From: Synechococcus sp. WH 5701 | GTDB taxonomy: Bacteria > Cyanobacteriota > Cyanobacteriia > PCC-6307 > Cyanobiaceae | Reading direction: 5' to 3' | NCBI RefSeq assembly: GCF_000153045.1 | Contig: NZ_CH724159.1 | Coordinates: 351,259 to 415,258, forward strand | DNA: 64,000 nt | Shown: positions 1 through 64,000 of the stretch, in pieces | Numbering within the stretch: the stretch's first letter is position 1 | How the letters are laid out: each line of letters starts with the position of its first letter | The notes under the pieces: generated by a model | What the model was told of the DNA's origin: nothing | What the model saw: only the letters and a program-made list of their open reading frames with translations | Database searches by the model: none | Program-made: the position numbers and the translations under genes

Positions 1-3000
1 GCCCTGCAGCCCCATCTGCCGCCACCCGCCGCCCTGGCCGCCCGTTGCCTCAGCCTGCGCAAGGGCAGCAGCGTCGATCTCGAGGAGCTGGCCGACACCC
101 TCACCCGCCTCGGCTACGAGCGGGTGCCGACGATTGAGCAGGAGGGCAGCTGGAGCCGCCGCGGCGACATCGTCGATGTGTTCCCGGTGAGCGCCGAGCT
201 GCCGGTGCGGCTGGAGTTCTTCGGTGAAGACCTAGAGAAGCTGCGGGAGTTCGATCCCGCCACCCAGCGCTCCCTCGATGCGATCGAGGCGGTGCGCCTC
301 ACCCCCACGGGCTACGGGCCGCTGATCGCCGATGCCCTGCGTGAGTCGATGCCGGAGGCGCTCACCGAGCTGCTGGCCTCAGAAGCTCTCGAGCAGTTGC
401 TGGAGGGGGGCACGCCCGAGGGGATGCGGCGCCTGATGGGTCTGGCCTGGGAGCAGCCGGCTTCCCTGCTCGACTACCTGCCCGGCGCCACCCTGATCGC
501 GGTTGATGAGCGACGCCAGGGGCTGGCCCACGGCCAGCAGTGGTTCGACCACGCCAGCGACCACCACGCCGAGGTGAGCGCTCCGTTGCCAGCTGACACC
601 CTGCCGCCGTCGTTGCATCGGCCGGTGGCGGCAGCCCTGGCGGAGGCCGATCGCTTCGCCGGTTTCGACCTGGCCGAGCTGCACGAGAGCGACCGGCACC
701 CCAACGCCTTCGATCTCTCCAGCCGTCCGGTGCCGGCTCATCCCAATGCCTTCGGTCGTCTGGCGGCGCTGGTGAAGGGTTATCAGCAGGAGAAGGCGCG
801 GGTGTGGCTGGTGTCGGCCCAGCCCAGCCGCGCGGTGGCGCTGCTGGAGGAGCACGACTGCCCCGCCCGCTTCGTGCCCAACCCCCACGATTTTCCGGCG
901 ATCGAGCGTCTGATCGAGCAGGCCACACCGGTGGCCCTGAAGCTGCGCGGCACCGCTGAGCTGGAGGGGCTGCAGCTCCCGGCCTGGCGGCTGGTGCTGC
1001 TCACCGACCGGGAGTTCTTCGGCCAGCACAGCCTGGCGGCCTCGGGCTATGTACGCCGGCGCCGCAAGGCGGCCAGCCGCACGGTGGACCCCAACAAGAT
1101 GCGCCCCGGCGACTTCGTGGTGCACCGCAACCATGGCATCGGCCGTTTCCTCAGGCTGGAGAAGCTGGCGATCAGCGGCGAATCGCGCGATTACCTGGTG
1201 GTTCAGTACGCCGATGGGCTGCTGCGGGTGGCGGCCGACCAGCTGGGCAGCCTGGGGCGTTTCCGCGCCAGCACCGACAGCCCGCCGGAGCTGAACCGCA
1301 TGGCCGGTGTGGCCTGGACCCGGGCCAAGGAGCGCGCCCGCAAGGCGGTGCGCAAGGTGGCGATGGACCTGGTGAAGCTCTATGCGGAGCGTCAGCAGGC
1401 GGCCGGCTTCCCCTTCCCGGCCGATGGCCCCTGGCAGGGCGAGTTGGAGGACTCCTTCCCCTACGAACCAACGCCTGATCAGGTGAAGGCGATCGCCGAG
1501 GTGAAGCGCGACATGGAGAAGCCCGAGCCGATGGACCGGCTGGTCTGCGGCGATGTGGGCTTCGGCAAAACCGAAGTGGCGATCCGGGCGGTGTTCAAGG
1601 CGGTGACCGCCGGCAAGCAATGCGCCCTGCTGGCCCCCACCACGGTGCTGGCTCAGCAGCACTGGCGCACCCTCAGCGAACGCTTCGCTCCCTATCCGCT
1701 CAAGGTGGCTCTGCTCAACCGTTTTCGCACCACCGCCGAGCGCAAGACGATCCTCGATGGGCTCAGGGATGGAACGGTGGACGTGGTGGTGGGCACCCAC
1801 CAGCTGCTGAGCAAGGGCACCAGTTTCGAAAAACTGGGGTTGCTGGTGGTGGATGAGGAGCAGCGCTTCGGGGTGAACCAGAAGGAGAAGATCAAGGCGC
1901 TGCGTAAAGACGTGGATGTGCTGACCCTCTCGGCCACGCCGATCCCGCGCACGCTCTACATGAGCCTCTCGGGGGTGCGGGAGATGAGCCTGATCACCAC
2001 CCCACCGCCCCTGCGCCGGCCGATCAAGACCCACCTGGCGGCGTTGGATGAGGAGGCGGTGCGCAGCGCCATCCGCCAGGAGCTCGACCGCGGCGGCCAG
2101 GTGTTCTATGTGGTGCCACGGGTGGAGGGGATCGAGGAGGTGGCGGGCCAGCTGCGCGAGATGCTGCCGGGCCTGAAGCTGCTGGTGGCCCACGGCCAGA
2201 TGGGCGAGGGAGAGCTGGAGAGCGCGATGGTGGCCTTCAACGCCGGCGAGGCCGACGTGATGCTCTGCACAACGATCATCGAATCAGGCCTAGATATTCC
2301 GCGGGTGAACACGATCCTGGTGGAGGACGCCCACAAGTTCGGCCTCGCCCAGCTTTATCAGTTGCGTGGTCGGGTGGGCCGCAGCGGCGTCCAGGCCCAT
2401 GCCTGGCTGTTTTATCCCGGTGATGCCTCCCTGAGTGAAGCGGCGCGCCAGCGACTGCGGGCGATCCAGGAGTTCGCCCAACTGGGGTCCGGCTACCAGC
2501 TGGCCATGCGCGACATGGAGATCCGCGGCGTCGGCAACCTGCTGGGGGTGGAGCAGAGCGGCCAGATGGAGACGATCGGCTTCGATCTCTACATGGAGAT
2601 GCTGCAGGAGTCGCTGGCGGAGATCCAGGGCCAGGACATCCCGGTGGTGGAGGAGACCCAGATCGATCTGCCGATCACCGCCTTCATCCCCGCCGACTGG
2701 ATTCCCGAGAGCGACGAGAAGATGGCCGCCTACCGCGCCGCCGCCGACTGCCGCACCCGCGAGGAACTGGTGCAGCTGGCCGCCGACTGGGTGGACCGCT
2801 ACGGCGCCCTGCCCTCGCCGGTGGCGAGCCTGCTGCAGTTGATGGAGCTGAAGTTGCTGGCGCGGCGCTGCGGCTTCTCACGCATCCGGTTGGAGAAGCC
2901 CAACATCGTGCTGGAAACCCCGATGGAGGAGCCTGCCTTCCGCCTGCTGCGCCAAGGTCTGCCCCAGCACCTCCATGGCCGGCTGGTGTATCAGGGGGGC

Positions 3001-3183
3001 GGCGGCAGCACGGCCAAAGTGCTGGCCCGCGGGCTGAATGTGCTGGCGGCCGAGCGCCAGCTCGACATGCTCAAGGAGTGGCTGGCGGCGATGGCCGAGC
3101 AGATCCCCGGAGCCGATGGCCTCACCGACGCCCAGAGGATGGAGCAGGCGGCCGCGAAGAATGCGGCGGTGTTGTCGGTGTGA
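1..3183 (+). CDS. mfd: Transcription-repair coupling factor Mfd (5' end outside window)
   Basis: The frame is open from base 1, so the N-terminus lies upstream of the window; the GTG at 124 is internal. Mfd displaces RNA polymerase stalled at DNA lesions and recruits UvrA. Visible in order are the UvrB-like N-terminal module, the CarD-like RNAP-interacting domain ([14 protein letters not shown], about nt 1108-1150), Walker A (GFGKTE, about nt 1558-1575), the helicase box DEEQRFG (about nt 1852-1872), the SATPIP motif, the translocation motif region GRVGRSG, and the C-terminal TRCF domain. It ends just before a strong hairpin. It is the closest match to Mfd rather than RecG because of the CarD-like domain and the long C-terminus. 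Confidence 0.97.
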
Positions 3184-3212
3184 GGAGTTGATGCTGTGAG
3201 GGCATCCAGATC

Positions 3213-3242
3213 GCCCAGCAGGACCCGGGGGTCCTCCTGGGC
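3213..3242 (+). terminator. Hairpin terminator after mfd
   Basis: The arms GCCCAG-C-AGGACC and GGTCCT-C-CTGGGC pair around a CGGG loop with one internal mismatch. The hairpin lies about 30 nt after the mfd stop and is followed by CTGTTTC, a weak T-tract. It probably ends the mfd transcript and insulates the small gene downstream. Confidence 0.6.
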
Positions 3243-3321
3243 TGTTTCAGGAAGGTTTCAGATTGTCTTCTGTCTCATCTCCGCAAAAGTTCGTTACAGT
3301 GCAGCGAAATGAAACGTGATC

Positions 3322-3501
3322 ATGGGTGAATTTGTGGGCGGGACCGGCGGCATCACGGCTGAGCTCCAGAGCGGCTACGCGCTCGCTTCGGCTGTGATCA
3401 GCGTGCTGGCCCTCGGCCTCTTCGCCTTGTTCCAGAACGACCAGGAGAACGACGACGACGACTCCAACCCCGGTGGCGGACTGATGCAGCCCGTGGCCTG
3501 A
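3322..3501 (+). CDS. Small single-TM protein with acidic tail, unknown function
   Basis: This 59-residue ORF starts at ATG 3322; a GTG two codons upstream is also in frame but less likely. It has a short Gly-rich head, one hydrophobic helix (about residues 18-38, SGYALASAVISVLALGLFAL) and then an Asn/Asp-rich acidic tail (QENDDDDSN). That layout suggests a small integral membrane protein, perhaps thylakoid-associated, but I do not recognise a named family. It sits alone between the mfd terminator and the convergent ctpA gene. Confidence 0.55.
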   Translation: MGEFVGGTGGITAELQSGYALASAVISVLALGLFALFQNDQENDDDDSNPGGGLMQPVA

Positions 3502-3549
3502 GGCACGGCAACGTCACCTCGAAGCTGCCGGTCACGGTGCAGCTTCGTA

Positions 3550-3582
3550 GACCCCCATCCCCGTCTTCAGGGGGTGGGGGTC
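3550..3582. terminator. Bidirectional hairpin between small ORF and ctpA
   Basis: The arms GACCCCCATCCCC and GGGGGTGGGGGTC pair around a short loop. The hairpin lies between convergent genes. The ctpA stop codon (3567-3569) falls inside the loop, so the terminator overlaps the 3' end of the coding region. Confidence 0.5.
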
Positions 3583-4913
3583 GCAGATGTGCCCAGGGCC
3601 GCCGGCAAGTTGGCGCTTGTGGGGTTGAAGGTGGTGCGGGAGGCGCTGGTTGCGCGCAGCTTCTTGACCAGGGTCGATTCGGCAGCCCTGTACTGCACAT
3701 CTTTTGAGGTGCCCAGGTCTTCGAGCTTGAGCTTGGAGGCCTCCGCTTCACTCAATTTCACCGACACATCCGGGTCGATGCCGTGCTTGTGAATGTCGCG
3801 GCCGCTGGGGGTGAGGTACTTGGCGATGGTCACGGTCATGCCGGAACCATCGGAGAGACCACGGACCGACTGCACGAGGCCCTTGCCGAAGGTTTTCTGA
3901 CCCACCAGCACCGCGCGCTTGTTGTCCTGCAGGGCGCCGGAGAGGATCTCGCTGGCGCTGGCGGAGCCTTCATTCACCAGCACCACGATCGGTGATTTGG
4001 TCAGGGCGCGGCCATTGGCGCGGCGCACGTCCTGGATGCCGTCGCGGGTGCGGGTGGAGACGATGATGCCCTCATCCAGCAACTGGCGGGCTATCTCCAC
4101 ACTGGCCATCAGCAGGCCGCCGGGATTGCTGCGCAGGTCGATCACATAGCCCTGCACGCCCTTCTGCTCAAGGTCGCGGATGGCGGCGCGCATGTCCTTG
4201 GCGGCGTTGGCGTTGAACTGCTTCAGGCGGATGTAACCCACCTTGACGCCATCGGGGCCGGTGTTGATCTGGTGCTCGACGGCATGCAGCTCGATGCGGG
4301 CGCGGGTGAGCGGCACGGAGACCACTTTGCTGTTGCGACGCAGCTCCAGCGTGACCTTGGTGCCGGCCTGGCCGCGGATCAGCTTGACCGCATCCTCGGT
4401 GGTCATGCCCTTGGTGCTCTTGCCGTCGATCGAGACGATCACGTCTTTGGGCTGGACGCCCGCCTCAGAGGCGGGGGAGCCATCGATCGGTGAGACCACC
4501 ACCAGCTCCTTGGTCTCCTTGTCGAGGCTCAGCTGGATGCCCACCCCGGAGAGTTCTCCGGAGGTGTCGATCTGCATCTCCTTGAATTCCCGCGGATCCA
4601 TGAAGCGGGTGTAGGGATCATCGAGGGTGCCGAGCATCCCCCGGATCGCCTCATAGCTTTCCTTGGTGCTGCCGTAGCTCTTGGCCAGCAGGTCACGGCG
4701 CAGTTTGCGCCACTGATCGGGGGTGTATTTGCCGGTGGTGTCGAGGTAGTCGCGGAAGACGATCTGCCAGGCCTGATCCATCACCTCCTTGGGACTGTCG
4801 GTGATCAGCGAGGCGGCGCTCGGGGAGCCCAGCCAGTCGGTGCCGACGATCACGGCGGTGGCGCAGGCACCCAGTCCGGCGAGAACGGCGATACCGGTGC
4901 GACCCCTGCCCAT
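3567..4913 (-). CDS. ctpA: Carboxyl-terminal processing protease (S41 family)
   Basis: This is a 448-residue periplasmic or lumenal serine protease with a Ser/Lys dyad. An N-terminal hydrophobic signal or anchor (residues 7-25) is followed by the S41 N-domain, a PDZ domain (GVGIQLS to GQAGTKVTLELRR) and the catalytic core. The nucleophile lies in NEGSASASEI (about residue 315) and the general base in GQKTFGKG (about residue 341). In cyanobacteria, CtpA-type paralogues mature the D1 protein of photosystem II or process other lumenal proteins; the sequence alone does not show which paralogue this is. The C-terminus ends in a Thr/Pro tail. Confidence 0.92.
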   Translation of the reverse strand: MGRGRTGIAVLAGLGACATAVIVGTDWLGSPSAASLITDSPKEVMDQAWQIVFRDYLDTTGKYTPDQWRKLRRDLLAKSYGSTKESYEAIRGMLGTLDDPYTRFMDPREFKEMQIDTSGELSGVGIQLSLDKETKELVVVSPIDGSPASEAGVQPKDVIVSIDGKSTKGMTTEDAVKLIRGQAGTKVTLELRRNSKVVSVPLTRARIELHAVEHQINTGPDGVKVGYIRLKQFNANAAKDMRAAIRDLEQKGVQGYVIDLRSNPGGLLMASVEIARQLLDEGIIVSTRTRDGIQDVRRANGRALTKSPIVVLVNEGSASASEILSGALQDNKRAVLVGQKTFGKGLVQSVRGLSDGSGMTVTIAKYLTPSGRDIHKHGIDPDVSVKLSEAEASKLKLEDLGTSKDVQYRAAESTLVKKLRATSASRTTFNPTSANLPAALGTSATPTP

Positions 4914-5014
4914 TGGCTGATTCCCTGGCGTTTGACTGTCCTCTCAAGCTAGCCCGCTCTGTGGGGGTGAGCGAGGGATCGGGGACGGTCACAGGCAAGT
5001 CAGGATGTGACCCG

Positions 5015-6259
5015 TCAGGGATCGACCCAGCGGCCGTCCTCCTTGATCAGGGCGATCAGGGCCTGCACGCCTTCGGCCTCGGGGACCCGGCGGATCTCGT
5101 CGCGGCCGCGGTAGAGGGAGATGGTGCCGGGGGTCTTGCCCACGTAGCCGTAGTCGGCGTCGGCCATCTCGCCGGGGCCGTTGACGATGCAGCCCATCAC
5201 GGCGATGTCCAGGCCGGTGAGGTGGGCTGTGGCGTTGCGCACCACGTGCAGCACCTCCTCCAGATTGAAGAGGGTGCGGCCGCAGCTGGGGCAGGCCACG
5301 TATTCCACCATCGTTTTCCTCAGGCCCAGGGCCTGCAGGATCGAGTAGCAGACAGGGATCTCCTTCTCGGGCGCCTCGGTGAGCGACACCCGGATGGTGT
5401 CGCCGAGGCCTTCGGCCAGGAGGGTGGCGATGCCGGCCGTGCTCTTGATGCGGCCGTAGTCGCCATCGCCCGCTTCGGTGACCCCCAGGTGCAGGGGGTA
5501 ATGGAAGCCGCCTGCATCCATGCGGTCGGCCATCATCCGGTAGGCGGCCAGCATCACCGGCGCCCGCGAGGCCTTCATCGACACCACGATGTTATGGAAG
5601 TCGAGGCGATCACAGATGTGGATGAACTCCATGGCGCTCTCCACCATCCCCAGAGGCGTGTCGCCATAGGTGAACAGCATCCGCTCGGCCAGCGAGCCGT
5701 GGTTCACGCCGATGCGCAGGGCCTTGTCCTGCTCCCTGAGCAGGCTCACCAGGGGTTCGAGGGTGGCCTGGATGCGTGCACCGATGGCCTCCACTTCCTC
5801 GGGCGTGAACTCGGTGCGGTTGGGATCGGGCTTGTCGAACACGTAGAGGCCCGGGTTGATGCGCACCTTGTCGACGTGCTGGGCCACCTCGAGGGCGATC
5901 TTCATGCCGTTGTGGTGCACATCGGCCACCAGGGGCACCGGCTGGTAGCTGTCTTCGAGGCGCTTGCGGATTTCCCCCACCGCCTTGGCGTGGGCCAGGC
6001 TGGGCACGGTGAGGCGCACGATCTCGCAGCCGGCTTCATGCAGGCGGCGAATCCCAGCCGTGGCGCCTTCGATGTCGAGGGTGTCCTCGTTGATCATCGA
6101 CTGCACCACCACCGGATGCTCGCTGCCCACCCAGACGTCGCCCACCCGCACGCTGCGGGTCTTGCGGCGATGGATCAGGGTGTCGTAGCGGGGGTTGCTG
6201 GACCAGTCGGCGGGGAGGCCCGGAAGGCTGGTGTCGGGGCGGGCGAGGGTGCCGGTCAT
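5015..6259 (-). CDS. ispG: (E)-4-hydroxy-3-methylbut-2-enyl-diphosphate synthase (GcpE)
   Basis: IspG converts MEcPP to HMBPP with a 4Fe-4S cluster, the penultimate step of the MEP isoprenoid pathway that feeds carotenoid and phytol synthesis. The protein has 414 residues, with an N-terminal TIM-barrel ([19 protein letters not shown] onward) and a C-terminal cluster domain. The cluster ligands are visible in CPSCGRT and in [10 protein letters not shown], the latter also supplying the downstream Glu. It lies upstream of ctpA on the same strand with about 100 nt between them. Confidence 0.97.
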
Positions 6260-6299
6260 CGCCAGGGGGGGCCGGGAAGTGGGCTAACCCTGCCACAGA

Positions 6300-7007
6300 T
6301 CAGGGGTCGCCTGACGAATCCGGAGCGAGGTCTGGGGCGGCCCTGAGCTGGTCGAGGCGACTCCTGACCGCTTTGAGATCCTGCCAGGTGTGCCACTTGG
6401 GTGTCTCCGGCTCCCGCGAGGGATTGCGTAATAAATAGGAGGGGTGAAAGATCGGCAGGCACCAGCGTCCCTGCCACGTCCGCCACTGGCCCCGCAGGCG
6501 GGTGATGCCGCCTTTGATCCCCAGCACCCCTTCCACCGCGGTGGCGCCGGCCAGCAGCACCACCTGCGGTTGCACCAGCTCCACCTGCTGCAGCAGCCAG
6601 GGCAGGCAGGCGGCCATCTCCTGGGGGGTGGGCTTGCGGTTCTCTGGCGGACGGCACTTCACCACATTGCAGATGTAGGCGTCGCGGTTGCTGTCGATGC
6701 CGACGCTGGCAAGCATCCGATCGAGCAGCTGCCCAGCCCGGCCCACGAAGGGGGAGCCGCTGGCGTCTTCCTGAGCGCCAGGGCCCTCGCCGATCACCAT
6801 CAGGGCGGCGTGGGGGTCACCCCGGCTCACCACCACCTGCTGGCGGCCATCCGCCAGGGAGCAGCGGCGGCACTCGGCGCAGCCTCCGGCGAGTTGCTGC
6901 AGCGCCCCCTCCCGCAGCGCCGTTGCCTGCCCCGCTGTGCCGGGATCACCCTCCACACTGCTTCTCCCCTGTGGCTGAGCTTCCACGCTGGCGGCAACGG
7001 GGGGCAC
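6300..7007 (-). CDS. Family-4 type uracil-DNA glycosylase (Fe-S)
   Basis: This 235-residue protein probably excises uracil from DNA. Cys43, 46 and 49 (CAECRRC) and a further Cys near YICNVVKCRPP resemble the 4Fe-4S ligands of family-4 UDGs. The active-site motif is GEGPGAQEDASG and the second motif is HPSYLLR. The first 35 residues before the Cys motif are Gln/Gly-rich and poorly constrained, so the true start may be downstream. It lies 40 nt upstream of ispG on the same strand. Confidence 0.9.
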   Translation of the reverse strand: MPPVAASVEAQPQGRSSVEGDPGTAGQATALREGALQQLAGGCAECRRCSLADGRQQVVVSRGDPHAALMVIGEGPGAQEDASGSPFVGRAGQLLDRMLASVGIDSNRDAYICNVVKCRPPENRKPTPQEMAACLPWLLQQVELVQPQVVLLAGATAVEGVLGIKGGITRLRGQWRTWQGRWCLPIFHPSYLLRNPSREPETPKWHTWQDLKAVRSRLDQLRAAPDLAPDSSGDP

Positions 7008-7158
7008 CTGTCCAGGTGCCCGGCGCGAGGGTGCCCGCTCGAACCTTTCCCAGGAGGGGCGTCAGGCAGGATGCAAGATCTCCCTGGCGCTTCATCTTTG
7101 AAGCGCCGCGGCCCTTCGTGGCCGCTTCGCGCTGCGGCCGTCGGCCGCGCCCCCGCTG

Positions 7159-8337
7159 ATGCCCCGCCCGTTGAAGCTCTCGGCCCGGGCCGAAGCCCTG
7201 CACCCCTCACTCACCCTGGCCATCGCAGCCCGCGCCAAGCAGTTGCGGGCCCAGGGCCAGGACATCTGCAGCCTGAGCGCGGGCGAACCCGACTTCGACA
7301 CCCCGGCCTTCATCCGACAGGCAGCCAGCGAAGCCCTTGAGGCCGGTGCCACCCGCTATGGCCCGGCCGCCGGTGAGCCGGCCCTGCGCGAGGCGATTGC
7401 CGTCAAGCTCAGCGAGGAGAACGGGGTCCCCACCAAGGCCGAGCAGGTGCTGGTCACCAACGGCGGCAAACAGGCTCTGTTCAACCTCTTCCAGGTGCTG
7501 CTGGGCCCGGGCGATGAGGTGCTTCTTCCCGCCCCCTACTGGCTCAGCTACCCCGAGATGGTGCAGCTGGCCGGGGCCTCGGTGCGGCTGCTGCCCAGCG
7601 ACGCCGAGCACGGCTTCCGCCTCGATCCTCAGCAGCTGGAGGCGGCGATCACCCCGGCCAGCCGCCTGCTGGTGCTCAACAGTCCCTCCAATCCCACCGG
7701 GATGGTGCTCAGCCGCCAGGAGCTGGAGGCCATCGCCGCGGTGCTGCGCCGTCATCCCCACGTGGCGGTGGTCTGCGACGAGATCTATGAATTCCTGCTG
7801 GCCCCGGGCCATGTGCACCACAGCTTCGCGGCGGTGGCACCCGATCTGAGCGATCGGGTGTTCATCGTCAATGGCTTTGCCAAGGGCTGGGCCATGACCG
7901 GCTGGCGGCTGGGCTTCCTGGCCGGCCCCAGCGCCGTGGTGAGCGCCGCGATCGCCCTGCAGAGCCAGAGCACGAGCAACGTCTGCTCCTTCGCCCAGTT
8001 CGGTGCCCTGGCGGCGGTGAGCGGCCCGCGCGACTGCGTTGTGGAGATGGCCCGGCAGTTCAGTGAGCGACGCGCCCTGCTGCATCAGGGACTCGCCTCC
8101 CTGCCGGGGCTCACCCTGCAGCCACCGGAGGGGGCGTTCTATGCCTTCCCCGATGTGAGCGCCTATGGGCTCGATTCAATGACGTTCTGCAACCGCCTGC
8201 TCAACGAGGTGGGCCTGGCCCTGGTGCCGGGTGTCGCCTTCGGTGACGACCGCTGCGTCCGCCTCTCCTGTGCCGCTTCCCCAGCCACCCTGCGCGATGG
8301 TCTGGCCCGGCTCGGTCACTTCATCTCCTCCCTCTGA
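7159..8337 (+). CDS. Class I/II PLP aminotransferase (aspartate aminotransferase-like)
   Basis: The 392-residue fold-type I enzyme contains NSPSNPTGM (substrate and PLP binding), CDEIYE (Asp binding the pyridine N) and NGFAKGWAMTGWRLG, where the Lys near residue 239 is the PLP Schiff base. The C-terminal Arg lies in CVRLSCA. Its closest family is AspC/AspB-type aspartate aminotransferase; substrate preference cannot be fixed from sequence. The stop lies only a few bases before the phnD start, so it may be co-transcribed with the transporter. Confidence 0.9.
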   Translation: MPRPLKLSARAEALHPSLTLAIAARAKQLRAQGQDICSLSAGEPDFDTPAFIRQAASEALEAGATRYGPAAGEPALREAIAVKLSEENGVPTKAEQVLVTNGGKQALFNLFQVLLGPGDEVLLPAPYWLSYPEMVQLAGASVRLLPSDAEHGFRLDPQQLEAAITPASRLLVLNSPSNPTGMVLSRQELEAIAAVLRRHPHVAVVCDEIYEFLLAPGHVHHSFAAVAPDLSDRVFIVNGFAKGWAMTGWRLGFLAGPSAVVSAAIALQSQSTSNVCSFAQFGALAAVSGPRDCVVEMARQFSERRALLHQGLASLPGLTLQPPEGAFYAFPDVSAYGLDSMTFCNRLLNEVGLALVPGVAFGDDRCVRLSCAASPATLRDGLARLGHFISSL

Positions 8338-8343
8338 TCCCCC

Positions 8344-9309
8344 ATGCAACCCCTCGCCTTCCGCGCTCGCCTACCGCGCGACAGTGTTCGCGTGGCTCTG
8401 CTGGCCGGCCTCGCCCTGGCCGTGGTGCCGGCGGCGCTGCCGCCCCAGCTGCAGCAGGCCGCACCCCAGCTCGCCGGCGCCCAGGCCCAGCAGAAGGTTC
8501 TGCGCATCAGCGCCATTCCCGATCAGAACCCCGAGAAGCTCAACCGCCTCTACGGGCTGGTGGCCAATGAGCTCAGTCGCCAGTTGAAGGTGCCCGTCAA
8601 ATACGTTCCCGTCACCGACTACACCGCCGCGGTGAGCGCCTTCCGCACCGGCGATCTGGATCTGGTCTGGTTCGGTGGCCTCACCGGCGTGCAGGCCCGT
8701 CTGCAGAAGCCCGGCGCCAGGGTTCTCGCCCAGCGCGACATCGACGCCTCTTTCCACAGCGTCTTCATCGCCAACACCTCGGCGGGCCTGAAGCCCGTGC
8801 TCGGCGTCAAGGGTCTGGCGGAACTGAAGGGCAAGCGCTTCACCTTCGGTTCGGAGAGTTCCACCTCCGGGCGCCTGATGCCGCAGTACTACCTCAGCCA
8901 GGCCGGGGTGAAGCTCAAGGATTTTGCCGGGGGCGCCCCAGGTTTCAGTGGCAGCCACGACGCCACCATCGCCCTGGTCCAGAGCGGTGCTTACCAGGCC
9001 GGTGCGGTCAACGAGCAGGTGTGGAAGAGCAGCCTGCGCTCCGGCAAGGCCGATCGCCGCAAGGTGAGTGTGATCTGGCGCACCCCCGGCTATCCCGACT
9101 ACCACTGGATCGCGCAGCCCAACCTGGATCAGCGTTTCGGCAAGGGCTTCACCGGCAGGGTGCAGAAAGCCTTCGTGAGCCTGCGCCGCAGTAACCCGCA
9201 GCAGGCCCAGATCCTGGAGCTGTTCGGGGCCCAGCAGTTCGTGCCAGCGCTGGTGGGCCAGTACAGCGCCATCGAGAAGGTGGGCCGCGAGATCGGCAAG
9301 ATCCGCTGA
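8344..9309 (+). CDS. phnD: Phosphonate/phosphite-type ABC transporter, substrate-binding protein
   Basis: The 321-residue protein has a signal peptide (hydrophobic about residues 17-32) followed by a PhnD/PtxB-type periplasmic binding fold. Characteristic segments are ISAIPDQNPEKLNRLYG, DLVWFGGLTG and the ligand-contact loop FGSESSTSGRLMP. It should deliver phosphonate, phosphite or a related oxyanion to the PhnCE permease encoded downstream. No C-P lyase gene is in the window, so the ligand is open. Confidence 0.85.
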   Translation: MQPLAFRARLPRDSVRVALLAGLALAVVPAALPPQLQQAAPQLAGAQAQQKVLRISAIPDQNPEKLNRLYGLVANELSRQLKVPVKYVPVTDYTAAVSAFRTGDLDLVWFGGLTGVQARLQKPGARVLAQRDIDASFHSVFIANTSAGLKPVLGVKGLAELKGKRFTFGSESSTSGRLMPQYYLSQAGVKLKDFAGGAPGFSGSHDATIALVQSGAYQAGAVNEQVWKSSLRSGKADRRKVSVIWRTPGYPDYHWIAQPNLDQRFGKGFTGRVQKAFVSLRRSNPQQAQILELFGAQQFVPALVGQYSAIEKVGREIGKIR

Positions 9310-9361
9310 GCCGCGGCCAAGGCCCATGCCCCTAGCCTGGAAGACAGATCCGGGCGGTGGT

Positions 9362-9583
9362 ATGCGCTTCAACGGCAGTCTGGAAGAGCTGCAGGCCCTC
9401 GTGGCCCAGCTGGGGCAACCCGGCCACTGGGTCCACCAGGGGGCGTTCGAGATGTACGTTCTCGACGACGAGGAGACCAACATCCGCCTGAACTGGTGGC
9501 CCCGCAGCGGGGACCTCAGCCTGGTGGGGGACCCGGCCCAGCGGGTGGATCTGGAGGCGGCGCTCAAGGCGCTGCTCGCCTGA
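9362..9583 (+). CDS. Small conserved-type protein between phnD and phnC
   Basis: This 73-residue soluble ORF starts at ATG 9362 (MRFNGSLEELQALVAQL). It is acidic and Trp-rich in the middle (NIRLNWWPRSGD) and ends in a helix (DLEAALKALLA). I do not recognise a family. The same strand, high GC and tight spacing to phnD and phnC suggest a transporter-associated or merely co-transcribed protein. Confidence 0.6.
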   Translation: MRFNGSLEELQALVAQLGQPGHWVHQGAFEMYVLDDEETNIRLNWWPRSGDLSLVGDPAQRVDLEAALKALLA

Positions 9584-9605
9584 GCCCCAGGATGCTGGCG
9601 ACTGA

Positions 9606-10397
9606 GTGGTCTCCGTTCTCATCCGGCCTGAATCTCCTGCCTTGATCAGCTCCCCCGACCGTCCTCTGCTGGAGCTGCGCGCCGTCCGTGTGCCGGGCCG
9701 CACCGCCCCCCGTCTGGACGATGTGTCGTTGCAGCTGCGGCCGGGTGAGCGGGTGGCCCTGGTGGGCCCCAGCGGTGCGGGCAAGAGCACCCTGCTGGCC
9801 GTGGCCAATGGCCTGCTCAGCCCTGAACGTGGCGAGGTGCTCTGGAACGGCGCCGCACCGGCGCGCTCCAGGCGCCGGCGCAGGCGGCAGCAGGCTCTGA
9901 TCGGCACCCTCTGGCAGGACCTGCGCCTGATCGAGGAGCTGACGGTGCAGCAGAACCTGAACGCAGCGCGGCTGGCCCGCTGGGGTTGGCCGCGGGCCCT
10001 GCTCAACCTCGTGCTGCCCATCGAGACCGCCGCCAACGCGGCGGTTCTCGCCCGGGTCGACCTCAGCGCTGAACTGCTGGAGCAACCCGTGACCGCCCTC
10101 TCCGGCGGCCAGCGCCAGCGCCTGGCTCTGGCCCGCTTGCTGCGGCAGGACCCTCTGCTGCTGCTGGCGGATGAACCGCTGGCTCACCTGGATCCGCGCC
10201 TGGCGCGCGACCTGCTGGGCCTGCTGCTGGAGCAGGCCAGCGGCCGCCGCGCCCTGCTGCTCAGCCTGCACCGCCCCGATCTGCTCGATGGCTTCGACCG
10301 GGTGGTGGCCCTGCGCAAGGGCCGCGTGGTGCTGGATGCGGCGCCCTCGGCGCTGGCGGGCCCCCAGCTGGCGGCCCTCTACCGCTCGGAAGCATGA
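9606..10397 (+). CDS. phnC: Phosphonate-type ABC transporter ATP-binding protein
   Basis: This is an ABC ATPase of about 260 residues. It has Walker A (GPSGAGKSTLL), the signature LSGGQRQRLALARLL, Walker B (LLLADEPLAHLD) and the switch His in LLLSLHRPD. An Arg-rich insert (RSRRRRRRQQ) follows the Q-loop region. The GTG at 9606 is the first available start; an in-frame TTG at 9642 is an alternative. The stop overlaps the phnE ATG by 4 nt, consistent with translational coupling. Confidence 0.88.
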   Translation: MVSVLIRPESPALISSPDRPLLELRAVRVPGRTAPRLDDVSLQLRPGERVALVGPSGAGKSTLLAVANGLLSPERGEVLWNGAAPARSRRRRRRQQALIGTLWQDLRLIEELTVQQNLNAARLARWGWPRALLNLVLPIETAANAAVLARVDLSAELLEQPVTALSGGQRQRLALARLLRQDPLLLLADEPLAHLDPRLARDLLGLLLEQASGRRALLLSLHRPDLLDGFDRVVALRKGRVVLDAAPSALAGPQLAALYRSEA

Positions 10398-11965
10398 CGG
10401 CCACATCCGCCTGGAGCTGGGGGCCGCTGCGCCTGGCCCCGCCGCTGCTGCCACTGCTGCCGGCCCTGGTCTGGCTGCCGGTGCTGCTGGTGCTGCCTGC
10501 CGTGAGCCACGGCGGCGGCTGGGACCTGATCGGCCAGTTCGCCGGGGCGGCCTTCAGCCCGTCGCTGGATCCGCTGGTGCTGGGCTCGGCCTTCTCCGGC
10601 CTTGAGGTCACCGTGGGGATCGCCCTGCTCGGCTGGGCCCTGAGCCTGGCGCTGGGGTTGTTTGGGGGGGTGCTCAGCTCCCGCACGGTGTGGCGCACGA
10701 CCATCGGCGGCGCCTGGCCGGCGGAGTGGATCCGGCGGCTGCTGGCGGTGCCGCGGGCGGTGCATGAGCTGCTCTGGGGCCTGCTGCTGCTGCAACTGCT
10801 GGGCCTGCAGCCGGTCGTGGCGGTGCTGGCGATCACGATCCCCTACGCCGCCTTGGTGGCTCGGGTGGTGAGTGATCTGCTCGACGCTCTCCCCACCCAG
10901 GGACTGGAAGCCCTGCGCCTGGAGGGTGCCCCGGCGGGCCCGGCCCTGCTCACAGCCCTGGGACCGGCGCTGCAGCCGGGAGTGATCAGTTATGGCGGTT
11001 ACCGGCTGGAGTGCGCCCTGCGCAGCGCCACCCTGCTGGGGGTGTTCGGTCTTGGCGGGCTGGGCACCGACCTGCGCCTCACGCTCCAGTCGTTGCAGTT
11101 CCGTGAACTCTGGAGCGGGCTGTGGATGCTGCTGCTGGTGATGCTGGCTCTGGAGGCCATGCTTCGGGTATTGCGTCAGCGCTGGGCGATGCCGGCCCGC
11201 TTCGGTCTGACGCGCCGCTCCGTAGGGCGTGGTGGCCGGGAGGTGGCCCTGGGCCTGTTGTTGCTGCTGCCGCTGCTGGTGCTGGTGGCCGTGGCCCTGG
11301 GGGTCAACCCGCTGCAGCTGGGGCAACTCCAGCCCCTCCCGCCCTGGACGGCCGACTGGCCGGCGGTGGTGGCCTTGCCCTGGCCCTCGCTGATCGGCTC
11401 CACCCTCGGGCTCACCCTGCTGGCGGCCGCCCTGGCGGTGGGCAGTGCACCGTTGCTGCTGCTGCTGATGGCCCCCTGGCCCTGGGGCCGGGTGCTGATG
11501 CAGGCCGTCTGGGCCCTGGGGCGCCTCTGGCCGCCGCCGCTCACGGCCCTGCTGCTGCTGTTCGTGCTGCAACCGGGGGTGCTCACGGCCGCCCTGGCTC
11601 TGGCCTTCCACAACCTGGGCATCCTCGGGCGGTTGCTGCTGGAGGCGGAGGAGTCGGCGCCGCTGCAGGCGGAGGAGGCCCTGGCCGCCGCCGGCGCCGG
11701 ACCGCGGCTGGCCCTGCTCTATGGCCGCTTCAGTGCCCTGGCCCGCTCCTACCTGGCCTATGGCGCCTACCGCGCCGATGTGATCCTGCGCGAGACGGTG
11801 GTGGTGGGCCTGGTGGGTGCGGCCGGGCTGGGCAGCTTGCTGTTGGAGGCTCTCAGTTCCTTCGCGATCGATCAGCTGATCGCCCTGGTGGCGGTCTATG
11901 TGGTGCTGACCCTGATGGGGGAAGATCTCAGCGACCGCCTCCGCCGGCGCCTGCTGGCGGCCTGA
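10394..11965 (+). CDS. phnE: Double-length PhnE-type ABC permease (two fused permease domains)
   Basis: The 523-residue membrane protein is roughly twice the length of a single PhnE subunit. The first half carries the coupling-helix signature EALRLEGAPAGPALLTALGP; the second half repeats the layout as EEALAAAGAGPRLALLYGRF. Each follows several hydrophobic segments. It therefore looks like two BPD_transp_1 domains fused head to tail, so one polypeptide could form the complete channel. The 4-nt overlap with phnC supports one transporter unit. Confidence 0.85.
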   Translation: MTATSAWSWGPLRLAPPLLPLLPALVWLPVLLVLPAVSHGGGWDLIGQFAGAAFSPSLDPLVLGSAFSGLEVTVGIALLGWALSLALGLFGGVLSSRTVWRTTIGGAWPAEWIRRLLAVPRAVHELLWGLLLLQLLGLQPVVAVLAITIPYAALVARVVSDLLDALPTQGLEALRLEGAPAGPALLTALGPALQPGVISYGGYRLECALRSATLLGVFGLGGLGTDLRLTLQSLQFRELWSGLWMLLLVMLALEAMLRVLRQRWAMPARFGLTRRSVGRGGREVALGLLLLLPLLVLVAVALGVNPLQLGQLQPLPPWTADWPAVVALPWPSLIGSTLGLTLLAAALAVGSAPLLLLLMAPWPWGRVLMQAVWALGRLWPPPLTALLLLFVLQPGVLTAALALAFHNLGILGRLLLEAEESAPLQAEEALAAAGAGPRLALLYGRFSALARSYLAYGAYRADVILRETVVVGLVGAAGLGSLLLEALSSFAIDQLIALVAVYVVLTLMGEDLSDRLRRRLLAA

Positions 11966-11976
11966 CGCCCGAGCCC

Positions 11977-12657
11977 ATGGCCGTGACCGCGACGCCGCGC
12001 AAGCTGATCGTCCTGGGGGACAGCGGTGTGTACGGCTGGGGTGATCCTGACGGCGGCGGCTGGTGCGAGCGGCTGCGGCGCCACTGGATGGGGCTGCCCG
12101 ATGGACCCGTGCTCTACAACCTTGGGGTGCGTGGTGATGGCCTGGAGCGGCTGGCGGCGCGGCTGCATGCGGAGGTGAGCTCCCGGGGTGAGCTGCGCCG
12201 TCAGGCACCCCAGGGGATCGTGATCGGCGTGGGCCTCAACGACACCGCCCGGGTCGGGCGGCCCGACGGCCGCCACCAGCTGGCGCCGGAGGCTTTTCTG
12301 TTCGGGTTGCAGCAGCTGTTGCGGGAGGCGGTGCGCCTGGCGCCGGTGCTGGTGATCGGGCTGACGCCGGTGGACGAGGCGGTGATGCCCTTCGCCGGTT
12401 GCCTCTGGTATCAGCTGGCCACCGTGCACCAGTACGAGCGCCTGCTGGAGGAGGCCTGCCTGGAGGCCGATGTGCCCTTCCTGCCCCTGCTGGAGCCTCT
12501 GCTTGAGGATCCCCACTGGAGCCGGCTGCTCAGTGCAGACGGCCTGCATCTCAATGCCGATGGCCATGGCCGGGTCTACGAGCACATGCGCCAGTGGCCG
12601 GCCCTGCTGGCCTGGGCGGGACTGGAGACGCGATTGGAGCGCACGCCGGCCCACTGA
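11977..12657 (+). CDS. SGNH/GDSL-type hydrolase
   Basis: The 226-residue protein starts at ATG 11977. Block I is GDSGVYGWGD (catalytic Ser), block II has the Gly of NLGVRGDG, block III is GLND, and block V is the DxxH of SADGLHLNADGH. These define an SGNH esterase or lipase; the substrate is unknown. There is no obvious signal peptide, so it is probably cytoplasmic. It follows phnE by 11 nt and may share its transcript. Confidence 0.88.
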   Translation: MAVTATPRKLIVLGDSGVYGWGDPDGGGWCERLRRHWMGLPDGPVLYNLGVRGDGLERLAARLHAEVSSRGELRRQAPQGIVIGVGLNDTARVGRPDGRHQLAPEAFLFGLQQLLREAVRLAPVLVIGLTPVDEAVMPFAGCLWYQLATVHQYERLLEEACLEADVPFLPLLEPLLEDPHWSRLLSADGLHLNADGHGRVYEHMRQWPALLAWAGLETRLERTPAH

Positions 12658-12788
12658 GCTCGCCGGCCTCTTCATCCATCCACCGGATCAATCACCCATC
12701 TGGGGGAGGTGGGTTCCCCGGATGGGGTGAAGCGCCGCCGGGGCCAGGCGGCAGAGGGTGGAAACACGGACCCACCGCTGTCCCCACC

Positions 12789-13745
12789 ATGCCCGATCCA
12801 CGACCCCAGCCCCACCAGGACCAGGACCTCCACAGCCGCAATGCCGAGCTGCTGCAGCGCTTTCACAGCAGCGGTGACCACCGCCTGCGCAACCGGCTGG
12901 TGGAGCTGAATCTGCCCCTGGTGCGCCAGGTGGCCGTGCGTCAGAGCGGGAGCACCAGGGTGCCGCTCGACGATCTGGTGCAGCTGGGCTGCCTCGGGCT
13001 GATCCGCGCGATCGAGGCCTTTGATCCGTCGCGCCACACCGCCCTGAGCAGCTTCGCTGTGCTCTACATCCGCGGGGAGATGCAGCACCACCTGCGTGAC
13101 CACGAGCAGCCTCTGCGCTGCTCCCGTCAGCTGCGCGAGCTGCACCGGCGTGGCCAGGCCCTGCTGCAGCAGCGTCAGCATCGCCAGCTGCCTGCGCTGG
13201 GGGAGGAGGAGCTGGCTGCGGCCCTGGGCTGCTCGCCGCAACGCTGGCGCGAGGCGCTGGAGCTGCATCAGGCCCTGCGGCTGCGCAGCCTCGATGCCCC
13301 CGCCAGCGATGGGGAGGAGCGGGGCGACACGCTGCTGGAGCGCCTGCCGGCCCGGGAGCTGCCTGATCCCTGCCGCGCCGATCACGAGGGGGATTCCCTC
13401 TGCTGCGAAGGCGAGAACCAGCGCTGGCTGAAGCGCCGGCTGGAGCGGCTCGATCCCAGCCTGCGCCAGCTGATGCTGGAGCGGGTGCTCCATGGTGCGT
13501 CCTGGCGGCGGCTTGGGGTGGATCAGGGGCTGCCGGCCCGGGCCAGCCAACGGCGCTTCGATGCGCTGGTGCTGCTGTTGCGCGAAGAAATCCAGCAGTT
13601 GGTGCTGGCGCGCCAGGCCCCGCCGGTCTGGCCGGTGCGTTCGCCCGTGGTGGCCCCTGCGCTCAGAGCTCCAGCAGCGGGGCCAGCCCCATCGCCAGCA
13701 GGGCGGCGATCAAGGTCTGCAGACCGTTCACCAGTTCATTGCTGA
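12789..13745 (+). CDS. Sigma-70 family RNA polymerase sigma factor (SigB/F/G-like)
   Basis: Region 2 is clear: LRNRLVELNLPLVRQVA, then DDLVQLGCLGLIRAIEAFDPSR and the promoter-melting segment FAVLYIRGEMQHHLRDH. Region 3 and a divergent region 4 (LDPSLRQLMLERVLHGASWRRLG) follow. The start is ATG 12789; the longer upstream frame is a low-complexity shadow. There is no long N-terminal region 1.1, so it is an alternative, group 3-like factor. The Pro/Ala-rich C-terminal tail of about 45 residues overlaps the 3' end of the convergent DUF92 gene by 83 bp. Confidence 0.88.
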   Translation: MPDPRPQPHQDQDLHSRNAELLQRFHSSGDHRLRNRLVELNLPLVRQVAVRQSGSTRVPLDDLVQLGCLGLIRAIEAFDPSRHTALSSFAVLYIRGEMQHHLRDHEQPLRCSRQLRELHRRGQALLQQRQHRQLPALGEEELAAALGCSPQRWREALELHQALRLRSLDAPASDGEERGDTLLERLPARELPDPCRADHEGDSLCCEGENQRWLKRRLERLDPSLRQLMLERVLHGASWRRLGVDQGLPARASQRRFDALVLLLREEIQQLVLARQAPPVWPVRSPVVAPALRAPAAGPAPSPAGRRSRSADRSPVHC

Positions 13746-14460
13746 GCCAGGCCAGACGCCCCTGCAGGGTGGCGCCGATCAGGCTCTCGATCAGTGTGGC
13801 CACCAGCCCCACTGCCGCCACCAGCAGGGCCGCGGCGACGGTGGGCAGCAGGCCAAGGACCAGCAGAGCCGCGGCCATCACGGCGCTGCCGCCGAGGCTG
13901 GCGATGGTCCCCTCCAGGCTGATGGCCCCTTCGCTGCCCGGGGGCACCGGCCGCAGGGTGGTGATCAGCACGGTGGTGCGGCCCCAGCGTTTGCCGATCT
14001 CGCTGCCGCAGGTGTCGGCCAGCTTGGCGGCGAAGCTGGCGGCGAAGCCCAACATCAACAGCGGAGCCGGTGCGCCAGGCACGGTGGTGAGCAGGGCCAG
14101 CACGGCACCGGTGGCCGCCGAGCCCCAGACGTTCTCGGGCCCGCGCCGGCCGCCACGGCCTTCTGCCAGCCCCTGCTGCTGCTTACGCCGGATCCCGAGC
14201 CGGGTCACGGTCGAGCCCATGGCCAGGTAGAGCACCACTGCCAGCCAGCCGCGCCAGCCCAGAGAGCCCCAGAGCAGGGTGCCGAGGATGCCGGCGTGCA
14301 CCCAGCCGGCCCTGGTGAGCAGCGGCAGCCGCTGGGCCAGGGCGATCAGCACGGCATTGATCACGAAGGCCAGCAGCCACTGGGTCGCAGGCGGCGGGGC
14401 GGAGGGCAAGGCGGGCAGCACGGCACACGGACGATGACCACCAGTTTCCCCGGCACCCAT
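13663..14460 (-). CDS. DUF92 family membrane protein (VTE6/phytyl-phosphate kinase-like)
   Basis: The 265-residue polytopic protein carries the DUF92 hallmarks FAASFAAKLADTCGSEIGKRWGR and ISLEGTIASLGGS, among about six hydrophobic helices. Plant VTE6 in this family phosphorylates phytyl-phosphate for tocopherol and phylloquinone synthesis; a similar role here is inferred from family membership. Its last 83 bp lie under the sigma-factor tail on the other strand. The first 20 or so residues are not hydrophobic and could be an overlong start. Confidence 0.85.
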   Translation of the reverse strand: MGAGETGGHRPCAVLPALPSAPPPATQWLLAFVINAVLIALAQRLPLLTRAGWVHAGILGTLLWGSLGWRGWLAVVLYLAMGSTVTRLGIRRKQQQGLAEGRGGRRGPENVWGSAATGAVLALLTTVPGAPAPLLMLGFAASFAAKLADTCGSEIGKRWGRTTVLITTLRPVPPGSEGAISLEGTIASLGGSAVMAAALLVLGLLPTVAAALLVAAVGLVATLIESLIGATLQGRLAWLSNELVNGLQTLIAALLAMGLAPLLEL

Positions 14461-14573
14461 GGCGCTGCCGGCGCTGGCGCCGCGGCAGGCCTCTGTTGCA
14501 CTCCCCTAAGGGCTGGCGGTGGCGGAGCCGCGGCGGCGGATAATCAGCCCAAACGTCCTGGCTGGCCGGCGTC

Positions 14574-14957
14574 ATGATCTTCAAGCCCAAGGGGTTCTTT
14601 CTCAACCTCGACAAGGACGCGGACGCCAAGCCGGCGGTGGTGGCACCCGTGGCCGCCAAGCCAGCAAAGCGAGCCAAGGCTGAACCGGTTGAGGCCGTAA
14701 CTGCCCCTGCGGGTGCTGACGCTCCCGCCGCCACCTCCTCGTCCTCCGCCTCCGCTGCAGCGGCCCCGGCGCTCACCACCGCCGAGGCGATCGCTGCCGA
14801 GCTGCGCCGTGAGCAGGAGAACCGCCCGGCCCCCAGCGTCGTCACCTTCTCCCCCGAGTGCCTGATCCCATCCGGCGCGCTGCCCCGGGCCCGCCGCCGC
14901 GCCGGCGCCAATCTGGGCCTGTTCAAGGAGATGGCCAGCGGCATGCTCGGCCGCTGA
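14574..14957 (+). CDS. Hypothetical Ala-rich protein (cyanobacterial type)
   Basis: This 127-residue ORF has a conserved-looking head (MIFKPKGFFLNLDKD), an Ala/Pro/Ser-rich linker (residues 18-60) and a folded-looking C-terminal part (TTAEAIAAELRREQ, then FSPECLIPSGALPRARRRAGANLG). No catalytic motif or membrane segment is visible. Its strand is opposite both neighbours, so it is probably monocistronic. I do not recognise a functional family. Confidence 0.7.
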   Translation: MIFKPKGFFLNLDKDADAKPAVVAPVAAKPAKRAKAEPVEAVTAPAGADAPAATSSSSASAAAAPALTTAEAIAAELRREQENRPAPSVVTFSPECLIPSGALPRARRRAGANLGLFKEMASGMLGR

Positions 14958-14971
14958 GCTGAGCGCCACCT

Positions 14972-15757
14972 TCAGGGATCGAGGCTGCCGTCCAGTGGTT
15001 TCCCCCTGGCTTCCTCCCGCCACTGCACCAGCGAGGCCAATCCCGCCACGGCCGCTGTGGAGGTGCGCAGGATGTGGGGGCCGAGGCTCACGGCCTGCCA
15101 GCCGGCTGCCTGCGCGGCCGCGCCTTCCGCTGGGCTCCAGCCTCCCTCGGCCCCGATCGCCAGCGCCACCCCATCCATGGCCCCGGCCAGTGGATCGGCT
15201 GGGGCCTGCGCCAGGGCAGTACCCAGCAACGGCAGCTCCGCCTCCCGGGTGCTGGCCAGCAGGGCCAGCGCAGCCCGTGTTTCGCCCAGGTAAGTGATCG
15301 CTTCCAGAGGCTCCAGCAGCTGCGGCAGCCAGAGGCGTTCGCACTGCTCGCAGGCCTCGCGCAGGATCGCCTGCCAGCGGGACGCCTTCCAGCTGCCCCG
15401 TCTCGCCCCGTGCTCGGCCACCAGGGGCTGGAGGCGGTCCACCCCCAGCTCGCAGGCCATGCGCACCACCACGTCGAAGTCGAGGCGGGGGATGGCCACG
15501 GCCAGCTCCAGCCAGGGGCTGGCGGCCGCCTGGCGCTGCAGGGGCTGGCCAAGAGGCTGCTCCAGGCGGGCCTGGGGGCCATCGAGCAGCACCGCACTCC
15601 AGAGCTGGCCCCAGCCGTCGACCACGGCGAAGCGCTCTCCGGGGCCGTAGCGCAGCACGCGGCTGAGGTAGCGGCTTTCCTCGGGGGCCAGAGCCAGGGT
15701 GGTGCCGGCCGCCAGCCGCTCGGGGGCGATCAGCAGGCGGCGCAGCTCACGCACCAC
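14972..15757 (-). CDS. rsmE: 16S rRNA (uracil1498-N3)-methyltransferase
   Basis: This is a SPOUT-family RsmE of 261 residues. It has a PUA-like N-terminal domain (LSRVLRYGPGERFAVVDGWG), and its C-terminal trefoil-knot motifs are LAIGAEGGWSPAEG and VSLGPHILRTSTAA. The substrate would be U1498 of the 30S decoding region. The gap to the upstream DUF3531 gene on the same strand is only a few bases, suggesting co-transcription. Confidence 0.94.
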   Translation of the reverse strand: MVRELRRLLIAPERLAAGTTLALAPEESRYLSRVLRYGPGERFAVVDGWGQLWSAVLLDGPQARLEQPLGQPLQRQAAASPWLELAVAIPRLDFDVVVRMACELGVDRLQPLVAEHGARRGSWKASRWQAILREACEQCERLWLPQLLEPLEAITYLGETRAALALLASTREAELPLLGTALAQAPADPLAGAMDGVALAIGAEGGWSPAEGAAAQAAGWQAVSLGPHILRTSTAAVAGLASLVQWREEARGKPLDGSLDP

Positions 15758-15762
15758 TGGCC

Positions 15763-16215
15763 TCAGTTGGCGCCGTGGGGGAAGAGGGCCTCGGGCACCT
15801 CCTCCACTGGCCAGTCGTCATTGACGCCGCCGATCACGATCTCCTCGATCTCCACCACGTCGTTGTCGAGCTGACGCAGGGCGTTGATGAGCACATCGAG
15901 AGCCACCCCATCGCTGGTGCCCAGGTCGACCCAGCAGCGGCACCAGGCGTCGCGGTATTCCGGTTCACCCATGCTGTGCATCAGCGCGGGGAGAGTCGCC
16001 TCGGCGGCCTCAATGTCGTAGTGCATGGCGCTGAGGTCGATCCCCTCCTCGTGCACCTGCAGGCATTCGGCGTTGAACCCGCCCAGCTTGCCCAGGAAGA
16101 ACCAGCTGTCGAACACCGTGTCGATGTATCCCTTCTCCCCCTGACCGGGGGGATTGGGGAAGCGCAACCAGATCCAGCAGTTGAACGGATCCACCTCGCG
16201 GAAGCGAATGTCCAT
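15763..16215 (-). CDS. DUF3531 family protein
   Basis: The 150-residue protein starts at MDIRFREVDPFNCWIWLRF; an ATG 7 codons upstream is also in frame. It matches the cyanobacterial/plastid DUF3531 pattern, with a Trp/Phe-rich head, GGFNAECLQVHEEG in the middle and an acidic C-terminus (DNDVVEIEEIVIGG). Function is unknown. It is soluble and probably co-transcribed with rsmE. Confidence 0.85.
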   Translation of the reverse strand: MDIRFREVDPFNCWIWLRFPNPPGQGEKGYIDTVFDSWFFLGKLGGFNAECLQVHEEGIDLSAMHYDIEAAEATLPALMHSMGEPEYRDAWCRCWVDLGTSDGVALDVLINALRQLDNDVVEIEEIVIGGVNDDWPVEEVPEALFPHGAN

Positions 16216-16299
16216 GGGCGTTGCTCCTTCCAGCATCGACTGGTGACCCCATCAAACACGGTGGCGGCTGCTGCAAGCTGGTGCGGTCCGTGGTCCGCC

Positions 16300-16947
16300 A
16301 TGCTGGAGCTCCGATCGATCCGCTACCACCCGGCCACCACCCCCGAGCCGGTGCTGCGCGATCTCAGCCTGACACTGCCCGTGGGCGAGCCGGTGCTGGT
16401 GGCTGGTCGCAGCGGCAGCGGCAAGAGCACCCTGCTGGAGCTGATCAGTGGGCTGGCGGAACCCAGCGGCGGCACGATTCTCTGGCAGGGCCAGCCGGTG
16501 ACGGGCCGTCAGCGCCGCTGGCTGAGCGGCCTGGTGTTCCAGTTTCCCGAACGCCATTTCCTCGGCCTGAGCGTGGGCCAGGAGCTGAAGCTGGGGCAGC
16601 GCCGGCTGGGGAGCGAGCGGCTGGAGGCGGTGCTGGGCCAGGTGGGTCTGCAGGGGGTGTCGCTGCAGCAGGCGCCGGAGCGGCTCAGCGGCGGCCAGCA
16701 GCGGCGCCTGGCCCTGGCGGTGCAGCTGCTGCGTGACCCGAAGGTGCTGCTGCTGGATGAGCCCACCGCAGGGCTGGACTGGTCGGTGCGCCACGAGGTG
16801 CTGCAGCTGATCGCCCAGCTCGGCCGCCAGCGGGCTCTGCTGGTGGTCACCCATGAGCCGGAGGTGTTCCAGAGCGTGGTGAGGCAGGCCTGGCGCCTGA
16901 GCGACGGGGGCCTTCAGGCCCTGCCGGCGCTCCGTACGATGCCCTGA
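16300..16947 (+). CDS. ABC transporter ATP-binding protein (CbiO/ECF-like)
   Basis: The 215-residue ATPase has Walker A ([13 protein letters not shown]), the Q-loop [10 protein letters not shown], the signature [16 protein letters not shown], Walker B ([11 protein letters not shown]) and the H-loop VVTHEP. The QFPERHF Q-loop is typical of ECF/CbiO-type ATPases for vitamins or metals, and of a plastid-type variant in cyanobacteria. No permease partner is adjacent, so the substrate is unknown. It is divergent from the DUF3531 gene. Confidence 0.85.
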
Positions 16948-16966
16948 GTTGGCGGAGGGCGCAGCG

Positions 16967-17881
16967 ATGCCCGATCAGTTGGTACGGGCCACGGCGGCCG
17001 ATGGGGGAATCCGCCTGGTGGCGGCGCTCACGACCGTCACCAGCCGCTACGCCCGGCGGCGCCATGGCCTGTCGTATCTCACCACGGCGCTGCTGGGGCG
17101 GGCGATGACGGCGGGGTTGCTGCTGGCCAGTTCGATGAAGGTGGCCCACGGGCGGGTGAACCTGCGCATCCAGTCGGATGGCCCGCTGCGCGGGCTGATG
17201 GTGGATGCGGGCCGCGACGGCAGTGTGCGCGGCTATGTGGGCAACCCCGGCCTGGAGCTCGATCTGATCGAGGACGCCGAGGGCCTGCATCAGTTCGACT
17301 TCCGCAAGGCCACCGGCACCGGCTACCTGCATGTGGTGCGTGACCTGGGCAAGGGGGAGCCGTTCAGCAGCACGGTGGAGTTGGTGAGCGGCGGCATCGG
17401 CGACGACGTGGCCTCCTACCTGCTCCATTCCGAGCAGACCCCCTCGGCGGTGTTCGTGGGCGAGCAGATCGACAGCAGCGGCGTGCGCTGCTCCGGTGGA
17501 GTGCTGGTGCAGGTGCTGCCCAAGGCGGCGCGGGAGCCGGCGCTGGTGGCGCTGCTGGAGGAGCGTTGCCGGGAGATCACTGGCTTCAGTGCTCGCCTGG
17601 CCGCCTGCAAGGACGACCTCAAACTGCTGCTGGAAGACATCTTCCCCGACCTCGATCCCCAGCTGCTGGAGGACGCCGAGGCCCGTCAGGATGTGACCTT
17701 TCACTGCCCCTGCACCCGCCGCCGCAGCGTCAATGCCCTGCGGCTGCTGGGTGAGCAGGAGCTCGCCTCGATCCTGCAGGAAGACGGCCGCGCCGAGCTC
17801 ACCTGCCACTTCTGCAACGAGGTGTATGGCGTGGAGGAAAGGGAACTGCGGGAGCTGATCGCCGAGCTATCGCTGGCCTAG
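16967..17881 (+). CDS. hslO: Redox-regulated chaperone Hsp33
   Basis: The 304-residue protein starts at ATG 16967 ([16 protein letters not shown]); a TTG upstream is in frame. Hsp33 is a holdase switched on by oxidation of four zinc-bound cysteines. These are visible at the C-terminus as CPC (about residue 250) and CHFC (about residue 280). The N-terminal fold signatures [17 protein letters not shown] and [15 protein letters not shown] are present. It converges on the next gene with a 4-bp overlap of stop codons. Confidence 0.95.
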
Positions 17882-18567
17882 GCGATCAGCAGGGCGCCGA
17901 GCAGCAACAGGATCAGGGCCGGCAGGCTCTGCACCTGATTCAGGGCCAGGGGCAGACCGAGGGGCAGGGCCGGATCGAGCCCCAGGGTGAGCAGACCTCC
18001 CAGCAGCAGGCCCACGCTGAGCAGGGCGAAGCTCCAGCCCACGGCGGCCAGGAAGCGGCCGTTTCGGCGCCTGAGGTTGACCACCGTGACGCCGGTGGCC
18101 AAGGCCAGAAGCACCTCAGCTGAGCCGGGCGGGGTGATCAGCACCAGAAGCAGCAGCAGGCCATCGGCCACCAGGGGAAACCAGCGTTCGCGCCCGTCCG
18201 CCAGGGCAATGCTGGGCATGGAGAAGCTGGGGGCCTGCAGCTTGTTGCCGCCACTGAGCTGGGGCAGGGAGGGCAGCTGGGGCAGGGAAGGCCGCGAAGG
18301 AACCCTCGCCGGCGCCGGCTTGATCTCCTCGCGCTTGGAGGCGGTGACCGCAGCGCTGCTCACCTTGCCCTGCTGCCGCTCCCGCAGCCGCTCCATCAGC
18401 ACCGCGTCGTAGGCGGCCTCCACCTTGGCGCGAGCCTGGGGGTCGCCTGCGACCGCCTCCAGCTGACGCTGGCGGGCCATCTGCACCTCATCGAAGCTGG
18501 CGTCGGGGGTGACGCCAAGCCGTTCGTAGGGGCTGCCGCTGGGGGCGGGTTCAGAACCGTTGGTCAT
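17878..18567 (-). CDS. CPP1-like J-domain-type membrane protein (DUF3353)
   Basis: The 229-residue protein has a divergent J-like N-terminal module ([22 protein letters not shown]; no HPD). A Pro-rich linker and four hydrophobic helices at the C-terminus follow. This is the layout of the plastid/cyanobacterial CPP1/DUF3353 family; in plants CPP1 stabilises protochlorophyllide oxidoreductase. The chaperone role here is inferred from family membership. The GC-rich repeat [12 protein letters not shown] sits in the linker. Confidence 0.82.
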
Positions 18568-18673
18568 GGCCTCCGGTGCGTGGGGCTGGGTCGTGGCCCG
18601 AGCGTATCGAGGCGCGGGGCGTGTGGCTGTGCGTCAGGGGGCGATTGAGACCTGCCGGCCCTGCTGCTGCGGC

Positions 18674-18898
18674 TCAGAACAGGGGCTCGCTGCAGTGGTA
18701 GCCCGCGTCCTGCTGCAGCTCCAGACGCCGGGCCTCGGCTTCGTCGATCGCCAGCCAGTGGCGGCTCTTGAGCAGGGGCAACTGGGGGGGCAGGTGGCTG
18801 CCTTCGCGGATTTCCACGGCTTCCTGGCTGGGCAGAAAGCGGACGTAATCAGAACCTCCATCCCTGCGGGGGCGAACCAGCCAGATCGGCTGAGGCAT
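18674..18898 (-). CDS. Small hypothetical protein upstream of prfC region
   Basis: This 74-residue ORF starts at MPQPIWLVRPRRDGGSDYVRF; an ATG 9 codons further upstream is also in frame. It is soluble, with alternating charged and hydrophobic residues (HWLAIDEAEARRLELQQD). It fits a small conserved cyanobacterial protein, but I do not know its family. It lies downstream of prfC on the same strand, and the spacing (60 nt) allows read-through from it. Confidence 0.6.
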   Translation of the reverse strand: MPQPIWLVRPRRDGGSDYVRFLPSQEAVEIREGSHLPPQLPLLKSRHWLAIDEAEARRLELQQDAGYHCSEPLF

Positions 18899-18958
18899 GG
18901 CCGTTACCTTGACCTTTCGTTGCAATTGATTCTGGCGAGGCCGGCGGCGGGCTGTGGC

Positions 18959-20617
18959 TCAGATCGCGATCGGTTCGACGCCGCTCACCACCGGCGCCAC
19001 GGCGCTGAGCTCGAGCTCGGGGTGATCCTCCTTGAGCTGGTTGAGGTTCCACTCGTTCTTGAACAGCAGCACTGGCCGGTCCCAGGCGTCGCGCACGGTC
19101 TTGCAGTTGAAGATGCGGCCGACACTCTCCAGCGCCGGCCAGCCGCCCACCACCCAGCGCGCCACGCTGAAGCCGAGGGGCTCCAGGCGTGTGTCCACCC
19201 CGTATTCGTTCTCCAGCCGGTACTGCACCACCTCCATTTGCAGCTGGCCCACCGCCGCCAGGATCGGATCACGCTTGCTGGCGTCGGTGTCGTAGAGGAT
19301 CTGCACGGCACCTTCCTCGCGCAGCTCATTGACCCCCTTGCGGAAGCTCTTGAAGGCCGAGGGGTTGGGGTTGCGCAACCAGGCGAAGATTTCCGGGCTG
19401 AAGCAGGGGATGCCCTCGTATTCCACCTTCGGGCCCACATAGAGGGTGTCGCCGATGGCGAACATGCCGGGGTTGTTCAGGCCGATCACATCGCCGGGGT
19501 AGGCGGTATCGACCACCTCGCGGTCCTGGCCGAACAGCTTCTGGGGACGGGAGAGGCGGATGGTGCGGCCGCTGCGGGCATGGCGCACGCTCATGTCCTT
19601 CTCGAAGCGGCCCGAGCAGACCCGCACGAAGGCGATGCGGTCGCGGTGACGCGGGTCCATGTTGGCCTGCAGCTTGAACACGAAGCCGCTGAACTCAGGT
19701 CGCAGCGGATCGACGGGGCCGCCATGGCTGGTCCTGGCCACGGGCCGCTGGGCCAGCTCCAGGAAGGCATCGAGGAAGGGGTGCACGCCGAAGTTGGTCA
19801 TCGCCGAGCCGAAGAACACCGGGCTGAGTTCACCGGCATGGACCAGCTCAAGGTCGAGGTCGGCACCGGCGCCATCGAGCAACTCCAGTTCCTCAAGGGC
19901 CTGAGCCAGGAGTTCCGGCTCCACCAGTTCGGCCAGTTCGGGGCTGCCGGCGGCCAGACGCTGCTCGGCGGCCTGACGGCCCCGTTCGGCCCGCGTGAAC
20001 AGGATCACATCGCGGCTGCGGCGGTCGATCACCCCACGGAAGCGGTCGCCGCTGCCGATCGGCCAGTTCACCGGCCAGCAGGTGAGGCCCAGCTCGCTCT
20101 CGATCTCATCGATCAGCTCCAGGGGCTCACGCCCCGGCCGGTCCATCTTGTTGATGAAGGTGAAGATCGGAATCCGCCGCATGCGGCAGACCTCGAACAG
20201 TTTGCGGGTCTGGGGCTCGAGGCCCTTGGCGGCGTCTTCGAGCATCACCGCGTTATCGGCGGCCGCCAGTGTGCGGTAGGTGTCTTCCGAGAAGTCCTGG
20301 TGGCCGGGGGTGTCGAGCAGGTTGATCGTGCTGCCGTCGTAGTCGAACTGGAGCACGGTGGAGGTGATCGAGATGCCGCGCTGCTTCTCCAGTTCCATCC
20401 AGTCGGAGGTGACCTTGCGCTGCTCGCCCTTGGCCTTCACCGCCCCGGCCTGCTGGATGGCACCGCCGTAGAGCAGCAGTTTTTCGGTGAGGGTGGTCTT
20501 GCCGGCGTCGGGGTGGGAAATGATCGCGAAGTTGCGGCGCCGGGCCACGGCGTCAGCCAGGGCCTGCTGCTCGGGATCGGCGGCCTGGGCGGCCGGGGCT
20601 GAGGCTTGGGCTGTCAT
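18959..20617 (-). CDS. prfC: Peptide chain release factor 3 (RF3 GTPase)
   Basis: The 552-residue translational GTPase starts at ATG 20617 ([11 protein letters not shown]). G1 is [13 protein letters not shown]3 is [15 protein letters not shown], and G4 is [14 protein letters not shown]3 recycles RF1 and RF2 after termination. The longer frame upstream of 20617 is the antisense shadow of the serine hydrolase gene. The RF3-specific insert [15 protein letters not shown] separates it from EF-G. Confidence 0.95.
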
Positions 20618-20671
20618 CCCCCCAGCCTGCCACCCCTGGTTGTGGCGAGCGGCCCGCGAAGCCGATCTAGC

Positions 20672-21970
20672 TTGAGGGAACCTGGGGCATTCATTATCAA
20701 ACGCTTCTCGGCCCTGGCTCTCACCACCGCCCTGGTGATGAGTTCGGTGGTCTATGGCGCCGACCGACCGGCAGCAGAGACCACGGCGCTGGCAAGTGAC
20801 AGGATCACGCTTGTGGAGAGCGGGCTCAGCGCCGCAACCACCAAGGCGCTCAACCAGTCCGCCAGTGCCGCCTTCGCAGAAACCAGTGCACCCGGCGCCG
20901 TGATGGCCGTGAAGACCGCCGAGGGCACCTGGGTGGCGACGCTTGGCTACGAGGACTGGGCCAGGACCGTGCCTATGGCCGCGGACGTCAACCAGCGCAT
21001 CGGCAGCGTCACCAAGACCTTCACGGTGACGGCGCTGCTCCAACTGGCCGAGCGGGGCGCGCTCTCGCTCGACGACCCCATCGAGACCTACGTGCCGGGA
21101 ATGCCCAACGGCAGGGCGACTCTGGCCCAGCTGGCCGGGATGCGCAGCGGCATCCCCAGCTACACCTTCAACCAGAGCTTCCAGGACGCGCTTTTCGCCG
21201 ATCCCGATACTCCGTGGACGCCCCAGCAGCTCGTCGACCTTGTGAAACAGGACGCGCCGTTGTTCCCACCGGGAGAGATGGTCTTCTACTCGAACACCAA
21301 CCTCGTGCTGCTGGGGATGGTGATCGAGCAAGTCACGGCCAAGCCCATCGAGACTGTGCTGGCTGAGCAGATCCTCAAGCCGCTGGGGCTCGACCACACG
21401 CTGATGCCCACCGACGCGACCTTTGCGGCGCCGCACGCCCAGGGCTACACGCTTCAGGGCGTCAAGGGCAGACAACCGGTTGATGCCACGGACTGGAACC
21501 CGTCGTGGGGGTGGACGGCCGGGGCGATGATCTCCAATCTCAACGACCTTCTGGTGTGGGGTGAAGCGCTCGGCACCGGCAAGGGGATCCTCTCGGGCGC
21601 GACCCAGGCCAAGCGCCTCGCCTCGTTCGACTTCACCATCCCGATCTACCTCGGGCCTGATGCACGGGCGCCCCAGACCCCGGCAAGGGCCTATGGCATG
21701 GGCCTCGCCCGCGCCCTCGACTGGTACGGCCATGAGGGGGAGCTGCCGGGCTTCAACACTGAGGTGCAGCACTACAAGCCGAAGGGCATCACCCTGGTGG
21801 TGATGGTGAACACCGACATCGCCTCGGGGCAGACCTGCGCGGAGGGCCAGCCGACCGTGCCCGGGAACCCTGGTGTCGGTCCGTGTCAGTCCGCCGCATC
21901 GCGCATTGCCCAGGCCCTGGCGGCCGCGCTCGGCCACCCGATGGTGGAGCCGAACCCAGCCGCTCGGTAA
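20672..21970 (+). CDS. Secreted serine hydrolase (class C beta-lactamase/DD-peptidase fold)
   Basis: About 430 residues with an N-terminal signal peptide ([19 protein letters not shown]). The catalytic motifs are SVTK (SxxK, about residue 105), YSN (about residue 200) and HEG in place of KTG near the C-terminus. It belongs to the broad beta-lactamase/D-alanyl-D-alanine carboxypeptidase family; an esterase or peptidase role is as likely as antibiotic resistance. No ATG precedes the signal peptide in frame except far upstream inside the prfC start, so TTG 20672 is my choice, with low certainty. Confidence 0.82.
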
Positions 21971-22051
21971 GGCACTGCCACTGGTGGCCGCCAGCGCTTG
22001 CACCCCCTACGGGTGGCGTTATGGTTCACGAACCTGACCACCCCCTCCGCC

Positions 22052-24418
22052 GTGACCCTCACCCCAGCGCGCCCCGATCTGATCGATCCCGCTGGGCGCC
22101 TTCAGGGCGGCCAGATCGGTGCCAACGGCCTGCTGGAGCCCGATTTCCCGGCCACCGCCCCGGCGGCGAACCCCGTTTTTTACCGCACCTATTCCCGCCG
22201 CACCGAGGGCGGTCGCGAAAGCTGGCACCAGGTGTCCGAGCGCAATCTGGAGGGACTGCGCCAGCTGGGCCATCTCGATGCGGCGGAGGTGGAGCTGATC
22301 CGGCGCATGCAGAAGCACCAGCAGGCCCTGCCCTCGGGGCGCTGGCTCTGGATCGGCGGCACCCCCTGGATCGAGCAGCGCCACAACTTCTCCGGTGCCT
22401 ACAACTGCACCTCCACCAACCTGATCGACTGGGAAGCCTTCGGTCTGATGATGGACCTGGCGATGATGGGCTGCGGTACCGGCGCCATCATCGAGCCGCA
22501 CCTGATCGAGCGCCTGCCGCTGGTGCGCAACCGGCTGGTGATCGAGAGTGTGACGCCGATCGGCCTCACCCCGGCCGGAGCGCGTCAGGAGGCCACCAGC
22601 CACACGGTGGAGGGGCAGCGGGTGGCGATCAAGGTGGGTGACACCCGCCGCGGCTGGGTCGACAGCTACCAGCTGCTGCTGGAGCTCTGCAGCGACGAGC
22701 GTTTCGATGCCGACAGCCCGATCCGGGTGAGCGTGGATCTCTCCGACGTGCGGCCGGTGGGCGAAACGCTCAAGGGCTTCGGCGGCATGGCCAACCCCGT
22801 CAAGCTGGGGGACCTCTACGGCCGCGTGGCCCAGATCCTCAACAAGGCGATCGGCCGCCGGCTCACCTCGGTGGAATGCTGCCTGCTGATTGATGAGGCG
22901 GCGGTCACGATCGTGGCCGGCAACATCAGGCGCTCCGCCGGCATGCGCCAGTTCGCCGCCGAGGATCTCTCCGCCGCTGGCGCCAAGGAAAATCTCTGGC
23001 AGCAGGACGCCAGTGGCAACTGGAGCATCGACCCCGAGCGTGATGCACTGCGGATGGCCAACCACACGCGGGTGTTCCACAGCCGCCCCAGCAAGGAGGT
23101 GGTGCTGGAGGCGGTGCTCAAGCAGTTCCAGAGCGGGGAAGGCGCGATCCAGTTCGCTCCCGAAGCCATCGCCCGCTCCAATGCCGATCTGCTGCCCACC
23201 GCTGAACTGCGCAGCGAGTTCATCGATATCTATGTTGATCAGGGCCGCGAGGAAGCCGGCCGCTGGCTGCAGCTGCACCACCCCGAGATCACGGCCGCCG
23301 AGCTGGAGCACCGGCTGGGGCGCTACGGGCTTAATCCCTGCGGCGAGATCCTCGGCGCTGATTTCCACTGCAACCTGGCCGAGATCCACCTGAACCGGAT
23401 CGATCCCGCCGACCACCAGGCCCAGGCCGATGCCTTCAGGGCCGGTGGCCTGGCGGTGGCCTGCCTGCTCAACCACGACTTCGAAGTGGAGCGCTATCGC
23501 CAGAGCCGCGCCTGGGATCCGATCGTGGGGGTGAGCTTCACCGGCCTGTTCGACTTCTTCGTGCATGCCTTCGGCACGCCCTGGCTGCGCTGGTGGGAGC
23601 AGGGCCGCCCTGAAACCGAGGAAGGCCTGGCGTTCAAGGCCCAGGAAGCGGAGTATCTGGGCCGCTGGAAGGAGATCGTGAACGAGGCGGTGTGGGACTA
23701 CTGCGACCGCCATGGCCTGCGCCGCCCCAACCGTTGCACCACCGTGCAACCGGCCGGCACCAAGAGCCTGCTCACCGGCGCCAGCCCCGGCTGGCACCCG
23801 CCCAAGGCGCAACGCTTCATCCGCCGCATCACCTTCCGCAAGAACGATCCGGTGGCCCTGGCCTGCATGGACTACGGCTACACGATCGTGCCCAGCCAAT
23901 CCGACAAGGACGAGAACGGACGGCTGCTGGATGATCCTTTCGATCCCCGTTGCGGCGAATGGCTGGTGGAGATCCCCACCGAGGTGAGCTGGGCGAACAT
24001 CCCCGGCGCCGATGCGGTGGAGATCAACAATTTCTCGGCCCTGGCCCAGTTCGACTTCTACATGCAGGTGCAGAAGCACTACACGGCCCACAACACCTCC
24101 GCCACGGTGGAGTTCCGCGAGAACGAGATCGAAGGGCTGGCCGAAGCGATCCACCAGGCGATCGATGGCGGTGAGGGTTACATCTCGGCGGCGCTGCTGG
24201 CCCGCTTCGATGCCAATGCCACATTCCCGCGGCTGCCGTTCGAGCCGATCGATCTGGCCACCTACACCCGCCTGCAGCAGGAGGTGGTTGCCCGCCGCCG
24301 CACGGCTGATTTCTTCGAGGCGCTGCAGCGTTACGACCAGGGTGAACTGGTGGAAGCTGGTCCTGCCGGTTGCGATTCCGACAAGTGCCTGCTGCCCCTG
24401 GCCAAACCAGCCCCATGA
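22052..24418 (+). CDS. nrdJ: Adenosylcobalamin-dependent ribonucleoside-triphosphate reductase (class II)
   Basis: NrdJ reduces ribonucleotides to deoxyribonucleotides without oxygen or a separate radical subunit. The protein is about 788 residues and monomeric (Lactobacillus-type). Visible features are NCTSTNLIDW, the active-site Cys/Glu loop NPCGEILG, the PAGTKSLLTGASPG phosphate loop and the C-terminal redox pair CDSDKC. No ATG lies in frame near the expected start; GTG 22052 (MTLTPARPDLI) is chosen, with GTG 22013 and TTG 21998 as alternatives. Dependence on B12 is implied. Confidence 0.93.
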   Translation: MTLTPARPDLIDPAGRLQGGQIGANGLLEPDFPATAPAANPVFYRTYSRRTEGGRESWHQVSERNLEGLRQLGHLDAAEVELIRRMQKHQQALPSGRWLWIGGTPWIEQRHNFSGAYNCTSTNLIDWEAFGLMMDLAMMGCGTGAIIEPHLIERLPLVRNRLVIESVTPIGLTPAGARQEATSHTVEGQRVAIKVGDTRRGWVDSYQLLLELCSDERFDADSPIRVSVDLSDVRPVGETLKGFGGMANPVKLGDLYGRVAQILNKAIGRRLTSVECCLLIDEAAVTIVAGNIRRSAGMRQFAAEDLSAAGAKENLWQQDASGNWSIDPERDALRMANHTRVFHSRPSKEVVLEAVLKQFQSGEGAIQFAPEAIARSNADLLPTAELRSEFIDIYVDQGREEAGRWLQLHHPEITAAELEHRLGRYGLNPCGEILGADFHCNLAEIHLNRIDPADHQAQADAFRAGGLAVACLLNHDFEVERYRQSRAWDPIVGVSFTGLFDFFVHAFGTPWLRWWEQGRPETEEGLAFKAQEAEYLGRWKEIVNEAVWDYCDRHGLRRPNRCTTVQPAGTKSLLTGASPGWHPPKAQRFIRRITFRKNDPVALACMDYGYTIVPSQSDKDENGRLLDDPFDPRCGEWLVEIPTEVSWANIPGADAVEINNFSALAQFDFYMQVQKHYTAHNTSATVEFRENEIEGLAEAIHQAIDGGEGYISAALLARFDANATFPRLPFEPIDLATYTRLQQEVVARRRTADFFEALQRYDQGELVEAGPAGCDSDKCLLPLAKPAP

Positions 24419-24717
24419 GTATTTGCAGCCGGCGCCATGCGGGTTTAGAAGCTCCATGGGCGGGCCTGGTGATCAGCCTGCTGGTCCTGGTTCTGCCTGT
24501 CCTCCCGGCTCGGGCCAGCAGCGATCTCAACCCCGATATCGAGAAGATGTGCCAGGGCCTGGCGGTGATCAACACCGAACTGGGGGCCACCGCCGCACCG
24601 GGTTCACCGATGGGCAAGCGCATGCAAACCGAGCTGTCGCTCTCCCAGGCTCAATATGGCGCGCTGTGGTCGCTGATGAAGCTCACCAATACGAGCACCT
24701 GCTCGTCGTTGTACTGA
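24415..24717 (+). CDS. Small secreted protein overlapping nrdJ
   Basis: The ATG lies in the nrdJ stop (ATGA overlap), giving 100 residues. A hydrophobic signal segment (residues 15-34, ending PARASS) is followed by a short mature part with two Cys (MCQGLA and TSTCSSLY) that could form a disulfide. I do not recognise the family. Its start suggests translational coupling to nrdJ. Confidence 0.6.
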   Translation: MSICSRRHAGLEAPWAGLVISLLVLVLPVLPARASSDLNPDIEKMCQGLAVINTELGATAAPGSPMGKRMQTELSLSQAQYGALWSLMKLTNTSTCSSLY

Positions 24718-24735
24718 TTCAGCAGGAGTTCAACC

Positions 24736-25132
24736 ATGGGTCGCGGCCGCCTCGAAGCTTTCAGGGATGGGGGTGCTCTGGGCCAATCTGCATCTGCTCT
24801 TCTGGTTGTCGCTGGTTCCCTTCGCGACCCGCTGGATCGGCGAAAACCACTACGCCGCCCTGCCCACGGCGGTCTACGGCCTCAACCTGCTGCTGGCCGC
24901 CGTGGCCTACTGGATCCTGCAGCAGGCGATTATCAGCAACGAAGGGAAGAACTCCCTGCTGCGGAAGGCCATCGGCCGCGACCTGAAGGGCCGCCTCTCG
25001 CTGCTGCTCTATGCCCTTGCCGTGCTCGCTGCCTTCGCAGCACCATGGCTGGCGCAAGCGGTGTATGTGCTGGTGGCCTTGATCTGGATCATCCCCGATC
25101 GACGCATCGAGCAGGCCCTGCTGGAGGAGTGA
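24736..25132 (+). pseudogene. TMEM175/DUF1211-type channel gene with internal deletion
   Basis: The start at ATG 24736 reads MGRGRLEAFRDG, the N-terminus expected of bacterial TMEM175-family proteins (RLEAFSDGV). A change of frame around 24764-24775 then leads straight into GVLWANLHLLFWLSL and the family's C-terminal half. That part continues to 25132 (ATG 24767 in the new frame, three hydrophobic segments). The first transmembrane helices with the FSD selectivity motif are missing, about 70-80 residues by comparison with the family as I remember it. The remaining 121-residue ORF could still be translated. I read it as a decayed gene at the left edge of the accessory block. Confidence 0.65.
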
Positions 25133-25169
25133 GCTGATGATCCGGCCAACGGACTGCATCGCTGTGAAC

Positions 25170-25197
25170 CGATGGTTCTCTGGTCAGAGAACCATCG
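25170..25197. repeat. Perfect 13-bp hairpin upstream of the nuclease gene
   Basis: The arms CGATGGTTCTCTG and CAGAGAACCATCG are separated by GT. A second palindrome, TGGTTCC-C-GGAACCA, lies at 25304-25318, and a half-copy (TGGTTCACGGAA) at about 25273. The shared TGGTTC core suggests an operator family or a terminator for the upstream gene. There is no T-tract. Confidence 0.45.
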
Positions 25198-25350
25198 CTC
25201 CCATTTTGGGACCGGTGTGCAAAACTCAGACCTCATCAGGGGTTCGTGGCATCACCGAGGCTGGTCAGCAAGTGGTTCACGGAATGGGGGAGACAGTGGC
25301 GGGTGGTTCCCGGAACCATCCAATGACAGGTTGGAAGGGCAATCCGATCT

Positions 25351-25362
25351 TATACTCTGCAC
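25351..25362 (+). promoter_or_regulatory. -10 hexamer abutting the nuclease start (leaderless)
   Basis: TATACT (25351-25356) ends 6 nt before the ATG at 25363, so transcription would begin at or next to the A of the start codon. No Shine-Dalgarno fits in between. A -35 is not convincing; TTGGAA at 25331 would give a 14-nt spacer. Confidence 0.4.
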
Positions 25363-26193
25363 ATGAAATCACCTGATCAATTCCCCGCGATCGCCCAGGC
25401 TCTTGCCTCTGATGTCGAGAGTGCGGCATCAGATTCGAAGCGTCTAAAGCTTCGTACCCTTCTCGCCAAGTTTGGCTACGAAAAGAGATCGGACAGCAAT
25501 ACGGCTGAAATTACTAAGGCTCTAAGCGAAGCGGGCCTCGTTGTTAATCCACCTTTGGTGAGGTACGGGGACAATTGGGAGATAAGTACAGAAGACTGGA
25601 TTTACCTCTCCATTGCCAAAGACTCGGTCGAGAGCATAAGCCGAGGCGTTTCTCCGCCTCGGAGCTGGAATTCAGATGGATGGTTTGACAGAGTTGCCAG
25701 CTTGTTATTAAGAACCGAAAAGGAAGTAGAGATCAAATTCGCGGTTCCACTTCTCATCCGTCTTGGATACTCTGAAGAGGACAGGTTTGATGGCATGCCC
25801 GTTCCGGCATCGCACGGCTCACGCGGCTCAACTTTAGTAATTGATCATGCTGCTTTCAATTCACAACTAGATGCATTAAAGGGGCAGCCACTTATGACGA
25901 TCGAGGCTAAGCGTGACAGCTATCTATCTAAGACAAGGCAGCTACATCAAGCACATGATCAAGCCAAAAGCTACTGCTACTGGACTCAGTGCGACTTCTT
26001 TATGGTAACAGATGGCCAGAGTACGCATGTCTATCGTGTTGGTCGTGGCACGTACGACGACATTGAGCCACTCTTTGAATGTGAGCGACAAGACCTCAAG
26101 TTACGCTTCCCGGAGCTGTACGAGCTGGTATCCAAAGAATCACTAACCAGCCACTACCTAGGGAAGCTTTCATCTACTGAAGAGGCAACATGA
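25363..26193 (+). CDS. Stand-alone nuclease-like protein (HSDR_N/PD-(D/E)xK type), cassette 1
   Basis: The 276-residue protein has two parts. Residues 1-95 look like a winged-helix-type module (LRTLLAKFGYEKRSDSNTAEITKALSEAGL). Residues 120-250 resemble the N-terminal nuclease domain of type I restriction R subunits: FAVPLLIRLGYSEED, then LMTIEAKRD (the E-x-K of the PD-(D/E)xK core, about residue 180), then QAKSYCYWTQCDFFMVTDGQ. No helicase or methylase is attached. A defence nuclease is the likely role, inferred from the fold. GC is low (roughly half) against a GC-rich genome, and an attC-like site follows its stop by about 12 nt. Confidence 0.6.
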   Translation: MKSPDQFPAIAQALASDVESAASDSKRLKLRTLLAKFGYEKRSDSNTAEITKALSEAGLVVNPPLVRYGDNWEISTEDWIYLSIAKDSVESISRGVSPPRSWNSDGWFDRVASLLLRTEKEVEIKFAVPLLIRLGYSEEDRFDGMPVPASHGSRGSTLVIDHAAFNSQLDALKGQPLMTIEAKRDSYLSKTRQLHQAHDQAKSYCYWTQCDFFMVTDGQSTHVYRVGRGTYDDIEPLFECERQDLKLRFPELYELVSKESLTSHYLGKLSSTEEAT

Positions 26194-26204
26194 CTCTCCT
26201 GTTG

Positions 26205-26294
26205 CCATCCAACATCAAGATCCAGCGGCCGGGCATTCCCGAACCTTCTGAAGGCATATGGATACGCTCCGCCGCTGATCTTGAGCGTTGGCAG
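26205..26294 (+). mobile_element. attC-like recombination site A
   Basis: R'' CCATCCAAC (26205-26213) pairs with R' GTTGGCAGG (from 26287). L'' TCAAGATC-c-AGCGGC (26215-26229) pairs perfectly with L' GCCGCTGATCTTGA (26271-26284), except for a single unpaired C. Short unequal spacers (a against gc) lie between the R and L boxes. Paired R and L boxes with one extrahelical base and a non-conserved centre are the hallmark of integron attC sites. The expected crossover is G|TT at 26287. Confidence 0.65.
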
Positions 26295-26529
26295 GGCCGA
26301 TGATGACTGGAACATTTGACGCAAGCAACATGAACACTGGAGTGCTCGGCATCAATAATTCCCAGCGGGAACGGTAGATCCGTTGTAGTTGATCCATTCG
26401 AAGGTGTTAACTATATGCAGCTCCTGCTCCTTGCTTTGACTCCTACCGGCAAGAACTTCAACATGCACCTTGCTATGGTCGTGGGCCTCGGAAATACTGG
26501 AGACTCCCACGAGCGGCTTGCCTCGCGAC

Positions 26530-26561
26530 GCCAGATGGCCGTGCTAAAATTGCCAGATGGC
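26530..26561 (+). promoter_or_regulatory. Antitoxin operator-promoter with twin palindromes
   Basis: GCCAGATGGC occurs at 26530-26539 and again at 26552-26561, 22 bp apart (two helical turns). The extended -10 TGC-TAAAAT (TAAAAT at 26545-26550) lies between them. The second copy contains the ATG of the antitoxin (26557). Binding there would block both the promoter and the start, so autorepression by the Xre-type antitoxin is likely. Confidence 0.55.
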
Positions 26562-27009
26562 AAGTCAGAACGCACCGACAACTGCTTCTTTCAGCCCTGA
26601 CCAGGGAGGACCAGCCTCAATCTTGCGTCTGCGAGCAACCAGCTTGGCCGGGCTTCGCGATGCTGTCCGCAGTGGTCTGCCTTTCTCCGCGTTTGTGGCG
26701 CTGACAACGCAACTCGAAATTTCTCCGCAGCACTTCACAGCAGTTTTCGGGATCCCTCCTCGAACCGTCGCCCGCAGGAAGGAGGCGCGACACCTCAACC
26801 CCCAGGAGTCTGATCGGCTTTATCGGGTTGCAAGAGTGGTCTCGCAGGCCGTCGAGGTCCTTGGCTCCATCGACAAGGCCCGCGTGTGGCTGAAAACTCC
26901 CAACCGTGCACTGGGGTGCGAGATGCCTCTCGATCTTCTAGACACCGAAATCGGCGCTCGTCAGGTCGAAGAAGTCTTGCTGCGCCTCAACTACGGGATC
27001 TTTAGCTGA
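26557..27009 (+). CDS. Xre/MbcA/ParS-type antitoxin (DUF2384), cassette 2
   Basis: The 150-residue protein has an N-terminal helix-turn-helix-like region (SPQHFTAVFGIPPRTVARRKEARHLNPQESDRLYRVARV) followed by the DUF2384 C-terminal segment (ARVWLKTPNRALGCEMPLDLLDTEIGARQVEEVLLRLNYGIFS). That pattern neutralises RES-domain toxins. The start ATG 26557 is probably leaderless, 6 nt after TAAAAT. Its stop TGA overlaps the toxin ATG by one base, so the pair is translationally coupled. Confidence 0.88.
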   Translation: MASQNAPTTASFSPDQGGPASILRLRATSLAGLRDAVRSGLPFSAFVALTTQLEISPQHFTAVFGIPPRTVARRKEARHLNPQESDRLYRVARVVSQAVEVLGSIDKARVWLKTPNRALGCEMPLDLLDTEIGARQVEEVLLRLNYGIFS

Positions 27010-27467
27010 TGCGCGTTTGGCGGATCTGCCGCAAGCCCTACGTGGATATAGCGCTTGATGGAATCGGCGGTATGTACACCTCTGGACGCTGGCACATCAA
27101 GGGGCATCCCATTGTCTACACCGCCACCTCTGCGGCGCTCGCGGCGCTGGAAGTGCTCGTCCATGTCGATCCACTCACGGCTCCGACCGATTTAAGGCTG
27201 CTCGCCATCGAAATCCCTGATGACCTGACCACAGAAGTACTCGAACCGGTCACGCTGCCGGAGGACTGGCATTCCGTGCCAGCTCCTGCATCGCTCCAAG
27301 CACTCGGGTCTTCGTGGCTCACGAGCGGACGCACTGCGGCTTTGAACGTGCCGTCCGCAGTCATCACGGTCGAACGCAACTTTCTGCTCAATCCTCGGCA
27401 TCCAGAAGCGCAGAAAATACGTATCATCAGCGATGAGGCTTTCACGTTCGATACGCGGCTCTTATGA
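27009..27467 (+). CDS. RES-domain toxin, cassette 2
   Basis: The 152-residue protein carries the RES fold of NAD+-degrading toxins such as MbcT. It has the conserved Arg in SGRWHIKGHPIVYTA, the Glu in LAALEVLVH and the downstream Ser-containing loop SSWLTSGRTAALNVPSAVI. It ends with the family-typical NPRHPEAQKIRIISDEAFTFDTRL. Partner of the antitoxin immediately upstream. An attC-like palindrome begins 7 nt after its stop, as expected for a mobile toxin-antitoxin cassette. Confidence 0.9.
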   Translation: MRVWRICRKPYVDIALDGIGGMYTSGRWHIKGHPIVYTATSAALAALEVLVHVDPLTAPTDLRLLAIEIPDDLTTEVLEPVTLPEDWHSVPAPASLQALGSSWLTSGRTAALNVPSAVITVERNFLLNPRHPEAQKIRIISDEAFTFDTRLL

Positions 27468-27473
27468 CGAGAA

Positions 27474-27569
27474 GCCAGCCAACAACGCCATCCATCTGTG
27501 CCGCCACCGCGAGCTAATCTGCTTTAAGCATCACTCACTGCAGCCAGACGATGGCAAGCGTTAGCTGGC
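27474..27569 (+). mobile_element. attC-like recombination site B
   Basis: R'' GCCAGCCAAC (27474-27483) pairs 9/10 with R' GTTAGCTGGC (27560-27569). L'' GCCATCcaTCTG (27487-27498) pairs with L' CAGACGATGGC (27545-27555) with one extra base. The spacers between R and L boxes are aac and aagc. The length is about 96 nt. It directly follows the RES toxin gene and precedes the DUF1254 gene by about 40 nt. Confidence 0.65.
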
Positions 27570-27606
27570 AGAAACTTAACAAAGCACACGAAAGGAAATC
27601 GAACCC

Positions 27607-28938
27607 ATGAACCAAATCGATGAGCAGCAAGCCTACGAGATCGGAATCGAGGCCTACACCTATCTTTACCCGCTCGTTGTGATGGACGCGACGCGGCGTC
27701 AGGCTGTCAACGTCGAAGCCGGGAAGGCCTTCGGGCGTGGACCGATGAACACCTTCACGCACGTCCCGGCATTCCCCCCGGCGGATTTCCGCGATGTTGT
27801 GCGGCCAAACTTCGACACGCTGTACTCGATCGCTTGGCTGGACCTCACGAAAGAACCGATGGTGGTCGCGGTTCCGGACACGCAGGACCGCTACTACATG
27901 CTCCCGATGCTCGACATGTGGTCGGACGTGTTTGCCTGCCCTGGCAAGCGCACGACGGGCACCGGCGCAGGTCGTTTCGCGGTTGTGCCGCCCGGTTGGC
28001 AGGGCAGGCTTCCCGAAGGCGTCCAGCGCATCGACGCGCCGACGCCCTATGTCTGGATCATCGGGCGCACGCAGACCAACGGCGAAAAGGACTACGGGGC
28101 CGTCCATCAGGTGCAAACTGGCTACACGACGACGCCACTGTCACAGCTGGGCAAGACTCCGCAGCCGGTCAGGGCAACGATTGATCCGACCGTGGACATG
28201 AAGACGCCTCCGATGACGCAGGTTGATGGTATGGACGCGGGCAAGTATTTCGGCTACGCCGCTGAACTCCTGAAGGTCAATCCGCCGCACATCACAGACC
28301 AACCCATTGTCGCGCGGATGCGACAATTCGGGATCGACCCCGGCAAGTCCTTTGATCTCGGGAAAGCTGATCTGGCTGTCAAGCGTGCACTGGAGCGCGC
28401 AGCGCCTGCCGCTCTTAAGGCCATGCGGGCGAAGATTCCAACGCTTGCCCGCGTCGTGAATGGCTGGCAGATGAACACGGACACGATGGGTGTGTATGGG
28501 AACTACTATCTCAAGCGGGCCATTGTCGCGCTGGTCGGTCTGGGCGCCAACCTGCCGGAGGACGCGGTCTATCCGCTGAACATCGGCGACGCGGACGGCA
28601 ACCCGCTGAACGGGGCAAACCAGTACGTGCTGCACTTCGCCCAGAATGAGATTCCGCCCGCTCAGGCCTTCTGGTCGATTACGTTGTACGACGAGCATGG
28701 GTTCCCAACCGCCAATGACCTGCAGCGAAACGCCATCGGCGATCGCGATGCACTCACGTTCAACGCGGATGGCTCGGTCGATTTGTACATCCAGCATGTG
28801 TCGCCTGGGGCCGAGAGAGAGTCGAACTGGCTGCCGGCACCGGCAGGAGACTTCAACCTGACTATGCGAGTGTATGCACCCAAGAGCGAGGTCACTGATG
28901 GCCGATGGGCGCCCCCGGCCGTGATAAAGACGCGGTGA
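27607..28938 (+). CDS. DUF1254/DUF1214 family protein, cassette 3
   Basis: The 443-residue protein has an N-terminal DUF1254 region (EAYTYLYPLVVMDATRRQ, NFDTLYSIAWLDL, YYMLPMLDMWSDVF) and a C-terminal DUF1214 region (YPLNIGDADGNPLNGANQYVLHF, FWSITLYDEHGF). The family has no well-fixed biochemical role. No signal peptide is visible. AAAGGA lies 13 nt before the ATG. It is flanked on both sides by attC-like sites, which makes it a metabolic-type cassette rather than a defence gene. GC is intermediate. Confidence 0.88.
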   Translation: MNQIDEQQAYEIGIEAYTYLYPLVVMDATRRQAVNVEAGKAFGRGPMNTFTHVPAFPPADFRDVVRPNFDTLYSIAWLDLTKEPMVVAVPDTQDRYYMLPMLDMWSDVFACPGKRTTGTGAGRFAVVPPGWQGRLPEGVQRIDAPTPYVWIIGRTQTNGEKDYGAVHQVQTGYTTTPLSQLGKTPQPVRATIDPTVDMKTPPMTQVDGMDAGKYFGYAAELLKVNPPHITDQPIVARMRQFGIDPGKSFDLGKADLAVKRALERAAPAALKAMRAKIPTLARVVNGWQMNTDTMGVYGNYYLKRAIVALVGLGANLPEDAVYPLNIGDADGNPLNGANQYVLHFAQNEIPPAQAFWSITLYDEHGFPTANDLQRNAIGDRDALTFNADGSVDLYIQHVSPGAERESNWLPAPAGDFNLTMRVYAPKSEVTDGRWAPPAVIKTR

Positions 28939-28974
28939 TCCCCTAAGCCAACACGGACGAGTCCCCCTCGGTTT

Positions 28975-29031
28975 CATTAACAAGGGCACAAGGCGGCCGC
29001 CTACGGCGGAGCCTTGTGCCCGGCGTTAGGC
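28975..29031 (+). mobile_element. attC-like recombination site C (57 bp)
   Basis: R' is GTTAGGC (29025-29031), preceded by GGC. The arms GGGCACAAGGC (28984-28994) and GCCTTGTGCCC (29011-29021) pair perfectly; an inner CCGCC-TAC-GGCGG hairpin is set off by GG against A. R'' CATTAAC (28975-28981) matches only at TTAAC. The length fits the classical 59-base element. A site using AAGCCAAC at 28945-28952 as R'' is an alternative. Confidence 0.6.
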
Positions 29032-29039
29032 ACATAAAA

Positions 29040-29344
29040 AACCCACTGAACCCTCATTGCTTCACTCCTTCGGAAGGTTCAATCTTGCGGGAATAACCTT
29101 GCCCCCCTGGGCGGAGCCCAGCACCGTTCAGCCTTGCCCCGGTCGTAACCCTCCTGGCATCCTGAGGAGACTGAACTCTTCCCCCCGTTGTCCTACGCCG
29201 CTGAGAGCCCGCTGAGCGACGCCGGCAGCAACGATGATCTCCACGATGAATTCCTCGGCGCTCTCGCCGCCTTGGGCGGATCTGCGGGCAATGGTCGCCT
29301 GCGGGAGACGCTGGAGTGGGACGAGGCCCGCTTGACAGGCACGT
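29040..29344. other. Non-coding gap after the cassette array
   Basis: I see no supportable gene here. The segment begins with a run of A (AAAAAACCC) after attC C and holds a small hairpin CTCCTTCGGAAGG. A short + strand frame (29188-29382) is in the wrong frame to extend the DUF429 gene and shows no family signature. Confidence 0.4.
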
Positions 29345-29869
29345 GTGATCGCCATCCATGCCCCCTGCCGCTGGAGCAGTGATGGCCGCGCGCGGCCCTG
29401 TGAACGGGAGTTGATGCAGAAGGGGATCTGGTGTTTCTCCTCCCCCACCCGTCAGAAGGCCCACACCCCCCATCGCACCGATTACTTCGGCTGGATGCTG
29501 CAGGGGGAGAAGCTCTACCAGGCGCTGGCGGCGTCCCATCCCCTGATCTGCCGCTTGCCCATCGCCGGGCCTGGCTGCTCGGAAACCTTCCCCCATGCCA
29601 TCACCTGGCACCTGCGCGCCGGCAAGGCCAAGGCGCCCCAGAAGCGCACGCAGCGGCGTGAGTTGCTGCAGCAAGCAGGAATCGACCTGGCACCGCTCAC
29701 CAACATCGACTGGATCGATGCCGCCTTGTGCGCCCTCACCGCCCACCACGCCGCCACCGGTGGGGAGTGCCTGATCCATGGCGAGCCGGAATCGGGCCTG
29801 ATCATCGTTCCCAGCTTCCCTGCCGCAATGGCCTCCAGCCGTGGAGTTCGGCCAGACTGCCCTTCATGA
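29345..29869 (+). pseudogene. DUF429 (RNase H-like) gene, 5'-truncated
   Basis: The readable frame begins at GTG 29345 (VIAIHAPCRWSSDGRARPCERELMQKG), which aligns with the middle of DUF429 proteins where VAIDAP normally lies. The expected N-terminal strand with GIDLS/GVDFS is absent in this frame. The C-terminal part is intact: FYGWML-like YFGWMLQGEKLYQAL, ETFPHAITWHLR, LTNIDWIDAALCALTAHHA. DUF429 proteins have a predicted RNase H-like fold of unknown role. The gene ends in an ATGA overlap with the MNT gene, so it heads that operon. A frameshift rather than a loss of the 5' end is possible. Confidence 0.55.
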
Positions 29870-30249
29870 GCGCCTCAGCCCGCCCCTCCAGCTATCACTA
29901 CGTGGTGGATGAGCCACTGCTGCGCACCATCACGGCCGAGATCCAGGCAGCCATCCCAGGCGCTGAAGTACGCCTGTTCGGCTCCCGCGCCCGCGGCACT
30001 GCCCGCCCCGATTCCGATTTGGATCTTCTGGTCACCGTGCCGGATGCCTGGCTGGCCAGCCATTCGCGTTTGGAGGAAACGGATGCCCTGGGTTGGAAAT
30101 TGGCCCATCACCGCCTCCCGATCGAGCTGCTGCTTTACTCCGCCAGCGAGGTGGAGCATCGTCGTCGTGGGGGGATCAATGTGATCGCCGAGGCCTTCCG
30201 CTATGGGCGGCGGCTGGATCCTGCGGAGCCACTGCATGGCCCCGGCTGA
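29866..30249 (+). CDS. MNT-domain nucleotidyltransferase (antitoxin of a HEPN/MNT pair)
   Basis: The 127-residue minimal nucleotidyltransferase carries GSRARGTARPDSDLDLLV (GSx10DxD, about residues 43-60), with a third acidic residue in LPIELLLY. In HEPN/MNT systems the MNT partner can nucleotidylate and silence the HEPN RNase. The start ATG 29866 overlaps the DUF429 stop by 4 nt, and the stop overlaps the HEPN start by 14 nt. Confidence 0.88.
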   Translation: MSASARPSSYHYVVDEPLLRTITAEIQAAIPGAEVRLFGSRARGTARPDSDLDLLVTVPDAWLASHSRLEETDALGWKLAHHRLPIELLLYSASEVEHRRRGGINVIAEAFRYGRRLDPAEPLHGPG

Positions 30250-30619
30250 AACGTCGTCCGGCTTTCTGCGCATCGCGCACCGTGATCTGCGAACCGCGAT
30301 GGCCATGGCGGATCCGTCCCTTTTTGAGGAATCCACCTGGGGATTTCATCTGCAGCAGGCGATCGAGAAGACTCTGAAGGCCTGGCTGCTGGTGCTCACG
30401 CCTGAGCAACCACCCTTCAGTCACAACCTCAGGCTGTTGTTTCAGATGCTGCGCGACCAGGGCGCCGCTGTTGAGCCCTTCCTTGGACTCAGCCGCTTCA
30501 CCCTCTTTGCTGTGGTGTGGCGCTACGACGAAGAGCCGGAGCTGGAACACCTCGATCGCGCCGCCTGGAACCAGCTCTGCGCTGACCTGCACGCCCACGT
30601 GGCCGCGCTGATCCCATGA
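30236..30619 (+). CDS. HEPN-domain protein (toxin of a HEPN/MNT pair)
   Basis: The 127-residue all-helical HEPN protein starts at ATG 30236 (MAPAETSSGFLRIAHRDL). The family hallmarks are FHLQQAIEKTLKAWLL, HNLRLLF and the final helix RFTLFAVVWRYDE. The catalytic Rx4-6H motif is not clearly canonical: RYDEEPELEH is one possible reading. RNase activity is therefore uncertain. It ends in an ATGA overlap with hsdR. Confidence 0.82.
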   Translation: MAPAETSSGFLRIAHRDLRTAMAMADPSLFEESTWGFHLQQAIEKTLKAWLLVLTPEQPPFSHNLRLLFQMLRDQGAAVEPFLGLSRFTLFAVVWRYDEEPELEHLDRAAWNQLCADLHAHVAALIP

Positions 30620-32910
30620 ACGAGGCCGAAACCCGCGCTGAACTGATTGATCCGCTGCTGGCGGCGGCTGGCTGGGGCGTGGTGGAAGGCAGCCGCATCC
30701 GGCGTGAGTTCTCGATCACTCCCGGCCGGATCGAGGGCGGCGGCAAGCGCGGCAAGCCGCTCACCGCCGACTACGTGCTCACCTACCGCAACACCCAGCT
30801 GGCGGTGGTGGAAGCCAAGGCCGACACCCTGTCACTCAGCGAAGGCGTGGGCCAGGCCAATGATTACGCCGCCAAGCTGCAGATCCGCTTCACCTACGCC
30901 AGCAACGGCAAGGGCGTCTACGCCATCGACATGGCCACGGGCGAGGAGGCCGAGGCCGCCGGTTTCCCCACGCCGCAGGACCTGTGGGACCGTACCTTTG
31001 CCGAGGAGAACGCCTGGCGTAATCGCTTCGCTGCCATCTCCTATCCCGACAAGGGCGGCAGCTGGCAGATCCGCTTCTACCAGGACATCGCCGTGACCCG
31101 TGTGCTGGAGGCCATCGCCAGCGGCCACGACCGCATCCTGCTGACGCTGGCCACCGGCACCGGCAAAACCTCGATCGCCTTCCAGATCATCTGGAAGCTG
31201 TTTCAGGCCCGTTGGAACCTCTCCTGGCAGGCCACCCGCCGGCCCCGCATCCTCTTCCTGGCTGATCGGAACAACCTCGCCGATCAGGCCTTCAACGACT
31301 TCACCGGTTTTGCCGCCTTCGAAGACAACGCCCTGGCCCGCATCGAACCTGATGCACTGCGCAAGAAGGGCCGGGTTCCCACGAACGCCAGTGTGTTCCT
31401 CACCATCTTCCAGACCTTCATGAGCGGACCGGCGGCGGACGGCAAGCCCTCCCCCTGGTTCGGCCAGTACCCGCCCGATTTCTTCGATTTCATCGTGATC
31501 GATGAATGCCACCGCGGTGGCGCCAACAACGAATCCACCTGGCGCGGCATCCTCGAGTACTTCGCCCCCGCCGTGCAGCTCGGCCTCACCGCCACCCCCC
31601 GCCGCACCGACAACACCGACACCTACGCCTACTTCGGCGAGCCGGTGTTCACCTACTCCCTCAAGGAAGGCATCAATGATGGCTTCCTCACTCCCTTTCG
31701 CGTTAAGCAGGTCACGACCACCCTCGATGAGTACGTCTACACGCCCGACGACACGGTGGTGGAAGGCGAGATCGAGGAAGGCAAGCTCTACAAGGAGGCT
31801 GACTTCAACAGGATCATCGAGATCAAACAGCGGGAACAGCAGCGGGTTGAGATCTTTCTGGGTCAGATCGATCAATGTGAGAAAACCCTGGTGTTCTGCG
31901 CCACCCAGGATCACGCCCTGGCGATCCGTGATCTGATCAACCAGCTCAAGACCAGCACCGATCCCAACTATTGCCAGCGGGTCACTGCCAATGATGGCGA
32001 ACTGGGCAACACCTGGCTGCGGACCTTCCAGGACAATGAGAAGTCCATCCCAACCATCCTCACCACCTCCCAGAAGCTTTCCACCGGCGTGGATGCCCGC
32101 AATGTGCGCAACATCGGCCGCGGCACCCGCCTGTACGACGGCAAGGATTATTTCACCATCTACGACTTCGTAAAAGCGCATCAACTTTTCAGCGATCCCG
32201 AGTGGGACGGCGAACCCCCGGAACCGGAAGACGTTGTCTCTCGACCACCTCGTCCTCCCATCGAACCCCCGGAAGCCAAGGACCACGACGGCAAGGATGA
32301 AACCAGCGACCAGACCCGCCGCAGCAAGGCCCGCATCAAGCTGGGCGATGGCAAGGAACGCTCCATCCAGCACATGATGGTGACCAGCTTCTGGCACCCA
32401 GACGGCACACCGATGAGTTCGCAGCAGTTCCTTGAACTGCTTTATGGCAAGCTGCCGGAGTTCGTCAAGGACGAGGCCGAGCTTCGGGAACTCTGGAGTT
32501 CGCCAGACACTCGCCGTAAGCTGCTAACGGGCCTCGAGGAGAAGGGTTTCGGTGCAGCCCAGCTGGCCGAGATGCAGAAGATCATCAATGCCGAGAACAG
32601 TGATCTGTTCGATGTCCTGGCCCATGTGGCCTATGCCCTGCAGCCCATCCCCCGCGAAGAGCGAGCCGAGCATGCACGCCTGTACATCCATTCCAGGTTC
32701 ACCAGCAAGCAGCAGCTCTTCCTGGATTTTGTTCTCCAGCACTACGTGACGATGGGCGTGCAGGAACTGGCCCAGGAAAAGCTCACACCGTTACTGCAGC
32801 TCCGCTACCAGAACTCCATTGCTGATGCCGTGGCCGATCTGGGACGACCAGAAGAAATCGGCCAGCTCTTTTCAGGCTTCCAGAGGTATCTTTATGAGAC
32901 TTCAGCCTGA
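30616..32910 (+). CDS. hsdR: Type I restriction R subunit (EcoAI-like), probable internal deletion
   Basis: The 764-residue protein has the nuclease core VVEAKAD (ExK, about residue 66), Walker A in LATGTGKTSIAFQI (about residue 180), the DEAD-box variant DECHRGG (about residue 296), LTATPRRTD and the C-terminal specificity-complex domain. Near residue 500 the sequence runs STGVDARNVRNI directly into GRGTRLYDGKDYF. Relatives as I remember them carry about 16 extra residues here, ending in a Q before IGRGTR (motif V-VI region). An in-frame deletion of about 48 nt at 32115/32116 is inferred; it would remove the motif VI Gln and probably impair translocation. No hsdM or hsdS is adjacent. Confidence 0.85.
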   Translation: MNEAETRAELIDPLLAAAGWGVVEGSRIRREFSITPGRIEGGGKRGKPLTADYVLTYRNTQLAVVEAKADTLSLSEGVGQANDYAAKLQIRFTYASNGKGVYAIDMATGEEAEAAGFPTPQDLWDRTFAEENAWRNRFAAISYPDKGGSWQIRFYQDIAVTRVLEAIASGHDRILLTLATGTGKTSIAFQIIWKLFQARWNLSWQATRRPRILFLADRNNLADQAFNDFTGFAAFEDNALARIEPDALRKKGRVPTNASVFLTIFQTFMSGPAADGKPSPWFGQYPPDFFDFIVIDECHRGGANNESTWRGILEYFAPAVQLGLTATPRRTDNTDTYAYFGEPVFTYSLKEGINDGFLTPFRVKQVTTTLDEYVYTPDDTVVEGEIEEGKLYKEADFNRIIEIKQREQQRVEIFLGQIDQCEKTLVFCATQDHALAIRDLINQLKTSTDPNYCQRVTANDGELGNTWLRTFQDNEKSIPTILTTSQKLSTGVDARNVRNIGRGTRLYDGKDYFTIYDFVKAHQLFSDPEWDGEPPEPEDVVSRPPRPPIEPPEAKDHDGKDETSDQTRRSKARIKLGDGKERSIQHMMVTSFWHPDGTPMSSQQFLELLYGKLPEFVKDEAELRELWSSPDTRRKLLTGLEEKGFGAAQLAEMQKIINAENSDLFDVLAHVAYALQPIPREERAEHARLYIHSRFTSKQQLFLDFVLQHYVTMGVQELAQEKLTPLLQLRYQNSIADAVADLGRPEEIGQLFSGFQRYLYETSA

Positions 32911-32952
32911 TGAATCCTGCTTCACCAAGGCCAGTGGCCGAGAACAGATAGA

Positions 32953-33037
32953 GCCAAACAATCCGATGCATCTGACCCGCCACCCAGGGCTTGCTGAAAC
33001 TCCCACCAGCTCTTGGCGGGCAAGTGATCGGGAGACC
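32953..33037 (+). mobile_element. attC-like remnant D after hsdR
   Basis: R''-like GCCAAAC (32953-32959) is followed by CCGAT-g-CATCTG-a-CCCGCCA (32963-32982). This pairs with TGGCGGG-CAAGTG-ATCGG (33014-33031) with two unpaired bases and two mismatches. The R' box expected right after is not there (GAGACCTC), so the site would be inactive. Confidence 0.35.
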
Positions 33038-33586
33038 TCACAGGTTTTCATGAGAGCATTTCACCGGGTTCTTGCTATATTGAACATTGAGCAAGCCGTT
33101 GCTGATTATTCCGCCAGTTTCTGAGTATCGCCTGTCGTTGTTGTTCCAGGAGGGCATGCGTTATGGCAGGCTCTGGCGGTGAATCTGTCAGTTAGAAAAA
33201 CAGCTGAGTGTTCTGGAGCCATGTGCCACCTTGACTGGGAAGATACAGATGCCACAGAGTTCACAGTTGAAGCTGACTGTAATGGTATCGTTTGGGAGAA
33301 GTTTGCAACATGCCGTCAAGCCCAGAAATAAATAAGATTTCGCCCGGTGCAAATTATCAGCTATCCATAATCCTCTAGCCCGGAAGTTCCTTGCTTTTAA
33401 GTCGGCTTCGCTCCACTAGGGCTGAAACCCTTCTATAGGCGACTGGCTCACATTCAGATACAGAAAATGGGGTCGCCGGGGTTGCGTCTCGGCAGAATCC
33501 CCACTTGGTTCTGAGCTTGGGCGTTGGACAGTCCACCTTTTCTGGCAGACTTGGCTTTCATCGGATTGGACAGGTGGGTGCGACGA
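33038..33586. other. Low-GC stretch between hsdR and the methyltransferase, mostly non-coding
   Basis: A 36-codon ORF at 33221-33331 (MCHLDWEDTDATEFTVEADC...) is the only frame that reads like protein; I cannot assign it. GCGTTATGGC at 33158-33167 and GCGTTGGAC at 33521-33529 look like attC R' boxes but lack a matching partner. Otherwise the stretch shows nothing I can support. Confidence 0.35.
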
Positions 33587-34600
33587 ATGAATGAGCAGCT
33601 GAATCCAGAAAAGATCCTCCAGACTGGCCTCGCGTTCTGGGCGTCAAAGACGTTGTTGAGTGCCGTCGAAATGGGACTGTTTACCGAATTGTCGAGCGGT
33701 CCAGAGAGCCTCGACAAACTGAGCGGACGTCTTGGCTTGCATCCACGCTCGGCCCGTGACTTCCTCGATGCTTTGGTGGCGTTGGGCTTCTTGACACGCA
33801 CGGGCGGCGAGTACTCCAACACCCCTGAAACGGAACTCTTCCTCGACCGGAACAAGCCTTCGTACCTAGGAGGCATCCTCGAGATGGCAAACCACCGCTT
33901 GTATCCATTTTGGAACAATCTAACGGAAGCACTCCGCACCGGACAGCCGCAGAATGAAGCCAAGTCGGGTGGCCCCGAGCTCTTCGAGATTCTGTATGCA
34001 GACCCGGCACGCCTCAAGGAATTCCTTGCCGCCATGTCAGGGATCAGCCACGGTGCGAATATGAAGATTGCGAAGACATTTCCGTGGAAGGAATACCGTA
34101 CATTCGTCGACGTGGGCACTGCACAGGGCGATCTCGCTGCACAGATCATCCTAGCCAACCCGCATCTACGGGGCGAGGGCTTTGACCTGCCCGAAGTGGC
34201 GCCGATCTTCGAGGAGTACATCGAGGGCCTCGGCATCAAGGATCGGCTGACTTTCGTGCCGGGCAGCTTCTTCACTCAGGATATTCCTCCGGCCGACGTC
34301 ATTCTGATGGGACATATCCTGCACGACTGGGATCTGCCAACCAAGAAGATGCTGATCAGAAAAGCTTTCGATGCCGTGCCCACTGGCGGCGCCCTTGTCG
34401 TCTATGAAGCTATCATCGATGATGACCGCTCAAAGAACGCGTTTGGATTGATGATGAGCCTGAACATGCTCATCGAGACTCCTGGTGGCTTCGACTACAC
34501 GGGGGCTGACTGCGTCCGATGGATGCTAGAAGCTGGGTTTACGTCAACCTGGGTCGAAGAACTGGTCGGGCCCGACTCTATGGTGGTTGGCATCAAATAG
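33587..34600 (+). CDS. SAM-dependent O-methyltransferase (Methyltransf_2 family)
   Basis: The start is ATG 33587 ([20 protein letters not shown]), giving 337 residues; an ATG 21 codons upstream exists but precedes the family's usual N-terminus. A winged-helix dimerisation domain ([28 protein letters not shown]) leads to the catalytic domain. That domain has a SAM-binding loop [12 protein letters not shown] (a variant of DVGGGxG), the catalytic-His segment GHILHDWD and the C-terminal [11 protein letters not shown]. The substrate is unknown; relatives methylate hydroxylated aromatics or carotenoid precursors. GC is lower than the core genome, suggesting acquisition. Confidence 0.88.
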
Positions 34601-34984
34601 CCTATCTTCCTGAACAATGCCTTAATCAAGCATCTGTTGTCTGCGGTGATCCCGGCGCCGGCTGCCAATTTTTCCGGTTCATATTTACGCACCCAGGCAA
34701 ACTTCAACTGGAAGTGGTTCAGGCTTGGCTTTGCGACATTTGCGGACAAATCCCACCAAAGCATTGGCAATTCAGAGAATCGAGTTGATAATTCAGTCGT
34801 CCGGATTCTCTGTGGAAGCAGGAGTTGCATTGACTCCCTCGGAGTGACAACACGTCATTCCACTCTCTTCACACTTGGATCAGAGTAGTTGGTCCTCTGC
34901 TTTTATGCCACAAGGACGAGTGTGGCCGACTTCTCTGGCATATGCTGTTGTCGCTGCCTACAAGTAGTCAACCTCGTTGTGGAG
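34601..34984. other. Non-coding gap with two hairpins
   Basis: No supportable gene. The inverted repeat CAGAGAATC (34773-34781) with GATTCTCTG (34804-34812) and the hairpin ACTCC-CTC-GGAGT (34833-34845) are the only structures I see. Either could end methyltransferase transcription. Confidence 0.4.
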
Positions 34985-35386
34985 ATGCTCATGGAAAGGA
35001 CTGGCCGGCTACATAGGGTTACATATATTCGTTCCGACCAATCTCTTGGCTTTACTCGGTTTGTCGAGGAATACTTGGAGGAGAAGCCTTTGGTGGAAGG
35101 GGGCGATGCCCCGGCGTTCTGGGGCACGGATCCGTTGCCGCCAGGGGGCATGTCTTTTATGAGAATGGATAAGGGATGGGCGTGGGACTGGCATAATGCA
35201 CCTAGCTTGGATTTTCTTTATGTATTAGAAGGCGCTTTTCAGATTTCTGTTGGAGCTGAATGCATGGTTGAAGCTCGAGTGTTTAAGCCGGGAGACTTAT
35301 TTGCTTTTGATGATCCCTGTGGTCGCGGTCATAGAGCAGAGGCGCTTGAAGAATGCTGCCTGCTGCACATCGATGGGCTGAGATGA
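34985..35386 (+). CDS. Cupin-domain protein
   Basis: The 133-residue single-domain cupin starts at ATG 34985 (ATG 34991 is an alternative). The beta-barrel pattern is visible as WDWHNAPSLDFLYVLEGAFQISV and then FKPGDLFAFDDPCGRGHRAEAL. The metal-binding His pattern is partial (WHNAP, GHRAE). It is low in GC, like the methyltransferase upstream, and may form a small acquired set with it. Function unknown. Confidence 0.6.
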   Translation: MLMERTGRLHRVTYIRSDQSLGFTRFVEEYLEEKPLVEGGDAPAFWGTDPLPPGGMSFMRMDKGWAWDWHNAPSLDFLYVLEGAFQISVGAECMVEARVFKPGDLFAFDDPCGRGHRAEALEECCLLHIDGLR

Positions 35387-35682
35387 AGGAGTGATTCCGC
35401 GCGAAGTAGGAGCTGAAGAGGCCCTGGATAACAATGCTGATTGCGGCAGATTGGTTAGTGATCGCAGTCCAGGACTGGACTGGGGTCATGGGCGGTATGC
35501 GGCTTGGATTCACTGATTCCGAGCAGGCCACCGACCTGAAGCGTGCCAATTAATATCAATTTCTTGCCGATACTGATTGCGAGGTGACTTGGCGGCCTCG
35601 GTATGAGCTTGTCAAGATGCTATAGCCGCCTATTACAATCATCCGAGATGCAATATGGTCTATCAGCTTTGGGAGGAGTTTC
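35387..35682. other. Low-GC stretch without a supportable gene
   Basis: Frames are broken and I recognise no family. A short hairpin around CAGTCCAGGACTGGACTGG is the only structure. It may be decayed sequence upstream of the DUF2442 remnant. Confidence 0.3.
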
Positions 35683-35865
35683 ATGGCCAGCCCTGGCGAG
35701 CGGGTCATTGAGGTTGTTTGCACAGAGGACAAGCTGAGGGCTGATCTCGCAGATGGACACTCCATCTCTGCTCCAACTCTGTGCCTCTGGCCTGGTTCCT
35801 GCACCTTCTTCATGCCACCCCTCTGGAGCGCGGCATCGCCTCGCTTGAAGCCGCTCCCCGGCTAA
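35683..35865 (+). pseudogene. DUF2442 remnant with a frame shift
   Basis: ATG 35683 reads MASPGERVIEVVCTEDKLRADLADGHSIS, the start of a DUF2442 protein (V..v.v.d..L.v.l.DGR.Is). After about 35766 the match continues only in another frame: PLAWFLHLLHATPLERG, close to the family's PLaWfPRLlhATPeeR. An insertion near GCTCCAACTCT would explain the shift. DUF2442 genes often accompany DUF4160 toxin-like genes; none is seen. Confidence 0.4.
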
Positions 35866-35914
35866 CACGGGTATGCACCTGCGCCGACCCCTCCCCAGAC
35901 TTCCCCTCGATCGC

Positions 35915-36430
35915 ATGCGTCCTATGTCCGTCTTCTGTCCCGCGATAAGCCTCAAGACTCGTCAGCGCTGGCTGGCCCTGCTCCTGCTCGGCGGCGGCCT
36001 ACTGCTGGCAGGCCCGCGGGCACTGGCGGATCAGGAGCCGGCAGGGGTCAAGGTGCAGACGCTGGTCCGCTCCGGTGAGGCATGGAACGGCACACCGCTG
36101 CCCCCTTATCCCAGAGGCGAGCCGGAAGTCACCGTGCTGCACATCACGATTCCTCCGGGGATGAAGCTGCCCATGCACATCCACCCAGTCATCAACGCCG
36201 GCATGCTGATCCGCGGGCAGCTGCTGGTGATCAGCGAGGCGGGTCCCAGCCTGCAGCTGAGGGCGGGGGACGGGCTGATCGAGATGGTGAATCAGCCCCA
36301 CTACGGCAGCAACAACGGCACGGAACCCGCCGAGATCGTGGTGGTTTATGCGGGGGTGAAGGGGAAGCCGTTCACCGTGCTCGAACCCGCCCCTAAAGCC
36401 GATTCGACTCCTGGCTCTCCAGCCCCATGA
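35915..36430 (+). CDS. Secreted cupin-domain protein
   Basis: 171 residues from ATG 35915 (MRPMSVFCP; ATG 35924 is an alternative). A signal peptide (about residues 18-35, WLALLLLGGGLLLAGPRALA) precedes a cupin core. The metal-site residues are visible in LPMHIHPVINAGMLIRGQL, and the second motif in GDGLIEMVNQPHYGSNNG. Such exported single-domain cupins are common and of unassigned substrate. Its GC is back at core level, unlike the cupin upstream. Confidence 0.75.
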   Translation: MRPMSVFCPAISLKTRQRWLALLLLGGGLLLAGPRALADQEPAGVKVQTLVRSGEAWNGTPLPPYPRGEPEVTVLHITIPPGMKLPMHIHPVINAGMLIRGQLLVISEAGPSLQLRAGDGLIEMVNQPHYGSNNGTEPAEIVVVYAGVKGKPFTVLEPAPKADSTPGSPAP

Positions 36431-36575
36431 CCGCTGGCTGGCCCGTTTCTTCAGGAGGTCCGGGTATTCAAGGCAGCGTCTTGTACGGGATGTGAAGCCA
36501 TGGCTGGCATCTTGTATGGATCTAGCTAATTGTGAGATGGGCCCACAGCGCCCACTATCGCTGGAGACAGCCGTC

Positions 36576-36893
36576 ATGCAGATCCAAGTGAACACAGACA
36601 AGAATATCTCAGGGCACGAGGCTCTGGCTCAGAATGTCGAAGACACTCTTCATCAAGTTCTAGCGCGCTTCGCTGATCACATCACCAGGCTGGAAGTGCA
36701 CCTCAGCGACGAGGATAGTACATCGAAGACAGGCACAATTGACAAGCGATGCTTGCTTGAGGCGCGGCTGGCGGGACGCGAGCCGACAGCCGTGAGCGAC
36801 CTGGCCCGTACAACTGAGCAGGCAGTAACCGGAGCTGCTCATAAGATGGTGAGCCTGCTTGACAGTGAATTGGGTAAGCTTGGTAGGCACTAG
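36576..36893 (+). CDS. HPF/RaiA-like ribosome-associated protein
   Basis: The 105-residue protein starts at ATG 36576. The S30AE-like fold is suggested by MQIQVNTDKNISGHEALAQNVEDTLHQVLARFADHITRLEVHLSDE and the later LEARLAGREPTAVSDLARTTEQAVTGAAHKM. It lacks the long C-terminal dimerisation domain of cyanobacterial LrtA, so it resembles the short proteobacterial type. It is likely an extra, acquired copy. An attC-like remnant begins about 35 nt after its stop. Confidence 0.7.
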   Translation: MQIQVNTDKNISGHEALAQNVEDTLHQVLARFADHITRLEVHLSDEDSTSKTGTIDKRCLLEARLAGREPTAVSDLARTTEQAVTGAAHKMVSLLDSELGKLGRH

Positions 36894-36924
36894 GGTGTCC
36901 ATGTTGGCCTGTCAGTCATGGGCC

Positions 36925-37006
36925 CAGGTTCAGGATCCGGCGGTCGGGCTCAGACGTTTAGGGTGCATGAACAGAACTACTTCCCACCGCTGATCTTGAG
37001 CAGACT
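36925..37006 (+). mobile_element. attC-like remnant E, homologous to site A
   Basis: TCAGGATC-c-GGCGG (36930-36943) pairs with CCGCTGATCTTGA (36987-36999) with two mismatches and the same unpaired C as site A. The 15-mer CCGCTGATCTTGAGC is shared exactly with site A, and the arm-to-arm length (about 70 nt) is the same. The R boxes are degraded (CCAGG, AGACTG). Confidence 0.4.
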
Positions 37007-37038
37007 GATCAGCCGATGCCGATGGCCGCGATGGTGGC

Positions 37039-37428
37039 TCAAGCCGCTTCCAAGCCCAGGTGATCCACGTAGGGCTGGAAGTCGCGATCGCTGAACAGCA
37101 GGGGCACAGTCGCCTCGATGCAGGCGGTGGCGATGATTCCGTCGATCGTTTTGCGCACCGTGATGCCCCGACTGCGCAGGCTGCGGTAGTTCTCCGCCGC
37201 CTTGTAGGCGTTCTGGGGCCCGAGCATCGCCAGCATGGGGATGGCGCGAAACAACTGGCGGGCTGTGGCGACATCTCGGTCGTGGCGGAAGCCCTGCAGC
37301 ACCTCCACCAGGATCAGATCACCGATCGCCACCGGCGTGCTGCCCAGCAGGCCATCCAGGCGCTCCACCTCGGGGGTGCTGACGCCATTGAAGAAGTCGA
37401 TCCAGACCGATGAATCGACAACGATCAC
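37039..37428 (-). CDS. vapC: PIN-domain RNase toxin (VapC-like)
   Basis: 129 residues. The PIN acidic residues are visible in VVDSSVWIDFF (Asp near residue 5), LILVEVLQG (Glu), RKTIDGIIA (Asp) and SDRDFQPY (Asp). VapC toxins cleave tRNA or rRNA under stress. Its start overlaps the antitoxin stop by 4 nt. Base composition is close to core. Confidence 0.9.
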   Translation of the reverse strand: MIVVDSSVWIDFFNGVSTPEVERLDGLLGSTPVAIGDLILVEVLQGFRHDRDVATARQLFRAIPMLAMLGPQNAYKAAENYRSLRSRGITVRKTIDGIIATACIEATVPLLFSDRDFQPYVDHLGLEAA

Positions 37429-37643
37429 GCTGACTCGGCCTCTGCAGGGGACTGGTCCTGGCGGAGGCTCTCCAGGTTGCCCTCCCAGGACAGCCGGCCT
37501 CGGAAGGCCCTGATGCGCTTCTGCTGTTCCAGCCTCACGAGGGTGCGCAGGCCGATCTCGACGGCTTCCCTCTTGGTGCGGGCGCCACTGGCCTGCATCG
37601 CATCGCGCATCAGCTGGTCGTCGATGACGATGTTCGTGCGCAT
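37425..37643 (-). CDS. vapB: VapB-type antitoxin
   Basis: The 72-residue protein starts at MRTNIVIDDQLMRDAMQASGART, a ribbon-helix-helix head of the VapB/DUF2191 kind (TKREAVEIGLRTLVRLEQQKRI). The C-terminal tail (RGRLSWEGNLESLRQDQ) would occupy the VapC active site. A good Shine-Dalgarno AGGGAGG sits 7 nt before the ATG, and a perfect inverted repeat lies just upstream. Confidence 0.88.
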   Translation of the reverse strand: MRTNIVIDDQLMRDAMQASGARTKREAVEIGLRTLVRLEQQKRIRAFRGRLSWEGNLESLRQDQSPAEAESA

Positions 37644-37656
37644 GGCCGGCCTCCCT

Positions 37657-37688
37657 GATGTGTAGAGCGTTGACATGTTATACACATC
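37657..37688 (-). promoter_or_regulatory. vapBC operator-promoter
   Basis: GATGTGTA (37657-37664) and TACACATC (37681-37688) form a perfect 8-bp inverted repeat with a 16-nt centre, 14-45 nt upstream of vapB. A -10-like TATAAC (minus strand, 37682-37677) is inside it. This suits autorepression by the VapB ribbon-helix-helix. Confidence 0.6.
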
Positions 37689-37885
37689 TTGATTGCTCGC
37701 GCTGGCGGCCAGCTTGCGCGCCAGCGCAAGGGCCCCTTCGGCGGGCATGAAGCGGGGCTTTTTGACGGGACGGCCGGGAGCGGCCGTAGTGCTGGGTGAT
37801 GCGCTTCTCCATCCCGATCGCATGGGCAGCTGCAAAGGCCAGGTCAGAGAACCCGGCCAGGGCAAGCAAATGCAGGGGCGATGAC

Positions 37886-38035
37886 TTACTCCCCGTCCCC
37901 CAGGAAGATCAGCGAGTCCCGGTTCACCCACAGCACCCGGCCGCTCTGGCCTGGGTAGCCCACCCTGCACCAGGTGCCCTGGCTGTTTGAGGTGCACGCC
38001 AGCTTGTCGAGCGTTTCCCCCGCCACCAGCAGGCC
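37886..38035 (-). pseudogene. SH3-like domain fragment
   Basis: The frame reads GLLVAGETLDKLACTSNSQGTWCRVGYPGQSGRVLWVNRDSL, a typical bacterial SH3-type repeat with two Cys. It has no plausible start and no signal peptide, because upstream it runs under the + strand gene at 38036. It looks like the 3' end of a lost secreted SH3 protein. The 37689-37885 stretch before it holds no gene I can support. Confidence 0.35.
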
Positions 38036-38326
38036 ATGACACACCCGGACATCCCTGCCCTGGAGGCCCTCAGCCGCGACTACAGCGAGACGCCCCGGCG
38101 GGTGCTGTTTGTGCTGGGTTCCGGGAAGAGCCCAGCGGTGGAGGTGTTTGAGGCTGCAGCGCAGCAGCGCTCCACCAGCATCGATCCCCAGCACCTGGCG
38201 GAGATGGCCGCCGGCAGGCGCCGCTCGCTGACGCTCTGCACCCCGATGCAGATGGTGCCTGAGATCGTGCGCTCGCTTGCCCACAGCAATGTGGCCGTGT
38301 ACCAGGTGCAGCTGCTGGAGGAGTGA
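38036..38326 (+). CDS. Hypothetical 96-residue protein
   Basis: The soluble ORF starts MTHPDIPALEALSRDYSETPRRVLFVLGSGKSP. The FVLGSGKSP stretch looks like a phosphate-binding loop but is not a full Walker A. The rest is helical (VEVFEAAAQQRSTSIDPQHLAEM). I do not recognise a family. GC and codon use match the core. Confidence 0.45.
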   Translation: MTHPDIPALEALSRDYSETPRRVLFVLGSGKSPAVEVFEAAAQQRSTSIDPQHLAEMAAGRRRSLTLCTPMQMVPEIVRSLAHSNVAVYQVQLLEE

Positions 38327-38334
38327 GCCCAGAC

Positions 38335-38688
38335 TCACTCCATCGTGCGCACGGGGGTGGTGCACCAGCGGCTGCGGCCGATGCCGGCAGCACTCTGGAA
38401 GCGATCGTCGCGGAAGTCCGCTCGGCCGGTTCTGGGCTCAATGCGGGCCACCCGCCAGAGCTCCTGCTCGCAGTTGATCGTGACGGTGATGCGGGTGCCG
38501 TCGGTGGCGTTGATCCGCACGAAGCGCACACCGTCGTAGAGGCCCAGGGGCTGGCCGCCCGCTGCCTGAAGCAGCACCGCCAGGTTGCTGCCTGCCGGGG
38601 CTGCCAATGCGGCAGCCGGGTGGCTGACAAGGCAGCCGGCGATGGCCGTGAGCAGCAGGGGGAGACGGCGTGAGAGCAATCTGGTCAT
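38335..38688 (-). CDS. Small secreted protein, unknown
   Basis: 117 residues from MTRLLSRRLPLLLTAIAGCLVSHPAAALAAPAG, a clear signal peptide. The mature part contains VRFVRINATDGTRITVTINCEQELWRVARIEPR and a second Cys near the end (RWCTTPVRTME), suggesting a disulfide in the periplasm. Family not recognised. Its start codon overlaps the start of a small + strand ORF. Confidence 0.6.
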   Translation of the reverse strand: MTRLLSRRLPLLLTAIAGCLVSHPAAALAAPAGSNLAVLLQAAGGQPLGLYDGVRFVRINATDGTRITVTINCEQELWRVARIEPRTGRADFRDDRFQSAAGIGRSRWCTTPVRTME

Positions 38689-38782
38689 GGCGAGGAGAGG
38701 CGGCGTGCTGGGCAGCATTGTGGTGGTCACCCTCGGTGCCGTGATCCCGCTGGTGATCCTGCGGCTGCTCAAGCGCGCCTGA
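38687..38782 (+). CDS. Putative 31-residue membrane peptide
   Basis: ATG 38687 reads MARRGGVLGSIVVVTLGAV and then IPLVILRLLKRA: a basic head, one transmembrane helix and a basic tail. Its ATG and the ATG of the minus-strand secreted protein share the CATG at 38686-38689. It has the composition of genuine small membrane proteins, but at this length it could be chance. Confidence 0.3.
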   Translation: MARRGGVLGSIVVVTLGAVIPLVILRLLKRA

Positions 38783-38818
38783 ACACTAAAGGCCTGAAGG
38801 CCAGGTCGCCAAAGGAAA

Positions 38819-38849
38819 ACCCCCCTGTGGCTTGAGGGCTACGGGGGGT
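38819..38849 (-). terminator. Rho-independent terminator after the 38.9-kb secreted protein
   Basis: On the minus strand ACCCCCC...GGGGGGT forms a 7-bp stem followed by TTTTCC. It lies about 60 nt after the stop of the minus-strand gene at 38910. Confidence 0.6.
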
Positions 38850-38909
38850 GCGATCAAAGGGTGATCCAGTTGCTGCTACTGCATCGACTGCAATTGATCC
38901 AGCAGCTGG

Positions 38910-39647
38910 TCAGTTGCAGTCGCTTTTCTTGGTGTAGGTGATCGACTGATAACGGCCGTCGGTGGTGCGAATCGTCACGCAGTTGTTCGTGGAGGGCTGC
39001 TCCCAGTAGGTGAAGGAACTGTCGGCCAGCTTGGTGCCACCGCGGTAGGTGTAGCCCTTCGACGTCAGGGTTCCTTCGGCCTGGCCCCCTTTGGCGCCCA
39101 CCAGGGATTGCAGATCGGAGACCGGAGCGCCCTCCCGGGCCGGCTCGGTCGTGGTGATGGGCTTGCCGGAGATCAGACCGCCGATCAGGGCGCCCACCGC
39201 GGCACCCAGGAGTGTGCTGGAATCAGCCTTCTGGGCGGAATCCTCGAAACGGGCGTCGGGGTTCTCGACACGGTCGAGCCGAACGGAGAGCTTGCGGGGT
39301 TCCCCGTCGTTCCAGCTGAACACCTCATGGTCCGACTGGGCGCTGTGAATGACGCTGCGAATTCCGTCGTAGGTCTGCACACTCAGCGCCTGCACATTAG
39401 GACCCGAGAAGCTGAACTCAGTGCCGTCATCGAGCTTCACGACATAGGCATCGGTGTTGCCTGCCTTTTTGTGCTTGAAGGTGCAGTGTCCATTGAAGGC
39501 TGCGTAGCCACCGGTCATGAGCTTGCAACGGCCCTGGGCCCTGACCAGCACCTCGGCCATGGCCGCCGGGGCGAAGGGGGCGGACAGGCCCGCCAGGAGA
39601 AGGCCAGCGCCGAGGGCTGCAGAGGTTTGACGAAAGCTGCGAACCAT
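38910..39647 (-). CDS. Secreted protein with glycine-zipper segment, unknown
   Basis: 245 residues. A signal peptide (about residues 10-30, ending in AMAEV) is followed by a Cys-containing domain (GRCKLMTGGYAAFNGHCTFKHKK). A hydrophobic glycine-rich segment (LLGAAVGALIGGLISG, about residue 150) recalls glycine-zipper outer-membrane or periplasmic proteins. Two further Cys are at the end (NNCVTIRTT, KKSDCN). I do not recognise the family. Confidence 0.65.
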   Translation of the reverse strand: MVRSFRQTSAALGAGLLLAGLSAPFAPAAMAEVLVRAQGRCKLMTGGYAAFNGHCTFKHKKAGNTDAYVVKLDDGTEFSFSGPNVQALSVQTYDGIRSVIHSAQSDHEVFSWNDGEPRKLSVRLDRVENPDARFEDSAQKADSSTLLGAAVGALIGGLISGKPITTTEPAREGAPVSDLQSLVGAKGGQAEGTLTSKGYTYRGGTKLADSSFTYWEQPSTNNCVTIRTTDGRYQSITYTKKSDCN

Positions 39648-39752
39648 AGTTAATGCTGAAAGTGAAATTCTGATCAGACCGCCTCATTGACAGTCCACGT
39701 TTGACGCATAACACACGCTTCAGGGCTAGGCCAAGCCGATTGGACCCTTTGC

Positions 39753-40046
39753 TCACCGACTTGCCCCGATGGTTCCCCTGATCAAACCGAACAGCGTCAG
39801 CGCGGCCAGCAGCGGCCAGATCAGCAGCAGATCCACCCGGATGTTGGCCTCAGGCGTGCGGAGCTGCACCAGAGCCTCCCAGGCGGCATACACCCCCCAG
39901 GCCAGGGAGGCCCACAGCAGGGGGCGGGCTGACGGCCCGCTGACGGCACCGGAGAAGCGCAGCACGGACCAGCCAGCAAGCAGGACCAGGGCCACGATCA
40001 GAATGTGGCCGGGTTGTCCGACCAGGACTTCAGTGAGGAGGGCCAC
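39753..40046 (-). CDS. Small polytopic membrane protein, unknown
   Basis: 97 residues with three hydrophobic segments (HILIVALVLLAGWSVL, LLWASLAWGVYAAWEAL, IRVDLLLIWPLLAALTLFGLI). The layout suggests a small inner-membrane protein. Similar three-helix proteins are common as unassigned ORFs. It precedes the secreted protein gene at 38910 by about 100 nt on the same strand. Confidence 0.6.
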   Translation of the reverse strand: MALLTEVLVGQPGHILIVALVLLAGWSVLRFSGAVSGPSARPLLWASLAWGVYAAWEALVQLRTPEANIRVDLLLIWPLLAALTLFGLIRGTIGASR

Positions 40047-40403
40047 CGTTCACTACCGAGGGCTCCCACAGGAGCGTGAGAGTTTCCTTACCTAGAACAG
40101 AATGCCGCCACAAGCGAGAAGGCACTGATGCAGTTGCCCATCCTTGACCAGGAACGAGCTGATGAACGGTGCCTTGGAGGCCTGGCTGGTCAGGGCACTG
40201 CGCCAGGCCGGGCGGCCCACAGTGGGTGCTGGCCTAGTGAGCGACGCACCGGAGTTCTCCCTAGGAGCGGCGACAGCAATGCCAATCCCACCGGTGGCAC
40301 CCGCCAGGTGACCTACAAGCTGGTGCCGGGCGAGGCGATGGGGCAACTCGAGCCGGTGCGGTCCACCCAGTTCTGAGCAGAAGGCAGCCAGGCCTTGCCT
40401 GGA
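40047..40403. other. Gap without a convincing gene
   Basis: A + strand frame (40128-40376) ends in TYKLVPGEAMGQLEPVRSTQF and a minus frame overlaps it. Neither shows a family pattern or a clear start. I see no repeat or RNA structure. Confidence 0.35.
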
Positions 40404-41141
40404 TCAGAGGCCGCGTGGCGGCGCGGCGATGGCGGGCCTGTCGCAGGGCAGGGGATGGGTGGGGCTGGCGTCGTCGTCGGTGTTGAGCATGGCCACGCCC
40501 GGGAGGGCGCTGCGCAGGGGTTCAGCCGGGGGCGTTGAAGGATTGCTCGGATAGCCGCGGCCGTTGAAGGGCAGACGGGCGTAGTAGCCGTGGCCCGCAT
40601 CGATCCGCACCCGGCTGATCAGGTCTCTCCAGCCGTTGTGGCGCTGGTCGCTCACCACCAGCGGCGGCTTGAACAGCGACATCTGTGACACCAGGCGCAG
40701 ACCCTTGCCTTTGGGTCCGCTCTGGAACACATAGGCGTTGCAGCCGCCGGTGCCGCAGGTGTAAGGGCCGATGACGGTGGCCACCAGCTCGTCCTGCCGG
40801 TCTCCGTTCAGGTCGATGCGGTTGTAGGCATAGCGCAAGGGGCCCGCCGCCCGACAGGCGTTGCGGCGCTGATGGATCTCGGCCTGACGCCATTCCGCCG
40901 TACCCGGGTCGGGCCCATGGCCCTGGTCGTCCAGCACCGATACGGGAAACAACTCCTGTTGCAGCGCCTCTTCCAGGACGCGGTTCGCTGTGGCGATCGG
41001 AGCCACGATCTGACGGATCCGGGGGGCTGGACCGCTCAGCTGGGCTGATGCGTTCTGCAGGGTTCCGGCCAGCGCCAGCAGGGCGGCAGCGGTGCCCAGG
41101 GCCGCCGGGCCGATCCGGAAATGCGGGATGCCAGGGGCCAT
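40404..41141 (-). CDS. Secreted protein of unknown function
   Basis: 245 residues from ATG 41141 (MAPGIPHFRIGPAALG). The longer upstream frame runs into dnaG and is not used. After a signal peptide (about residues 12-31), the region DLNGDRQDELVATVIGPYTCGTGGCNAYVFQSG suggests a Ca-binding or lipoprotein-like beta fold with a paired Cys loop. A low-complexity Pro-rich tail follows. It lies 28 nt downstream of dnaG on the same strand. Confidence 0.7.
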   Translation of the reverse strand: MAPGIPHFRIGPAALGTAAALLALAGTLQNASAQLSGPAPRIRQIVAPIATANRVLEEALQQELFPVSVLDDQGHGPDPGTAEWRQAEIHQRRNACRAAGPLRYAYNRIDLNGDRQDELVATVIGPYTCGTGGCNAYVFQSGPKGKGLRLVSQMSLFKPPLVVSDQRHNGWRDLISRVRIDAGHGYYARLPFNGRGYPSNPSTPPAEPLRSALPGVAMLNTDDDASPTHPLPCDRPAIAAPPRGL

Positions 41142-41169
41142 GGGGTTGCGGGGCGAAGGCGAGTGCAGC

Positions 41170-43242
41170 TCAGCTGGCCAGCCGCGCCGCCGCCAGGGGA
41201 TCGGCGCAGCGCTGCTGGTCGAGGTGGCTGATGTGTCGCCGTTCGTTGTAGTACAGCTCCTGGAAGCGCAGGGCATCGCCGTTCAGTTCGCTGAACATCG
41301 AATCGATCCTGCTTTCCATGCTCAGGGCAGCGGCGGCGCTGGCCTCCGCCTCACTCTCCTCCAGCAGCCGGGCGATGCAGCGCTCCAGCGTTTCCAGCCG
41401 CTGAGACCCCCAGGCATCAAGCAGATGGCGGCAGCGCTTGAGGCTGCGCTGACGCTCCAGCACCGCCGTGGTGCCGCGCAGCTGCAGCAGGGGTTCAGCC
41501 AGGGCCATGCGTTGCAGTTCGCTCGGCTCCAACAGGGGGGTGAGCCTGTTCAGCAGCTCGCTTTCCTCCACCAGCAGCCGGTCGCTCAGGAGACGCGGCA
41601 GATCCAGATCGGCCAGATCGTCGCCCGGATCGCTGCCCCGGTTGATCGCCTCCAGCCGGCCGACGCCGAGGTTGTCTTCTTCCAGTTCGCTGATGCTTGC
41701 CCAGAGCAGGCGGTGGTGGGCGATGGCGAAATCCTCCAGCTCCCGCTGGCGCAGCTCCCGCCTGATGGCGCCGCGGTGGCGGCCGGCATGCAGGTAGAGC
41801 CGCAGCAGCTCCGCTTCGGCGCGCTCGCGCAGGCCGATCTCCCCGGGTTGCTCCCAGCGGCTGGCCCGGCCATGCCAGCGTTCCCCCTTCACCTGCTGGC
41901 GCAGGTCTTCCTCCAGCTTCTGGGCCAGCCGCGCCTGGCCACCGCTGAGCCGCTCGGCCACCTGCTGGAGGTAGTGGCTGCGCACGGCGCTCTGGGGCAG
42001 CTTGCCCAGCAGTTCCACCAGCGAGGCCACTGCCTGCTGGAACTGGTCGGAGCGGGCCAGATCCTTGCCCTCCAGCGCCTGCTCGATCTGCCAGTCGAGC
42101 CAGAGGGGTGCCCGCTCCAGCAGGGCCCGGTACTCCCCGGCACCATGCTGCTGGAGGAATTCATCGGGGTCCTTGCCGGCGGGCAGGTGCAGCACCCGCA
42201 GCTCCAGCTGACCCTGCAGCGCCTGCTGCTCCACCGCCCCGATCGCCCGCTGGGCGGCGCGCACGCCGGCACCGTCGGTGTCGAAATTGAGCACCAGGCG
42301 GCGGCTGTCGCAGCAGCGGCAGAGCTGGGTGATCTGCTGGCTGCTCAGGGCCGTGCCCAGCGACGCCACCGCATTGGTGATGCCGGCGGCATGGAGGGCG
42401 ATCACATCGAAGTAGCCCTCCACCACCACCGCCTGGTCGTCCTTGCGGATGGCGTTGCTGGCGCGATCCAGGCCGAACAGGTGCTTGCCCTTCTCAAACA
42501 CCTCCGTTTCCGGCGAGTTGAGGTATTTCGGCTCGCCGCCATCGAGGCTGCGTCCGCCGAAGCCGATCACCCGGCCCTGACGGTCGCGGATCGGCACCAT
42601 CACCCGGTGGCGGAAGCGGTCGTAGAAGCCGTCGCCGCCCTTGCGCGGCACCACCAGCCCGGCCGCCTCCAGCAGCTCCGGCGCCAGGTTCTCCACCTGG
42701 CCGAGGTGGTTGAGCAGACCGTCCCAGCGCTCGGGCGCATAGCCCAGGTCGAAGGCGTCGATCGTGCCCTCACTCAGACCCCGCTCCTTGCTGAGGTAGG
42801 CCAGGGCGCCGGCGCCTTCGGGGCTGCGCAGCTGGCTGCGGAACCAGCCCGCCGCCAGGCCGAGGGCGCGCAGCAACGCCTCACGGCGGGAGAGCTGCCT
42901 GCGCAGGCGCTCCTGCTGCGGTCCATCCAGCGTTTCCACCGGCAGCTGGTACTTGCGCGCCAGATCCAGCACCACCTCGCTGAAGCTGATGCGCTGCAGC
43001 TCCATCAGGAACTTGATGGCGTTGCCGCCGGCCCCGCAGGAGAAGCAGTAGTAGAACTGCTTGGCGGGCGACACCGTCATCGACGGCGACTTGTCGTCGT
43101 GGAAGGGGCAGATCCCCACGAACTCCCGCCCCTTCTTCTTGAGCACCACGTGCTCGCCCACCACATCAACGATGTCCGCGCGCTCCTTCACCGCTTCGAT
43201 CGTGCGGGGGTGGAGGCGGGCGTGGGGTTGGGACTGGCTCAA
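41170..43242 (-). CDS. dnaG: DNA primase DnaG
   Basis: 690 residues. The CHC2 zinc finger is visible as CPFHDDKSPS and YYCFSCGAGGN (residues 39-67). The TOPRIM core follows: VVVEGYFDVIALH and LNFDTDGAGVRAAQRAI, with PAGKDPDEFL. The C-terminal region is long and Glu/Arg-rich, with a helicase-binding role known from the family. It makes RNA primers at the replication fork. Confidence 0.97.
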   Translation of the reverse strand: MSQSQPHARLHPRTIEAVKERADIVDVVGEHVVLKKKGREFVGICPFHDDKSPSMTVSPAKQFYYCFSCGAGGNAIKFLMELQRISFSEVVLDLARKYQLPVETLDGPQQERLRRQLSRREALLRALGLAAGWFRSQLRSPEGAGALAYLSKERGLSEGTIDAFDLGYAPERWDGLLNHLGQVENLAPELLEAAGLVVPRKGGDGFYDRFRHRVMVPIRDRQGRVIGFGGRSLDGGEPKYLNSPETEVFEKGKHLFGLDRASNAIRKDDQAVVVEGYFDVIALHAAGITNAVASLGTALSSQQITQLCRCCDSRRLVLNFDTDGAGVRAAQRAIGAVEQQALQGQLELRVLHLPAGKDPDEFLQQHGAGEYRALLERAPLWLDWQIEQALEGKDLARSDQFQQAVASLVELLGKLPQSAVRSHYLQQVAERLSGGQARLAQKLEEDLRQQVKGERWHGRASRWEQPGEIGLRERAEAELLRLYLHAGRHRGAIRRELRQRELEDFAIAHHRLLWASISELEEDNLGVGRLEAINRGSDPGDDLADLDLPRLLSDRLLVEESELLNRLTPLLEPSELQRMALAEPLLQLRGTTAVLERQRSLKRCRHLLDAWGSQRLETLERCIARLLEESEAEASAAAALSMESRIDSMFSELNGDALRFQELYYNERRHISHLDQQRCADPLAAARLAS

Positions 43243-43318
43243 GGGATGGCGCTACCGCTGGGGTGGCTCTGGAGCCCATTCTGCCCCACCACACCAGAAG
43301 TGGTGCGTCTCCGATCCA

Positions 43319-44230
43319 GTGCAGCCCCCGGCCTGGCGGGCGGGCCTGTGGATGGTCGCCAGCGCCCTGGCCTTCAGCCTGATGGGGGTGTGCGTCAAGG
43401 CCCTGGGCGGCCGCCTGCCGGTGGCGGAGGTGGTGCTGGCGCGGGCGCTGGTGAGCCTGCTGATCAGCTGGTGGATGCTGCGGCGCGCCGGCCTCAACCC
43501 CTGGGGCCAGCGGCGGCGGTTGCTGGTGGGCCGCGGCATCCTCGGCACCGCAGGGCTCTATTGCGTCTACCTGGCCCTCACTGGCCTGCCGCTGGCGGTG
43601 GCCACGGTGCTGCAGTACCTGCACCCCACCTTCACGGCCCTGCTGGCCTGGCCGCTGCTGGCCGAGCGGCCGGGCTGGCGGGTGTGGGGCGCCGTGCTGC
43701 TGGGTTTTCTGGGGGTGGCGGTGCTGGCCGCTCCGGGCGGGGCCGGGGCGGTTGGTGCCGGTTTTGGCGCTGCGGCTGACGCTGGTCTGCCGGCCCTGCC
43801 GCTGCTGTTCGCCCTGGCCGGTGCCCTGCTCTCGGCCCTGGCCTACGTGAGCGTGCGCGCCCTGCGCAGCAGCGAGCATCCCCTGGTGGTGGTGTTCTAT
43901 TTCCCGCTGATGGCCCTGCCGCTCAGCCTGCCGCTGGTCTTGTTGCAGCCGGTGGCCCCCACGGCCGCTGAGCTCGGCTGGTTGCTGGGGGTGGGGGTCT
44001 TCACCCAGCTGGGGCAGATCGCACTCACCTACGGATTGATGGGCATGGCGGCCGCCCGGGCCACGGCCATCAGCTACGTGCAGGTGCCGCTGGCGGCGCT
44101 TTGGGGGGTGTGGTGGTTCGGCGAGACCGTGCCGGCCAGAGCCGGGTTATCGGCTCTGCTGGTGCTGCTGGCCACCCTGCTCAGCCTGCGGGCCAGTCCT
44201 GCCCCGGCCAGCCGCTCCGCCTCGACGTGA
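43319..44230 (+). CDS. EamA/DMT-family transporter
   Basis: About 303 residues from GTG 43319 (QPPAWRAGLWMVASALAFSLMGVCVKAL); ATG 43352 is a shorter option. Ten hydrophobic helices in two EamA repeats are visible; the pair marker RGILGTAGLYCVYLALTGLPLAVATVLQYLHPTF is typical. Substrates in this family are metabolites or amino acids and cannot be named here. It is divergent from dnaG. Confidence 0.85.
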   Translation: MQPPAWRAGLWMVASALAFSLMGVCVKALGGRLPVAEVVLARALVSLLISWWMLRRAGLNPWGQRRRLLVGRGILGTAGLYCVYLALTGLPLAVATVLQYLHPTFTALLAWPLLAERPGWRVWGAVLLGFLGVAVLAAPGGAGAVGAGFGAAADAGLPALPLLFALAGALLSALAYVSVRALRSSEHPLVVVFYFPLMALPLSLPLVLLQPVAPTAAELGWLLGVGVFTQLGQIALTYGLMGMAAARATAISYVQVPLAALWGVWWFGETVPARAGLSALLVLLATLLSLRASPAPASRSAST

Positions 44231-44250
44231 TTGGTCAGTTGTGGAGAGAG

Positions 44251-45126
44251 TCAGGAGGGAACGACGGATTCGGGAAGCATCAGCAGGGAACCGATCAGAA
44301 AACCCATCGCCCCCACGAGGGTGAAGATCAGCGACACCGTTGGGAAAGCCGGCCCCATGCTGGAGGGCAGCACAATGCTGACCACGGCTGACAGCAGGAA
44401 CCCCACACAACCAAGCAGGTTGGTGGTGGTGACCCACCAGGACAGGCTGCGGGGCTGCCATGCCCACGGGGAATGGCAGGTTTCCATGAAGGCGAAAGAG
44501 CCGGAGGCCATGAACAGCAACGAACCGAGAATGTTGGGCGCCCAGATCAACAGGTCCTGGTCGAACCAGTCCAGCCCGGTGTTGAGCGCGTTGTAGGTGT
44601 TGAGATTGAACAACAGCGTGCCGGGGAACTGCAGGGCACAGCTGAGCCAACCCAGATCCCCGGGCTTCCACCCGAACCAATGCCAGTGTCTTCGACTGCG
44701 CTTTTGCTGGCCGGAGACCGGAGGGGCGTTGGCGGCCTGAAACAACTGCAGGTAGGCGGCGGTGGTGAACGGGAAGGAACCCAGAAGGAACACCCTGCTC
44801 ACGGCCTCCGGGCTCAGACGCCACTGCTGGGCCAGCGGTGGGTGGAGGCTCAGCCAGCTTCCGAGCCCGAACAGCACTGATCCAAGGGCAAACAACACGC
44901 CGATCCACCAGTTCAGCTCCCGTGGCATCCACAGGCATCGACGCAGGGCCATCTCCAGGGCCAGGGCGTTGTCACCCGCTTGCACAGGCAGACCCTTGCG
45001 ATTGTGGCGTGAGCGCCACAGGCTCACGATCTGCCCCTCTCTCCAGGTCACGCGCTTGGTGATGAACGGCCATGGACCGTCCTGCACCAAGACGGAGCGT
45101 CCAGGCCGGTCGGCGCTGATCGTCAT
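44251..45126 (-). CDS. Polytopic membrane protein linked to gadB
   Basis: 291 residues with about six hydrophobic segments (WWIGVLFALGSVLFGLGSWL, VFLLGSFPFTTAAYLQL, LSCALQFPGTLLFNL, APNILGSLLFMASGSFAFM, TNLLGCVGFLLSAVVSIVL, SLIFTLVGAMGFLIGSLLML). The repeated W..G..LF..GS pattern is YrhK-like. Its ATG lies 10 nt after the gadB stop, so the two form an operon. No glutamate/GABA antiporter is seen. An acid-stress role is inferred from this context only. Confidence 0.75.
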   Translation of the reverse strand: MTISADRPGRSVLVQDGPWPFITKRVTWREGQIVSLWRSRHNRKGLPVQAGDNALALEMALRRCLWMPRELNWWIGVLFALGSVLFGLGSWLSLHPPLAQQWRLSPEAVSRVFLLGSFPFTTAAYLQLFQAANAPPVSGQQKRSRRHWHWFGWKPGDLGWLSCALQFPGTLLFNLNTYNALNTGLDWFDQDLLIWAPNILGSLLFMASGSFAFMETCHSPWAWQPRSLSWWVTTTNLLGCVGFLLSAVVSIVLPSSMGPAFPTVSLIFTLVGAMGFLIGSLLMLPESVVPS

Positions 45127-45136
45127 CGCAGCTGTC

Positions 45137-46537
<1,401 letters not shown>

Positions 46538-46624
46538 TGAATAACTTGGCGATTCGATTGAGCTAACTCTATGGCATTTGCAGATTGATTACTGGCGCCT
46601 TTGTTGTGAGGCGGCTGGCCCTGA

Positions 46625-47098
46625 TCAGGCTGGCCGGTCGCGCTCGAGCGGCAGTGGATCCACCAGCCACTCCTGGCTGAGGCTGTCGGCGGCCGCCCCG
46701 ACCGGGCGGGCCAGCCGCCAGCTCTCCCCCCGCTCGCCCCGCAGCAGATACAGCTCAAAGGGGCTGTCCACCCGGTAGGGATCGTCCGCCAGGCGCCAGT
46801 CGAACTGCCCGGTGAGGTGCAGGCCCTTGCCCAGCCCGATCGGAATGGCCTCCTGGTGATCGACGCGCACCCGGCTCACCTGGGGCCGCCCCTCGCTGGG
46901 CTCCAGCGCCAGGGCGTCGGCGATGGCTCGCTGGGTGAGCTCGATCTGCAGCCCCAGGGCCTGCAGCAGCACGGCCCGGGGCGGTTGGCCCACCGCCTGG
47001 CAGCCGCCCAGCCCCAGCAGCCCCACCCCGAGCAGGAGCACCAGCAGGGCGCTCAGCAGCGACCTCCTCCACTGGCTCCGCGGGAGGGGGATGGCCAC
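46625..47098 (-). CDS. Putative lipoprotein, unknown
   Basis: About 157 residues from GTG 47098 (AIPLPRSQWRRSLLSALLVLLLG); a longer ATG start at 47134 is in frame. Signal II peptide with lipobox LGGC. The mature part includes QIELTQRAIADALALEPSEGRPQVSRVRVDHQE. It is likely anchored to the periplasmic face of the membrane. Cyanobacterial-type, function unknown. Divergent from ruvA. Confidence 0.7.
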   Translation of the reverse strand: MAIPLPRSQWRRSLLSALLVLLLGVGLLGLGGCQAVGQPPRAVLLQALGLQIELTQRAIADALALEPSEGRPQVSRVRVDHQEAIPIGLGKGLHLTGQFDWRLADDPYRVDSPFELYLLRGERGESWRLARPVGAAADSLSQEWLVDPLPLERDRPA

Positions 47099-47157
47099 AG
47101 ACCGGCTGGCGGGGGTTGGCGGACCGGGCAGCATGGATCGGTTCAGGAGTGGTCTCC

Positions 47158-47823
47158 ATGATCGGCTGGCTGCAAGGCCATGTGGCAGAGCCGTGGCAGC
47201 AGGGCAACCGTTGCGGGCTCCTGCTGGCCTGCGCCGGCGTGGGCTACGAAGTGCAGCTCACCCGCCGCCACTGGGAGCTGCTGCCCCCGGCTGGCAGCCC
47301 GCTCTGCCTTTACACACACCAGTCGATCCGTGACGACGGCTGGACGCTGTTCGGTTTCGGGGCACGCCACGAGCGCGATCTGTTCCGCCTGCTGGTGGCC
47401 GTCAGCGGTGTCGGACCCCAGATGGCCCTGGCCCTGCTGGGCACCATGCCCTGCGAGGAACTGGTGCGGGCGATCGTTCAGGCCGACCTGCGCCGTCTCT
47501 GCCGGGCGCCGGGGGTGGGCAAGCGCACGGCCGAGCGGCTGGCGGTTGAGCTGCGCGGCAAGCTGGCTGAGAGCTTCGGGGCGGCTGCCGCCGCTGGCGA
47601 TGACGACCTGCTCGATGGGGTGGCCGGCAGCACCGATGGCGACCCCGGGCCGGCTGCTTCCACCCGCGAAGAGCTGCAGCTCACCCTCACGGCCCTGGGC
47701 TACGAGCCTCTGGAGATCAGCCGTGCCCTGCGTGCCCTCGGTCGGGAAGGACTCGATCCGGCCCACGACGCCGACGCCTGGCTGAGCGCCTGTCTGCGCT
47801 GGCTCGCCCGCGAGGCCGCCTGA
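47158..47823 (+). CDS. ruvA: Holliday junction branch migration subunit RuvA
   Basis: 221 residues from ATG 47158 (MIGWLQGHVAEPWQQG). Domain I has the OB-fold (GVGYEVQLTRRHW), domain II the HhH motifs (VSGVGPQMALALLG and APGVGKRTAERLAVELRGKL), and domain III the RuvB-binding UBA-like end (LTALGYEPLEISRALRAL). It heads a run with rpsO and the PAM68-like gene. Confidence 0.95.
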   Translation: MIGWLQGHVAEPWQQGNRCGLLLACAGVGYEVQLTRRHWELLPPAGSPLCLYTHQSIRDDGWTLFGFGARHERDLFRLLVAVSGVGPQMALALLGTMPCEELVRAIVQADLRRLCRAPGVGKRTAERLAVELRGKLAESFGAAAAAGDDDLLDGVAGSTDGDPGPAASTREELQLTLTALGYEPLEISRALRALGREGLDPAHDADAWLSACLRWLAREAA

Positions 47824-47894
47824 GCGGGCCGCTTGGTGGCCAGCACCCTGAGGCGTTAGGTTGATTGTTTGCACCGTCAGGGCCCGACGCCGGC

Positions 47895-48164
47895 ATGCCG
47901 CTCGATACCACCAAGAAGCAGGAACTGATCAACTCCCACCAGACCCACGGCACCGACACCGGTTCGGTCGAGGTTCAGGTGGCGATGCTGAGCGAGCGGG
48001 TGACCCAGCTCACCGGCCACCTGCAGAAGAACAAGCACGACTTCTCCTCCCGCCAGGGGCTGCTGAAGATGATCGGCCGCCGCAAGCGGCTGCTCGGTTA
48101 TCTGCGCGCTGAGAGCGAGGAGCGTTACAGCCAGCTGATCGCCAAACTCGGCATTCGGGGCTGA
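47895..48164 (+). CDS. rpsO: 30S ribosomal protein S15
   Basis: 89 residues from ATG 47895 ([18 protein letters not shown]). The family blocks [27 protein letters not shown] and [23 protein letters not shown] are fully conserved. S15 nucleates assembly of the 30S central domain. Confidence 0.98.
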
Positions 48165-48172
48165 GTTCAGCC

Positions 48173-48616
48173 ATGGCGGCCAAGCGCAAGCCCCTGCCGT
48201 TTGAGCCGGAGCGTCAGCCCAGGGCCGGCGCCACAGCCAAGGCCGGCACGACAGCCAGATCTGGCAGCAAGGCTCAGCCCAAGGGCTCCCAGGTGATTCC
48301 GCCGGCCGTGGCCAACCGCATGGCCCGTCGCATCGGTGTGGCCACCGGTATTCCTTCCGTGCTGGGCATGGGCGTGTTCATCGGCAGCTACCTGCTGGTG
48401 AGCCACGGCATCCTCGACGTGCCGCCTGTGGTCACCCTGGCCAGCTCAGGGGGCCTGTTTCTGCTGGGAGTGCTCGGTCTGAGTTATGGCGTGCTCTCCG
48501 CCAGTTGGGAGCAGGAGCCAGGCACCCTGCTGGGCACCGAGCAGATCGGCACCAACATCGCCCGCATGAAGGCCTCGATCAAGGCCATCCGCCAGGGCAG
48601 CGGCAGCGGCGCCTGA
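48173..48616 (+). CDS. PAM68-like photosystem II assembly protein (DUF3464)
   Basis: 147 residues. A Lys/Arg-rich head (MAAKRKPLPFEPERQPR) and basic linker lead to two membrane helices (GIPSVLGMGVFIGSYLLVSHGI and SSGGLFLLGVLGLSYGVLSASW), then WEQEPGTLLGTEQIGTNI. This is the PAM68/DUF3464 pattern; PAM68 assists CP47 insertion and PSII assembly in thylakoids. The 9-nt gap to rpsO indicates co-transcription. Confidence 0.9.
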   Translation: MAAKRKPLPFEPERQPRAGATAKAGTTARSGSKAQPKGSQVIPPAVANRMARRIGVATGIPSVLGMGVFIGSYLLVSHGILDVPPVVTLASSGGLFLLGVLGLSYGVLSASWEQEPGTLLGTEQIGTNIARMKASIKAIRQGSGSGA

Positions 48617-48620
48617 GGCT

Positions 48621-52160
<3,540 letters not shown>

Positions 52161-52237
52161 GGACTCAGGCGTCAGACGCCACCACAGGGTGTTGCCACGT
52201 TACCGGCCACCAGATGTGGTGTCAGCCGGCGGCTGAC

Positions 52238-53699
52238 TCAGGGCACCAGGGCTGCGGTGGGTCTGGTGTCCATCACCCGGGCGGCCTGCTCGTAGTGGTG
52301 GGCCACCTGCAGCAGGCGGGGCTCCTCGAGCACGCCGGTGATCAGCTGCAGGCCGATCGGCAGGCCGCCGTCGTCGAAGCCGCAGGGCACGCTGATCGCC
52401 GGCAGGCCGGCCATGTTCGCCGGGATCGTGAGCAGATCGGCCAGGTACATCGCCAGGGGATCCTCGGCGTGGGCGCCGAAGCGGAAGGCGGTGGTGGGGG
52501 AGGTGGGTGTGAGCAGCACATCCACCGCGCCGAAGGCCGCATCGAAATCGCGGCGGATCAGGGTGCGCACCTGCTGGGCCTTCTTGTAGTAGGCATCCAC
52601 GTAGCCGGCCGAGAGGGCATAGGTGCCGATCAGGATCCGGCGCTGCACTTCATCTCCGAAGCCCTCGGCGCGGCTGCGGGCCGTCATCTCCGCCAGGCTG
52701 CCGGCCTGCTCGGAGCGGTAGCCGTACTTCACGCCGTCGTAGCGGGCCAGGTTGGCCGAGGCCTCCGAGGGGGCGATCACGTAGTAGGTGGCGATGCCGT
52801 CGTTGAAGCGGGGGCAGCTCACGTCCACCAGCTCGCAACCCAGGGCCTCAAGCTGGGCGGCGGCCGCCAGTACCGAGGCCTTCACCTGGGGATCGAGGCC
52901 CTCGGCCTCGAAGCATTCCTTCACCAGACCCACCCGCAGGCCCTTCACGGGTGCCTGCAGAGCGGCGCTGTAATCGGGAACGTCAGCCTTGAGGCAGGTG
53001 CCATCGCGGCGGTCCTCACCGGCGATCACCTGGAGCAGCTCGGCGGCATCGGCCACGCTGGTGCTGAACGGTCCCACCTGATCGAGGGAACTGGCGAAGG
53101 CCACCAGGCCCCAGCGGCTCACCCGCCCGTAGGTGGGCTTAAGGCCCACCACCCCCGCAGAAGGCGGCCGGCTGGCGGATCGAGCCGCCGGTGTCGGAGC
53201 CCAGGGAGGCGACGCATTCGCCGGCGGCCACGGCGGCGGCACTGCCGCCGGAGCTGCCGCCCGGGACCCGCTCGGGGTTCCAGGGGTTGCGGCTGGGTCC
53301 GAAGGCGGAGGTCTCGGTGGAGCTGCCCATGGCGAACTCATCGAGGTTGGTCTTGCCGATCAGGATTCCTCCGGCCTGCCACAACCGCTCGGTCACAGTG
53401 GATTCGTAGGGCGGCACGAATTGCTCCAGCATCCGGCTGGAGCAGGTGGTGCGGATGCCTTTGGTGCAGAGGTTGTCCTTGATCGCCAGGGGTATCCCGG
53501 CCAGGGGCGGCAGGGTTTCACCGGCAGCGCGAGCGGCATCGATGCGGTCGGCATCGGCGCGGGCCCGCTCCGCTGTGACCTCCAGGAAGGAATGGAGGGT
53601 GCCCTCGACGGCCTCGATCCGGGCCAGGTGCTGGTCGGTGAGCTCCCGGGCCGACACCTCGCCGCGCTCCAGTTGCCCACGCCACTCGGCGATCCCCAT
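52238..53699 (-). pseudogene. gatA: Glutamyl-tRNA(Gln) amidotransferase subunit A, frameshifted in a G5 run
   Basis: The 5' part starts at ATG 53699 ([27 protein letters not shown]). It holds the amidase Lys ([11 protein letters not shown]), the signature [31 protein letters not shown] and the cis-Ser/Ser pair, then ends after FCGGGGP at 53139. The rest of GatA ([17 protein letters not shown] onward, 52238 to about 53150) is in another frame. One extra G in the run at 53152-53156 (five instead of four; minus-strand TGC-GGG-GTG-GTG-GGC expected) accounts for it exactly. GatA is essential where GlnRS is absent, so a sequencing error or programmed slippage should be ruled out first. Confidence 0.9.
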
Positions 53700-53728
53700 C
53701 AGCCCTTGCCTTGCATCGGGCGACGCTA

Positions 53729-53977
53729 TCAGCCAGGGTCCAGGTCTTCGGTGAGGGGTTCACCGCGGCGGGCCTGCAGCAGTTCGTGCTCGATCGAGCC
53801 CGGTTGCTCGTTGTTCACATCGCCGAGAAATACGGGAAGCTTCGCCTCCAGATCCTCCCGGCGCACGAAGGGCCCGAACCAGTAGATGACATGCGGCGCT
53901 TGGGTTTCCACCCGGGCCCACCAGGCCACCCCCAGACCGTTGGCCATGCCTCTGAGCAGCCGAATCAAGGGGTTCAT
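53729..53977 (-). CDS. DUF1816 family small protein
   Basis: 82 residues. The family pattern is [51 protein letters not shown]1816 proteins occur in cyanobacteria and resemble a small linker-associated fold; role unknown. It lies 29 nt upstream of gatA on the same strand. No membrane helix. Confidence 0.85.
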
Positions 53978-54029
53978 CGAACCTGGGCGAACCGCACCAT
54001 TGTGCCGATTGAAGGGCCGCTCCCTCGCA

Positions 54030-55673
54030 TCAGAGGCGGATGTCTCCCTGGAAGGGCGAGCCGGTGGGGGGCGTGAAGCTCAGCTCGATCTCTTCGGGGA
54101 GGGCCACCTGCAGTTCCAGCTCAGGAGCGGGGTTCTCTGGAGCCGCCTCCGGACTCGTGTCCTGAACGTCGTCCTGAACGTCGTTCTGAATGCCCTCCTC
54201 GGCGATCTCCTCGATCGGCTCCTCGATCACCTCCTGGATCTCGCTGGTCGCCTCAGGAGCGGGATCGCCAGAGCTGTCGGTCTCTGGCGATGTGGTCTCG
54301 GGCACTGGTTCGGCGGGGGGCACGGCCGGGCTGCTGCTGGCGGCCGCGGTGGTCGGCACCTGGGGCCGCACCAGCCGCGGTGCCGGGGCGTTGCCGCTGA
54401 TGTTCTTCATCCAGCCCCGCCGGGCGATTTCATAGAGCAGCAGGGCGGTGGCCACCGAAGCGTTCAGGCTGGGGGTGGCGCCGCGCAGGGGAATGCGGAT
54501 CAACTGGTCGCAATGCTTGCGGGTGAGCATCGAGAGGCCCTGGGCCTCCGAGCCGGTGACCACCACCAGGGGACCATCGAGATCCGCCTCCATCAGGCTC
54601 ACGTTGCCTTCCTCGGCCAGGCCCACGACGCGGTAGCCCGCGTCCTTGAGCTGCTCGATCGAGCGGTTGAGATTCACCACCCGGGCCACGGGCAGGTGCT
54701 CGAGGGCGCCGGCCGCCACCTTGGCCACCGAGCCGGTGAGGCCCGCGTTGCGCCGCTGGGGCAGCACCAGGCCATGGGCACCGAGAGCCTCGGCGCTGCG
54801 CACGATCGCCCCCAGATTGTGGGGATCGGTGAGCCCGTCGACCGCCATCAGCAGCGGCGCTTCACCGATGGTGCTGCAGCCATCGATCAGGCTGGCCAGA
54901 TCCAGGGTTTCTGCTGCCGCAGCCTGCAGCACGATCCCCTGGTGCACGGCGCCGCCGCTGATCTGACCCAGGCGCGCCCAGGTGACTTCCTCCACCAGCA
55001 CGCCATTGGCCTTGGCATCGCGCAGCAATTGCAGGAAGCGTGGGGCGAAGCGCAGCTCCGGGGTGCACCAGATGCGGTGGATTGGACGATCGCCCTCCAG
55101 GGCGGCCTGGGCCGGGTGGCGGCCCCAGACCAGATCGTCGGCGGGCTCGGCGCCGAAACGCTCGGAACTGCCGCTGGCCTCAGGACCCGGGGCTTCGGGC
55201 TCGCTGAAACGCGATGGGCGGGCGGGGGGACGGCCCGGCTGGAAGCGGGGCCTGTCGCCATCGGGTCGGCTGAAGCGGGGCGCCCCGAAGCTGGGGCGGC
55301 GGCCCTGATCACGGCCCTCAGGGCGCCCCTCGGATCGGCCCTCCGGGCGGCCTTCTGGGCGGCGCTCGGGCCTGCCCTCGAAACGACCTTCAGGCCGGCG
55401 ACCCGCTCCCGGGCGCTGGTCGTCGAAGCGTCGCGCTGCGGGGCGGGCGCCGATCACGCGGGTGGGGCGACCGGCAGGGCGGCCCTCCCCCTGGGGACGC
55501 TGGACACTCTCACGCCGGGGGCGGTCCTCCCGCCCGTCGCGCCCCTCGCTGCTGCCGCGCCATTCGGGACGGGGCCCGCCGAAGCGGGAAGGTTTGCCTC
55601 CTCTGGCCCCACCGGAAGGGCGATCACCGGAACCAGCACCCTTCGGCTTGCGGCGCTCAAAACGTTGGCTCAT
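54030..55673 (-). CDS. TrmH-family (SPOUT) rRNA 2'-O-methyltransferase, RlmB-like, with long tails
   Basis: 547 residues, roughly twice a usual RlmB. Residues 1-170 are Arg/Gly/Pro-rich and disordered-looking with near-repeats of GRPEGR. The substrate-binding domain (VWGRHPAQAALEGDRPIHRIWCTPEL) and SPOUT knot (DPHNLGAIVRSAEALGAHGLVLP, GPLVVVTGSEAQGL, RIPLRGATPSLNASVATALLLYE) follow. A Glu/Pro-rich C-terminal tail of about 110 residues ends the protein. It overlaps the mrnC stop by 4 nt. It likely methylates 23S rRNA; the tails may contact RNA or ribosome. Confidence 0.85.
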   Translation of the reverse strand: MSQRFERRKPKGAGSGDRPSGGARGGKPSRFGGPRPEWRGSSEGRDGREDRPRRESVQRPQGEGRPAGRPTRVIGARPAARRFDDQRPGAGRRPEGRFEGRPERRPEGRPEGRSEGRPEGRDQGRRPSFGAPRFSRPDGDRPRFQPGRPPARPSRFSEPEAPGPEASGSSERFGAEPADDLVWGRHPAQAALEGDRPIHRIWCTPELRFAPRFLQLLRDAKANGVLVEEVTWARLGQISGGAVHQGIVLQAAAAETLDLASLIDGCSTIGEAPLLMAVDGLTDPHNLGAIVRSAEALGAHGLVLPQRRNAGLTGSVAKVAAGALEHLPVARVVNLNRSIEQLKDAGYRVVGLAEEGNVSLMEADLDGPLVVVTGSEAQGLSMLTRKHCDQLIRIPLRGATPSLNASVATALLLYEIARRGWMKNISGNAPAPRLVRPQVPTTAAASSSPAVPPAEPVPETTSPETDSSGDPAPEATSEIQEVIEEPIEEIAEEGIQNDVQDDVQDTSPEAAPENPAPELELQVALPEEIELSFTPPTGSPFQGDIRL

Positions 55674-56125
55674 GGGTCGCTCGGCAAAGGGTCAGAAAGG
55701 TCGGTCTCGTCCAGATGATCCAGAAGCTGGGCAAGCCGCTCGGGATTCCGCAAAAAGAGCCAGCCCACCATTGTCTCAAATCCCGTGGCCCGGCCGTAGC
55801 TGGCGGGATCACCGCCGCGAGGACCCCGGCCGGCCCGGTTGCGGCCGCGGCGCACCAGCTCGCGCTCCCGTTCGTCCAGCAGCGGCTCCAGGCACTGCAG
55901 CGCCTGGGCCTGGGCCTGGGCCCGCACCCGAGCCACCACGGCCTGGTGCAGTTCATCGGGGCGGCCCGCCTGGTGGCAGTGGCGCAGGCGCTGGTGCAGC
56001 TCCCAGACCGCGTCCCCCAGCCAGGCGAGCTGGAGGGCACCGAGGGTCTCGGGCTGGTGACGGTGCCGGGGATCGGGCTGGATCTGGCGCAACCAGGCCC
56101 GGCCGTCGTGTTCAGGGTTTGGCAA
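55670..56125 (-). CDS. mrnC: Mini-ribonuclease III
   Basis: 151 residues. Single RNase III domain without dsRBD: LGALQLAWLGDAVWELHQRLRH (catalytic Asp in GDAVWE), LVARVRAQAQAQALQCLEPLL-type helix, and GRATGFETMVGWLFLRNPERL (second acidic motif). Mini-III matures 23S rRNA ends. It overlaps the STAS gene stop by 14 nt and the rRNA methyltransferase start by 4 nt, so the three are likely one transcript with ribosome-related function. Confidence 0.93.
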   Translation of the reverse strand: MPNPEHDGRAWLRQIQPDPRHRHQPETLGALQLAWLGDAVWELHQRLRHCHQAGRPDELHQAVVARVRAQAQAQALQCLEPLLDERERELVRRGRNRAGRGPRGGDPASYGRATGFETMVGWLFLRNPERLAQLLDHLDETDLSDPLPSDP

Positions 56126-56462
56126 GGGCGGCCAGGGCCGTGTTCAGATCAGGCTGGAGGTGCAGGAACTGCTCCAGCCTCACGAGTTTCACCGTCTGGA
56201 TCACGCGGGCATTGCCCACCATCACAAAGCCCACCTTGGCATCGGCGCACTGTTTGGCCAGCTGCACCAGCACACCCAGTCCGGAGGAATCGATGAAATC
56301 GATGTGGGTGAGATCCAGCAGCACGGCTCGCTTGTCGCTGCCGCGCTGCTCGGTGATGAAATCGCGGAACTGCTTGTCGGAGTAGGCGTCGAGCTGGCCG
56401 GTGAAGCTGAACAGCAGACAATCCTCCCGTCGCTCTAAGCCGCCCCGCAGAGATACGGTCAA
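56112..56462 (-). CDS. STAS-domain anti-anti-sigma-type regulator
   Basis: 116 residues with TTG 56462 as start (TVSLRGGLERREDCLLFSFTGQLDAYSD); no closer ATG. The SpoIIAA-like fold is clear: FTGQLDAYSDKQF, VLLDLTHIDFIDSSGLGVLVQLAKQC (phosphorylatable Ser in DSSGLG) and GFVMVGNARVIQTVKLVRLEQF. It would be controlled by a serine kinase/phosphatase pair elsewhere. Start choice is uncertain. Confidence 0.85.
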   Translation of the reverse strand: MTVSLRGGLERREDCLLFSFTGQLDAYSDKQFRDFITEQRGSDKRAVLLDLTHIDFIDSSGLGVLVQLAKQCADAKVGFVMVGNARVIQTVKLVRLEQFLHLQPDLNTALAALAKP

Positions 56463-56587
56463 CCGGTGCAGTTCAGGAATCGTTCCAGCCCTCGCGAGAA
56501 AACAAGAGGCTGAAGTGTAAGCAGGGATGGGAGCAGGTTCAGCGCCGGTTGAAGGTCTGGCATGAAAGCGTGGCCGCCGGTGCTGCC

Positions 56588-57802
<1,215 letters not shown>

Positions 57803-57816
57803 CCCCCAGGCGGCGC

Positions 57817-58863
57817 TCAGCTGGCTGACGGCGGCGCCTGCAGGGCGGCCCTGAGCTGCTCCAGTCGCTGCCAGGGGGCCTCACCGCTGAGGGCCACGAG
57901 GGCCTGCTCCAGCCCGGCCGCCACCGAATCGGCCAGTCCGGCGGCCCAGAGCACCAGGGCCGTATTCAGGGCCACCACCTCGCGCTGGGGGCTGGTGGCC
58001 TGCCCGCGCAGCACGGCTTCGAGGATGCGGCGGTTGGTCTCAAGATCCCCGCCCGCCAGCGCGGAGAGGGGGGCCAGCCCCAGGCCCAGCTCCTGGGGGT
58101 CGACCTCCATGGCCCGCACCGTTCCCCCCTCCACCAGGCGCAGCTGATTGACTCCCGCCAGGGAGGCCTCATCCAGGCCGCCATGGCCGTGCACCACCAC
58201 CGCCCGCTCCAGTCCCAGGCGGGCGAGGGCATCGGCCATCGGCTCCAGCAGATCCGCTTTGGCCACCCCCAGCACCTGCGCTTCCGGCTGCAGGGGATTC
58301 ACCAGCGGTCCGAGCAGGTTGAAGACGGTGCGCACCCCCAGGCGCCGGCGCACCGGGGCGAGCTCCACCAGGGCCGGATGCCAGCCCGGGGCGAACAGGA
58401 AGGTGACCCCGCTGCTGGGTAAGGCGGCCACCACGGTCTGGGGATCGGCCCTGAGGTTAAGGCCGATCGCCTCGAGCACATCAGCGGAACCCACCTTGCC
58501 GCTGGCACTGCGGTTGCCGTGCTTGGCCACCGTGGCGCCGCAGGCGGCGGCCACGAAGGCCACGGCGGTGGAGATGTTGAAGGTGTCGGCCCCGTCGCCG
58601 CCGGTGCCGCAGGTGTCGACCAGCTTCAGGGGCGGGCGCTCGCCGGGCAGGCAGGAGGCCTCGCGCAGCACCCGCGCCATCGCCGCCAGTTCCTCGCCGC
58701 TCACCCCCTTGCTGCGCAGGGCCGCCAGCAGGGCTCCGGTGAGTTCGGGCTCCAGGCTCCCCGCCAGCCAGCCCTGCATCAAGGCCGTGGCCTGGGGTTC
58801 CGAGAGCGGCTGGCCCTGCAGCAGCTGCTCCAGCAGAGTCGGCCAGGGAGAGGGAGCAGCCAT
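57817..58863 (-). CDS. trpD: Anthranilate phosphoribosyltransferase
   Basis: 348 residues. Glycine loop and PRPP site [17 protein letters not shown]; anthranilate site [24 protein letters not shown]; Mg-binding DEASL. It makes PRA in tryptophan synthesis. A terminator-like hairpin lies 36 nt upstream of its start. It is 14 nt before carA on the same strand, so the two are probably co-transcribed. Confidence 0.96.
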
Positions 58864-58898
58864 CGGTGCGAGACGAACGTGGGAGGAGGCCCGGTCAG

Positions 58899-58928
58899 AA
58901 AAAAAACCCGGGTGCGAGGCACGCCGGG
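58899..58928 (-). terminator. Rho-independent terminator between the DUF3288 gene and trpD
   Basis: On the minus strand, CCCGG-c-GTGC with loop CTC and GCAC-CCGGG, followed directly by eight T. It lies about 100 nt after the DUF3288 stop and 36 nt before trpD. It may end the DUF3288 transcript or attenuate trpD-carA. Confidence 0.75.
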
Positions 58929-59032
58929 CCGGGTGATGGGGAAGTTTCCACTATCTCTGCCAACGGCGCTCCGCTGCGGTTGCTGCCGCCGCTGAGCGGG
59001 CCCTTGCTCACCGTTCGTTACCCCCTCCGTCG

Positions 59033-59362
59033 TTATCCCTCCGTCGAGGAGGTGTCGAAGCCGCTGCCCACCGCCTCGGCGCCCACCACAGCCCCAGGCC
59101 GGTAGCCCTGCGCCCAGATGGCGCGGGTGCGGCGCTGCAGGTCCTCCAGGCTCAGGCCCCACAGGCGCAGGGTCTTGCTCAGGTCGTCCTGCAGATCCTC
59201 AGCGCCGGGGAAGCCGTCGTAGCGGTTGAGCAGCCGGGCCAGTTCCGCCAGCTGGCCGTCGCTTGGCTGCTGGGCCGCCAGCAGGCCGTCCACCAGCTCC
59301 CGGTCGGTGGCATAGAGGGGATGGGCCTGGGAGTGGGCGGCGGAGCCGTCGGACGGGGCCAT
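59033..59362 (-). CDS. DUF3288 family protein
   Basis: 109 residues. The family core HPLYATDRELVDGLLAAQQPSDGQLAELARLLNRYDGFPGAEDLQDDLSKTLRLWGLS is present. DUF3288 is almost restricted to cyanobacteria and has no assigned role. A short C-terminal extension (GAEAVGSGFDTSSTEG) follows. Divergent from the ABC exporter gene, 38 nt away. Confidence 0.9.
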   Translation of the reverse strand: MAPSDGSAAHSQAHPLYATDRELVDGLLAAQQPSDGQLAELARLLNRYDGFPGAEDLQDDLSKTLRLWGLSLEDLQRRTRAIWAQGYRPGAVVGAEAVGSGFDTSSTEG

Positions 59363-59400
59363 GGGGCGAATCCTTAGGTTGGGTCCATCTGCTCCGCATC

Positions 59401-61152
59401 ATGGCCGCCATCCGTCTGGGCCTGATCTGGCGCTACCTCCGCCCCCACCGGCGCGAGGTGTACCTCGGTGTCACCGCCCTGGTGGTGGTGAACCTGCTGA
59501 GCGTCAGTATTCCGCTGCTGGTGAGAGGCGTCATCGACGACCTCCAGGACGGTTTTTCCTCATCGACGCTGCTGCGTCACGCGGGGGTGATCGTGCTGCT
59601 CGCCACGGTGATGGCGGGCGCCCGCCAGCTCTCGCGCATGCTTGTGTTCGGCGTCGGCCGGCAGGTGGAGGCCAACCTGCGCCAGCGCCTGTTCGATCAC
59701 ATGCTCCGCCAGGAGCCGGGCTGGGTGCAGGCCACCGGCAGCGGTGAAGTGATCAGCCGCGCCACCAGTGATGTGGAGAACGTGCGCCGGCTGCTGGGCT
59801 TCGCCGTGCTCAGCCTCTCCAACACCGCTCTGGCCTATGCCCTCACCTTGCCGGCGATGCTGGCGATCGACCCCGGCCTCAGCCTGGCGGCGGTGGGGCT
59901 CTACCCGGTGATGCTGGTGGTGGTGCGCCTGTTCGGCGGGCGGATGATGCGTCAGCAGCGGCGCCAGCAGGAGGCGCTCGGCAGCCTCAGCGACCTGATC
60001 CAGGAAGACCTCTCCGGCATCAGCGCCATCAAGATCTATGGGCAGGAGGATCACGAGCAGGGGGCCTTCTCCCGGCGCAATGGCCGCTACCGCGACGCGG
60101 CGCTCTCCCTGGCGCGAACCCGCAGCACGCTCTTCCCACTGCTGGAGGGCATTTCCTCGATCAGCCTGTTGCTGTTGCTGGCGCTGGGCAGCGGCCAGCT
60201 CGAGAGCGGCCGGCTGAGCATCGGCAATCTGGTGGCCCTGATCCTGTTCGTGGAGCGGCTGGTGTTCCCCACCGCCCTGCTGGGCTTCACCCTCAACACC
60301 TTCCAGACCGGCCAGGTGAGCCTGGAGCGTGTGGAGGAGCTGCTGGCGCGGGAGCCGCGGGTGGTGTCACCGCCCGTGCCCAAGGCCCCGGCCAGGGTCG
60401 CGCGCGGGGCTGTGGAGGCCCGTGGGCTCAGCGTGCGCTACGACGGCGCCCAGCGTGAGGCCCTCCAGGACGTGAGCTTCCAGCTGCGGCCAGGGGAACT
60501 GGTGGCGCTGGTGGGCCCCGTGGGTTGCGGCAAGACCACCCTGGCCCGGGCGCTGGGGCGGATGGTGGAGGTGCCCGAGGGGCAGCTGTTCCTCGATGGG
60601 GTCGATGTCACGGCGCTCTCCCTCGATGATCTGCGCCGTCAGGTGGCCCTGGTGCCCCAGGAGGGCTATCTGTTCACAGCCACCCTGGCCGACAACCTGC
60701 GTTACGGCGACCCGGAGGCCGACGACGCCCGGGTGGAGGCGGCGGCCGAGCAGGCCCGCCTCGCTGGCGACATCCGCGGTTTTCCTGATGGCTATCAGAC
60801 CCTGGTGGGGGAGCGGGGCATCACCCTCAGCGGCGGCCAGCGCCAGCGGGCGGCGCTCGGGCGGGCGCTGCTGGTGTCAGCTCCCCTGCTGGTGCTTGAT
60901 GACGCCCTGGCCAGCGTGGACAACAACACGGCCGCGGAAATCCTCGATTCGATCCGCGCCGAGAAGGGGCGCACGATCCTGATGATCAGCCACCAGCTTT
61001 CTGCCGCCGCCGCCTGCGACCGGGTGCTGGTGATGGAGGACGGCCGTCTGGTGCAGCAGGGCCATCACCAGGAGCTGGTGGCCATCCCGGGCACCTACCG
61101 GCGCCTGTGGGAGCGGGAGCGGGCGGAGGAACGGCTGCAGCAGGTGGCCTGA
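59401..61152 (+). CDS. ABC exporter (MsbA/MDR-type half transporter)
   Basis: 583 residues from ATG 59401 (MAAIRLGLIWRYLRPHRREV). Six-helix ABC transmembrane domain followed by the ATPase: Walker A GPVGCGKTTLA, signature LSGGQRQRAALGRALL, Walker B LLVLDDALASVDN, His switch ISHQLS. It would work as a homodimer or with a partner elsewhere; substrate unknown (lipid or peptide type). Confidence 0.9.
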   Translation: MAAIRLGLIWRYLRPHRREVYLGVTALVVVNLLSVSIPLLVRGVIDDLQDGFSSSTLLRHAGVIVLLATVMAGARQLSRMLVFGVGRQVEANLRQRLFDHMLRQEPGWVQATGSGEVISRATSDVENVRRLLGFAVLSLSNTALAYALTLPAMLAIDPGLSLAAVGLYPVMLVVVRLFGGRMMRQQRRQQEALGSLSDLIQEDLSGISAIKIYGQEDHEQGAFSRRNGRYRDAALSLARTRSTLFPLLEGISSISLLLLLALGSGQLESGRLSIGNLVALILFVERLVFPTALLGFTLNTFQTGQVSLERVEELLAREPRVVSPPVPKAPARVARGAVEARGLSVRYDGAQREALQDVSFQLRPGELVALVGPVGCGKTTLARALGRMVEVPEGQLFLDGVDVTALSLDDLRRQVALVPQEGYLFTATLADNLRYGDPEADDARVEAAAEQARLAGDIRGFPDGYQTLVGERGITLSGGQRQRAALGRALLVSAPLLVLDDALASVDNNTAAEILDSIRAEKGRTILMISHQLSAAAACDRVLVMEDGRLVQQGHHQELVAIPGTYRRLWERERAEERLQQVA

Positions 61153-61225
61153 TTCGCACGAGTTGTTGAACAGCACAGACAAGCCCGCGGGGAGGGGCTT
61201 AGCTGAGGCAGATCACGCGAGGACG

Positions 61226-61489
61226 ATGGAGAACCCCAAGGGCTACAACCTGCGCTGCACCCTCACCTTCGGCGACATCTACGGCCAGGTGCTGGTGTGG
61301 ATGGTGGTGATCTTCGTGAGCCTGGCGGCGGGGCTGGCTCTGATGGGCTCCAGCAAGCCGATCTTCGCCCTGGTGGGGGTGGGCGTGATCCTGGTGCTCT
61401 CGCTGCCCTTCCTGCTGTTCGCCTTCACCACCACCCTGCTGAACCACATCGCCCTGGAACCCTCTCCGGCCCCGGATCGCGTTGCCTAG
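61226..61489 (+). CDS. Small two-TM protein, cyanobacterial type
   Basis: 87 residues from ATG 61226 (MENPKGYNLRCTLTFGDIYGQVLVW). Two helices (VLVWMVVIFVSLAAGLALMG and IFALVGVGVILVLSLPFLLFAFTTTLLNHI) and a short tail. I do not know its function. It lies between the exporter and msrA on the same strand with about 75 nt and 25 nt gaps. Confidence 0.7.
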   Translation: MENPKGYNLRCTLTFGDIYGQVLVWMVVIFVSLAAGLALMGSSKPIFALVGVGVILVLSLPFLLFAFTTTLLNHIALEPSPAPDRVA

Positions 61490-61513
61490 GCTCAAGTCTT
61501 AAGCAGAGCAGCG

Positions 61514-62272
61514 GTGTTCGGACTTTTCAACCAGGCCCCCGGCGCGGCCAAGGGCAGGATCGTGTCCGCCGAGGAGGCCCTGCCAGGGCGTGACACCCCG
61601 ATCGCCACGGCCAGCACCCATGTGGTCCTCGGCACGCCCCTCCAGGCGCCTCTCCAGCCTGGCCAGGAGGAGGCTTTCTTCGGCTGCGGCTGTTTCTGGG
61701 GGGCCGAGAAAGGGTTCTGGCGCCTGCCGGGTGTGATCACCACGGCCGTGGGCTACTGCGGCGGCCACACCCCCAACCCCACCTACGAGGAGGTCTGCTC
61801 CGGACGCACCGGCCACACCGAAGCGGTGCGGGTGGTGTGGGACACCGATCAGGTGGGCTTCGCCGATCTGCTCAAGTTGTTCTGGGAGTGCCATGACCCC
61901 ACCCAGGGCATGGCCCAGGGGAACGATCGCGGCAGCCAGTACCGCTCGGCGATCGTGGCCAGCACCGAGGCCCAGGCCGAACTGGCCCGCGCCAGCCGCG
62001 ATCATTACCAGCAGCAGTTGAGCGCAGCCGGCTTCCCGGCGATCACCACCGAGTTGCTCGCCGGCAAGCCCTTCTTTTTCGCCGAGACCCACCACCAGCA
62101 GTACCTGGAACGGCCAGGCAGTCGGCCCTATTGCTCGGCTCGACCCACCGGCGTTCGACTGAGCGCCTTCCCCGGTTCTGACTTCAAGCTCCCGGCTTCC
62201 GTCTGGGAGCACTACGACTGGAGCCAGCCCCATTGCGTCCTACGCAGTCCCGGCGGCCCCATCACGCTCTGA
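61514..62272 (+). CDS. msrA: Peptide-methionine (S)-S-oxide reductase MsrA
   Basis: 252 residues from GTG 61514 (FGLFNQAPGAAKGRIVSAEEAL). The catalytic motif GCGCFWGAEKGFWRLPGV is followed by GYCGGHTPNPTYEEVCSGRTGHTE and GNDRGSQYRSAI. It repairs oxidised methionine, useful under photo-oxidative stress. An N-terminal extension of about 40 residues precedes the core, as in other cyanobacterial MsrA. Resolving Cys lie near the C-terminus (RPYCSARP, PHCVLRS). Confidence 0.94.
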   Translation: MFGLFNQAPGAAKGRIVSAEEALPGRDTPIATASTHVVLGTPLQAPLQPGQEEAFFGCGCFWGAEKGFWRLPGVITTAVGYCGGHTPNPTYEEVCSGRTGHTEAVRVVWDTDQVGFADLLKLFWECHDPTQGMAQGNDRGSQYRSAIVASTEAQAELARASRDHYQQQLSAAGFPAITTELLAGKPFFFAETHHQQYLERPGSRPYCSARPTGVRLSAFPGSDFKLPASVWEHYDWSQPHCVLRSPGGPITL

Positions 62273-62282
62273 ACCACACGGG

Positions 62283-62637
62283 CGACTCGTTGCCTACTTG
62301 AGGGTCAGCACTGAGGGAAGAGATCAGGACTCCAGTTTCCTGCGGCAGCGGGCTGCTCCCGGATGGCTGGAGCTGACTGCTGCAGAACTGCAGGGGCACA
62401 CCACGGCAGAGCGGTATGCACGGATCGAGCCCGAAGAAGGGAGCGGCAAGCCCACCTACAAGCGCCAGCCCTGGCCCCAGCCGACAAGCAGCTACTCGCC
62501 AGCTGGCGCATCTGCTGCCAGCTATCGGGCCTGATCTCTACACGATGACGGTGGTACGACGGCAAATGATGCGTGCGATCGAGCGGATCGAGGTCCAGGG
62601 CGGTGAGGTCGTGAGCGTCACCCTGGCCGGGGGATGA
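62283..62637 (+). pseudogene. Serine site-specific recombinase remnant
   Basis: From 62283 the frame reads RLVAYLRVSTEGRDQDSSFLRQR, close to the resolvase N-terminal signature (YxRVSTxxQ). The reading frame then drifts, and only near 62560-62637 (another frame) appears RAIERIEVQGGEVVSVTL, similar to the end of large serine recombinases. The catalytic Ser should lie in RVST. No usable start codon precedes it. Internal deletion and frame shifts make it non-functional. It marks an old insertion after msrA. Confidence 0.4.
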
Positions 62638-62749
62638 GGAGGGGCTCCGCCATGTGATCCATCAAGATCCTCGACGCTTGTGGCCGCTCGCCTTGCGCCA
62701 GAAGTATTGGCTGCGACCATCCGCTTCCCCACGCTTATCGACGACAGCC

Positions 62750-62953
62750 ATGGGATCGTCAACGGAACACCGGGCAGCCCTGGCTGCCCTGGGCCTGAAC
62801 ACCAAACCCAGAAGCCGGCACGACCTGGCGCGGCTTGTGGCGCGCTGCCACCCGGCCTCCCAGCCATGGAGCGCCGTGCAGACTGCGGCCTACCGGCGGG
62901 TGTGGGAAGAACTGGAGAGCGGCTGCGAGGCTGATGTCCCAGTGGCGGCCTGA
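62750..62953 (+). CDS. Small hypothetical protein, tandem paralogue 1
   Basis: 67 residues (MGSSTEHRAALAALGLNTKPRSRHDLARLVARCHPASQPWSAVQTAAYRRVWEEL). It shares AL..LGL, a central helix, HPA and AYRxVWE with the next gene, so the two look like a duplicated pair. Family not recognised; soluble. Accessory in location. Confidence 0.45.
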   Translation: MGSSTEHRAALAALGLNTKPRSRHDLARLVARCHPASQPWSAVQTAAYRRVWEELESGCEADVPVAA

Positions 62954-63005
62954 GGAACGACCATCGCCGCAAGGATCAGCAGCGGCGGACTTGCTGAGCG
63001 GACCT

Positions 63006-63227
63006 ATGAGGAGATGGTCGATGGTTCCCGATCCACCAGATGTGGCGACGGCGCTGGAGCTTCTGGGTCTGACGGTGGTCCCGGAGGATTTCGAGGCGTT
63101 GGCCTGCCAGGTGGCCTGGATGCACCCTGCTGCGGAGGCCATCAGCGACGCCCAGAGCCTGGCCTACCGGGTGGTGTGGGAAGCGGTGGAGGAACGCATC
63201 GAAAGCCGGAGCGGAGGTGACCTCTGA
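63006..63227 (+). CDS. Small hypothetical protein, tandem paralogue 2
   Basis: 73 residues from ATG 63006 (MRRWSMVPDPPDVATALELLGL; ATG 63021 is an alternative). The core ALELLGLTVVPEDFEALACQVAWMHPAAEAISDAQSLAYRVVWEAVEERIE parallels paralogue 1. No known domain is seen. Confidence 0.45.
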   Translation: MRRWSMVPDPPDVATALELLGLTVVPEDFEALACQVAWMHPAAEAISDAQSLAYRVVWEAVEERIESRSGGDL

Positions 63228-63271
63228 CAGGCAGACCGCCCACCTGCACGAGGCCAGAGTTTGTGCCCAGA

Positions 63272-63898
63272 TCAGGGCTGGGTATCGCTTCTTACGTCAA
63301 CTAGTCGGCGACATTCGTAATGTTTCGTTGCACTCACAAGGGTTTCCCATGGCGCGAGCCACTCAAGCCTGACCATCTCAACATTGAGGTTGCGCCCGTT
63401 TGCATACACCTCAGCCACGGTTCGGCCGTAGCGATCGATCGTCTGGGGCCTGATCTCGAGGGGACCGCTCCCAACCAGCTGGCGCAGGGTCTGGGTGGCG
63501 GCTGCGTCGCTGGCGCCCTGGGCCGTCTCCGGAGCGTCAATACAGTCCAGACGGACGGTGACGGACTCACCGCTGCTGGCCCTGACCCGGATGGTGTCGC
63601 TGTCACCGACTGAGATCAGCCCGGCCCTGCCACTGATCAGTGTTGCCTTGGGCCGAGGACTGGATGGGCCTCTGGGCGGAGGTGATCCACCTTTGCCCCC
63701 CTTACAGAGGGCTTCGCAGGGGATGCCGTCGCCATCACCATCGATGCGCGTGTTCCCCGACTTCAGGGATCGCATCGCCTCCTCACAGGTGCGGAAATTG
63801 GAGCACCGCTGAGCAACTGCCGGCTGAGGACAGACCAGCAGGATGGCCAGGGAGCAGAGCACGAGCAGCCATCGCCTGGAAGGTGCCGGAGACTTCAT
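63272..63898 (-). CDS. Secreted Excalibur + staphylococcal-nuclease-like protein
   Basis: 208 residues. Signal peptide (about residues 9-29, ending AVAQ), then an Excalibur Ca-binding motif (CEEAMRSLKSGNTRIDGDGDGIPCEALC), a Gly/Pro linker and an SNase fold: VGDSDTIRVRASSGESVTVRLDCIDAPETAQG and QTIDRYGRTVAEVYANGRNLNVEMVR. It would act as a secreted Ca-dependent nuclease. The last 30 residues (EWLAPWETLVSATKHYECRR) do not follow the usual SNase helix, so the 3' end may have drifted. Confidence 0.8.
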   Translation of the reverse strand: MKSPAPSRRWLLVLCSLAILLVCPQPAVAQRCSNFRTCEEAMRSLKSGNTRIDGDGDGIPCEALCKGGKGGSPPPRGPSSPRPKATLISGRAGLISVGDSDTIRVRASSGESVTVRLDCIDAPETAQGASDAAATQTLRQLVGSGPLEIRPQTIDRYGRTVAEVYANGRNLNVEMVRLEWLAPWETLVSATKHYECRRLVDVRSDTQP

Positions 63899-64000
63899 GC
63901 CTGGATCAATGGGTTCGCAACGGTGATGACTGGTTTGCTGCGCAGGAATGCCTGCCGCTTCGTGGACGGTTCGCCCATCTGCTTGGTCAAGTGACGCAAG

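Follow-up and report, generated by a model that had tools for sequence, protein, structure and literature searches.

The window analysed here, a 64,000-nucleotide stretch of the Synechococcus sp. WH 5701 genome, carries a short array of integron cassettes at an attI-like site, the first of which encodes a predicted restriction-type nuclease. The features of this locus, all on the forward strand, are as follows.

25130-25332, forward strand: attI-like integron site, with palindromes at 25170-25197 and 25301-25321 and the core GGAACCATCCAATGACAGGTT at 25312-25332
25331-26287, forward strand: integron cassette 1 (957 bp), comprising leader, nuclease ORF and attC1; delimited by complementarity between its start and R''
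25351-25356, forward strand: possible -10 box TATACT, 6 nt before the ATG
25363-26193, forward strand: nuclease ORF of 276 aa, present once in the genome; the protein comprises a winged-helix-like N-domain (residues 1-86), a linker (~87-105), an HSDR_N PD-(D/E)xK core (~107-227) and C-terminal helices (242-274)
26207-26293, forward strand: attC1 of the nuclease cassette, from covariance model, fold and pairing
26557-27467, forward strand: cassette 2 cargo, an Xre/MbcA-ParS antitoxin and a RES toxin (Pfam), with attC2 next
27477-27566, forward strand: attC2, 13.0 bits; relaxed scan 15.25 against a core maximum of 14.25
27607-28938, forward strand: cassette 3 cargo, a DUF1254/DUF1214 protein (Pfam)
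28975-29031, forward strand: attC3, short and the weakest of the three, 10.5 bits; hairpin AACAAGGGCACAAGGC..GCCTTGTGCCCGGCGTT

The left flank of the array, consisting of nrdJ, a membrane-protein ORF and the palindromes, is ~80-99% identical in four genomes of the same genus (L102-L105), with the palindromes partly deleted in L102. This homology ends at 25332-25335, at the crossover GTT, past which other, attC-containing DNA follows in three of the four relatives; the contig of the fourth (G035) stops ~50 bases past the crossover. Within the site itself, crossover falls between G25330 and T25331, and the TGGTTC palindrome at 25170-25197 forms a perfect 13-bp inverted repeat, none being expected by chance. 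A ~40-bp core, GGTGGTTC-CGGAACC-TCCAATGACARGTT, also occurs ~160 bp after intI in Vulcanococcus (GGAACCATCCAATGACAGGTT part at L059 4672-4692; intI at 3576-4508), and the attI core was additionally found at the intI locus of G540 (L063) and where the Cruz-7E5 array starts; relative to all other copies, the window site differs by a single change ahead of the crossover G. Because the core adjoins intI in relatives and the flank homology ends at the crossover, we interpret the site as an attI, at which the nuclease cassette is the first cassette. The palindromes, which the sequence-only reading had grouped with the nuclease, are located before the start of the cassette and form part of the attI. 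A role for them as operators of the N-domain was also considered and dropped, as they lie outside the cassette and are present in genomes without the gene at the site. Within the genus, an nrdJ-side attI without intI was observed in five or more genomes, with occupants elsewhere including a RelA/SpoT-domain PDC-S33-like protein, a CAAX protease and a methyltransferase.

Between the cassette start, GTTGGAAG, and the R'' of the cassette's own attC, 7/8 positions are complementary; the corresponding figure is 8/8 in RedBA-s and Vulcanococcus and 7/8 in Cruz-7E5. Such complementarity is what a circular cassette opened at G^TT should show. Sites of the attC type were called with a covariance model and a relaxed generic scan. 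In the former, attC1 scored 86.1 bits, which is not an independent score given that attC1 was among the 12 sites used to build the model; its fold z-score is -3.8. Across these 12 sites, drawn from four genomes, the R'', L'', L' and R' arms and one extrahelical base are conserved, and 93% of cells in the 21-pair stem are paired, compared with 26-46% when slid. In the relaxed scan only attC1 and attC2 are relied upon, because the null is high (core DNA up to 14.25). The nuclease cassette is present in four different arrays, and its leader is common to the three Synechococcus copies from G^TT on, preceded by unrelated DNA that holds an attC in two of them. A -10-like leader is found in all three (TTATACT, TTATACT and TTATAAT), and a leaderless start of the nuclease gene is suggested; a sigma-70 consensus scan called no promoter at the TATACT box. 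With its attC, the attI, the crossover point and the occupancy in related genomes all identified, the earlier proposal of cassette cargo was borne out, and the nuclease gene is almost certainly an integron cassette.

Further into the array, the R'' of attC2 matches the cassette 2 start at 7/8, and an attC2-like site stands between cassettes 1 and 2 of the integron in Vulcanococcus. Beyond attC3, the region at 29863-32910 holds an MNT/HEPN pair followed by HsdR, with HsdM and HsdS not seen in the window; in G124, the site is taken by the MNT/HEPN genes together with the 3' part of HsdR alone, and the nuclease is absent. Positions 36652-37067 represent an insertion relative to G182 (L104) and hold a degenerate attC (36928-37003, 42.7 bits) without R boxes.

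No intI lies near the window attI, and the locus is thus not a complete integron in the sense of intI adjoining attI. Two IntI matches above the family cut-off were identified on contig C8 of the same genome (270004-270942 and 930797-931555), with attC sites nearby, and IntI was found in 4/4 cassette-bearing genomes searched. Integrons are known in Cyanobacteria, and arrays without intI can arise by three routes, namely off-target insertion by a distant IntI, intI loss, and rearrangement (PMC8618304). Conservation of the attI argues against random off-target insertion, leaving use in trans, or loss or separation of intI. It is possible that the platform is a relic, in which the nrdJ-side attI has lost its intI and cassettes no longer move, rather than a trans landing site for the C8 integrases; such decay would agree with the degenerate attC-like DNA at which the array ends (36928-37003) and with the single change before the crossover G, but sits poorly with the different DNA carried by three sister genomes after the exact GTT, and with the full-length IntI genes of this genome. 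Contig C8 also carries, between intI and an attC (L107 10546-13594), genes for ParA-like ATPase, SIR2_2/ThsA-like and N6/N4-methylase-like proteins, a three-gene block that we regard as a candidate defence operon carried as integron cargo.

The nuclease ORF has a GC content of 0.492, compared with 0.65-0.70 over most of the window, in keeping with the unusual composition first remarked upon. Pfam HSDR_N_2 (PF13588) matches residues 130-227 at 31.7 bits (cut-off 25 bits) and is matched in 7/7 aligned homologues, among which D161, E181-A-K183 and Q200xxxY204 are invariant down to ~30% identity; loss of the catalytic D/E/K was looked for in these alignments and not seen. In the AF2 model, the motif residues of the PD-(D/E)xK core sit in the expected strands and helix, accompanied by a low-confidence linker at 86-94 and two C-terminal helices. 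Foldseek comparison of the whole protein against the PDB returned weak matches only, with restriction-type nucleases on top and none significant; the best viral match was a phage protein annotated as 'Type I restriction enzyme R protein, N-terminal domain' (E 1.6e-5). The HSDR_N/PD-(D/E)xK assignment made from the letters is therefore upheld by Pfam score, retained catalytic residues and predicted structure, and the product is probably a catalytically competent nuclease. Its core is that of the HSDR_N/HSDR_N_2 domains of type I R subunits (PF04313, PF13588), with the same D, ExK and QxxxY. Unlike those subunits, the protein has no helicase, C-terminal R domain or HsdM/HsdS, and carries the winged-helix-like N-domain instead. 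No Pfam helicase match indicative of an SF2 helicase was found in the 276-aa chain, and neither PADLOC nor NCBIfam returned a full-length defence match.

Full-length homologues were identified in Synechococcus RedBA-s and Cruz-7E5 (83-84% identity), Vulcanococcus (74-75%) and Geothrix (55%), and at greater distance in a Trichlorobacter MAG (45%), a viral contig (33%) and a Deinococcus plasmid (~30%). A two-domain architecture of 263-280 aa is thus common to Cyanobacteria, Acidobacteria (Geothrix), Desulfobacterota (Trichlorobacter), Deinococcus and a phage contig. The family is rare, occurring in 4/201 genomes sampled in its own taxonomic family and in 2/345 and 1/247 genomes of the other two phyla sampled, query genomes counted in each case. 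Two of nine copies are broken: the Cruz-7E5 copy has a stop at codon 3, and that of Geotalea is truncated after residue ~122. Comparison of the window gene with RedBA-s and Cruz-7E5 gave a dN/dS of ~0.1, similar in both halves and domains, which indicates that the gene is under purifying selection. An Rfam scan of the region yielded nothing relevant, and phage records and PDB sequences, each searched with the single protein, returned no match.

Residues 1-86 are predicted to adopt a winged-helix-like topology (H-E-H-H-E-E; mean pLDDT 88). Several winged-helix proteins are among the top Foldseek matches of this domain, the best at E 0.099 and none at or below 0.001; given that these matches are weak, 'winged helix' is a prediction. 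The winged-helix module proposed initially is accordingly kept as a predicted one. Cyanobacterial AAA+ proteins of ~830 aa have the same module at their N-terminus (hhalign 97.2%, E 3.8e-11); examples lie at L038 4581-7070, L039 3903-6386 and L040 4558-7005. A marginal match (E 0.0064, 15.6 bits; cut-off 260) aligns nuclease residues 31-66 with the first ~36 residues of the model for DS-11, an experimentally tested anti-phage protein from DefensePredictor (PMC13092281). DS-11 combines CBS and HEPN without a nuclease of this type, and its likeness to the window protein is confined to that N-terminal stretch; a search for the DS-11 family across the phylum gave mostly CBS-domain matches, none above cut-off.

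Inspection of the loci of homologues revealed a range of neighbours. In RedBA-s, the ORF directly upstream of the nuclease encodes PARIS AriAB (E 7.7e-210) and is followed by an attC; this fused AriAB gene with its attC (L054 13773-15383) is apparently an integron cassette of its own. The Cruz-7E5 copy neighbours a TIR/deoxyribosyltransferase-like protein (weak match), that of Trichlorobacter RhuM/PDC-S05, and the truncated Geotalea copy a second HSDR_N protein. In Deinococcus, the homologue is located in a BREX locus with DarT1-NADAR, immediately before pglZ; on this plasmid, of Deinococcus sp. NW-56, DarT1, an IS3, the NADAR antitoxin and the nuclease homologue lie within the BREX operon (L012 27470-31832). 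On the viral contig, the homologue stands between phage head genes (major head, scaffolding) and an antirepressor. No defence neighbour was recognised at the Vulcanococcus and Geothrix loci. Across these homologous loci no partner gene recurs, in answer to the suggestion that co-occurring genes be looked for, and this fits a one-protein system. A self-contained nuclease, as first suggested, is further supported by the lack of a linked methylase or helicase partner, the retained catalytic set, and the two-domain form seen in four phyla. The further statement that helicase, methylase and partner are all absent holds for the cassette, and for HsdM/HsdS in particular, with no plausible amino-methylase motif in the long ORFs of the window. 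It does not hold for the surroundings, where an HsdR-like helicase ORF (30616-32910) lies 4.4 kb downstream of the nuclease gene; such a helicase is linked to the nuclease gene in no homologous locus.

The sequence thus shows a short integron array inserted at a chromosomal attI-like site without intI, with the nuclease gene as its first cassette. For the product we propose the following mechanism. The predicted winged-helix-like N-domain would recognise a target and the HSDR_N-type PD-(D/E)xK nuclease would cut DNA, such that a stand-alone endonuclease may restrict invading phage DNA without a partner methylase, while integron recombination would spread it between strains. From genomic context, an anti-phage role is plausible and more likely than not. 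A solitary nuclease without a methylase must spare its host, either by recognising modified or unusual DNA or by being active only during infection. In the former case the host would be spared through recognition of a feature of phage DNA, such as a modified base, a structure or an end, in the manner of a miniature type IV or type IIM-like enzyme; targeting that depends on modification or structure, as opposed to a fixed unmodified sequence, is put forward tentatively. This reading is favoured over an abortive one on account of the resemblance of the N-domain to a DNA reader and, by analogy, of the homologue that resides in BREX.

Under abortive infection, by comparison, the N-domain would sense an infection signal and unleash non-specific DNA cleavage, killing the infected cell. 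The N-module also starts AAA+ proteins and, marginally, DS-11 (CBS-HEPN), and may for that reason be a sensor or adaptor as opposed to a sequence reader; neighbouring cargoes, moreover, are often of toxin-antitoxin or abortive type (RES-Xre, PARIS, DarT1-NADAR). We nonetheless regard this explanation as unlikely, considering that no conserved partner makes or carries such a signal and that the winged-helix prediction favours nucleic-acid binding. A role outside defence, whether as a DNA-processing or regulatory factor or as a selfish nuclease maintaining the cassette or element, seems rather improbable: the adjoining DUF1254 cassette has no known defence link, and integron cassettes encode many functions, ~10% of those of V. 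cholerae being anti-phage according to a review (PMC12409362), but most other loci have defence- or phage-linked neighbours and the nuclease family is restriction-type. Finally, the notion of a decaying or non-functional N-terminal fragment detached from a type I R subunit, to which the HSDR_N affiliation of the core and the HsdR-like ORF 4.4 kb away might point, was rejected as extremely improbable, since all full-length homologues share the uniform 263-280 aa size with the same extra N-domain, the catalytic set is invariant, dN/dS is ~0.1, and the homologues are themselves no fragments of larger R subunits.

Restriction by a methylase-free enzyme would have parallels among known systems. DpnI (type IIM) pairs a PD-(D/E)xK domain with a winged helix, BrxU/GmrSD nucleases use DUF262/DUF1524 and not HSDR_N, and BrxU accompanies BREX, with BrxU-type enzymes complementing a methylation-based system. 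Like DpnI-like and BrxU-GmrSD-like enzymes, the window protein would be a small nuclease acting without a methylase, an analogy of working mode rather than of sequence; its domain order differs from that of DpnI, and one homologue sits in BREX, as does BrxU, which is of type IV (PMC12409362). Anti-phage activity of integron cassettes was described in 2025 (Darracq 2025; Kieffer 2025, both as summarised in PMC12409362), and integron-carried restriction-type enzymes are reported there to be size-reduced. The present cassette likewise consists of a small single gene and an attC, in an array beside a toxin-antitoxin cassette, and differs from those reported in its picocyanobacterial array, an attI without adjoining intI, a family absent from PADLOC and NCBIfam, and a defence role that is predicted. 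A limited literature search found no paper on the nuclease cassette or on a picocyanobacterial attI without intI, and we consider three things to be new: the carriage of this nuclease family by an integron cassette, the attI core of picocyanobacteria, and a chromosomal copy of that core that lacks intI and varies in its occupants.

That the attI core occurs next to intI and also at a chromosomal site without intI prompts the question of whether integrases act in trans at dispersed sites. More speculatively, and with considerable doubt, freshwater picocyanobacteria might keep an intI-less attI by nrdJ that is served in trans by distant IntI, its cargo including a new family of one-gene, methylase-free restriction nucleases; their winged-helix-like module, which AAA+ and possibly CBS-HEPN proteins also carry, could represent a general phage-recognition domain. 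The 957-bp cassette with its recombination sites provides an exact, testable unit for a nuclease family unnamed in current defence libraries, and ties picocyanobacterial integrons to defence-type cargo that comprises the window nuclease, PARIS, the TIR-like protein and the SIR2/methyltransferase block. For its host, a freshwater Synechococcus-type bacterium, the nuclease is predicted to be a compact, one-gene anti-virus enzyme.
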